Shown: one piece after another, positions 1 to 35,591 of the stretch
How positions within the stretch are numbered: the first letter of the stretch is position 1
Layout of the letters: every line of letters starts with the position of its first letter
Source: Desulfobulbaceae bacterium
Lineage (GTDB): Bacteria; Desulfobacterota; Desulfobulbia; Desulfobulbales; Desulfocapsaceae
Length of the DNA stretch: 35,591 bases
Assembly (NCBI GenBank): GCA_019163335.1
Contig: JAFLKM010000077.1
Coordinates: 1-35,591, forward strand
Direction: 5' to 3'
Notes under the pieces: model-generated
Databases searched by the model: none
Told to the model about the DNA's origin: nothing
Seen by the model: the letters and a program-made list of their open reading frames with translations, nothing else
Program-made: the position numbers and the translations under genes

Positions 1-82
1 GTGTGAGAACATGGCAATATTATATATTGGTATTGTTTTGATTGCAACTTAGAATAAGGATGCGCCATGCATAACATCGTCG

Positions 83-1036
83 ATGTATCATATATTTCTT
101 GTTGGAAAGAATTTGGCAGAAACTGTCTGTATAAATATCTGCGATTTTGAAGAACTGACGTTGCTTTATAATACTGATCAAAATATCAATTGGTTGGGAC
201 GACCGGTTTGGGAGCTAATGCCAAAGAATAAAGGTGATGATAAGTCCACTAAAACATTTCTTGGTCGTTTGGTACCAGTATCAAGGGCGATTTGCTTGTT
301 CGATGGAAACTCTAAAATGCTCTATGGGGAGGCATTACGCTATTCTATTTATCCAGATTTTCCTCGTGAGTTTAATACCTCTGTTGTTGTGAAACGCGTA
401 AAAAAGAAAGAAGAACGATATTTGGTTGGAGCAAGGTTGGGAATACGACCATGGCGTCAACTGGACGCTATCCTTCAATATAATATTTCAGGAAAGACTT
501 CTTCGCATGCAATAAACCTGGCCCATTTGGATGGTGTTTCAATTGATATATGGGTGGGCGCGTTGTTAAGAAATCCCGGGAAGCAGGATATTCTTGATAC
601 AGTAGAATCACGGTTTCATATTACCAATAGATTGCGTTCGGAGATTGGCTGTTCAACGTATGCAGCCGAAGTCCAGAAAGCCCAGGCTGTATCAAAGTTA
701 TTAGATGTTGCAGTATTTCTCTATCGTATTGAGCTTGATTCGAGAGAAGGAAAAGGGCTTGGTTCAACCGCGATTTATCACTATTGGACCAGTGTAGAAA
801 AAAATCTGGCCTTTTTGATGATCCATATTGAATCCATCGGCACAGATGATGCTGTTCCCACACGCGAAGCCTGGCGAAAGATGCTCTTTGCCTCTGCTTG
901 TGACGCCTATCGTATTGCCTGTGGGCAGGAAACACCACGGCAGATGCGGGCTTTTGCCAAAGGATGGCAGAAGTTGACCACAAAGAAAGACAAACCAGAA
1001 ACAGATACTCAAGAAACCAAGGAGGAGGATGTATGA
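83..1036 (+). CDS. casA: C-terminal part of CasA/Cse1 (Cas8e), large subunit of type I-E Cascade; N-terminal part missing or interrupted
   Basis: Cse1 is the Cascade subunit that reads the PAM and recruits Cas3. Recognition rests on family-like blocks such as LGRPVWELMP, TFLGRLVPVSRAI and ARLGIRPWRQLDAI, followed by the helical C-terminal domain, and on position directly before casB. Cse1 is usually about 500 aa; only 317 aa follow the first ATG at 83, so roughly the first 180 residues are not in this ORF. The open frame extends back to 53, where a TAG at 50-52 ends it. Upstream of the TAG the same frame reads CENMAILYIG, which could be Cse1 sequence. The window edge prevents deciding between a nonsense mutation, a sequencing error or an older deletion. 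The stop TGA (1034-1036) overlaps the casB ATG. Family assignment is fairly secure; functionality is doubtful. Confidence 0.75.
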   Translation: MYHIFLVGKNLAETVCINICDFEELTLLYNTDQNINWLGRPVWELMPKNKGDDKSTKTFLGRLVPVSRAICLFDGNSKMLYGEALRYSIYPDFPREFNTSVVVKRVKKKEERYLVGARLGIRPWRQLDAILQYNISGKTSSHAINLAHLDGVSIDIWVGALLRNPGKQDILDTVESRFHITNRLRSEIGCSTYAAEVQKAQAVSKLLDVAVFLYRIELDSREGKGLGSTAIYHYWTSVEKNLAFLMIHIESIGTDDAVPTREAWRKMLFASACDAYRIACGQETPRQMRAFAKGWQKLTTKKDKPETDTQETKEEDV

Positions 1037-1524
1037 GCTGGCTTCTCGAACGACTTCGCAAGTGTCAGGATAACCGGGGGATAATGGCTAACCTTCGGTG
1101 CATACTTGTGGAAAATAAAAAACACCGTGCCTGGCCCGCATTGAACCGTCTTGGAGTGGCTATTGATGATGATGTTGCGGCATTTATTGCCGGCATCTTT
1201 GCTACCCATCCCGAAGTAACTACCGGCGGTAATTTTGGTGCTACCTGTAAATTGATAGAGCAGAAACGGGGCGACAAGCGCGGTGACGACCATAAGTTGA
1301 CTCCGACTGAACGTCGCTTTCAGCATTTGCTCAGTGCAGAACGGGGAGACGAGTTGAACAGTCGAGTTTTACGCATGGTTCTCATGGCAAAATCGCAGGG
1401 GGTTCCGGTTGACTATGCAAAACTTGAAATGGATCTGAAATTCTGGAGCGACCGCACCAAAACTGAATGGGCAACGTCTTTCTGGACGCAAGACATTACT
1501 CCTGCGCAGGAGGGGGAAGTATGA
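1033..1524 (+). CDS. casB: CasB/Cse2 (Cas11e), small subunit of type I-E Cascade
   Basis: Cse2 dimers form the belly of Cascade and stabilise the target and displaced DNA strands. The product is 163 aa, a normal length, mostly helical and basic. It contains the block LTPTERRFQHLLSAERGDEL, which fits the usual Cse2 RRFxxLL-type helix, and ends in a WATSFW segment. The start is the ATG at 1033, which overlaps the casA TGA and sits a few bases behind an AGGAGGA ribosome binding site at about 1020-1029. A longer frame opens at 964 but would run deep into casA. The stop at 1524 overlaps the next ATG in the same ATGA fashion, so casA, casB and cas6e are translationally coupled. The assignment leans on both sequence and context. 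Confidence 0.85.
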   Translation: MSWLLERLRKCQDNRGIMANLRCILVENKKHRAWPALNRLGVAIDDDVAAFIAGIFATHPEVTTGGNFGATCKLIEQKRGDKRGDDHKLTPTERRFQHLLSAERGDELNSRVLRMVLMAKSQGVPVDYAKLEMDLKFWSDRTKTEWATSFWTQDITPAQEGEV

Positions 1525-2159
1525 GTTGGCTTGTCCGGTTAGAAGTAGATGCGAAAATTGCTCGTACAGAAAGAATTTCAGACAATTACGCTTGGCACAA
1601 GAGGTTATGGGAGTGTTTCCCTGATGAGCCTGTTGCCAAACGGGATTTTTTGACGCGGATTGATCAAATAGAAGGAAAATTCAGATTGTGGATGTTGGCC
1701 CAGCGGCAACCTGTACGCCCCCAATGGTGCCCTCTTGATGATTTTGCGGTTAAGGAGATTGCCCCCTCATTTCTTTCCCACCCGTTCTATGCGTTCGACG
1801 TGCGGGCCAATCCTACAAAATGCTTGGTTCAACGGGATGCTAATGGTGTTCGCAAGCGTAATGGTAAACGCATTCCATTGGTGAAACCCGACGAACTGCG
1901 GGCATGGTTAGAGAGGAAGGGGGGTGCCGGGGGATTCTCAATTTCTGCTGACAAGCCACTTGAGATTGGGCCAATGGTAGAAAACTATTTTTCTAAGAAA
2001 GGACAGGCTGGCTACCACGGTGGTGTTCAGTATCGCGGCATATTAGTAGTAGACGATCCGGCGAGATTTGCTGAGACTTATCATTCAGGAATTGGCAGCG
2101 CCAAGGGCTTCGGCTTTGGCTTGTTGCTATTGGCACCAATAAACCTGCAAACAATTTAA
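1521..2159 (+). CDS. cas6e: Cas6e/Cse3 (CasE), crRNA-processing endoribonuclease
   Basis: Cas6e cuts the array transcript at the base of each repeat hairpin and stays bound to the crRNA 3' handle. The 212-aa product has the ferredoxin-fold layout: YAWHKRLWECF around residues 24-34, where His26 matches the usual catalytic histidine; the block FYAFDVRANPTK in the middle; and the C-terminal Gly-rich loop GIGSAKGFGFGLLLLAPI. The ATG at 1521 overlaps the casB stop and follows a strong AGGAGG. Its position between casB and cas7 is unusual, since in the standard I-E order cas6e follows cas5. A relic of another cas6e occupies that standard place (3863-4010). The start region of this gene also resembles that of casB. 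The function is well supported by motifs. Confidence 0.92.
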   Translation: MSWLVRLEVDAKIARTERISDNYAWHKRLWECFPDEPVAKRDFLTRIDQIEGKFRLWMLAQRQPVRPQWCPLDDFAVKEIAPSFLSHPFYAFDVRANPTKCLVQRDANGVRKRNGKRIPLVKPDELRAWLERKGGAGGFSISADKPLEIGPMVENYFSKKGQAGYHGGVQYRGILVVDDPARFAETYHSGIGSAKGFGFGLLLLAPINLQTI

Positions 2160-2179
2160 AATATAAGGGAAAAATAACT

Positions 2180-3217
2180 ATGAAACACTTGGAACTGCAT
2201 ATCATTCAATCCGTCCCTGTCGCCTGCCTTAACCGTGATGATCTGAACTCACCCAAGACAGCTGTCTTTGGTGGCGTCCAACGGGCGCGGGTTTCAAGTC
2301 AGTCGTGGAAGCGGGCGATCCGGGAGATGGCAAAGGAGCTTTTTCCACAGCAATTCAGGGGTGAGCGTACTCGATTAATGTTCGACCCACTTGTTAAGGA
2401 AATGGTGGCTGTTGGTCTCTCTGTTGCCGATGCGGAAGAGGGGGCGAAAAAGATTGTTGATGCGTTAGTGAAGCTCGATACTAAATCGAAAGAAAAGGTG
2501 AAATCAACAACTCTGTATTTTATGTCCCCACTTGAGCTGCAAACCATTGCCAAAGTATATGTCGACACCAAAGATGCAAAGAAAACCCTGAAAGCCATTG
2601 ATGCGAAATCTCTGAAAGATGCCGCCGATATTTCAATTTTTGGCCGCATGGTTGCCAACGACCACAGCTTAACCGTTGAGGCGGCCTCCATGTTTTCCCA
2701 TGCCCTTTCCACCCACAAGGTCAATAATGAAATCGACTTCTTTTCTGCCGTAGACGACTTGCAGCCCAAAGAAGAATCCGGCGCTGGCATGACCGGAACC
2801 TTGGAGTTTAATTCTGCCACCTACTACCGTTTTGCTGCCCTCAATCTTGACATGCTGGCCGACGCGGAACACCTTGGCAGCATGACCAGGGAAGAGCGGC
2901 AGGATGTGGTACGGACCTTTGTTGAAGCAACGGTCAAGGCTATTCCCGGAGCACGCAAAAACACGATGAACGGTAACACGCTTCCCGTCTATGTGCTTGG
3001 TGTTGTTCGTGAGAAAGGGCATCCGGTTCAGTTGGTTAATGCTTTTGAAAATCCCATTCATTCTACTCAAGGGTATGCTGTAAAGTCCGTTGAATTGCTT
3101 AAATCAGAGTATGCAAAACTTGCCGAAACCTGGGGAGTAGAAGCAGTATTAGAGAAGGCGATTCCTGAGGTTGGCATGAAAACATTCCTGGACGAGGTGG
3201 TTGCTCATGTCAACTGA
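2180..3217 (+). CDS. cas7e: Cas7e/Cse4 (CasC), Cascade backbone protein
   Basis: Cas7 forms the six-copy helical backbone of Cascade that holds the crRNA spacer. The 345-aa product opens with the family signature LELHIIQSVPVACLNRDD, followed by a FGGVQRARVSSQSWKRA block typical of Cse4/CasC. It also has FNSATYYRFAALNLD and a C-terminal segment containing the KNTMNGNTLPVYVLG stretch. Length and order of blocks match the family with no gaps. The gene starts 20 nt after cas6e behind a modest AAGGGAAAA site. Its last codons overlap the cas5e start at 3207, giving a coupled cas7-cas5 pair. Confidence is high. Confidence 0.95.
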   Translation: MKHLELHIIQSVPVACLNRDDLNSPKTAVFGGVQRARVSSQSWKRAIREMAKELFPQQFRGERTRLMFDPLVKEMVAVGLSVADAEEGAKKIVDALVKLDTKSKEKVKSTTLYFMSPLELQTIAKVYVDTKDAKKTLKAIDAKSLKDAADISIFGRMVANDHSLTVEAASMFSHALSTHKVNNEIDFFSAVDDLQPKEESGAGMTGTLEFNSATYYRFAALNLDMLADAEHLGSMTREERQDVVRTFVEATVKAIPGARKNTMNGNTLPVYVLGVVREKGHPVQLVNAFENPIHSTQGYAVKSVELLKSEYAKLAETWGVEAVLEKAIPEVGMKTFLDEVVAHVN

Positions 3218-3878
3218 TATACGTTTTCTGGCCCTTCGCCTTGAGGGGCCACTCCAATCTTGGGGGTTTGATAGTCAGTACAATCGCCGCAATACCGGTC
3301 TGATGCCAACCAAGAGCGCCATTGCCGGGATGTGCTGCGCGGCGCTTGGTTTATCGCGTGGGAGTGCGGGAGAGCAGGATTTCCTTTCCACTTTTGGAAA
3401 AACAAGAATGACCGCAATTGCCATTCCCCGCAACGGCGGAAAAAAGGAATTGCCGGTTCGGCGGTTGCAGGATTATCACACTGTACAGAATACGAGACGA
3501 GCTAGTGGACCTATCAACAATGATTGTGTCCTTACTCACCGGCAATACCTGACAGATGCCGCTTTCGGTGTTCTTCTTGAAGGGGAGGCAGTGCTACTGA
3601 CGCAGGTTGCCGAGGCTTTAGGTAATCCTGTCTGGGGAATATGGCTCGGGCGCAAGGCCTGCATTCCTTCGGCGCCAGTGTTTGCTGGTTTGAAGGGAAA
3701 TCGAGACGAGGCTCTACAACTTCTTATTGGAGAAAAACCGCTTGAATCCTTTACCCGCCAGGAAGATGTGGAAAAATTCAGTGATGGGCATGATTCTCTT
3801 CCCGATTCCGCTGCATCTTTTGCCAGCGAACGGAGATCATTTTCGCCAAGAAGAGTTCGGACATGTCCAGGTACTTAA
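3207..3878 (+). CDS. cas5e: Cas5e (CasD), Cascade subunit capping the crRNA 5' handle
   Basis: Cas5e binds the 5' handle of the crRNA and joins Cse1 to the backbone. The 223-aa product starts with the family motif FLALRLEGPLQSWG and continues with PTKSAIAGMCCAALGL, LQDYHTVQ, a LTHRQYLTDAAF block and PVWGIWLGRKACIPSAPVF, in the usual order. The ATG at 3207 is preferred to the TTG at 3201 because it overlaps the cas7e stop and brings the N-terminus into register with the family. The C-terminus (SPRRVRTCPGT) is near the expected end. Its last 16 nt overlap a second ATG at 3863, which appears to have been the start of an ancestral cas6e, as in canonical operons. Confidence 0.93.
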   Translation: MSTDIRFLALRLEGPLQSWGFDSQYNRRNTGLMPTKSAIAGMCCAALGLSRGSAGEQDFLSTFGKTRMTAIAIPRNGGKKELPVRRLQDYHTVQNTRRASGPINNDCVLTHRQYLTDAAFGVLLEGEAVLLTQVAEALGNPVWGIWLGRKACIPSAPVFAGLKGNRDEALQLLIGEKPLESFTRQEDVEKFSDGHDSLPDSAASFASERRSFSPRRVRTCPGT

Positions 3879-4010
3879 CGAATCTGGTTTCGACGCTGTA
3901 GACCGGCACTAATTAAGGCAAGGTGGGATTATTGCCAGCGCTCTTTTGATAGGTGAAGTGGCCCGGCCAAGGGTTTCGGCTGCGGCCTCATGCTGGTGAA
4001 ACGGATATGA
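3863..4010 (+). pseudogene. Relic of a second cas6e at the canonical position after cas5e
   Basis: The 141 nt between cas5e and the BRO-N gene hold scraps of a Cas6e. An ATG at 3863, overlapping the cas5e stop, opens MSRYLTNLVSTL and then a TAG at 3899, which resembles the start of Cas6e proteins. At 3957-4010 one frame reads SGPAKGFGCGLMLVKRI and stop. This is the C-terminal Gly-rich loop of Cas6e, close to the loop SAKGFGFGLLLL of the intact copy at 1521-2159. The middle, about 500 nt, is gone, and the two ends lie in different frames (3863 and 3957 differ modulo 3). The C-terminal match is strong; the N-terminal match is suggestive. The observation implies that the canonical cas6e was deleted internally while another copy lies upstream. 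Confidence 0.7.
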
Positions 4011-4019
4011 GGTGATAAC

Positions 4020-4856
4020 ATGGAAAATAAACTGGTGGTCTTTAAGAACAAAAAAATTAGACGGACTCTACATAACAACGAATGGTGGTTTTCTGTTGCT
4101 GATGTTGTTGAGGCATTGACTGATAGTGCCGACCCCCGCCAGTATATTAAGAAGATGCGCCGGCGTGATCCTGAGTTGGAGGCCTACTGGGGTACAAATT
4201 GTACCCCCCTTGCAATGGTGGCGCCCGATGGAAAAAAACGGGCTACGAACAGCGCCAATACCGAGGGCATCTTTCGTATCATTCAGTCTATCCCCTCGCC
4301 CAAGGCCGAGCCGTTCAAGCGCTGGCTGGCCAAGGTTGGCTATGAGCGGGTGCAGGAGATTGAAGATCCGGAATTGGCGACTAAACGGACCAAGGCGCTG
4401 TATCGGGCCAAGGGGTATTCCGATGCTTGGATTGAAAAACGGATGCGCGGTATTGCTGTGCGGGTTGAGTTGACTGACGAGTGGAAGTGTCGGGGGATCA
4501 ACGGAGAACCCGAATACGCTATCCTGACCTCGGAAATCTCTAAGGCAGCCTTTGGCTTGACACCTGCGGAATACAAAAACCTGAAAGGGTTGGAGCGGGA
4601 AAACCTGCGCGACCATATGAGTGATCTGGAGCTGATCTTCTCCATGCTCGGCGAGGCCGCGACCACGGAGATTAGCCGAAAGCAGGACGCACAAGGATTT
4701 GGCGAGAATAAGGTTGCGGCGAGTAAAGGTGGGAAGATAGCCGGAGATGCCCGGCAAAAACTGGAGCAGGAAACAGGAGAAAAGGTGGTGACACCTGAAA
4801 ATTACCTGACCGAACCGGAAAGCCAAAAACGGCTTACAAGAAAGAAGAAAGGATAG
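4020..4856 (+). CDS. BRO-N domain (prophage antirepressor-like) protein inside the cas operon
   Basis: The 278-aa product has an N-terminal BRO-N domain (about residues 5-105): WWFSVADVVEALT at 22-34, then DPRQYIKKMRRRD, NTEGIFRIIQSIPSPKAEPF and KRWLAKVGYERVQEIEDPE. The C-terminal half has GYSDAWIEKRMRGIAVR and LRDHMSDLELIFSMLGEA, followed by a charged, Lys-rich tail. BRO-N is a DNA-binding domain of phage antirepressors and large DNA viruses, and stand-alone bacterial relatives of this length exist. Their function is not established. The ATG at 4020 follows GAGGTG at 4009-4014, next to the stop of the cas6e relic, and cas1 starts 3 nt after its stop. It is therefore probably co-transcribed with the cas genes. 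It is not a standard I-E component; whether it acts in CRISPR regulation or is a passenger is unknown. Confidence 0.85.
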   Translation: MENKLVVFKNKKIRRTLHNNEWWFSVADVVEALTDSADPRQYIKKMRRRDPELEAYWGTNCTPLAMVAPDGKKRATNSANTEGIFRIIQSIPSPKAEPFKRWLAKVGYERVQEIEDPELATKRTKALYRAKGYSDAWIEKRMRGIAVRVELTDEWKCRGINGEPEYAILTSEISKAAFGLTPAEYKNLKGLERENLRDHMSDLELIFSMLGEAATTEISRKQDAQGFGENKVAASKGGKIAGDARQKLEQETGEKVVTPENYLTEPESQKRLTRKKKG

Positions 4857-4859
4857 TCC

Positions 4860-6078
<1,219 letters not shown>

Positions 6079-6145
6079 GGATTTGTAAGTTGGTAGCTTT
6101 TTCATCTTTAAAAATTAGACGATTTTACAATGCGATAAATGAAGT
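6079..6145 (+). promoter_or_regulatory. CRISPR leader between cas2 and the first repeat
   Basis: This 67-nt AT-rich stretch separates the cas2 stop from the first repeat. It is taken as the leader because the only heavily degenerate repeat is at the other end of the array, and because the repeat orientation (5' ATGTTCCCC, 3' AACCG) matches I-E arrays read away from cas2. A TACAAT hexamer at 6126-6131 could be a -10 box, but no good -35 is seen at the right spacing. No clear IHF site was found. Confidence 0.65.
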
Positions 6146-7577
6146 ATGTTCCCCACGCCAGTGGGGATGAACCGTAAAAGTTGCAACTGTCGTCCCGCTC
6201 ACCTTAATGTTCCCCACGCCAGTGGGGATGAACCGAGCATCAGCAGTCCCACGGCTCATAAACACATATGTTCCCCACGCCAGTGGGGATGAACCGGATG
6301 ATGGGCAGGGCAACAGGATGATTGACGTATGTTCCCCACGCCAGTGGGGATGAACCGTCAATAAATGGTATCTCTGACATTGCTAAATTATGTTCCCCAC
6401 GCCAGTGGGGATGAACCGTATCTGCAACGACCGGTAGTAACGTAACGTCAATGTTCCCCACGCCAGTGGGGATGAACCGTGGATCGGAACGGTCCAGTGT
6501 GTCAGGGTTCAATGTTCCCCACGCCAGTGGGGATGAACCGGGTGTGATAAAAGCTCCAGACAGAGCTGGAGAATGTTCCCCACGCCAGTGGGGATGAACC
6601 GAACTGAATCAACAGGGATGGTCTTGAGTTTAAATGTTCCCCACGCCAGTGGGGATGAACCGTCCATGAACATCACCGCAAATCCCCATACCGGATGTTC
6701 CCCACGCCAGTGGGGATGAACCGCTGTGCTTGTGGTCCACCGAATCTTTAAAGGCATGTTCCCCACGCCAGTGGGGATGAACCGTACCTCGATGGCACAA
6801 GCCGAAGCAATGACAAATGTTCCCCACGCCAGTGGGGATGAACCGAATACACTCCTTGAACACATCGCCCTCGTAGTATGTTCCCCACGCCAGTGGGGAT
6901 GAACCGCTCACATGGGAGTCGGTAGATTTTGCCGCCAAATGTTCCCCACGCCAGTGGGGATGAACCGTATGCCGTAAAACAATAAAACAGTGTAGAATTA
7001 TGTTCCCCACGCCAGTGGGGATGAACCGGCGATTGAGGCGGTGAGTAAGGAGGCGGACATATGTTCCCCACGCCAGTGGGGATGAACCGAAGCTGGAAGC
7101 AGAGCGCAAGGTAATGGCAGAATGTTCCCCACGTCAGTGGGGATGAACCGCAAGATGGATCTGCTGAAAGCGCAGATTGGCGATGTTCCCCACGCCCGTG
7201 GGGATGAACCGGTCTTTAGGGAAGAATATAGGATAATTTCGTAATGTTCCCCACGCCAGTGGGGATGAACCGGACAACGACCGTGACGGAATCCCAAATT
7301 CCCAATGTTCCCCACGCCAGTGGGGATGAACCGTTTGGCCGCGACCTAGTAATGCACCGAGAGCGATGTTCCCCACGCCAGTGGGGATGAACCGAGATAC
7401 GGGTGCTGTTGGCAGAGGTGAAAATTATGTTCCCCACGCCAGTGGGGATGAACCGATGGAGCACGTTTTCGAGGGCACGGCCAGGTAATGTTCCCCACGC
7501 CAGTGGGGATGAACCGATGGGATATGGACACCCTAGCTCATGCCATAAATGTTCCCCACGCCAGTGGGGATGATGAT
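6146..7577 (+). CRISPR. Type I-E CRISPR array, 24 repeats of 29 bp and 23 spacers of 32 bp
   Basis: Repeats start at 6146 and recur every 61 bp to 7549 without a single length change, so all 23 spacers are 32 nt. Each repeat begins ATGTTCCCC, has the stem CCCCAC/GTGGGG around GCCA, and ends GATGAACCG, which is typical of the I-E repeat family. Twenty-one repeats are identical. The one at 7122 has T for C at position 13, the one at 7183 has C for A at position 15 (lengthening the stem), and the last at 7549 has lost its final ACCG, marking it as the old, leader-distal end. Spacers are all different from each other. Several (such as those at 7090-7121 and 7151-7182) have open frames of the kind expected of phage genes, but no protospacer can be named from sequence alone. 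Confidence 0.99.
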
Positions 7578-7612
7578 GTCCTCACCGCCTTGTGTTGCTG
7601 GAATCAGTCGCA

Positions 7613-8023
7613 TTATGTCGGTAATGTTGTTTCGTGACAGTGGCTTACCTTGCAGCCTGTCAGTCCGTCAGCCTTCTTGACGAACGATGTGTCAAAGGTG
7701 GCGAATTGAACGCAGTCCTGGCTGGCGGCGAGGTGCAGGGCGTCGGCGAAGTCCAGTCCCTGGCCGGCCAGGTCGAGGGCCTGGGCGATGACACCGGGAC
7801 GGGCGGTTTGCACATTGGGCAGTCCCAAGGTTTTACGCAGCGCCTCCAGGATGGTGGCCTGCGGTAATTTGTAGGCAAGGCGAAGAACCCATTCAGTCTC
7901 CAGAATAACTGTCTCGGGGATGAAGATTTTATTTTTGGTAAAGAGGGTGGAGGCCTGCTGGAACTGTGGCTCGTCGTCGCGGGTGAGCAACCGGACCAGG
8001 ACATTGGTGTCAATCGCTATCAT
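7613..8023 (-). CDS. vapC: VapC-type PIN-domain toxin ribonuclease
   Basis: PIN-domain VapC toxins cleave RNA, often tRNA, when freed from their antitoxin. The 136-aa product begins MIAIDTNVLVRLL, with the first catalytic Asp at residue 5. It continues with an acidic site in PETVILETEWVLR, then GLDFADALHLA and FATFDTSF, which supply the remaining acidic residues. The ATG at 8023 was chosen because it brings the PIN motif to the very N-terminus; a longer frame from 8089 would run back through the antitoxin gene. It overlaps the antitoxin stop by 14 nt, a standard toxin-antitoxin arrangement. It ends 36 nt from the last CRISPR repeat and is convergent with the array. Confidence 0.9.
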   Translation of the reverse strand: MIAIDTNVLVRLLTRDDEPQFQQASTLFTKNKIFIPETVILETEWVLRLAYKLPQATILEALRKTLGLPNVQTARPGVIAQALDLAGQGLDFADALHLAASQDCVQFATFDTSFVKKADGLTGCKVSHCHETTLPT

Positions 8024-8276
8024 GGCGAGCTGCCTCCTTGGCGCCTTGCCGGACTGCCTCTTCCATGTCGGCGAGGCTTTGAGGCTCACCCTGATAGTTC
8101 AGGCAGGTCGTGACCTCGGCCAAGGTGGTTGCCGGGAATGGCTTCACCGGTCTGAGCAGGATGCCGTCGCCGGATTCGATGACCTCTAATTGCTGGCCCG
8201 GCTTCCAGTGACGGGCGTTGCGGATGGGTTTGGGGATAATGACTTGACCTTTGCTGGAAAGGATCGTCTGTGACAT
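8010..8276 (-). CDS. vapB: VapB-type AbrB/MazE-fold antitoxin
   Basis: The 88-aa product starts MSQTILSSKGQVIIPKPIR, the classic SpoVT/AbrB DNA-binding swapped-hairpin domain, and continues with KPGQQLEVIESGDGILLRP. The C-terminal part, with QSLADMEEAVRQGAKEAAR, is the likely helix that occupies the PIN toxin active site. The ATG at 8276 follows AAGGAG on the - strand, which decides the start against a longer frame from 8348. It precedes and overlaps vapC. By family knowledge it should repress its own promoter in complex with the toxin. Confidence 0.88.
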   Translation of the reverse strand: MSQTILSSKGQVIIPKPIRNARHWKPGQQLEVIESGDGILLRPVKPFPATTLAEVTTCLNYQGEPQSLADMEEAVRQGAKEAARHDSD

Positions 8277-8337
8277 GGGGGTCTCCTTGGGGGCAGTTAA
8301 GAGATAATTTGGATTTTCCATTTCGTTACGGCCCGTT

Positions 8338-8353
8338 ATCCCGATCATCGGGG
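8338..8353 (+). repeat. Copy 1 of a dispersed 16-bp palindromic element
   Basis: The sequence ATCCCGATCATCGGGG holds a perfect palindrome CCCGAT-C-ATCGGG. It is one of four related intergenic elements in the window (others at 10983, 17743 and 21305), sharing ATCCC-N5-TCGGGG. It lies upstream of vapB, possibly in its promoter region. Confidence 0.5.
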
Positions 8354-8372
8354 CGGTAAGAAATTGGTAAGA

Positions 8373-8591
8373 TTATGATAGCAGTGAGGGGGCGGGGTTG
8401 TCAATGGTTGATCCGGGGGGAACAGTTGGGCCGGTATATGGCAAGGACGATCTGCTGTTCTGCGGGCGGCAGTTGTTGCCAAAAATGCAACAACTGCCGC
8501 AGACGGTGAAGCCTGACGGCTGGAATAGTTTAACCTTGAAGCGATCCTTTTTGTCGCCCCCCCAGCACGGGGGGCGACAATTGAGGCTCAT
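8373..8591 (-). CDS. Doubtful small Cys-rich ORF after arsP
   Basis: A 72-codon frame opens 2 nt after the arsP stop codon and encodes a Cys-rich peptide with FTVCGSCCIFGNNCRPQ in its middle. I do not recognise a family. The frame is mostly made of two strong inverted repeats (8466-8500 and 8551-8580), so the Cys pattern may be a by-product of palindromic DNA. No separate ribosome binding site is visible, although coupling to arsP is possible. The C-terminal third is Pro/Ser-rich and looks non-coding. It is listed because the spacing to arsP and the Cys cluster would suit a metalloid-linked peptide. Confidence is low. Confidence 0.2.
   Translation of the reverse strand: MSLNCRPPCWGGDKKDRFKVKLFQPSGFTVCGSCCIFGNNCRPQNSRSSLPYTGPTVPPGSTIDNPAPSLLS
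8466..8500. repeat. Perfect 14-bp inverted repeat downstream of arsP
   Basis: GCGGCAGTTGTTGC at 8466-8479 pairs perfectly with 8487-8500 around a 7-nt loop CAAAAAT. No T-run follows on either strand, so it is not a canonical intrinsic terminator. It may be an mRNA 3'-end stabiliser, a small repeat element or a protein-binding palindrome. Confidence 0.75.
8551..8580. repeat. GC-rich 12-bp hairpin just after arsP
   Basis: TTGTCGCCCCCC at 8551-8562 pairs perfectly with 8569-8580 around a 6-nt loop. On the - strand it lies 14 nt after the arsP stop and is followed by AAAAGG rather than a T-run. It could act as a Rho-assisted stop or a 3'-end barrier. As an intrinsic terminator it is weak because of the missing T-run. 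Confidence 0.65.
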
Positions 8592-8593
8592 GT

Positions 8594-9691
8594 TTACAGC
8601 AGGATATTAAAGAGATAGCCAACCAGAAGGATGCCGCTGCCCACCACCCCGACAAAAACGGCGATGAGTCTCGGTTTGAGTACCTTGCGCAGAATCACTA
8701 TTTCCGGCAGTGACAGGGCGATGACGCTCATCATAAAGGCCAGGACGGTGCCCAGGGCCGCTCCCTTTTCGAGAAGGGCATGGACGACCGGGACAATACC
8801 GGCGGCGTTGGAGTACATGGGGATGCCGATAATTACCGCTGCCGGCACCGACCACCAGGCGTCCTTGCCCATGATCCCGGCCATGAAATCTTCCGGCACA
8901 TAGCCATGGATAAGGGCGCCAACGCCAATCCCGGCCAGTACATAGGGCCAGACCTTGCTGATGATATCCTTGACCGCCGTGCGTCCGGAATCAATGCGGT
9001 CGCTCCAGGTGAGCCGGACGGTGGGCATCAGTTGCGGCCCCATTCGCATCTCCTGCACCCAGTCCTCAATATGGTGCTCGAGGTGCAGGCGGCCGATGAC
9101 CCAGCCGGCACTGATGGCCACGGCAAGGCCGGTGATGAGATACAGGGCAGCGACCTTCCAGCCGAGAAGGCCATAGAGGAGTACCAGGGCGATTTCATTG
9201 ACCATGGGGGCGGCAATGAGAAAGGAGAAGGTCACGCCCAGCGGCACTCCAGCTTGGACAAATCCGATGAATAGAGGGACAGCGGAACAGGAGCAGAAGG
9301 GGGTGACGATACCAAGGAGGGCGGCCAGGATATTGCCCAGGGATTCCCGCTTGCCGGCGAGGATGCTGCGGGTGCGTTCGGGGGTAAAGAAAGAGCGGAT
9401 AATCCCCACCAGAAAGACGATCAGGGTGAGCAGCAGCATGACCTTGGGGGTATCGTAGACGAAAAACTGGACGGCCTCTCCCAGATGGCTTCCTGGTTCC
9501 AGCTGGAGCAGATCATAGGCAAAGAAATGGGAAAAGGGCTCGAGCCGCCGGTAGATAAGAACCCAGGCGACCAGGCCGATGAGTCCCAGAACTATTTGCC
9601 GTGGAGAGATTTTTTTGTTGATTTCTTCTGTTTTTTGCGGAAATCCGGACAGGTTACAGGGGCAGGATTTTGATTCGTTATTGTCTTTCAT
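8594..9691 (-). CDS. arsP: ArsP-family (DUF318) permease
   Basis: The 365-aa product is an integral membrane protein with about eight to ten hydrophobic segments. The family signature TPFCSCSAVPLFIGFVQAG, with its adjacent cysteines, lies at about residues 130-150, followed by FSFLIAAPMVNEIALVLLYG. A second conserved half contains IGIPMYSNAAGIVPVVHAL. ArsP proteins export trivalent organoarsenicals such as methylarsenite, and some members are uncharacterised permeases. The N-terminal 30 residues are cytosolic-looking and include a CPC motif. It starts 35 nt after arsR, behind AGGA, so the two form an operon. This pairing supports a metalloid role. The exact substrate cannot be read from sequence. 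Confidence 0.88.
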   Translation of the reverse strand: MKDNNESKSCPCNLSGFPQKTEEINKKISPRQIVLGLIGLVAWVLIYRRLEPFSHFFAYDLLQLEPGSHLGEAVQFFVYDTPKVMLLLTLIVFLVGIIRSFFTPERTRSILAGKRESLGNILAALLGIVTPFCSCSAVPLFIGFVQAGVPLGVTFSFLIAAPMVNEIALVLLYGLLGWKVAALYLITGLAVAISAGWVIGRLHLEHHIEDWVQEMRMGPQLMPTVRLTWSDRIDSGRTAVKDIISKVWPYVLAGIGVGALIHGYVPEDFMAGIMGKDAWWSVPAAVIIGIPMYSNAAGIVPVVHALLEKGAALGTVLAFMMSVIALSLPEIVILRKVLKPRLIAVFVGVVGSGILLVGYLFNILL

Positions 9692-9726
9692 TTTGATATT
9701 CCTGAAGAGTAATATGATTGGTCATC

Positions 9727-10071
9727 TCAGAGAGTACAGATTCTGCCCCGGTCGAGCTGGGGTAGGCGGGCCACCATCGCCGCAAGCTGGGGATCGTCTT
9801 CCAGTGATCCGTGAAGATGTTCCAGCAGAACCCGGGCAAGCTCGGATTCTTCCCCCGTACCCAGGCGGTAGATAATCCACAATCCTTCCTTGCGAAAGCT
9901 GACAAGCCCGGCTTCTTCGAGGATTTTCATATGTTTTGAGACCGTGGACTGGGCAAGCCCGAACAGGTGCTGCAATTCACAGACACAAAGTTCCTGGCGG
10001 CCCAAAATCTTGACCATCCTGACCCGATTGGGCTCAGACAGCGCCTTCATTACCCGGACAAACGATTTCAT
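9727..10071 (-). CDS. arsR: ArsR-family metalloid-responsive repressor
   Basis: The 114-aa product has the ArsR/SmtB winged-helix: MKALSEPNRVRMVKILGRQE, the metal-site segment ELCVCELQHLFGLAQ (CVC, alpha-3 type As(III)/Sb(III) site), the recognition helix AQSTVSKHMKILEEAGLV, and the wing FRKEGLWIIYRLG. Such repressors leave DNA when arsenite binds the cysteines. The ATG at 10071 follows GGGAG on the - strand. A palindrome about 30 nt upstream is the probable operator. It is the first gene of the arsR-arsP operon. Family assignment is firm. Confidence 0.93.
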   Translation of the reverse strand: MKSFVRVMKALSEPNRVRMVKILGRQELCVCELQHLFGLAQSTVSKHMKILEEAGLVSFRKEGLWIIYRLGTGEESELARVLLEHLHGSLEDDPQLAAMVARLPQLDRGRICTL

Positions 10072-10100
10072 TGCGGTGCTCCCTGGTATCCTGTTTTGCT

Positions 10101-10120
10101 ATATCGCCATATAGCGATAT
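10101..10120. promoter_or_regulatory. Probable ArsR operator upstream of arsR
   Basis: ATATCGC at 10101-10107 and GCGATAT at 10114-10120 form a perfect 7-bp inverted repeat with a 6-nt AT-rich centre, 30 nt before the arsR ATG. ArsR/SmtB repressors bind imperfect AT-rich 12-2-12-type palindromes in this position. The location and symmetry support autoregulation of arsR-arsP. Confidence 0.65.
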
Positions 10121-10250
10121 GCTGAAAGGTAGTCTGCTTTTCCTGAAAAATCAAGGCTTGAAAAAAAGTGGATCATTGTTTGCCGTGATGCAAAGGGCGG
10201 AGATGGCTTTAGCAGGGCTGCATCTTTTTTTGATGCCTTTAAAAAACTGT

Positions 10251-10278
10251 TTGACAATCTCGGGGAATAATATATTGT
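10251..10278 (+). promoter_or_regulatory. Candidate sigma70 promoter of the perR-type gene, with overlapping palindrome
   Basis: TTGACA at 10251-10256 is followed after 16 nt by TATTGT at 10273-10278, 45 nt before the chosen start. The -10 region overlaps the near-palindrome AATAATATATTGTT (about 10266-10279), which resembles a Fur/PerR AT-rich box and would suit autoregulation. The -10 match is only four of six. Confidence 0.4.
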
Positions 10279-10323
10279 TGCAATTAAGAACAGTTCCTAT
10301 TTACCTTGACGGTGCTTGATGCC

Positions 10324-10800
10324 ATGACCGACGCCACAAAATCTACCCATGTATTACAGCACCAGATGGAATCCTTTGAGGAGTCCTGCCGGGCGGCCGA
10401 TCTCAAGTTGACCCATCAACGGCTCGAGATTTACCGGGAACTGGCTAAGGCCACCGACCATCCCTCGGCGGAGACTCTGCATAAGCGATTGCACCAGAGT
10501 ATGCCCACTCTGTCGCTGGATACGGTCTATCGTACCCTGACCACCTTTGAACAGCATCACCTGATCAAAAAGGTGGAAACGGTTGATAGTCAGGCTCATT
10601 ACGAGGCGCAGATGCAGCAGCATCACCACCTCATCTGTGATACCTGTAAGGAGATCATGGATTTTCAGTGGAGCTCCTTTGATGCCGTCAGTGTCCCGGA
10701 AGATATTCTCCAATGGGGCGCAATTAAAAATAAAAGTATTACCATTTACGGCACCTGCCGGAAGTGTCAGGCGCTGAAGGAGAAGAAAAAGTTGGAGTAG
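10324..10800 (+). CDS. perR: Fur-superfamily regulator, PerR-like peroxide sensor
   Basis: The 158-aa product has the Fur fold: winged helix LKLTHQRLEIYRELAK, DTVYRTLTTFEQHHLI, then the metal region HHHLICDTCKEIMDF. Two CxxC pairs (Cys105/108 and Cys145/148) would hold the structural zinc. Asp113 in IMDF occupies the place where PerR has Asp and Fur usually has Glu. His46 in DHPSAETLH matches the PerR His that is oxidised by peroxide. These residues, plus rubrerythrin and catalase just downstream, favour PerR over Fur. The ATG at 10324 was chosen; GTG at 10312 and TTG at 10306 are in-frame alternatives, and none has a strong ribosome binding site. Subtype remains an inference. Confidence 0.82.
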   Translation: MTDATKSTHVLQHQMESFEESCRAADLKLTHQRLEIYRELAKATDHPSAETLHKRLHQSMPTLSLDTVYRTLTTFEQHHLIKKVETVDSQAHYEAQMQQHHHLICDTCKEIMDFQWSSFDAVSVPEDILQWGAIKNKSITIYGTCRKCQALKEKKKLE

Positions 10801-10826
10801 AATGGCTCTTTTTTTTCGCTAACTGG

Positions 10827-10841
10827 TAGTAAAGATTACTA
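10827..10841. promoter_or_regulatory. Candidate PerR/Fur box upstream of rubrerythrin
   Basis: TAGTAAAGATTACTA is a 6-3-6 inverted repeat, and a second TAGT/ACTA pair follows at once. It resembles the 7-1-7 PerR box TTATAATNATTATAA at 9 of 14 fixed positions. It lies just after the regulator gene and 245 nt before rubrerythrin. It could serve as an rbr operator with a long leader. Confidence is limited. Confidence 0.4.
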
Positions 10842-10982
10842 CTTAGTTTTTACTATTATGTGTATCGGTTTATTACTTTGCACGTTTACCAGCCTCTTGG
10901 ATTCGAGCAGGAAATAAGCTATACCAATTAAGAATGAATAGAAACTTCGGGGAAAATATCTTTTCCCGAAATAAATACGAAA

Positions 10983-10998
10983 CCCCGATAAACGGGAT
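10983..10998 (-). repeat. Copy 2 (inverted) of the dispersed 16-bp element
   Basis: Read on the - strand this is ATCCCGTTTATCGGGG, identical over 16 nt (18 with the following TT) to the copy at 21305. It lies in the gap between the perR-like gene and rubrerythrin (10801-11085), which otherwise holds the candidate operator at 10827 and no gene. Confidence 0.55.
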
Positions 10999-11085
10999 AA
11001 GTGCCTTTCGCAGATTATTTTCCTGCGAAAATAAAACAAGAAAACAATCTGTAAGGTACTAACCATCAAAACAGGAGAACACCAC

Positions 11086-11661
11086 ATGGCCAGCTTAAAA
11101 GGAACCCAAACCGAAAAAAACATTTTGACCGCGTTTTGCGGAGAGTCACAGGCCCGTAATCGTTACACCTATTTTGCCGCCCAGGCCAAAAAAGAAGGGT
11201 ATGTGCAGATTTCTCATATCTTCGAGGAGACGGCCGATCAGGAAAAAGAACACGCCAAGCGTCTTTTTAAACTGCTTGAGGGCGGTGAGGTCGAAATCAC
11301 CGCCTCCTTCCCGGCCGGGGTCATTGGAACCACGGTGGAGAACCTTATGGAGGCAGCAGGTGGTGAAAATTACGAACACACCACCATGTATCCAGGATTT
11401 GCTGCGGTGGCGAGAGAGGAAGGTTTTCCGCTTCTTGCCGTCATCTTTGAATCCATCGCCGTGGCCGAAAAACAGCATGAAAAACGCTATCTGGATTTAA
11501 AGGCCAACATTGAATCCGGCCGCGTCTTTCAGCGCGAGGAGAATGTCACCTGGCGTTGCCGGAACTGCGGCTATATTCATACCGGCAGCAAGGCCGTCGA
11601 AAAATGTCCAGCCTGTGATCATCCCCAGGCCCATTTTGAATTGTTGGGTGAAAACTGGTAG
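11086..11661 (+). CDS. rbr: Rubrerythrin
   Basis: Rubrerythrin reduces hydrogen peroxide to water in the cytoplasm of anaerobes, taking electrons from NADH through rubredoxin. The 191-aa product has the ferritin-like diiron domain at about residues 1-146, with [15 protein letters not shown] (Glu20), [15 protein letters not shown] (Glu/His ligands near 53-56) and [17 protein letters not shown] (near 122-131). The rubredoxin-like domain at the C-terminus has CRNC (158/161) and CPAC (174/177). The length is typical. The ATG at 11086 follows CAGGAG. Its place between a PerR-like regulator and catalase suggests a shared peroxide response. A hairpin follows the gene. Confidence 0.97.
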
Positions 11662-11701
11662 TCCATTGCAGACTGTCAACCCAGTTTGACAGGTATTATC
11701 T

Positions 11702-11732
11702 CTCTGAGTCCCGCATCCTGCGGGGCTCAGAG
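11702..11732 (+). terminator. Probable terminator after rubrerythrin
   Basis: CTCTGAGTCCCGCA pairs with TGCGGGGCTCAGAG (14 bp, one G-T wobble) around a 3-nt loop, about 40 nt after the rbr stop. The T-rich tail (CTTCTTTA) starts about 8 nt later, so it is strong as a hairpin but imperfect as an intrinsic terminator. The rest of 11662-11971, up to catalase, holds no gene that I can support. Confidence 0.6.
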
Positions 11733-11971
11733 GGAAGCCTTCTTTAATAGTCGCCTTTAAGTCCAGCCCGTCGTTGACTCCACCGTGCGGCCCTTTTTTC
11801 GTTGTTCTTGTACTGTCTCGCCGCCGCTTGTCCTGCCATTGTATGCCTGATCTGAATGGTGCATGGAATGAAGTGTTTCTTTGAAATCAATGATCGTATC
11901 AGTCCGGTAGTGATGTTGAAGAGGTAAATTGTACAGGCTGAATAACACTCAACCCGTAAAGGAGAAAAATC

Positions 11972-13432
11972 ATGAGCGATAAATCGAAAAAAAAATTGAC
12001 CACCAACGCCGGCGCGCCGGTTCCTGACAATCAAAATGTCCTCACTGCCGGCCCGCGTGGCCCGCAACTGTTGCAGGATGTCTGGTTCCTCGAAAAGCTT
12101 GCCCACTTTGACCGGGAGGTCATTCCCGAGCGGCGGATGCACGCCAAGGGGTCCGGGGCCTACGGAACTTTCACCGTCACCCATGACATCAGCAAGTACT
12201 GCAAAGCCAAAATATTCTCCAAGATTGGCAAGAAAACCGAGCTTTTCGCCCGCTTCTCCACGGTTGCCGGAGAGCGCGGAGCAGCCGATGCCGAGCGCGA
12301 TATCCGTGGCTTTGCCCTGAAATTTTATACCGAAGAGGGGAACTGGGACATGGTGGGCAATAACACCCCTGTCTTCTTTCTGCGCGATCCCCTAAAATTC
12401 CCGGATCTTAACCATGCCGTCAAGCGTGACCCGCGCACCAATATGCGCAGCGCCAAAAATAATTGGGATTTCTGGACCTCACTGCCCGAGGCCCTGCACC
12501 AGGTCACCGTGGTCATGAGTGACCGTGGGATTCCCGCAAGCTACCGGCACATGCACGGATTCGGCAGCCATACCTTCAGTCTGATCAACGCCAAGAACAA
12601 ACGGTTCTGGGTCAAGTTTCATTTTGTCTGTCAGCAGGGAATTGAAAACCTCACCGACGCCGAGGCCGAGGCCATAGTGGGAAAGTGCCGCGAGAGTCAT
12701 CAGCGCGATCTCTACGAGAGTATTGAAAAGGGAGATTTTCCCCGCTGGAAGCTCTGCATTCAGGTGATGCCGGAAAAAGACGCGGCCACCTGTCCTTATC
12801 ATCCCTTCGACCTTACTAAGGTCTGGCTGCATAAGGACTATCCGCTTATTGAGGTCGGGATGTTTGAGCTGAATCGCAATCCGGAGAATTATTTTGCCGA
12901 GGTCGAGCAAGCCGCCTTCAATCCGGCCAATGTGGTGCCCGGCATTGGATTTTCGCCGGACAAGATGTTGCAGGGACGTCTTTTTTCCTACGGGGATGCC
13001 CAGCGCTACCGCCTTGGCGTCAATCACCACCTGATTCCGGTGAACGCCTCACGCTGCCCCTTCCACAGCTATCACCGGGACGGCGCCATGCGTGTTGACG
13101 GCAACCATGGCAGCACCCTGGGCTATGAGCCGAACAGCTATGGTGAATGGCAGCAGCAGCCGGATTTTGCCGAGCCGCCATTAAATCTCGAAGGAGCCGC
13201 CGATCACTGGGATCACCGTGAAGATACGGATTATTACAGCCAGCCCGGAAAATTATTTCGTCTGATGAGCAAGAAACAGCAAAAGGAACTCTTTGAGAAC
13301 ACCGCTCGCGGCATGGGCGATGCCCCGAAAGAGATCAAGATTCGCCACATCGGCAACTGCCTGAAGGCTGATCCCGCCTATGGCGAAGGCGTGGCGAAAG
13401 CGCTGGGGATTTCCCTTGATGAGGTCAAGTAG
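11972..13432 (+). CDS. katA: Monofunctional haem catalase
   Basis: The enzyme dismutates hydrogen peroxide to water and oxygen. The 486-aa length fits the small-subunit clade. The distal His57 lies in [16 protein letters not shown], the catalytic Asn is at 130/131 in [12 protein letters not shown], and the proximal haem-ligand Tyr340 lies in [14 protein letters not shown]. The signature block [18 protein letters not shown] is intact. No signal peptide is present, so it is cytosolic. The ATG at 11972 follows AAAGGAG at good spacing. It sits downstream of perR and rbr but behind the rbr terminator, so it probably has its own promoter in 11744-11971, where I could not pick out a convincing -35/-10 or box. 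Confidence 0.97.
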
Positions 13433-13468
13433 GGAAAGAGCTTAAAGGCTGAAGAAATGGAATAAGCC

Positions 13469-13515
13469 GGTGACAGAAGATTTAGGCGAAGAATCCGCAA
13501 AAATCTTCTGTCACC
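13469..13515. terminator. 15-bp inverted repeat between convergent katA and decarboxylase genes
   Basis: GGTGACAGAAGATTT at 13469-13483 pairs perfectly with 13501-13515, with a 17-nt loop. It stands between the ends of two convergent genes, 36 nt after katA and 29 nt from the decarboxylase stop, which suits a bidirectional transcription stop. No clean T-run follows on either side, so the mechanism is uncertain. Confidence 0.5.
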
Positions 13516-13543
13516 TCAGTTGCTGCTTTTGACTCCCTTCGGT

Positions 13544-15793
13544 TCAGTCATGTACTTTTACGCAGTCCATGGAGTAGACCATCTTGCCGTTTTTCTCCTC
13601 TTTGACCAATCCGTGAATATCCGTTTCAAAGCCAGGGAACTTTTCATTAAAGCTGCGGGCGAATTTCAGATATTCGACAATCGTCCTGTTGACCCGTTCG
13701 CCAGGGATTAAAAGGGGAATCCCTGGTGGGTAGGGGGTTAGCAGAATGCTGGTGATGCGGCCCTCGAGGTCATCAATCTCCACCCGCTCAATCTGGTTAT
13801 GCACCATCATCGCATAGGCGTCAGCCGGTTTCATGGCTGGTTCCATGTGGGAGACATACATCTCGGTGGTTAATCGTGCGACATCGTTTTCCTTGTACAT
13901 GCTGTGAATGGACTCGCAGAGATCTTTAAGGCCGATGCGCTCGTAGCGGGGGCACTTGGTGATAAAGGCGGGAAGAACCCTCCAGAGGGGGGCATTGCGG
14001 TCAAAGTCATCCTTAAACTGCTGCAGGGCGGTTACCAGGGTGTTCCAACGTCCTTTGGTAATGCCGATGGTGAACATGATAAAAAAGGAGTAGAGTCCTG
14101 TTTTCTCAACAATAACGCCATGTTCTGACAGGTAGCGGGTGACGATCGCTGCCGGAATGCCGGTGGTCGCGAAATCGCCGTTAACCGCCAGGCCCGGCGT
14201 AATAATCGTGGCCTTGATCGGATCGAGCATGTTGAAGCCATCGGCGAGTTTGCCGAAGCCATGCCAGGTCTCCTTGGCCCGCAGAATCCAGTCCTCGCGC
14301 TCGCCCATCCCTTCTTCTGCCAGTTCTTCCGGGCCCCAGACCTTAAACCACCAGGAATCGCCGAACTCCGCATCCACCTTACGCATGGCGCGACGGAAAT
14401 CCATGGCCTCAAGGATGGACTCCTCAACCAGCGACGTCCCGCCTGGCGGCTCCATCATGGCCGCGGCCACATCGCAGCTGGCAATAATCGCATACTGCGG
14501 GCTGGTGGAGACATGCATCAGGTAGGCCTCATTGAACCGGTCACGGTCAAGGCGTCGGGTGGGTGATTCCTGCACCAGGATCTGACTGGCCTGGCTTAAT
14601 CCCGCCAGCAGCTTGTGGGTTGACTGGCAGGCATAGACCATGGGCCCTTCGGAAAGACGGGTGTCGCGGCCGATGGCGTGCATGCCCTCGTAGAATTCAT
14701 GGAAAGTGGCGTGCGGCAGCCAGGCCTCGTCAAAGTGCAGATTCTCAATGCTGGTGCCCAGGATCTCCTTGATCGTATCGACATTATAGAGGATTCCGTC
14801 ATAGGTGGACTGGGTGAGAGTCAGCATCTGCGGCTTGCCCACCAGATCTTTGGCGAATGGGTGAGCGGCAATCTTGGCGGCGATGGTCTCGGGCAGAAAT
14901 TCGGATTTTGGAATCGGCCCGATAATGCCGTAATGATTGCGCTTGGGCATGAGAAAGACGGGCACCGCGCCGGTCATGATGATGGCATGGAGGACGGATT
15001 TGTGACAATTCCGATCCACCACCACGATATCATTGTCGGCCACATTGGCATGCCAGACGATCTTATTGGAAGTGGAGGTACCGTTGGTCACAAAAAAGAG
15101 ATGATCGGCGCCGAAGATCCGGGCCGCGTTCTGTTCCGAGGCGGCCACCGCGCCGGTATGGTCGAGCAACTGGCCCAGCTCGTCGACGGCGTTGCAGACA
15201 TCGGCACGCAGCATGTTCTCGCCGAAAAACTGGTGGAACATCTGACCCACCGGGCTTTTGAGAAAAGCCACCCCGCCGGAATGACCGGGACAGTGCCAGG
15301 AATAGGAACCGTCTGCAGCATAGCCGGTGAGCGCCCGGAAAAACGGCGGTGCCAGGCTGTCCAGATAGACCTTGGCCTCACGGATGATGTGGCGGGCCAC
15401 AAATTCCGGGGTGTCTTCAAACATATGAATGAATCCGTGCAGTTCCTTGAGCACATCATTGGGGATGTGGCGGGAAGTGCGGGTCTCCCCGTAGAGAAAG
15501 ATGGGGATGTCCTCGTTGCGCCGGCGGATCTCGGCCACAAACATGCGCAGCTTGTCGATGGCCTCTTTCTTATGACTTTCATCGGAGAACTCGTCATCAT
15601 CGATGGAGAGGATAAAACAGGAGGCCCGGTTCTGCTGCTGGGCAATCATCGCGGTATCGCCAAAGCTGGTAATCCCGAGCGTCTCCATCCCTTCATGTTC
15701 AATGGCCTCGGCTAAAGCGCGAACGCCCGAGCCGGAGACATTTTCGGAGCGAAAATCCTCGTCAATAATGACGACTGGAAAGCGAAATTTCAT
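13544..15793 (-). CDS. PLP-dependent Orn/Lys/Arg decarboxylase, AdiA-like length
   Basis: The 749-aa product has the three parts of the large fold-I decarboxylases: an N-terminal response-regulator-like wing domain (1-130), the PLP core with SWHCPGHSGGVAF (165-177), DRNCHKSVLHA with His264 stacking on PLP, HFDEAW with Asp355, and STHKLL with the Schiff-base Lys394, then the C-terminal domain. It releases CO2 from a basic amino acid, used for acid resistance or polyamine supply. Length and blocks resemble biodegradative arginine decarboxylase, but Arg versus Lys specificity cannot be settled here. No antiporter gene is adjacent. The ATG at 15793 follows AAGGA. The 299 nt up to the divergent nth-xth gene show no further gene. 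Confidence 0.92.
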   Translation of the reverse strand: MKFRFPVVIIDEDFRSENVSGSGVRALAEAIEHEGMETLGITSFGDTAMIAQQQNRASCFILSIDDDEFSDESHKKEAIDKLRMFVAEIRRRNEDIPIFLYGETRTSRHIPNDVLKELHGFIHMFEDTPEFVARHIIREAKVYLDSLAPPFFRALTGYAADGSYSWHCPGHSGGVAFLKSPVGQMFHQFFGENMLRADVCNAVDELGQLLDHTGAVAASEQNAARIFGADHLFFVTNGTSTSNKIVWHANVADNDIVVVDRNCHKSVLHAIIMTGAVPVFLMPKRNHYGIIGPIPKSEFLPETIAAKIAAHPFAKDLVGKPQMLTLTQSTYDGILYNVDTIKEILGTSIENLHFDEAWLPHATFHEFYEGMHAIGRDTRLSEGPMVYACQSTHKLLAGLSQASQILVQESPTRRLDRDRFNEAYLMHVSTSPQYAIIASCDVAAAMMEPPGGTSLVEESILEAMDFRRAMRKVDAEFGDSWWFKVWGPEELAEEGMGEREDWILRAKETWHGFGKLADGFNMLDPIKATIITPGLAVNGDFATTGIPAAIVTRYLSEHGVIVEKTGLYSFFIMFTIGITKGRWNTLVTALQQFKDDFDRNAPLWRVLPAFITKCPRYERIGLKDLCESIHSMYKENDVARLTTEMYVSHMEPAMKPADAYAMMVHNQIERVEIDDLEGRITSILLTPYPPGIPLLIPGERVNRTIVEYLKFARSFNEKFPGFETDIHGLVKEEKNGKMVYSMDCVKVHD

Positions 15794-16028
15794 TTCCTTA
15801 TCCTCAAATGGAAACTCTTGATATTCTGTTTTTAATACGCATCTCTTTTATACATTTTTCTACTAAAAAAATGAAAAAATTCTATACCATGCAGGCGGCA
15901 AGGACACAAGTTACAATTCGGTTCCGGCGGTGCAGAAAAACGGGCCGGCATCTCTTTCTTCGGTTGGCCTCCTGTTGACATGGAATACGAACTAGGGTTC
16001 TATGAATAACTTGAATAAACATGCGTAG

Positions 16029-16057
16029 TTGACAGTACGCTTTTGCATCTTGAAAAT
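16029..16057 (+). promoter_or_regulatory. Candidate promoter of the nth-xth fusion gene
   Basis: TTGACA at 16029-16034 is followed after 17 nt by GAAAAT at 16052-16057 (four of six to TATAAT), 35 nt before the chosen ATG. The -35 is perfect and the -10 weak. The rest of the 15794-16092 divergent gap is AT-rich near the decarboxylase start, with no other feature that I can support. Confidence 0.4.
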
Positions 16058-16092
16058 TCTCCAGGCCGTTGCGGCCGCTTTGTGTCCCTGCC

Positions 16093-17559
16093 ATGTCTTT
16101 TGATATCGATCAAGCTCTCCAGATCCTCGAACTCGAGGTGCAGAATTATCAGGTTCCTGTGGTGGATCTGATTGCCGTCCAGACCCATGATCCGTTTAAG
16201 GTTCTGGTGGCCACCATCCTTTCCGCCAGAACCAAGGACGAGGTCACCGCCCAGGCCGCCGCCCGTCTGTTTGCTCAGGCCCCCACTCCCCAGGCATTGG
16301 CCGTGCTCGATGAGGCGACCCTTCAAAAGTTGATCTATCCCGTCGGATTTTACAAGAACAAGGCTGGCTATCTGGCCGCCCTGCCCGGGGTTCTGGAAAA
16401 GAATTTCGCCTCTCAGGTCCCGGATGAGATCGACCAGCTGATCACCCTGCCCGGTGTCGGCCGCAAAACCGCCAATCTGGTGCGGGCCATAGCGTTTCAC
16501 AAGCCGGCCATCTGTGTGGACACCCATGTCCATCGTATCATGAATATCTGGGGATATGTGCAGACGAAAAACCCTCTGGAGACCGAGATGGCCCTGCGGG
16601 AGAAGCTTCCTGAACATTACTGGATCCGGGTTAACTCACTGCTGGTGGCCTTTGGTCAGGGGACCTGCCGGCCTGTGGGGCCGCACTGTGAACGTTGTGT
16701 GCTGGCCGATTTTTGTCCCCGTATCGGGGTGACTCCGCGAAAATTGCGGGCCCTGCCGAAGGAACAGGATACCGCAATTTTGCCGCAGACGAAGGCAATC
16801 AAGCGGATGATCTCCTGGAATGTCAATGGCCTGCGAGCGGTGGCAAAGAACGGCTTTACCGAGATTGTGGGGGATTTGGCCCCGGATCTCCTGGCCCTGC
16901 AGGAGATCAAGGCCATGCCTGAACAACTGCCCGATTCGGTACGGGAGATGGCCGGGTTCACTGCCTATTTCTATCCGGCCCTGAAAAAAGGGTACTCAGG
17001 TGTTGCGACCTATAGTCGTATCCCGGCGGATACCATTCAGCATGGGATTGGTGACCCGCGCTTTGATGACGAGGGGCGGGTCTTGACCCTGGAGTTTGCT
17101 GATTTTTATTTCGTGAACTGCTATTTCCCCAATTCCCGGCATGATCTGAGCCGGCTGGATCTGAAGCAGGAGTTTAATCGGACTCTCCAGGAATTTTTGA
17201 AGGGGCTGGCGGTTAAAAAATCGGTGGTCATCTGTGGTGATTTCAATGTCGCCCACACCGAAAGAGATCTGGCCAATCCTGCGGCCAATGTCAAAAATGC
17301 CGGTTTCACCCCGGAAGAGCGGCAATGGATGGATGCCTATATTCATGAGGGCTGGATAGATACCTTCCGGGCCTACAACCAGGACTCCGGCCGTTATTCC
17401 TGGTGGAGTTATCGCAGCAATGCCCGCGAGCGGAATATCGGCTGGCGTATTGATTACTTCTTTGTCGATCCCGCCAGCCGGGCGCGGATGGTGGGGGCGG
17501 ATATCCTTGATGACATCCCGGGATCAGATCATTGCCCGGTCGTCCTTGATTTCAAGTGA
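16093..17559 (+). CDS. Fused endonuclease III (Nth) - exonuclease III (Xth) base-excision repair protein
   Basis: One 488-aa frame holds two full repair enzymes. Residues 1-212 are endonuclease III: the HhH motif LPGVGRKTANLV with catalytic Lys125, CVDTHVHRI with Asp143, and a 4Fe-4S loop with Cys192, 199, 202 and 208 in C-x6-C-x2-C-x5-C spacing. Residues 239-488 are an exonuclease III/AP endonuclease: ISWNVNGLRAV (Asn243), LLALQEIKAMP (Glu271), VVICGDFNVAHTE (Asp383, Asn385), NIGWRIDYFFV and the terminal GSDHCPVVLDF (Asp479, His480). The linker is only about 25 residues. The glycosylase/lyase would open the lesion and the AP endonuclease would clean the 3' end. ATG 16093 is preferred over TTG 16069. 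All key residues of both halves are present. Confidence 0.95.
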   Translation: MSFDIDQALQILELEVQNYQVPVVDLIAVQTHDPFKVLVATILSARTKDEVTAQAAARLFAQAPTPQALAVLDEATLQKLIYPVGFYKNKAGYLAALPGVLEKNFASQVPDEIDQLITLPGVGRKTANLVRAIAFHKPAICVDTHVHRIMNIWGYVQTKNPLETEMALREKLPEHYWIRVNSLLVAFGQGTCRPVGPHCERCVLADFCPRIGVTPRKLRALPKEQDTAILPQTKAIKRMISWNVNGLRAVAKNGFTEIVGDLAPDLLALQEIKAMPEQLPDSVREMAGFTAYFYPALKKGYSGVATYSRIPADTIQHGIGDPRFDDEGRVLTLEFADFYFVNCYFPNSRHDLSRLDLKQEFNRTLQEFLKGLAVKKSVVICGDFNVAHTERDLANPAANVKNAGFTPEERQWMDAYIHEGWIDTFRAYNQDSGRYSWWSYRSNARERNIGWRIDYFFVDPASRARMVGADILDDIPGSDHCPVVLDFK

Positions 17560-17689
17560 TGTTCTGTTGTTATTGAATCTTGAATGAGGCGACAATCATG
17601 GGTTTTATTCTGAGCCTTTTGCGAAATATCCTACCTTGTGTCATTCCAAATGGAGAGAGATCTCATGTAGTACCTTGTTTGTATTAGTG

Positions 17690-17735
17690 TTTTGCAGATC
17701 CTGTTCTTGATTTTTCAAGAACAGGATCTGCAAAA
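17690..17735. repeat. Perfect 21-bp inverted repeat in a gene-free region
   Basis: The arm at 17690-17710 (starting TTTTGCAGATCC) is the exact reverse complement of 17715-17735, with a TTTT loop. Flanking GTACCTT (about 17671) and AAGGTAC (17733-17739) extend the symmetry with a bulge. It lies 130 nt after the nth-xth stop. The T/A ends are part of the stem, so it could be a bidirectional terminator or a palindromic insertion. Confidence 0.8.
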
Positions 17736-17742
17736 GGTACTC

Positions 17743-17764
17743 ATCCCATCCATCGGGGTTAGAT
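17743..17764 (+). repeat. Copy 3 of the dispersed element
   Basis: The 22-nt stretch beginning ATCCCATCCATCGGGG and ending TTAGAT matches the copy at 21305-21326 with three differences, all in the centre. It follows directly on the 21-bp inverted repeat. Confidence 0.5.
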
Positions 17765-17859
17765 TATTATGGAAAGTCTAGCCCCTGTCGATATTCCGGA
17801 AAACAGGAAAATAAATCATTATACAAAAACTTGCAATTTCGGATTCATGCGTATTTTTT

Positions 17860-17902
17860 GTCCGGTTTTGCGAATTATTTTTTCGGAAAACCGGACTTTT
17901 TT
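17860..17902 (+). terminator. Terminator-like hairpin with T-run, no gene assigned
   Basis: GTCCGGTTTT at 17860-17869 pairs perfectly with AAAACCGGAC at 17887-17896, followed by six T (17897-17902). It reads as a + strand intrinsic terminator with a 17-nt loop, but the nearest + strand gene ended 300 nt earlier. It might end a long 3' UTR or a small RNA. The region 17560-18211 contains no coding frame with a recognisable product. The two short AT-rich frames at 17778-18070 lack ribosome sites and family features. Confidence 0.55.
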
Positions 17903-18211
17903 CTAGGAAATGTAAAATTTTGTTTTCAATCATCTCATTTTGCCGCGCAGAACTTCCTGAACTTTTACCAAAATCATTGTGGAGCAACTTTAACGTCCTT
18001 TATTTTAAGGATTTTTTTTGTGAATAACTTGTGGCAGGTTCTTGAAAGAAAAATTTCTGGCCAGGTATAGAAATTGCTGAAAAAATGGCAGGGTCGGGGA
18101 GGCAACACTGTATTACCTCGATTCAACTCCAAGAGTTAACTTAGTGCCTGTTTTAGTTGATTTGGAAGGGGTGTAAGCGTTTTTTTTAAAATTTTCTAGA
18201 TGGAGGAAATT

Positions 18212-19246
18212 ATGAAGAAAATGATGTTAAGTGTTGCTGCAGGTTTGTTTTTGTTGCCAGGTGTGGGTCTGGCAGATAGCTTGACGCCTGGTTCCTTCTC
18301 GGCCGCGATAAATGTGGGTGAAAGTGTTACAATCCACAAAGCGCTGACGGTCACCGAGGAGGCTGGATCCTTCGCACCGGTTGATGTCTTTTTTCTCGCA
18401 GACACGACCGGTAGTATGGGCCCGCAGATTGCCGCTGTCAAGACTGGCGCGGCTTCAATCATGACCAACACAGCGTCTCTTGGGGATGTGCACTACGCAG
18501 TTGGTGAGTATAAAGACTTTGGTGATGTTTATGTATACCACCGGAATCAGGATCTCACCGGCAACACAGCCGCCGTGCAGACAGGCATTAATCTGTGGGG
18601 CGCCTCCGGTGGCGCGGACATACCAGAGGCCAATCTCTTCGCGCTGAAGGAGGCCGCGGATACTACCTCATGGCGTACCGGGTCGACCCGCATCATGGTC
18701 TGGTTTGGCGATGCCCCGGGCCATGATCCCAGTGGCGTAGTAACTGAAGCATCTGCGACAGCCGCGCTGGTAGCTAAAAACATCGCCGTTGAAGCGCTGG
18801 ATGTTGGAGATTTAGATTCTACCGGTCAGGCAACAAGAATTGCTGCTGCCACTAGTGGTCACTATTATAGCGGTATCGACGTTAATAATATCGTTGACAC
18901 CATTACCGCAGCCATCACCACCATTGTCGACGAATATACCACTGTCGCCCTTGATCTCACTGAAGTTCCCGCCGGTCTCACCGCAACAGCAATCCCAGCA
19001 AGTTATACCGGCGACTGGAATCGGAGCGTTGACCGTATATTTAATTTTGACGTGGTCATCACCGGAGATGCTGAGGGAACCTATGATTTTAATATTTATG
19101 GCCTGGTGGATGGGTCACGGGTTGCCACGGAACTTGACCATATCGACGTCGGGGCACCGGTGCCGGAGCCTGCTACCATGCTGTTGTTCGGTACGGGCCT
19201 GAGCGCACTTGCCGGTGTCATCAGGAGAAAAAGAAATCAGAAGTAG
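18212..19246 (+). CDS. Exported von Willebrand A domain protein with PEP-CTERM sorting tail
   Basis: The 344-aa product has a signal peptide (about 1-21, MKKMMLSVAAGLFLLPG, cut near GLA-DS). A VWA domain follows, with MIDAS motif DTTGSM at 64-69 and the later SGGADIPEAN and WFGDAPGHDP loops. A beta-rich region comes after it, then a C-terminal VPEPATMLLFGTGLSALAG followed by RRKR. That tail is the PEP-CTERM signal, recognised by an exosortase at the inner membrane for export to the surface. VWA domains bind metal and protein ligands, so a surface adhesion role is likely but unproven. The ATG at 18212 follows GGAGG at 5 nt; ATG 18200 is an in-frame alternative. A terminator follows. No exosortase lies in the window. 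Confidence 0.88.
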   Translation: MKKMMLSVAAGLFLLPGVGLADSLTPGSFSAAINVGESVTIHKALTVTEEAGSFAPVDVFFLADTTGSMGPQIAAVKTGAASIMTNTASLGDVHYAVGEYKDFGDVYVYHRNQDLTGNTAAVQTGINLWGASGGADIPEANLFALKEAADTTSWRTGSTRIMVWFGDAPGHDPSGVVTEASATAALVAKNIAVEALDVGDLDSTGQATRIAAATSGHYYSGIDVNNIVDTITAAITTIVDEYTTVALDLTEVPAGLTATAIPASYTGDWNRSVDRIFNFDVVITGDAEGTYDFNIYGLVDGSRVATELDHIDVGAPVPEPATMLLFGTGLSALAGVIRRKRNQK

Positions 19247-19274
19247 CAAGCAGGTTTAACTCTTGGTATCATTA

Positions 19275-19304
19275 AAGGCAGATGGAATTTCATCTGCCTT
19301 TTTT
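19275..19304 (+). terminator. Intrinsic terminator after the VWA/PEP-CTERM gene
   Basis: GGCAGATG at 19277-19284 pairs with CATCTGCC at 19291-19298 around a 6-nt loop, and six T follow at 19299-19304. This is a textbook intrinsic terminator 28 nt after the stop. It separates the VWA gene from the TPR gene. Confidence 0.85.
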
Positions 19305-19352
19305 CTCTTTTCAGGCTTTTTTCGTCATTTAACACTCTCTGGATGCGACGAT

Positions 19353-21257
19353 ATGAATTTATTCTCTTCTGTTCAGCAACCGCGATATTTCTCAATGATT
19401 CTTGTCGGTATCTTCTTTTTAAGTATGGGGGCCACCAGTTCACCGGCCACTCAACAGATAGGCGTGGGAGATTCGGCAAATCCTGATCCCGTTCATTCGA
19501 TAGCCCTGCCTGACATGGACAACCTTCTACTGTCAGCCGAGGACCCGACGTTCGACTTTTCAATGGAATCTGAATTAACTGTTGATACGAAAAACCTGGA
19601 GAATGTCCAGGCCCTTGTGAAAAAAGGAGAATATGGCGAGGCGCAAAGGCAGGCAGAACAGTTTATTAAAATGAATCCCGGCTACGGTCCCGGTTATGAA
19701 ATTCTTGGCCTTGTTTTTCTCTTGCAAAATCAGCTTGACGATGCAGTAAAAGCCTTGGAGAAGGCCATTGAATTGGACCGGAAGCATAGCTCTGCCCTCA
19801 CTTATCTGGGCAGTATCTATATGGGGAGAAACCAGTTAGAACAAGCAAAACAGACTTTTTTGAAGGCGATTGAGAGAAATCTCAACGATCGATTTGCCTA
19901 TCAGCGACTGGGGATGCTCTGCGAAAAGGCAAACGAAATAGATAAGGCGGTGTTCTATTTTGAACAGGGGTTAAAAGGCACTGCTCCAGACTACATCGGG
20001 GTCAAGGTGAATCTGGCCCGGCTCTATAATGTCAAACGACAATTTGACAAAACCATAGCACTTCTTGAACCTGTCCTGAAACCAGACACGAAAAATGCCC
20101 CAGGCCATATTCTTCTGGGCACGGCATATTTGTCTACCCAGCAGACAGACAAGGCGATGGAGCGGTATCGCGCGGCTGCAGCAATTGATCCCGCGCAGGG
20201 GAATCTTTCGTTGGGCATTGCCTATCGGATGGCCGGCAAGTTGGAAGAATCAAGGCAGATACTGCTGGAGGCTGAAAAAGTGAAATCCAGTGACCCTTTT
20301 ATCCAGTTTGAACTGGCGGAAACCGCCAATCGGCAAGGTAATTATCAAGAGGCTCAACAAAGAATTCTCAAGGCCATTGAAACAGGGTATCCAAAAATGC
20401 GCGCTCTCCGCAGTCTCGCTGCGTTGCAAATGAAAAATAAAAAATTTGAGGAGGCTATCCAGACATTAAACCAGGTGATATCCAGCAAGGAATCAATCAT
20501 GGAGGATCAATTTGTCCTCGGAGAGGCTTTGCAGTTCAGCGGACAGTTTGGGCCTGCTGAAAAGCTCCTTTTGTCTGTATCTAAAAAACACCCAACGGAG
20601 GCGGCCCCCTGGTATCGTCTCGGGCTTCATTACGGTTTGATACGCGATTACAAGGCGGCAATAGCTAATTTTAATAAGGCGAAGGCTATTGCTCCGGATA
20701 ATCCTGATATATTGAAAGCACTCTCCTTGGCTTATCTTCAAAGTGGAGAAAAAGATAAGGCTATACCGTTGGCAGAGGAGGTTTGTCGTCTTGATCCAAA
20801 GAATATAAACAATGCTTTTTTTCTGGCCTCCTTGTACCAGGATGCAGGAAAAACAACTGAGGCCATTAAGGGTTATAAAGAGATCCTTGCAGAAAAACCA
20901 AAGCATGCGCCCAGTCTTAATAACCTCGCCGATTTGACAGCACAAAGTGGAGATTTGCCTGCCGCTTTGCAGCTAGCGAATCAGGCTGTGGTAGCTGATC
21001 CGGAAAACAGTCGCTATCTTGATACATCAGGTTGGATATCCTTCCAGAGTGGAGATATTGACATTGCTGCAAGTACTTTGGAAAAGGCACTTAGCCTGAA
21101 ACCTGACTTTCCGTTACTGAGCTTCCATCTTGGCAAGGTTTACCTGCAAAAGGGGAACACAGAAAAAGCAAAACTACATCTTCAGTCGGCTCTCAAGCAA
21201 TCGACTTCTTCCCCCTGGAAAGAGGAAGCCACAAAAATACTGGAATCAATACAGTAG
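19353..21257 (+). CDS. Exported tetratricopeptide-repeat protein
   Basis: The 634-aa product has a hydrophobic N-terminus (SMILVGIFFLSMGATSSPA at about 14-32) consistent with a signal peptide or anchor. From about residue 75 to the end it consists of tandem TPR units of 34 residues, for example GYEILGLVFLLQNQLDDAVK, ALTYLGSIYMGRNQLEQAK and AFFLASLYQDAGKTTEAIK. TPR arrays are protein-binding scaffolds. Some TPR proteins beside PEP-CTERM genes take part in exopolysaccharide or surface assembly; here that is suggested only by the VWA/PEP-CTERM neighbour. The start at 19353 is chosen because it gives an export signal; the frame is open back to 19263 and the ribosome site is weak. It lies behind a terminator, so it has its own promoter. 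Confidence 0.8.
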   Translation: MNLFSSVQQPRYFSMILVGIFFLSMGATSSPATQQIGVGDSANPDPVHSIALPDMDNLLLSAEDPTFDFSMESELTVDTKNLENVQALVKKGEYGEAQRQAEQFIKMNPGYGPGYEILGLVFLLQNQLDDAVKALEKAIELDRKHSSALTYLGSIYMGRNQLEQAKQTFLKAIERNLNDRFAYQRLGMLCEKANEIDKAVFYFEQGLKGTAPDYIGVKVNLARLYNVKRQFDKTIALLEPVLKPDTKNAPGHILLGTAYLSTQQTDKAMERYRAAAAIDPAQGNLSLGIAYRMAGKLEESRQILLEAEKVKSSDPFIQFELAETANRQGNYQEAQQRILKAIETGYPKMRALRSLAALQMKNKKFEEAIQTLNQVISSKESIMEDQFVLGEALQFSGQFGPAEKLLLSVSKKHPTEAAPWYRLGLHYGLIRDYKAAIANFNKAKAIAPDNPDILKALSLAYLQSGEKDKAIPLAEEVCRLDPKNINNAFFLASLYQDAGKTTEAIKGYKEILAEKPKHAPSLNNLADLTAQSGDLPAALQLANQAVVADPENSRYLDTSGWISFQSGDIDIAASTLEKALSLKPDFPLLSFHLGKVYLQKGNTEKAKLHLQSALKQSTSSPWKEEATKILESIQ

Positions 21258-21304
21258 AATGATCCTTTTTAGATCTGTTGATGTGCTAATCATCTAAGGC
21301 ACTA

Positions 21305-21326
21305 ATCCCGTTTATCGGGGTTAGAT
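21305..21326 (+). repeat. Copy 4 of the dispersed element
   Basis: The stretch beginning ATCCCGTTTATCGGGG and ending TTAGAT lies 48 nt after the TPR gene stop, between convergent genes. It shares 18 identical nt with the inverted copy at 10981-10998 and 19 of 22 with the copy at 17743. Confidence 0.55.
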
Positions 21327-21364
21327 GGTATGACAGGGCCTCAATAATTAGCTTCCTATTTTTG

Positions 21365-22165
21365 TTATCTGTTCTGACTGCGGGCACGAACAAACCAGAT
21401 CAGGCTGCCGCCGACAATCATTGCCATGCTTAAAAGCTGGCCCATGGTCAGTGCGCCAAAGAGAAAGCCGAGTTGCGGGTCCGGTTCGCGGGCCAGTTCC
21501 ACCAGAAATCGGAACATTCCGTAGCCGATGAGAAAGAGGCAGCCCAGACTGCCGTGTGGCCAGCCCCGTTGTCCTTGCCAGGGCCGGTATTTCTGCGACC
21601 AGAGAATGGTGAATAGAATCACCCCTTCCAGCAGCATCTCGTAGAGTTGCGAGGGATGGCGGGGCAGGGGGCCGCCTCCGGGAAAGATCATCCCCCAGGG
21701 TAGATCAGTGGTGCGGCCAAAGAGCTCGCCGTTGATGAAGTTGCCTAAGCGGCCCAGTCCCAGTCCAATGGGGATGGTCACCACATAAATGTCCGCCACC
21801 TTCCAGTAGTCGATTTTCTTCCGGCGGAGATAGAGCCAACCGCCCAGCATCACCCCGATACAGGCGCCGTGAAAGGACATGCCGCCGGTCCAGGTGGCTG
21901 GAATTTCGAGGGGATGGTGGAGATAATAGGAAAAGTTATAAAACAGCACATAGCCCAGGCGGCCCCCAAGAACCACCGAGAGGATGAGGGTAAGGTTCAG
22001 GTTTTCAAACCAGGGTTCCAGCTCCCGGAAGGCAAAACGCTCAATCTGGCGTTGGACAAAGTAGTAACTGGCCATGAAACCCAGAACATACATCAGTCCA
22101 TACCAGCGAACATGGAGGGGGCCTAGGGAGAAAAGGATCGGATCGATGTTGGGGAAGGGGATCAT
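21365..22165 (-). CDS. lgt: Prolipoprotein diacylglyceryl transferase
   Basis: Lgt moves diacylglycerol from phosphatidylglycerol onto the lipobox cysteine of prelipoproteins, the first step of lipoprotein maturation, in the inner membrane. The 266-aa product has about seven membrane segments. Family motifs are HVRWYGLMYVLGF near residue 18, GGMSFHGACIGV near 93 (with the key His), and the signature GRLGNFINGELFGRTTDLPW near 137-156, followed by PRHPSQLYEMLLEG. It starts 10 nt after the mnmG stop on the same strand, so the two are probably co-transcribed. Confidence 0.96.
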   Translation of the reverse strand: MIPFPNIDPILFSLGPLHVRWYGLMYVLGFMASYYFVQRQIERFAFRELEPWFENLNLTLILSVVLGGRLGYVLFYNFSYYLHHPLEIPATWTGGMSFHGACIGVMLGGWLYLRRKKIDYWKVADIYVVTIPIGLGLGRLGNFINGELFGRTTDLPWGMIFPGGGPLPRHPSQLYEMLLEGVILFTILWSQKYRPWQGQRGWPHGSLGCLFLIGYGMFRFLVELAREPDPQLGFLFGALTMGQLLSMAMIVGGSLIWFVRARSQNR

Positions 22166-22175
22166 TTTAGGCTGC

Positions 22176-24101
22176 TCACGATCTTCTTTCTATTTTCTTT
22201 AAATGCACCTGTAACACCGAGATAGCCGCCGGCGTGATTCCCGAGATGCGTGAGGCCTGGCCCAGGGAGGTGGGCCGCACGGTGGAGAGCTTCTGCACCA
22301 CCTCATTTGATAGCCCGGCCAGCCCTTTATATTCCATGTCTTCCGGCAGGACCATCGCCTCCATCTTTTTGAATCGTGCCACCTGTTCTTCCTGGCGCTG
22401 GATATAGCCATGGAATTTGATCTGCAGCTGAATCTCTTCCCGGACTCCTGAATCGGCGAGTTCCTGGATGCGCCCCTGATTCTCCGTCCCCAAGGGGAGT
22501 CGGGCCAATTCTCTGAGGCCCAGTTCGGGACGGCGAAGGAGCTCGGCCAGCGACATCTTCTGTTTGAGTTCCACACTTGCCATGGTTTGCAGGGCGGCAT
22601 TGACTGCCTGATCGGGTTTTACCAGGATCGATTCGAGAAGGAGCACCCCTTGCTCAATGGCCGTCTGTTTTTTCTCATACCGAAGATAGCTGGCGTCATC
22701 GAGAAGCCCGATGGCATGGCCGATGCGGCAGAGGCGGGTATCGGCGTTATCCTCGCGCAGCAGGAGCCGGTATTCGGCCCGGGAGGTGAAGAGCCGGTAA
22801 GGTTCCTTGGTGCCGCAGGTGATCAGGTCATCGATCAGAACTCCGATATAGGCCTGGGAGCGGTCCAGCACCAGGGGCTCCTGGCCGCGACAGTAATGGA
22901 CGGCATTGATCGCCGCCATCAGCCCTTGGGCCGCGGCTTCCTCATAGCCGGAGGTGCCGTTGATCTGGCCGGCGAGAAACAGGCCGTGGATACGCTTGGT
23001 CTCCAGTGACGCCTTCAGTTCCAAGGGATCGACATAGTCATACTCAATGGCATAGCCGGGGCGGATAATCCGCGCCTGCTCCAGTCCCTTGATACTGCGG
23101 AGCATGGCAATCTGGGTGGACAGCGGCAGGCTGGTGGGCAGGCCGTTGGGATAGACCTCGGTGGTCTCCAGCCCTTCGGGTTCGAGGAAGACCTGATGCC
23201 GGTTCTTTTCCGGGAAGCGCATGACCTTGTCTTCGATGGAGGGACAGTAGCGGGCCCCGATTCCTTCAATAATTCCGGCATACATCGGGGATCGGTCAAT
23301 GCCTGCACGGATGACGGCATGGGTCTCTTCGTTGGTATAGGTGATATGGCAGGGCCGCTGGGGCAGGACGTATCCACCGTTGCTGGCAAAGGAAAAATGG
23401 GCCGGCGGCTGATCGCTGTGCTGGATTTCGAGCTCGGAGTAATCAATACTGTCGGCGGCGATGCGCGGCACGGTTCCGGTCTTCATCCGTCCCACCCGGA
23501 ACCCGGCCTCCTTGAACCATTGGGCCAGGCTGGTGGAGGGGGTGTCCCCCATGCGTCCCGCCGGGAAGTGCTTGAGTCCCACATGGATCAAGCCGTTTAA
23601 AAAGGTGCCGGTGGCCACGACCACGGCCTTGACCCGGATCTCTTCCTCAAGGGAGGTGATCAGACCGCAGATCCGCCCATCCTCCACGATCAGTGAATCC
23701 ACCACCGTCTGCCGGATCTCCAGGTTTTCCTGATTCTCGAGAACGGACTTCATGCGCAGCCGGTAAAGCAGCCGGTCGGCCTGGGCACGCGAGGAGCGAA
23801 CGGCCGGACCCTTGCTGGTGTTCAGGCGCCGAAACTGGATAGAGGTGGCGTCAATATTCTTGGCCATCTCGCCGCCCAGGGCATCGATCTCCCGCACCAG
23901 ATGGCCCTTGGCCAGGCCCCCGATGGCGGGATTGCAGGACATCGCGCCGATGGTATCGACGTTGATGACCGCAACCAGGGTACGGCAGCCCATACGGGCG
24001 GCAGCCAAAGCCGCCTCACAGCCGGCATGCCCGGCCCCGATGACCGCGATATCATAGGTGTTCAGGAGCTGCAGGGACATGTCTGATTCGTTTGTATTCA
24101 T
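22176..24101 (-). CDS. mnmG: tRNA uridine 5-carboxymethylaminomethyl modification enzyme MnmG (GidA)
   Basis: MnmG works with MnmE to place the cmnm5 group on U34 of certain tRNAs, using FAD and a folate. The 641-aa product has the FAD-binding [19 protein letters not shown] near residue 20. It also has the signatures [20 protein letters not shown] and [20 protein letters not shown], and the C-terminal helical domain that contacts MnmE ([33 protein letters not shown]-like). The start at 24101 gives seven residues more than an alternative ATG at 24080; neither has a clear ribosome site. Its partner mnmE is at 29294 on the other strand. Confidence 0.96.
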
Positions 24102-24224
24102 TTCGATAAGAAGTTGTTATGCGGTTTTAGCCATCCAGAGGATGGGAGTTGTGGGAACAAGAGAGGCGATAAAACGAAGGGTTGAGGGATCAAAAATACC
24201 GGTCATGAAATATCAGGGTCTCTG

Positions 24225-25067
24225 TCAGTCTTCATTGATTTCTTTCTTCCACCAGATTAAGGCCCAGCGCGGAGGATGCTGGCGGCGGATGGTAATCTGT
24301 TTGCCGCTAGTATGGATAATCCGTGAAGTGAGATATTTTTCCAGGGCCTCCATTTCCGTGGCCGTGAGATCTTTAAGCATCCAGCCATAATTCTGCAGGG
24401 CCTCTTCCATATCAGCAAAGACGATGTCCTGTTCCAACTGCAGGATATCTATGGAGGGATGAATTCCCATGCTGTACAGCATGTTGATGGTAAAAATATA
24501 ATCCGGCCCTGACTGGAATTCCCTGCCGGTAGCGGCAAAGGCCCCAGGGTCAAAAGGCGTGGGGGCAATCCGGTCAGCGATGAAGACGTATCCTTTGGCA
24601 TACTCATTAAGCTTCTGCAAGGCTGAGTGCAGGTCTGCCACCGCCATGGATCGCGAAGCGATGACGATATCATGGGGGATTATTCCCAGTTGCTGCCAGT
24701 CGTCTTCCCAAGCCCCCTGGATTGTTTGGATGTTTTCAATATTTTCGGTCTCTGCGGTTTCTCTCAGGGCCTCCAGCATTCCGGCTGAGTAATCAACAGC
24801 GGTGACCGAGCGCACCTTGGCCGCCAGCGGGAAGGCTAGGGTTCCCGGTCCTGACCCCATGTCTAGAACGGTGAGATCCGGGGTGAGCGGTAATTTTGCC
24901 AGCAGCATCGAGGCATAAGGCGAGCCGGTATTTCTGGAAGCAAAGGATTTTGCCTTTTTGTCCCAGTCCGCGGCACCCTTGCTTGACCAGGATTTCTGTT
25001 TTCTCGCATTTTGCCAGAGCAGATTCCAGTCAATGTCTGCCAGGATTGTTTCAGGGGGTATGGACAT
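24225..25067 (-). CDS. Class I SAM-dependent methyltransferase, substrate unknown
   Basis: The 280-aa product carries motif I VLDMGSGPGTLAFPLA near residue 67, followed by VTAVDYSAGMLEAL, whose Asp would bind the SAM ribose, and DIVIASRSMAV for motif IV. The C-terminal half contains TPFDPGAFAATG and ends with ALIWWKKE. This matches generic methyltransferases found in anaerobes, and I cannot name a substrate. It is not RsmG, the methyltransferase often beside mnmG. It lies 123 nt upstream of mnmG on the same strand and might be co-transcribed with it. Confidence 0.8.
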   Translation of the reverse strand: MSIPPETILADIDWNLLWQNARKQKSWSSKGAADWDKKAKSFASRNTGSPYASMLLAKLPLTPDLTVLDMGSGPGTLAFPLAAKVRSVTAVDYSAGMLEALRETAETENIENIQTIQGAWEDDWQQLGIIPHDIVIASRSMAVADLHSALQKLNEYAKGYVFIADRIAPTPFDPGAFAATGREFQSGPDYIFTINMLYSMGIHPSIDILQLEQDIVFADMEEALQNYGWMLKDLTATEMEALEKYLTSRIIHTSGKQITIRRQHPPRWALIWWKKEINED

Positions 25068-25370
25068 GGAAACTCCGTAAGGGGTGAAAAAGGGGCAGCA
25101 CTGAAAGGAAATCTTTCAGATGACTCCCTGCAAGCAGAGACAACGAAGAAGGAAAGTTGTTCATGAGAACACGAATTGACGGGGCAGAATCTTCAGGAAC
25201 GGTTTTTGGTAACACCAGTCATATTCCGTTTTATTGAACTTCAGCCCATTATGCGGCTGTCTGCAAATTTATTCTGTCTCCTGTATTCGAAGTGACTTTC
25301 GGGCAAAGCAAGAAAAATAGCACAGCTTGTCGGCTAGCGCAAGTGAAGCTCGAAAGTGCCATGAAAATGT

Positions 25371-25400
25371 TTGACAGTTCACCGCATCTGTGTTTATAAT
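25371..25400 (+). promoter_or_regulatory. Consensus sigma70 promoter of the rpmH operon
   Basis: TTGACA at 25371-25376 and TATAAT at 25395-25400 both match consensus perfectly, 18 nt apart. The start of transcription would fall near 25407, giving a leader of about 160 nt before rpmH. The remaining 25068-25370, between the divergent methyltransferase and this promoter, shows no gene. I saw no cluster of DnaA boxes, despite the rpmH-type context. Confidence 0.85.
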
Positions 25401-25569
25401 CATTCCTTTATTTTTAACCTCTGTGCCACGCTCTCCTTTATCGTTGAGCCGTGCAGGGCTATCAGGGCCGGAAACATCATCCATTCCTTCTTCAGAGGTT
25501 TCGTTTGCCGGTTGCTAACATCAGAAACATTTCATGGGTTTCATGAATATCATCGGTCAGGAGTAAGGA

Positions 25570-25707
25570 ATGAGTAAGCGCACTTTTCAGCCAAGTAACA
25601 TTAAACGTAAACGTAAGCATGGTTTCCGCTCCCGCATGAGCACTGCTGCCGGTCGTGCTATTATAAGTGCACGCCGCGCCAGGGGACGTAAGCGGCTTTC
25701 GGCCTGA
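25570..25707 (+). CDS. rpmH: 50S ribosomal protein L34
   Basis: A 45-aa, very basic protein begins [19 protein letters not shown], continues with [20 protein letters not shown] and ends RKRLSA. This is the whole L34 family pattern (RTFQPSNxKRxRxHGFRxRM). It is part of the large ribosomal subunit. The ATG at 25570 follows CAGGAGTAAGGA. It is shorter than 60 codons and easily missed. It is first in the rpmH-rnpA-yidD-yidC-jag-mnmE block, behind a perfect consensus promoter. Confidence 0.98.
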
Positions 25708-25717
25708 TCGTGACGTG

Positions 25718-26053
25718 GTGTTCAAGCTCCAGAAGTCGCATCTGCTGCGGAACGGGCTGGAGTTTGAACAAGTCTACAAACAGGGTAAGCGTAGGCCTGG
25801 CCCGGGTTTTGTCCTGATTTTCAGCCCCAATAACCTCGGATTCAGCAGACTTGGAATCAGTGTGCACAGGCAGATCAGAGGGGCCGTGAAGAGAAATCGA
25901 ATCAAACGAATAATCAGAGAATCATTCCGGTTGCATCGGGAAATATACCCTCAGTGTGCCGATATTGTTTTTGCCATTCGTCCGGCTATGGAACTTGACT
26001 CTACGGCCAACATCACCGGGGCGGTAGAAGCTGCCTGCGGTCGAGCAAGGTAG
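25718..26053 (+). CDS. rnpA: Ribonuclease P protein component
   Basis: RnpA assists the RNase P RNA in trimming tRNA 5' leaders. The product has [20 protein letters not shown] near the N-terminus and the family signature [20 protein letters not shown] (the RNR motif), then [11 protein letters not shown]. The start is uncertain. GTG at 25718 gives 111 aa with the usual short N-terminus; GTG 25715 is adjacent and in frame, and GTG 25667 would overlap rpmH by 41 nt and give 128 aa. None has a clear ribosome site, so coupling to rpmH is likely. Confidence 0.93.
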
Positions 26054-26073
26054 CGCCTTTCAGGCTTTCTGCC

Positions 26074-26301
26074 ATGAAGATTGAATCGCCCGTAAAGAAA
26101 ACTCTTGTCTGGTTTATTCGAGGATATCAGTATCTTATCTCTCCTCTGCTTCCCCCCAGTTGTCGCTTTACTCCCACCTGCTCAATCTATGCGATTGAGG
26201 CTTTAGAACGTTATGGTGCATGGCGCGGAGGCTTCCTTGCCGCCCGTCGTCTGTTGCGCTGTCACCCTTTCTGCCAGGGTGGATATGATCCCGTGCCATG
26301 A
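26074..26301 (+). CDS. yidD: Membrane protein insertion efficiency factor YidD
   Basis: The 75-aa protein has the family core [29 protein letters not shown], here split as [16 protein letters not shown] and [12 protein letters not shown], then [17 protein letters not shown]. YidD aids YidC-dependent insertion, is membrane-associated through an amphipathic helix and is almost always placed between rnpA and yidC, as here. It starts 20 nt after rnpA and 115 nt before yidC. Identity is firm. Confidence 0.96.
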
Positions 26302-26416
26302 GGTCCCCCTTTTGTAGAAAGAAGTTGGCTGGTCGTGCCTGGTCTCCAGAGGAGATCAAAACATTTTGTTAGACATGCGCTCTGTTGGCTGGAGTAAATT
26401 AATTTAGGAACACGGT

Positions 26417-28099
26417 ATGGATACCTATAGAGCACTAGTGGCTGTTGTCATTTCATTTGTTATTCTGGTTGGCTATCAATATTTTTTCGGGGGCTTTGAT
26501 AGCAAAAAGGTTGGACAGGAGCCGGTGGGCATCTCATCAGATGCCTCTGCCCCGATGTTGCCTGCTTCTCCGCAGACCAATCAAACCTCCTCGCCGGCCA
26601 AAGAGTCGATCCCGCAACCTCTTCCCCCATCTATTGTGCCCGATCGGGCGGCTCGTGAAATTCTTGTTGATACGGACTTGTACAGTGCGGTGATCACGGA
26701 AAATGGCGGGGCCATCAAAAGTTTTATTCTTAAAAATTATAAGGACACCCCGGCCAAAGATTCTGCCGGCATGCAGCTGATCAAAACCTCTGAAAAGGAG
26801 GGGCTCCCCTTAACTTTTTCATGGGGAGGTGTGGCAGCAGCGAACACTTTTTGTCAGGCCAGTAGTGATAAGGTTCAGTTTTCAGATGATAAATCCTCCG
26901 GCACCCTCAGTATGAAGGGCGTCAGTCCATCCGGCCTTGAGCTGGAGCGCACCTATCGATTCGATCCTCAAACCTATCTGCTGGAACTCGTGGTCCGGGT
27001 TAAGAATACTTCGGCCAATCCCCTGCAGGGCTCGCCCCTTTTGCACCAGTTGAACCTTCCCTTCGAAGCCGATACCAGCGGCTCCATGACCCAGCTTTTT
27101 AGCGGTCCGGCTGTTTTTATGGATGGTCAGCGTCAGGAGTTTGCAAGCAAGGAGTTGACCGGGGCACCCAAAACCGTTCAGGGGAAGATGGAATGGGCCG
27201 CTTTTGACAGCACCTATTTCATGTGTGCCATCCTGCCTGAAAATGCTGCCGGTACCAGCGTAACCATGCAGCAAACCGACAAATTGGTGTCCATACAGGT
27301 TGGCGGTGCACTGGATGTTTTACAGCCAGGTCAGGAAAAGGTGTATACTTATCACGCCTATTTTGGCCCCAAAAAACTTTCCCTGCTCCAGGAGACCGGA
27401 TACAACCTGGACAAGGCCGTTAATTTCGGCTGGTTTGACATCATGGCCAAGCCAACTCTCTGGCTGTTGAATTTTTTCAACATCTATGTCAAGAATTACG
27501 GGATTGCCATTATTCTGGTTACCATCGCCTTTAAACTTGCCTTCTGGCCCATTGCCCAGAAAGGGCTTAAGTCCATGAAGAATATGCAGAAGTTGCAGCC
27601 AAAAATGGTCAAGCTTAAGGAAAAGTATAAAGACGATCCGGCTATGATGAACAAGGAGGTCATGAACCTCTACAAGACCTACAAGGTGAATCCTCTTGGC
27701 GGCTGTCTACCGATGGTTCTGCAGATTCCGGTCTTTTTTGCCTTGTACAAGGTGCTCCTCATGTGTATTGAGTTGCGGCATGCTCCATTCATGTTATGGA
27801 TTACCGACCTTTCTGCTCCTGATCGCTTGATGATCGGTTTCGATATTCCCTACCTCGGAGGACTCCCGATCCTGACCTTGCTTATGGGGGCATCCATGTT
27901 TTTACAGCAGAAAATGACACCTACCACGGCCGACCCGACCCAGGCCAAGATCATGATGTTTTTACCGGTGATGTTTACCTTTATGTTCCTTAATTTTGCA
28001 TCCGGCCTGGTTCTCTACTGGTTTGTTAACAACCTGCTGGCCATTTTGCAACAGTACCTGATCAACCGGCAGTCGGCCAAGACCCCATTGGCCGCATAG
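26417..28099 (+). CDS. yidC: Membrane protein insertase YidC
   Basis: YidC inserts and folds inner-membrane proteins, alone or with SecYEG. The 560-aa product has the Gram-negative layout: an N-terminal membrane segment (about residues 5-24), a low-complexity linker rich in Pro/Ser, the large periplasmic beta-sandwich domain (about 75-330), and the conserved C-terminal core from NFGWFDIMAKPTLWLL. The core includes LAFWPIAQKGLKSMKNMQ, NPLGGCLPMVLQIPVFFALY and LYWFVNNLLAILQQYLI. The length is normal. The ATG at 26417 follows AGGA. It lies in the standard rpmH-to-mnmE block. Confidence 0.97.
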   Translation: MDTYRALVAVVISFVILVGYQYFFGGFDSKKVGQEPVGISSDASAPMLPASPQTNQTSSPAKESIPQPLPPSIVPDRAAREILVDTDLYSAVITENGGAIKSFILKNYKDTPAKDSAGMQLIKTSEKEGLPLTFSWGGVAAANTFCQASSDKVQFSDDKSSGTLSMKGVSPSGLELERTYRFDPQTYLLELVVRVKNTSANPLQGSPLLHQLNLPFEADTSGSMTQLFSGPAVFMDGQRQEFASKELTGAPKTVQGKMEWAAFDSTYFMCAILPENAAGTSVTMQQTDKLVSIQVGGALDVLQPGQEKVYTYHAYFGPKKLSLLQETGYNLDKAVNFGWFDIMAKPTLWLLNFFNIYVKNYGIAIILVTIAFKLAFWPIAQKGLKSMKNMQKLQPKMVKLKEKYKDDPAMMNKEVMNLYKTYKVNPLGGCLPMVLQIPVFFALYKVLLMCIELRHAPFMLWITDLSAPDRLMIGFDIPYLGGLPILTLLMGASMFLQQKMTPTTADPTQAKIMMFLPVMFTFMFLNFASGLVLYWFVNNLLAILQQYLINRQSAKTPLAA

Positions 28100-28219
28100 C
28101 TTGAGTTCCCTGAACAATTACTGTCATTTACGTGTTTGAAATTTCTTCATTTGACACACAGGGCACCTCCCGGGCGGATCAAAAAGAACGTCCATCTCAT
28201 GACCATTGAAGGATAATCC

Positions 28220-29257
28220 ATGACTTCACGAAAAAAAGATTTTTTTGGTAAAACAGTGGCAGAGGCAATTAAACAGGCCTGTGATGCCTTGCAGGCCTCG
28301 CAGGAAAACTTGACCATTGAGGTGGTTGGAACAGGCTCCAGTGGTATTTTTGGTTTTATTCGTAAGAAAGCCCATATTCGGGTCTCCCTCCAGAAGCCTG
28401 CCACCGACATTGAATCTGTAGTGCAAGCCCAGGAGCAGGTTCAGTCTGAAGTCCAAGCCCCTAAGGGAACTCACAAAAAGGTCAAGGCTTCTGCCCCTGT
28501 CGAGCAGGTCAGACCTGTTTCGCAGGAGGCCGTGGTCTGTGTCACCCCGATACCAGCACTGCAGGAAACGATTCCCACCGATGATTTATGTAAAGACAAG
28601 GAGTTGGCGACAGACGAAGACGAGGAAGATATTTCACCTGTAGTCGCCTCTGATGAACCCCTCAGTGCAGAGAGTCTTGATGTCCTTCAGCAGGAGCTTG
28701 TTCGGTTGCTGGAATTGATGGGTCTTCCTTCCATGGTGGAGATCGAAGCGCAAGGCAGTTCGGTGAGATGTCATGTTAATGGAGACTTTCAGGAAGACCT
28801 TACCGGACAGGAAGGGAAAATTCTGGACAGTTTGCAGTATCTGATTCGTAAAATTGCCGCTAAAAAGATCGCCGAAAAAATGCGGATATCCATTGATGTG
28901 GGCGGTTTTCGTGAAAAAAGACAGGACGAATTGCAGGATCAGGCCCGTGAACTCGCGGCGCTTGTCAAGGTGGATGGTAAAACCCAGGTCATACCCTCAT
29001 TAAACGCTGCTGAACGACGTGTTGTGCACATGGCACTGCAGGATGACAAGGAGATTCGGAGCAGGAGTGTGGGGGATGGACTGTTCAAGAAGGTTCTGAT
29101 TTACAAGCCAGGCAAGCCAAGGGCAAAAGGCCAGAATGCTGAGAACAGCAACGGCGGTGCTGTGCCTGGCACAGGAAATGCCAAAAAACGTTCTTCTTCC
29201 CGTGGCCGAAGAGGGAAAGGCAACAAACCACCCACTGAAAATGAACCTACTGAATAA
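28220..29257 (+). CDS. jag: Jag/KhpB RNA-binding protein (Jag-N, KH, R3H)
   Basis: The 345-aa product has a Jag-N domain at residues 1-55 (FFGKTVAEAIKQACDAL, GSSGIFGFIRKKAHIRV). A variable acidic linker follows to about 150 (including TDEDEEDIS), then a KH domain around 155-230 (LTGQEGKILDSLQYLIRKIA), and an R3H domain around 235-295 (LNAAERRVVHMALQDD, IRSRSVGDG). The tail is basic and rich in Arg, Lys, Gly and Ser. In Gram-positives KhpB binds RNA with KhpA and affects cell elongation; in this group the role is less known. The long linker and the basic tail make it larger than typical members (about 200-250 aa). The ATG follows AAGGA. Confidence 0.93.
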   Translation: MTSRKKDFFGKTVAEAIKQACDALQASQENLTIEVVGTGSSGIFGFIRKKAHIRVSLQKPATDIESVVQAQEQVQSEVQAPKGTHKKVKASAPVEQVRPVSQEAVVCVTPIPALQETIPTDDLCKDKELATDEDEEDISPVVASDEPLSAESLDVLQQELVRLLELMGLPSMVEIEAQGSSVRCHVNGDFQEDLTGQEGKILDSLQYLIRKIAAKKIAEKMRISIDVGGFREKRQDELQDQARELAALVKVDGKTQVIPSLNAAERRVVHMALQDDKEIRSRSVGDGLFKKVLIYKPGKPRAKGQNAENSNGGAVPGTGNAKKRSSSRGRRGKGNKPPTENEPTE

Positions 29258-29293
29258 GCAGAACCAGAGACGGCTTTTTACGAAAACTCATCC

Positions 29294-30697
29294 ATGTCTG
29301 CTGAATACGAAACCAATGACACCATAGCCGCCATCTCCACTCCATCCGGTGCCGGCGGTATCGGAGTCATACGCGTTAGCGGGCCCCGTGCCCTCGAAGT
29401 TCTCCGACAAATCTTCAAGCCCCATGACCCGGCTTGTTCCTTCCGTAGTCATCAGTTCTATTACGGTCATATTCTGGCCCCTGGAATTGTTGCCCCGAAA
29501 AAAAACATTGATGAAGTGCTTGCCGTCTACATGCGGGCGCCCAAGACCTATACCCGTGAAGATGTGGTCGAGATCCATGGCCATGGTAATTTTCTTGTCC
29601 TTCAATCCATTCTTGAACTTCTGCTTCAATTTCCGGTTCGTCTGGCTGAACCAGGTGAATTCACAAAGCGTGCCTTTCTCAGCGGCCGCATCGATCTAAC
29701 CAGAGCTGAAGCCGTCATTGACGTCTTGACCGCCCGCACCCGGAAAGGGCTGGAGATGGCTCAGGCCCAGCTCTCAGGTCGGCTGTTTGACCAGGTGGAC
29801 GCTATTCGTCAGGCCTTGACGTATCTGCGTGCTGTAGTGGAGGTCGCCATTGATTTTCCTGACGAGGATATCGAGATCATCGATCATGGCCAGTTGCTTG
29901 AGCAGCTCGAAGTCAAGGTTCGAAAACCCCTTGCAATTCTACTGCGTCATGCAGATCATGGTCGGATCTATCGGGAGGGGATGAGCGTGGTTATCGCCGG
30001 TCTCCCCAATGTCGGTAAATCCAGTCTGCTGAATACCCTGCTCCAGGAAGATCGTGCCCTGGTCACCGCCATTCCAGGAACCACTCGTGATACCATCGAG
30101 GAATATATCGATCTACAAGGAGTACCGGTGCGGATTGTCGATACCGCTGGCATTCGCGAGCATGCGGAGGAAGTTGAAGAGTTGGGGATTCAGCGGGCCA
30201 TGCAGCAGATGGAGCAGGCCGATCTGGTTCTGTTCATGATCGACCTGACTAGAGGGGTCAGCGATGCCGATCGGCAGCTGTTTCAGCGCATACGCCATAA
30301 ACCGGTGATTCTGGTGGCCAACAAGATGGATCTAGCGCCTGAGGGAGCGCCGGAGATGGCCGAGTTTCAGGATCATTGCAAGGCGCAGGTCTCTATCTCG
30401 GCAAAAAAACAGCTGGGGATCAGCGTCCTGAAAGAGGCTATCTTTCAGGCTGTCATTGGAAAAAAAGAACAATGGGATGAAGAGGGGTGCGCGCCCAATG
30501 TCCGCCATAAAGATGCCCTGATCCGAGCGTACGCGGCAAGTGAGCGGGTGTTGAGTGGACTGCAGATGAAAACAACCTGTGATCTCCTTGCCATCGATCT
30601 GTATGAATGTCTAGGCGAGCTTGACGCCATCGTTGGTGTTACCACCACTGAGGATATCCTGGATCTGATTTTTCAGCAGTTTTGCTTGGGAAAATGA
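29294..30697 (+). CDS. mnmE: tRNA modification GTPase MnmE (TrmE)
   Basis: MnmE is the GTPase partner of MnmG in U34 modification. The 467-aa product has the folate-binding N-domain (DTIAAISTPSGAGGIGVIRV, then RAFLSGRIDLTRAEAVIDV). A G domain is inserted in the helical domain: P-loop GLPNVGKSSLLN, switch II DTAGIR, and NKMD for guanine specificity. The protein ends FCLGK, the C-x-G-K motif with the catalytic Cys. All hallmarks are intact. It follows jag by 36 nt and ends the + strand block. A weak 6-bp hairpin (30726-30743) follows, without a T-run. Confidence 0.97.
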   Translation: MSAEYETNDTIAAISTPSGAGGIGVIRVSGPRALEVLRQIFKPHDPACSFRSHQFYYGHILAPGIVAPKKNIDEVLAVYMRAPKTYTREDVVEIHGHGNFLVLQSILELLLQFPVRLAEPGEFTKRAFLSGRIDLTRAEAVIDVLTARTRKGLEMAQAQLSGRLFDQVDAIRQALTYLRAVVEVAIDFPDEDIEIIDHGQLLEQLEVKVRKPLAILLRHADHGRIYREGMSVVIAGLPNVGKSSLLNTLLQEDRALVTAIPGTTRDTIEEYIDLQGVPVRIVDTAGIREHAEEVEELGIQRAMQQMEQADLVLFMIDLTRGVSDADRQLFQRIRHKPVILVANKMDLAPEGAPEMAEFQDHCKAQVSISAKKQLGISVLKEAIFQAVIGKKEQWDEEGCAPNVRHKDALIRAYAASERVLSGLQMKTTCDLLAIDLYECLGELDAIVGVTTTEDILDLIFQQFCLGK

Positions 30698-30822
30698 GTT
30701 CCTGAGGGAACGAATCCTTCATCAGCCTGCTTTTCCTAGCAGGTAAAGAACCCCCGATTATCTTGCTTCTCCATATCGATGGTCTGCTTGGTTCCCGCCC
30801 CATGTAGCCTGCCATTGGGGTG

Positions 30823-31254
30823 TCAGTGCTTGCAGCCCTTGCAGTCGTCATCCTGTTCAAAGGTTACCTCGATCTCATTTCCCTCTGCGTCGATAAGCTT
30901 CTGTTCCAGCAGATTAAATTCATCAAGTTGTATTACAAAATCAGTGGTGGTTTGATATTCAAAGACCAGCTCATTGATAATTGCCTGACTGGCCGGATCA
31001 ATTTTTATAATTTGAAAACCGGCTACAGGTTCATCAATACGAACAAGATGGGCGGAAAACTCGATCGTTTGCTCTTTTTCAGTGATAATTTTAATCTGAT
31101 ATTCAGCGGTAGAAATTGCTTCGGAAAAGCCGGTGATGGAAACTCCGCCCTGACTGATATCAATGGTGCAGGCCTTTATGACTGATACGTCTTTGTTTAA
31201 TAAGATTGCTTTTCCAGTCAATGGAACTCGAACAAAAATTCTTTTATGCGCCAT
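30823..31254 (-). CDS. PilZ-domain protein, likely c-di-GMP receptor
   Basis: The 143-aa product begins MAHKRIFVRVPLTGKAILLN, with an RxxxR element (RIFVR), and continues with TIDISQGGVSITG, the D/NxSxxG element. These are the two c-di-GMP contacts of PilZ domains. The end of the domain has VAGFQIIKIDPASQAIINEL, followed by a 40-residue acidic tail that ends DDDCKGCKH, with a CxxC. The ATG at 31254 follows CAGGAG on the - strand and is preferred over a longer frame from 31287. The output it controls is unknown. It is convergent with mnmE. Confidence 0.85.
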   Translation of the reverse strand: MAHKRIFVRVPLTGKAILLNKDVSVIKACTIDISQGGVSITGFSEAISTAEYQIKIITEKEQTIEFSAHLVRIDEPVAGFQIIKIDPASQAIINELVFEYQTTTDFVIQLDEFNLLEQKLIDAEGNEIEVTFEQDDDCKGCKH

Positions 31255-31328
31255 ATTTACTCCTGTCGCTATGAACGATACAGGCACTTCTCGTAATTTT
31301 TGGAGATGCCAATCAATGGGTAAGGGAT

Positions 31329-31374
31329 AGCCACAAAATAATTTCCTGAAAAGAGGAGAGGCTGTGGCTTTTTT
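31329..31374 (+). terminator. Weak terminator-like hairpin in the PilZ upstream region
   Basis: AGCCACA at 31329-31335 pairs with TGTGGCT at 31363-31369, and a run of six T ends at 31374. An inner TCCT/AGGA pair is possible. It points in the + direction with no + strand gene before it. The loop is long, so confidence is low. Confidence 0.3.
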
Positions 31375-31660
31375 CTGTACAGCGATTTAGAAAGGAATGA
31401 CCTGCTTTTATTGAGACCTTTGAACTTTTTAGTGCTTTCTGCATGTCTCTGTTTTTAAATGGGGAGACGATGATGGTAACAAGCTGTCTTTATAAATACT
31501 TTTTCCAAAAGTTGCAAGAGCTCGATCTTTTAATGAGAAGACAGCTGGTTTGCGATCGAAGCTTTAAAAAACAAGAAATAAGGGCGTGACGAGCCTGGTT
31601 GATGCTGTTTAGAGGTTGTTGGCTCTAATTTATTGAGTCCATCATTCTTTGTAGAATGGG

Positions 31661-31712
31661 CCGATGCTGTCACTATTGCGCTGGTGGATGGATAAAAAAA
31701 TGACAGCATCGG
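31661..31712. repeat. Perfect 12-bp inverted repeat with 28-nt spacer
   Basis: CCGATGCTGTCA at 31661-31672 is the exact reverse complement of 31701-31712. It lies 85 nt beyond the DUF2202 stop, within the 31255-31796 stretch that has no gene I can support. The spacer contains a run of seven A. It could be part of a 3'-end structure or a small element. Confidence 0.6.
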
Positions 31713-31796
31713 GACCGGAAGAATAATATTATCTTGATATGTGAGAGGTAATTTGTACCGAATGAGTAGACGAAAGTTCTTATCAAGTCAAATGTA

Positions 31797-32432
31797 TCAG
31801 AGCTCCATGATGGCGTCAAAAAGTTCCTGGGAGATATGCTGAGGAGTGTAGGTAACCCCAAGTACTTCAAGGGATTTAACATATGCTCGGAGATGATTTT
31901 TCGATCCTTCTTGCAGATTTTGATAGACGGTTATCATATCAATATGAGAGGTCAGCTCAATGGCATTCTGGATATCAATGATGTCGATTTCCTCGATGGT
32001 GGCACCGACTCTTAACCCATCAATAAGAGTGATAGAACCGGACTCTAAAAGTGTCGTATACAATGCCTTCAGGTCTGAATTGGTAAATTCTCCAATGGTT
32101 GACTCGTTCACAACCGGGTCAGTCAGATTATACATCTCCAGTTTTTTCTCGAGGGCATCCATATGCCTTTGCTCGGAAGAGGCGATATTGCTGAAAATTA
32201 CGGCATGCCACTGCTCATACAAAGATAGATAGACATCACGGGCCAATTTTTCTTCCTCGCGCATATAGGTCAACTCTCTTGCCTCGTCTGCGGAAAGTGC
32301 TGTGGTTACAACAGTAAGAACCGGCCCGCGTCCCTTTCCTGCCAAGGCAGGAGTGACTGCCAGAGTGCTTATTATTGCTGAAGTTATCAAAAGCCCCATA
32401 ACAGCAATTTTATTTAATTTGAAACTATTCAT
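31797..32432 (-). CDS. Exported DUF2202 ferritin-like protein
   Basis: The 211-aa product has a signal peptide (MNSFKLNKIAVMGLLITSAI, cleavage near ALA-GK at about 31). A four-helix DUF2202 domain follows: LTYMREEEKLARDVYLSLYE, SSEQRHMDALEKKLEMYN, and LRAYVKSLEVLGV with the later helix. Conserved Glu and His residues (EEEK, EQRHM) resemble a diiron ferritin-like site. The biochemical role of DUF2202 is not established. The ATG at 32432 follows GGAGG on the - strand and gives a clean export signal, so it is preferred to a longer frame from 32549. It is the last gene of a - strand set of exported proteins below a sigma54 regulator. Confidence 0.85.
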   Translation of the reverse strand: MNSFKLNKIAVMGLLITSAIISTLAVTPALAGKGRGPVLTVVTTALSADEARELTYMREEEKLARDVYLSLYEQWHAVIFSNIASSEQRHMDALEKKLEMYNLTDPVVNESTIGEFTNSDLKALYTTLLESGSITLIDGLRVGATIEEIDIIDIQNAIELTSHIDMITVYQNLQEGSKNHLRAYVKSLEVLGVTYTPQHISQELFDAIMEL

Positions 32433-32736
32433 CAGAAGATCCTCCATCTTGTTGATATTGAAACAAGCTCTGCCTGAAAGCCGCCTGCATTTTTTTCCTG
32501 ATTTGCAATCATTCCTCTGGTGGAATAAACCTTGATTATTCTCCCTCAATCGGCCTGACCATTGCTGTTCAATGTGTGATAGAACTGTGAAAACAGTTGG
32601 TTTGAGCCATGATGTTGTCGCCCGAAGAAAACAGGTCGCTCCTTTTCATTGTATGTGCTGTATGGCAAGTGAGGAGGTGTTATGGTGTTATTGTAAGTCG
32701 TTATTAGTCAATACCTTCGCCTACTGTGCTGTGCGG
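32433..32736. other. 304-nt gap between DUF2202 gene and OB-fold gene
   Basis: No gene is supported here. It should contain the promoter of the DUF2202 gene on the - strand. I found no clear -24/-12 or -35/-10. A small palindrome AACTGT-GAA-AACAGTT lies at 32583-32597. Confidence 0.4.
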
Positions 32737-33276
32737 TTAACGGCCTCTGCCGCCTCCGTGTCCTCTTCCCGGGCCGACACCAAAACCGCTACCGCTTCCT
32801 GAGCCTCTTCCGACCCCGCTGCCGTTACCCTTCTCCAAATTACCTCCTGCCCACTTTGGGAAACCACCTTCATCCCGGAGAACAATTGTGGCCTCTGTGC
32901 TGCTTTCGGTAATTTCCCGGGCCAGGATATAAATTACGCCATCCTTCCCCTGGGCCTTGGAGCCTCGAACCACCACATCTTCTCCTGCTTGCAGAGACAC
33001 TTTTTGATCAGCCAGATACCGCTGCGGGCCAAGAACAACCATCATTCTGGCTCCACCGCTTTCTTCAATTTCCAGCTGAACATTCCTCCGTTCTATGCCG
33101 GTCTGAACAGACAGAATCCGCCCATTCACGGTGGTCACGGTATTGATATCGTAGCCGGACTCGAGATCCAGCGCAACGTGCGTGCCCTCTTCTGTCCCCC
33201 AGAAGGCGTGTGCCGGATGGGGGATGGCTGGAAGGAGAAGGAGCAGAGAGAGGAGAGGAAGTATTTTTGGCCGCAT
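32737..33276 (-). CDS. Exported OB-fold-like protein with Gly-rich tail, function unknown
   Basis: The 179-aa product starts with a signal peptide (MRPKILPLLSLLLLLPAI, cleavage near AHA-FW). The middle (about residues 45-145) is beta-rich: VNGRILSVQTGIERRNVQLE, VLGPQRYLADQKVSLQAG, EDVVVRGSKAQGKDGVIYI, then IVLRDEGGFPKWAGG. This pattern of a GPxxYL block, a GxxVxVxGS block and a final LRDxxGxPxWxG motif is familiar from small exported OB-fold-like proteins of anaerobes. I know of no assigned function. The last 35 residues are Gly, Ser and Arg. No ribosome site is evident at 33276. Confidence 0.7.
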   Translation of the reverse strand: MRPKILPLLSLLLLLPAIPHPAHAFWGTEEGTHVALDLESGYDINTVTTVNGRILSVQTGIERRNVQLEIEESGGARMMVVLGPQRYLADQKVSLQAGEDVVVRGSKAQGKDGVIYILAREITESSTEATIVLRDEGGFPKWAGGNLEKGNGSGVGRGSGSGSGFGVGPGRGHGGGRGR

Positions 33277-33287
33277 GGATTGTAATT

Positions 33288-33315
33288 AAGCGAAGGACGC
33301 GTCCGTCTTTCGCTT
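33288..33315. terminator. 12-bp hairpin between the Gly-rich and OB-fold genes
   Basis: AAGCGAAGGACG at 33288-33299 pairs with 33304-33315 with one mismatch and a 4-nt loop. On the - strand it lies downstream of the Gly-rich gene and 11 nt before the OB-fold start. It could attenuate transcription between them. The T-run is weak. Confidence 0.45.
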
Positions 33316-33369
33316 ACCACAGTTATTTGTTGAGGCAGGTGCCTTGAAAAAAACTCCCGACAAAAGCCA

Positions 33370-33684
33370 CTATTCAGATATTACCGGAGCAGTTACCACA
33401 GGTGCAGGAGCAGTTGTGGACGTATTTAATCTGCTGCCATCGCGGACTCCCTGACCATTATCAGGACGGGTGGTGGCGCCGCTTGCAGTGGTGCCGGTGG
33501 TGAGAAAAGTTCCATCACGACGCTGTGAGCCTTCTGGCCGGTTCACAGAACTCTGGCTGCTGACTCCGCCTCCGCCTCCGTTGCCGCCCCCGCCGCCATT
33601 TCCACCTCGGGCCATGGCCTCACCAGCCAGTGTCATTGCGAATATTACTGCTAAACCCATTACCATTAAACGTTTTGTTTGCAT
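33370..33684 (-). CDS. Small exported Gly/Ser/Thr-rich protein, function unknown
   Basis: The 104-aa product has the signal peptide MQTKRLMVMGLAVIFAMTLA followed by GEAMA, then RGGNGGGGGNGGGGGVSS and a Ser/Thr/Arg-rich tail. The signal peptide is nearly the same as that of the 49-aa protein at 33813-33962. The start at 33684 follows AGGGAA on the - strand and puts the export signal at the N-terminus; the frame is open to 33732. I do not recognise a family. It is low-complexity and probably unstructured. It sits in the middle of the exported set. Confidence 0.65.
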   Translation of the reverse strand: MQTKRLMVMGLAVIFAMTLAGEAMARGGNGGGGGNGGGGGVSSQSSVNRPEGSQRRDGTFLTTGTTASGATTRPDNGQGVRDGSRLNTSTTAPAPVVTAPVISE

Positions 33685-33812
33685 AATTTTTTTCCCTGTT
33701 GCTAAGAGTAGAGGAGCCGTCATGAAATTCATAGAACATTTTTGATTATTCTGTGACGACTCCTTTTGTGATTTATGAGAGAATAACGTGAATGTTCGTG
33801 TTGTATTATTGA

Positions 33813-33962
33813 TTACGTTGAAGGAACAGCCGGAACACAGGTGGACGTAGGGGTTCTGGTCTTGGTGCGTGTCTGTGATTTGGTGGCTGCCATGGCTTCA
33901 CCAGCCAGGGTAATTGCGAAAATTGCTGCCACTGCCAGGGCCATGATACGTTTTGTTTTCAT
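33813..33962 (-). CDS. 49-aa exported peptide sharing its signal peptide with the Gly-rich neighbour
   Basis: On the - strand, an ATG at 33962 opens 49 codons: MKTKRIMALAVAAIFAITLA, then GEAMA, then a short mature part ATKSQTRTKTRTPTSTCVPA ending PST. An AAGGAG lies about 9 nt upstream. The first 25 residues match those of the 104-aa protein at 33684 at most positions (K-T-K-R-x-M, AIFAxTLAGEAMA), so the two leaders are paralogous. The predicted mature peptide is only about 24 residues, basic and Thr-rich, with one Cys. The function is unknown. It is the first gene below the sigma54 regulator. Confidence 0.65.
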   Translation of the reverse strand: MKTKRIMALAVAAIFAITLAGEAMAATKSQTRTKTRTPTSTCVPAVPST

Positions 33963-34044
33963 TGTGATGTTCTCCTTGAAAAAATGGGTTAACTTTTTTG
34001 TTTGTAAGAGACAGTCTCTCTCAAACGTTTATGTCCCATGTTTT

Positions 34045-34059
34045 TCACAATTCGTGCCA
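34045..34059 (-). promoter_or_regulatory. Candidate sigma54 promoter upstream of the small exported genes
   Basis: On the - strand TGGCAC (34059-34054) gives a perfect -24 element. At GG-N10 spacing the -12 position reads GA in TGTGA rather than GC in TTGCA, so the -12 half is degraded. It lies about 83 nt before the 49-aa gene and beside a sigma54-dependent activator gene. It is plausible rather than proven. Confidence 0.35.
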
Positions 34060-34168
34060 ATAAAAATAAATCGTATAACTCACTGGAAACAATAATGTTT
34101 CATGAGATGGTGGTATTTTTTTCAGGCGAAATGAGTGCAGATTTTGCACCGGCCCGCCGAGCTTTGCA

Positions 34169-35530
34169 CTACTCTTCCTCTCCATTGTCCTCCGCAACTC
34201 CAAATTCTTTCAGCCGATATTGCAAGGTACGGCGTGAGATTCCAAGGCGGTCAGCGGCCAGGCGACGATTGCCGGCCGTTGCCTTGAGGGCGGTAAGGAT
34301 CGCTTGGTGCTCGGCCTCTTTGAGCAGGCCATGCTCCTCAGCCCCGCTGCTTTTTCCTGGACTGCGGATGAGGTCAGGCAGGTCAGTTATTGTTATCTCA
34401 CTCCGTGCCAGGATGACCGCCCTTTCCAGGACATTCTGCAGTTCTCGGATATTGCCTGGCCAGTGATGGGCCCGCAGGGATTTGCGAGCAGAAGAGGCAA
34501 TGCCGGTGAGCTGTTTTCCCATCTCTCGGCTATGGAGCCGCACCAGGAATTCGGCCAGATCGTCAATGGCATCCAGGCGATCCCGCAAAGGCGGCAGCGT
34601 AATGGGGAAGACGTTCAAGCGGTAAAAGAGGTCTTCACGAAAATGCCTGGCTGTGATTTCATCGGCCAGATCCCGGTTGGTGGCCGCCAGGATCCGCACG
34701 TTGGCATGGATCTCACGACTGCCGCCCACCCTCTGAAAGTTTCGTTCCTGAAGGACGCGCAGCAGCTTGGCCTGCATCGGCAGGGGCATCTCTCCAATCT
34801 CATCAAGCATGATGGTGCCGCTTGAGGCCAGCTCAAACTTGCCTTGACGAGTTGTGGTGGCCCCGGTAAAGGCGCCCCGTTCGTGACCGAAGAGCTCGCT
34901 CTCCATCAGATTTTCAGGGATGGCGGCGCAGTTTACGGCAATAAAAGGGCCGCCTTTGCGGGGGCTGGTAAGATGGATATACCGGGCCAGCAACTCTTTG
35001 CCGGTACCACTCTCACCCCCGATCAAGACCGTGGCCTCAGTGGGGGCCACTTCCCCCACAAGCCAGCGGACCTTCTCCATGGCGGCCCCGGCAAAAAGAA
35101 TTTCCAGGGGGGGCAGGCCGGTCAGCTCGGCCTCGTCAAGGGCTTCCAGCCGTCGCGTGCGAGTTCTTTCCAGAAGCAGCCGATCCACCAGTGCCCGCAA
35201 GGTTGCTGGATCTTTCAGCGGTTTGGTGAGAAAGTCACTGACTCCGTCTTTGATGGCGGCAACAGCTTCCTCAACTGTGCCGAAGGCGGTAATCAGGACA
35301 AAAGGCGGGGCTGCTTCATCGAAGCGGCTGGCCTTAAACAACTCAAGCCCTCCCATTTTTGGCATCTTGAGATCAGACAGAACCAGATCAAAGGACTCCT
35401 GTTGCAGTTTGGCCAATCCAGCCGCCCCATTCACAGCCTGGATGACTTCATGTCCAGCATCTTCGAGGATAGCTGCAAGTAATCCCCGAAAGGTGGTATC
35501 ATCTTCAACAATCAGGATTCGTCCGTTCAT
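34169..35530 (-). CDS. Sigma54-dependent response regulator (NtrC family)
   Basis: The 453-aa product has a receiver domain (1-115) with acidic pocket Asp10/Asp11, phospho-acceptor Asp53 in DLVLSDLKMPKMGG, Thr81 and Lys103. A sigma54-activating AAA+ domain follows, with Walker A GGESGTGKE (171-179), the sigma54-contact loop GAFTGA (219-224), Walker B TIMLDEIGE and the HHWPGNIRELQNVLERAV element. A Fis-type helix-turn-helix at the C-terminus reads AADRLGISRRTLQYRLKEFG. It activates sigma54 promoters when phosphorylated. No sensor kinase lies in the window; it may be upstream on the - strand beyond 35591. Its likely targets are the exported genes downstream. Confidence 0.96.
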   Translation of the reverse strand: MNGRILIVEDDTTFRGLLAAILEDAGHEVIQAVNGAAGLAKLQQESFDLVLSDLKMPKMGGLELFKASRFDEAAPPFVLITAFGTVEEAVAAIKDGVSDFLTKPLKDPATLRALVDRLLLERTRTRRLEALDEAELTGLPPLEILFAGAAMEKVRWLVGEVAPTEATVLIGGESGTGKELLARYIHLTSPRKGGPFIAVNCAAIPENLMESELFGHERGAFTGATTTRQGKFELASSGTIMLDEIGEMPLPMQAKLLRVLQERNFQRVGGSREIHANVRILAATNRDLADEITARHFREDLFYRLNVFPITLPPLRDRLDAIDDLAEFLVRLHSREMGKQLTGIASSARKSLRAHHWPGNIRELQNVLERAVILARSEITITDLPDLIRSPGKSSGAEEHGLLKEAEHQAILTALKATAGNRRLAADRLGISRRTLQYRLKEFGVAEDNGEEE

Positions 35531-35591
35531 CTTTTAGGCTCCTCGCTATATTGAATGGGTAAAGGTTGCCCGGTATAGCGTATATTTGGTA

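Follow-up and report, generated by a model that had tools for sequence, protein, structure and literature searches.

A single polypeptide that joins an endonuclease III-type (Nth) enzyme to an exonuclease III/APE1-family (Xth) AP endonuclease is encoded by most genomes of a bacterial order, whose members are sulfur bacteria that live in mud and which is taken as the Desulfobulbales from the names of the carriers. The fusion is real, ancient and spread across the order; it joins enzymes for two consecutive steps of repair, and the residues of both active sites are intact and strongly constrained. The gene was found in a stretch of 35,591 nucleotides from a Desulfobulbaceae bacterium, termed here the window. 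It lies on the forward strand at 16093..17559, begins with the ATG at 16093, ends with the stop codon at 17557–17559 and has 488 codons plus the stop; the product, as read from the open reading frame, is 488 amino acids long. Within this one protein, Pfam locates HhH-GPD at residues 39–173 and Exo_endo_phos at residues 240–480, and NCBIfam locates nth at residues 18–199 and xth at residues 238–488. A preliminary description, made from the sequence alone, had proposed a natural fusion of two complete enzymes. This is borne out, and the fusion is conserved far beyond the window: the same domain order, for which the description advised a search in other genomes, is present in 198 of the 257 genomes of the order. 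A promoter-like site upstream of the gene, TTGACA-17-GAAAAT (16029..16057, forward strand), is weakly indicated by a consensus scan, which gave three such sites in the region vs 2.2 expected.

The window's genome is a draft in 103 contigs, and one could suppose that an assembly or sequencing error joined two separate genes. This is extremely improbable. The in-frame junction recurs in the 198 genomes, among them some that consist of a single contig (for example G028, G030, G040 and G047), and it is present also in several culture-collection strains. In a set of 58 relatives it is found in 45, the window's genome included; in two of these (G007 and G050) a contig end truncates the gene, but the junction is still covered. 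A missed stop or frameshift between residues 212 and 239, the weak point singled out in the preliminary description, is thus excluded, and the artefact reading is ruled out by the order-wide occurrence of in-frame junctions.

Identical fused copies were collapsed for alignment, which left a set of 84 distinct fused sequences. The N-terminal half (residues 1–217; 16093..16743, forward strand) is a predicted HhH-GPD glycosylase/AP lyase by Pfam, NCBIfam and PDB matches, and its structural model has 12 helices. It scores 86.8 bits with Pfam HhH-GPD (PF00730; cut-off 26.2) and 172.9 bits with NCBIfam nth (TIGR01083), which is under the naming threshold of 211.7; it is for this reason named Nth-type here and kept out of the TIGR01083 equivalog. 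In a search of PDB sequences, the nearest match is 9nzc, an endonuclease III entry (163 bits), followed by human NTHL1 (7rdt, 153.6 bits), and 2abk, which we take to be E. coli Nth, scores 99 bits. Lys125 (16465..16467) is the predicted glycosylase/lyase nucleophile and presumably corresponds to E. coli Lys120; Asp143 (16519..16521), the predicted catalytic Asp, presumably corresponds to E. coli Asp138. Both are on the forward strand and invariant in 84/84 fused sequences, as are the four cysteines (Cys192, 199, 202 and 208) of the 4Fe-4S loop C-X6-C-X2-C-X5-C (16666..16716, forward strand). The catalytic Lys of the HhH hairpin is absent in MutY, and a MutY identity of this half is ruled out by Lys125 together with the scores (the mutY model gives 75.1 bits vs 286.5). 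L129, four residues past Lys125, is invariant as well (84/84). In human NTHL1 the catalytic Lys is given as K220, and a change of L224 to Lys is described as impairing the lyase (PMC13022620). Glycosylase and beta-lyase activities of the Nth half are predicted from family membership.

The C-terminal half (residues 238–488; 16804..17556, forward strand) is an ExoIII/APE1-family AP endonuclease by NCBIfam and PDB matches. It scores 288 bits with TIGR00633 (cut-off 99.05) and 274.4 bits with TIGR00195 (cut-off 182.55), and 137.8 bits with PRK11756, the E. coli ExoIII subfamily, which is under the cut-off of 280. Among PDB sequences Mth212 (3fzi) is the top match at 284.7 bits, with APE1 at ~214 bits and 1ako, presumably E. 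coli ExoIII, at 94 bits; no stretch spanning both halves was seen as the best one in the best 60 of the 79 entries. The Mth212 match has 48–49% identity and a TM-score of 0.93–0.94 on the target, and a Foldseek search with the model likewise places Mth212 first, the best 50 of 633 rows being all ExoIII/APE1-family. The label "exonuclease III" in the preliminary description is therefore right as to family and is refined as to subtype, which is nearer Mth212 and human APE1 than E. coli ExoIII. Active-site residues N243, E271, Y344, D383 and N385 are invariant in 84/84 fused sequences, and so are N347 and G404. D454 is present in 83/84, and D479 and H480 in 82/84, the remaining rows being gaps in truncated sequences. 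The earlier statement that the catalytic residues and the 4Fe-4S loop are all present thus holds for the window's protein and for the 84 aligned sequences alike. As with the first half, the AP endonuclease activity is predicted from the family.

The inter-domain linker (residues 218–237; 16744..16803, forward strand) is variable in length and poorly conserved. The preliminary description gave it 25 residues; a linker is indeed present, but its length is 20–26 residues depending on the borders chosen, and 21 between residues 217 and 239. Measured between these two alignment columns in the 84 sequences, it ranges from 9 to 50 residues with a median of 14. The frequency of the majority residue is 0.44 in the linker vs 0.76 in the Nth half and 0.71 in the Xth half. 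AlphaFold2 modelling on 51 aligned fusions gives a mean pLDDT of 83, which falls under 50 at residues 217–233, and a pTM of 0.57. The model shows two folded domains; with that pTM there is no confident mutual orientation of the domains, as in a flexible tether, and the linker, which has no conserved sequence, is predicted to be disordered. Palindromic repeats are found in some linkers, with 25-nt arms of 100% identity in locus L103, 33-nt arms of 79% in L261, and weaker ones in L100 and L272; none was found in the L262 linker at the same setting. The linker therefore tolerates insertions.

The count for the order was obtained as follows. A match at E <= 1e-55 is present in 228 of the 257 genomes and 29 are without a match at that level. 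The match reaches E <= 1e-178 in 189 genomes, a level that needs both halves (a single half gives ~1e-107); this is a hand count, and its weaker members were judged on E-value, not aligned range. Two genomes (G1143 and G1144) with single open reading frames and long linkers were added, and so were seven more that span the junction, six with contig-end breaks (G050, G1017, G1027, G1034, G1133 and G1179) and one with a frameshift inside Nth (G172), for a total of 198. The other 30 matched genomes comprise 11 of family f1 that are unfused, eight with split genes, seven with Nth only (G042, G048, G1006, G1153, G1154, G1155 and G1168, where the G1168 frame stops at the locus end) and four to which fusion status was not assigned (G046, G1016, G1102 and G1183). 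G048 is 99% complete; it encodes an Nth of this type, but no Xth match was found in it. Named carriers of the fusion include Desulfobulbus rhabdoformis DSM 8777, Desulfogranum marinum DSM 2058, Desulfopila sp. IMCC35008, Candidatus Electronema and Desulfocapsa.

The frameshifted locus of G172 (L117) has overlapping open reading frames that cover query residues 3–155 and 145–487, and the apparent frameshift may be a sequencing error or mark a pseudogene. Three genomes (G1068, G1145 and G1146) have two full-length fused copies apiece. One of the G1068 copies is 85% identical to that of the window and may be on a stray contig; the extra copy in G1145 and G1146 may be a true second copy or contamination. 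A whole-genome search of the window's genome finds, besides the fused gene, two weak HhH-GPD relatives with 26% and 30% identity. Weak HhH-GPD relatives in frames of 362–465 amino acids also lie within a few kb of the fusion in G017, G019, G028, G029, G030 and G035, and a 9.4-kb contig of G022 (C5, locus L133) has three HhH-GPD genes: the fusion and weak relatives in frames of 381 and 224 amino acids.

Outside the order the fusion is rare. A sample of 395 genomes of the phylum has 16 genomes of the order among the matches listed, all fused (one of them frameshifted), and two fused genomes that are not of the order (G125 and G263); 191 genomes have no match, and their kinship to the order was not seen. 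No fusion was found in 348 genomes of Bacillota or 201 of Chloroflexota at E <= 1e-75, or in 240 of Verrucomicrobiota at E <= 1e-70, cut-offs so strict that fusions with both halves more diverged would be missed; the phylum labels are from the names of the loci used as centres. Among 42 matching plasmid records, none has one place that covers 80%. Sixteen outside loci, chosen for a match past the domain border or a long open frame, each have one half only, and neither an unfused nth–xth pair nor an independent fusion was seen in the loci read outside the order. No earlier account of an Nth–Xth fusion was recognised in the open-licence PMC literature, as judged by titles and the starts of abstracts.

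The history of the fusion was approached with a tree of rpoB from 56 genomes (quick search, SH-aLRT support), which is without G003 and G056 (no match), G031 and most same-genus genomes. The order forms one clade (100), in which the unfused G045 branches first. Its other families represented here form one clade (99), and both main branches of this clade (93 and 99) hold fused genomes. The unfused f1 genomes, of which 7 of the 11 found were examined in trees, form a clade (100) that is nested inside fused f1 genomes (99, then 100). The fusion predates several families of the order. The presence of fused genomes on both main branches, together with the nested position of the f1 clade, is most simply read as a single origin of the fusion, close to the base of the order, with a later loss in the f1 subclade.

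Trees of the two halves add to this. The trees took in 42 of the 84 fused sequences; rows with long branches were dropped, L149 from the careful Nth tree and L148, L150 and L104 from the careful Xth tree, and the Nth tree is also without L117. The free f1 Nth proteins group with the fused Nth halves. It should be pointed out that a topology in which the fused Nth halves form one clade that excludes the free f1 Nth is unrejected by the AU test (p 0.226), so the nesting of the free f1 Nth rests on the rpoB tree more than on the Nth tree. The free f1 Xth is of a different Xth lineage and groups with other families of the phylum (99). Since the f1 Nth is with the fused halves and the Xth is of another lineage, it follows that these genomes have lost the fused Xth half and use another Xth in its place. 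A search beside the free f1 nth genes gave no convincing Xth remnants. A 22% match downstream of nth in G020 was rejected, as it lies inside an open reading frame that resembles a response regulator.

G125 and G263 fall outside the order in the rpoB tree, yet they have the whole fusion, which they probably received by transfer. In two other families, f50 and f48, free Xth genes (L120, L121, L122 and L123) nest with fused Xth halves. The AU test of the fused Xth halves as a clade without these genes is borderline (p 0.0456), and the group was named after the quick tree. One may suggest that these free genes are domains released from a transferred fusion; no convincing Nth remnants were found beside them.

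What other AP endonucleases these bacteria have bears on how the fused protein might work. Forty-four of the 45 fused genomes among the relatives have no second Xth over the cut-off, the exception being G022; the two Xth matches of G050 come from a single gene whose ends lie on different contigs. A whole-genome search likewise finds a single Xth in the window's genome. As the fused half is usually the sole Xth, it presumably also serves AP sites that come from other glycosylases and from spontaneous base loss. Of the 45, 35 have an Nfo match that passes the cut-off, the window's genome among them, and therefore the fusion is usually not the sole AP endonuclease. The ten fused genomes without Nfo are G001, G022, G029, G033, G034, G035, G037, G038, G047 and G053, of which G047 is assembled as a single contig, at 99% completeness. 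In nine of the ten (all but G022) the fusion is the sole AP endonuclease found of the Xth and Nfo families.

It appears moderately probable that the fusion places two consecutive steps of base excision repair in one polypeptide, with hand-over favoured by the proximity that the linker maintains. The Nth half would excise oxidised pyrimidines and could cut the strand at the abasic site by beta-elimination, which would leave the 3′ end blocked (3′-PUA). The APE1/Mth212-like half would cleave 5′ to the abasic site by hydrolysis, or trim the blocked end to a 3′-OH. A disordered linker could hold the second enzyme near the product of the first, and the AP site or 3′-PUA might then be more likely to be taken by the tethered partner than left exposed. 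From the logic of the pathway, a direct hand-over of the abasic product, as put forward in the preliminary description, is plausible. Published descriptions of free-standing enzymes bear on these steps: Nth-type beta-lyases are said to leave 3′-PUA (PMC12190888), the NTHL1-type lyase is characterized as slow and frequently bypassed by APE1 (PMC12190888; PMC13022620), and NExo and NApe of the APE1 family are both credited with 3′-PUA phosphodiesterase activity (PMC6294502).

In eight genomes of the order (G055, G1005, G1057, G1135, G1137, G1138, G1140 and G1141) nth and xth are separate neighbouring genes, and stops or frame changes in the linker mark the cut. The split loci were read by our own translation; for G1005 and G1135 this differs from the tabulated open-frame figures, and stops are plainly present in both. 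The G1005 locus contains 147 N, and MAG errors are possible for any single split case. Five of the eight genomes belong to genus g292 (family f5). Among their five split genes, four (L260, L262, L263 and L264) have a GAGG-5 nt-ATG where xth begins; the fifth (L266, from G1137) is without GAGG. The same GAGG-5 nt-ATG is found in frame and at the same place in the fused loci L261 and L265 of g292, and in L056, L064, L100 and L103, which are taken as g292 by sequence. It is kept in fused and split loci despite the differing length of the preceding linker.

A fusion without coupling has to be set beside the hand-over reading: a single ancestral fusion might have been kept for 1:1 co-expression, or be neutral, with the two enzymes acting independently. 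The variable and unconserved linker fits this, and so do the repeated splits into neighbouring genes of the same direction, an arrangement that would preserve co-expression. It also fits that one clade has another Xth in place of the fused half, and status as the sole Xth demands action in trans on AP sites produced by other enzymes. However, the persistence of the in-frame form in 198 of 257 genomes, when fission comes easily, suggests some benefit of linkage, and the uncoupled fusion is regarded as possible and on the whole somewhat unlikely. Because of the recurrent gene splitting in eight genomes and the Xth-half replacement in f1, the tether is dispensable. We would argue that it is ancient yet dispensable, and at most an advantage, not a necessity.

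A further reading is that one gene gives two products, some lineages making a free Xth as well by internal initiation at the linker/Xth border. The preliminary description suggested such a start at the ATG of Met239 (16807..16809, forward strand). For the window's gene this is unsupported and is rejected on low conservation (Met in 15/84) and a weak best upstream anti-SD energy (−3.3 kcal/mol). Elsewhere there is more to consider. In 8 of 42 non-redundant genes an in-frame ATG with an anti-SD energy <= −5 stands within 10 codons before the Xth core, compared with an expectation of 1.1 drawn from other stretches of these genes and 3.7 from codon shuffles (3/300 reach 8); for all 84 genes the count is 18 vs 2.1 and 10.1, respectively (2/300). 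The conserved GAGG-5 nt-ATG of g292 and related loci, in fused and split genes alike, points the same way. On the other hand, the codon-shuffle control removes much of the excess, the linkers being rich in A and G, the GAGG is missing from one split g292 gene, related rows are not independent, and the signal may be a relict of a once separate xth. Two products from one gene are thus judged unlikely. A composite of these ideas seems doubtful to a similar degree: a channelling fusion in which the APE1-like half takes the AP site before the slow lyase acts, so that repair of oxidised bases in these bacteria would rarely release an abasic site or a 3′-PUA, and from which some lineages also make a free Xth at the conserved internal start, which lets the gene split functionally.

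The hand-over reading can be placed beside known systems. E. coli Nth and Xth catalyse the same consecutive steps and have in common with the fusion the Lys/Asp pair, the 4Fe-4S motif and the Xth active-site set. They are separate proteins, distant in score, whereas here there is one polypeptide; human NTHL1 and APE1 have sequences nearer to the fusion halves than those of the E. coli pair are. Glycosylases and APE1 are believed to relay intermediates, a model termed "passing the baton" (PMC12190888). The human proteins are separate and coordinated by transient contacts and scaffolds, and the fusion has instead a covalent tether. Mth212, an ExoIII homologue and DNA uridine endonuclease of Methanothermobacter, is the best match to the Xth half in sequence and structure, but it is free-standing. 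Another natural fusion of two DNA-repair activities is described for Ferroplasma acidarmanus, the AGT-endonuclease V protein AGTendoV (PMC10779285); it is archaeal, and unlike the Nth–Xth fusion it joins other enzymes that are not consecutive in one pathway. Neisseria NApe and NExo are of the same enzyme family as the fused Xth half. In Neisseria, AP endonuclease and 3′-phosphatase are described as split between two free proteins (PMC6294502). By our own reading, the invariant G404, in a GFxPEER loop, would match the position of the blocking His167 of NExo (PMC6294502).

It is an old question whether intermediates of base excision repair pass directly from one enzyme to the next or are set free and captured again, and it has been studied mostly via transient protein contacts. 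Here a glycosylase and an AP endonuclease form a natural covalent pair that most of a bacterial order has retained, and close relatives have versions that are split or in which one half is replaced; the value of linkage is thereby measurable by direct comparison.

About 130 bp past the fusion stop there is a perfect 21-bp inverted repeat with a 4-nt gap (17690–17735); a 16-base segment of the arm has no exact match elsewhere in 285 loci. Upstream (9727–13432), genes for an ArsR-type regulator, rubrerythrin and catalase lie close together as an oxidative-stress cluster; in the flanks of relatives (71 loci, <= 3 kb) they turn up in one locus at most, a reach too short to judge. The 71 loci are L033–L103, of which 68 are fused and within the set of 84 sequences. 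Seven neighbours from the window were tried in these loci, and lgt is the only one that recurs, the others being in 0–3 loci. In 33 of the 71 it lies downstream and convergent, 20–2175 bp from the fusion. The window's own lgt is ~3.8 kb from the fusion, and between the two (18200–21257) are genes for a von Willebrand A-domain protein with a C-terminal PEP-CTERM motif and then a TPR protein.
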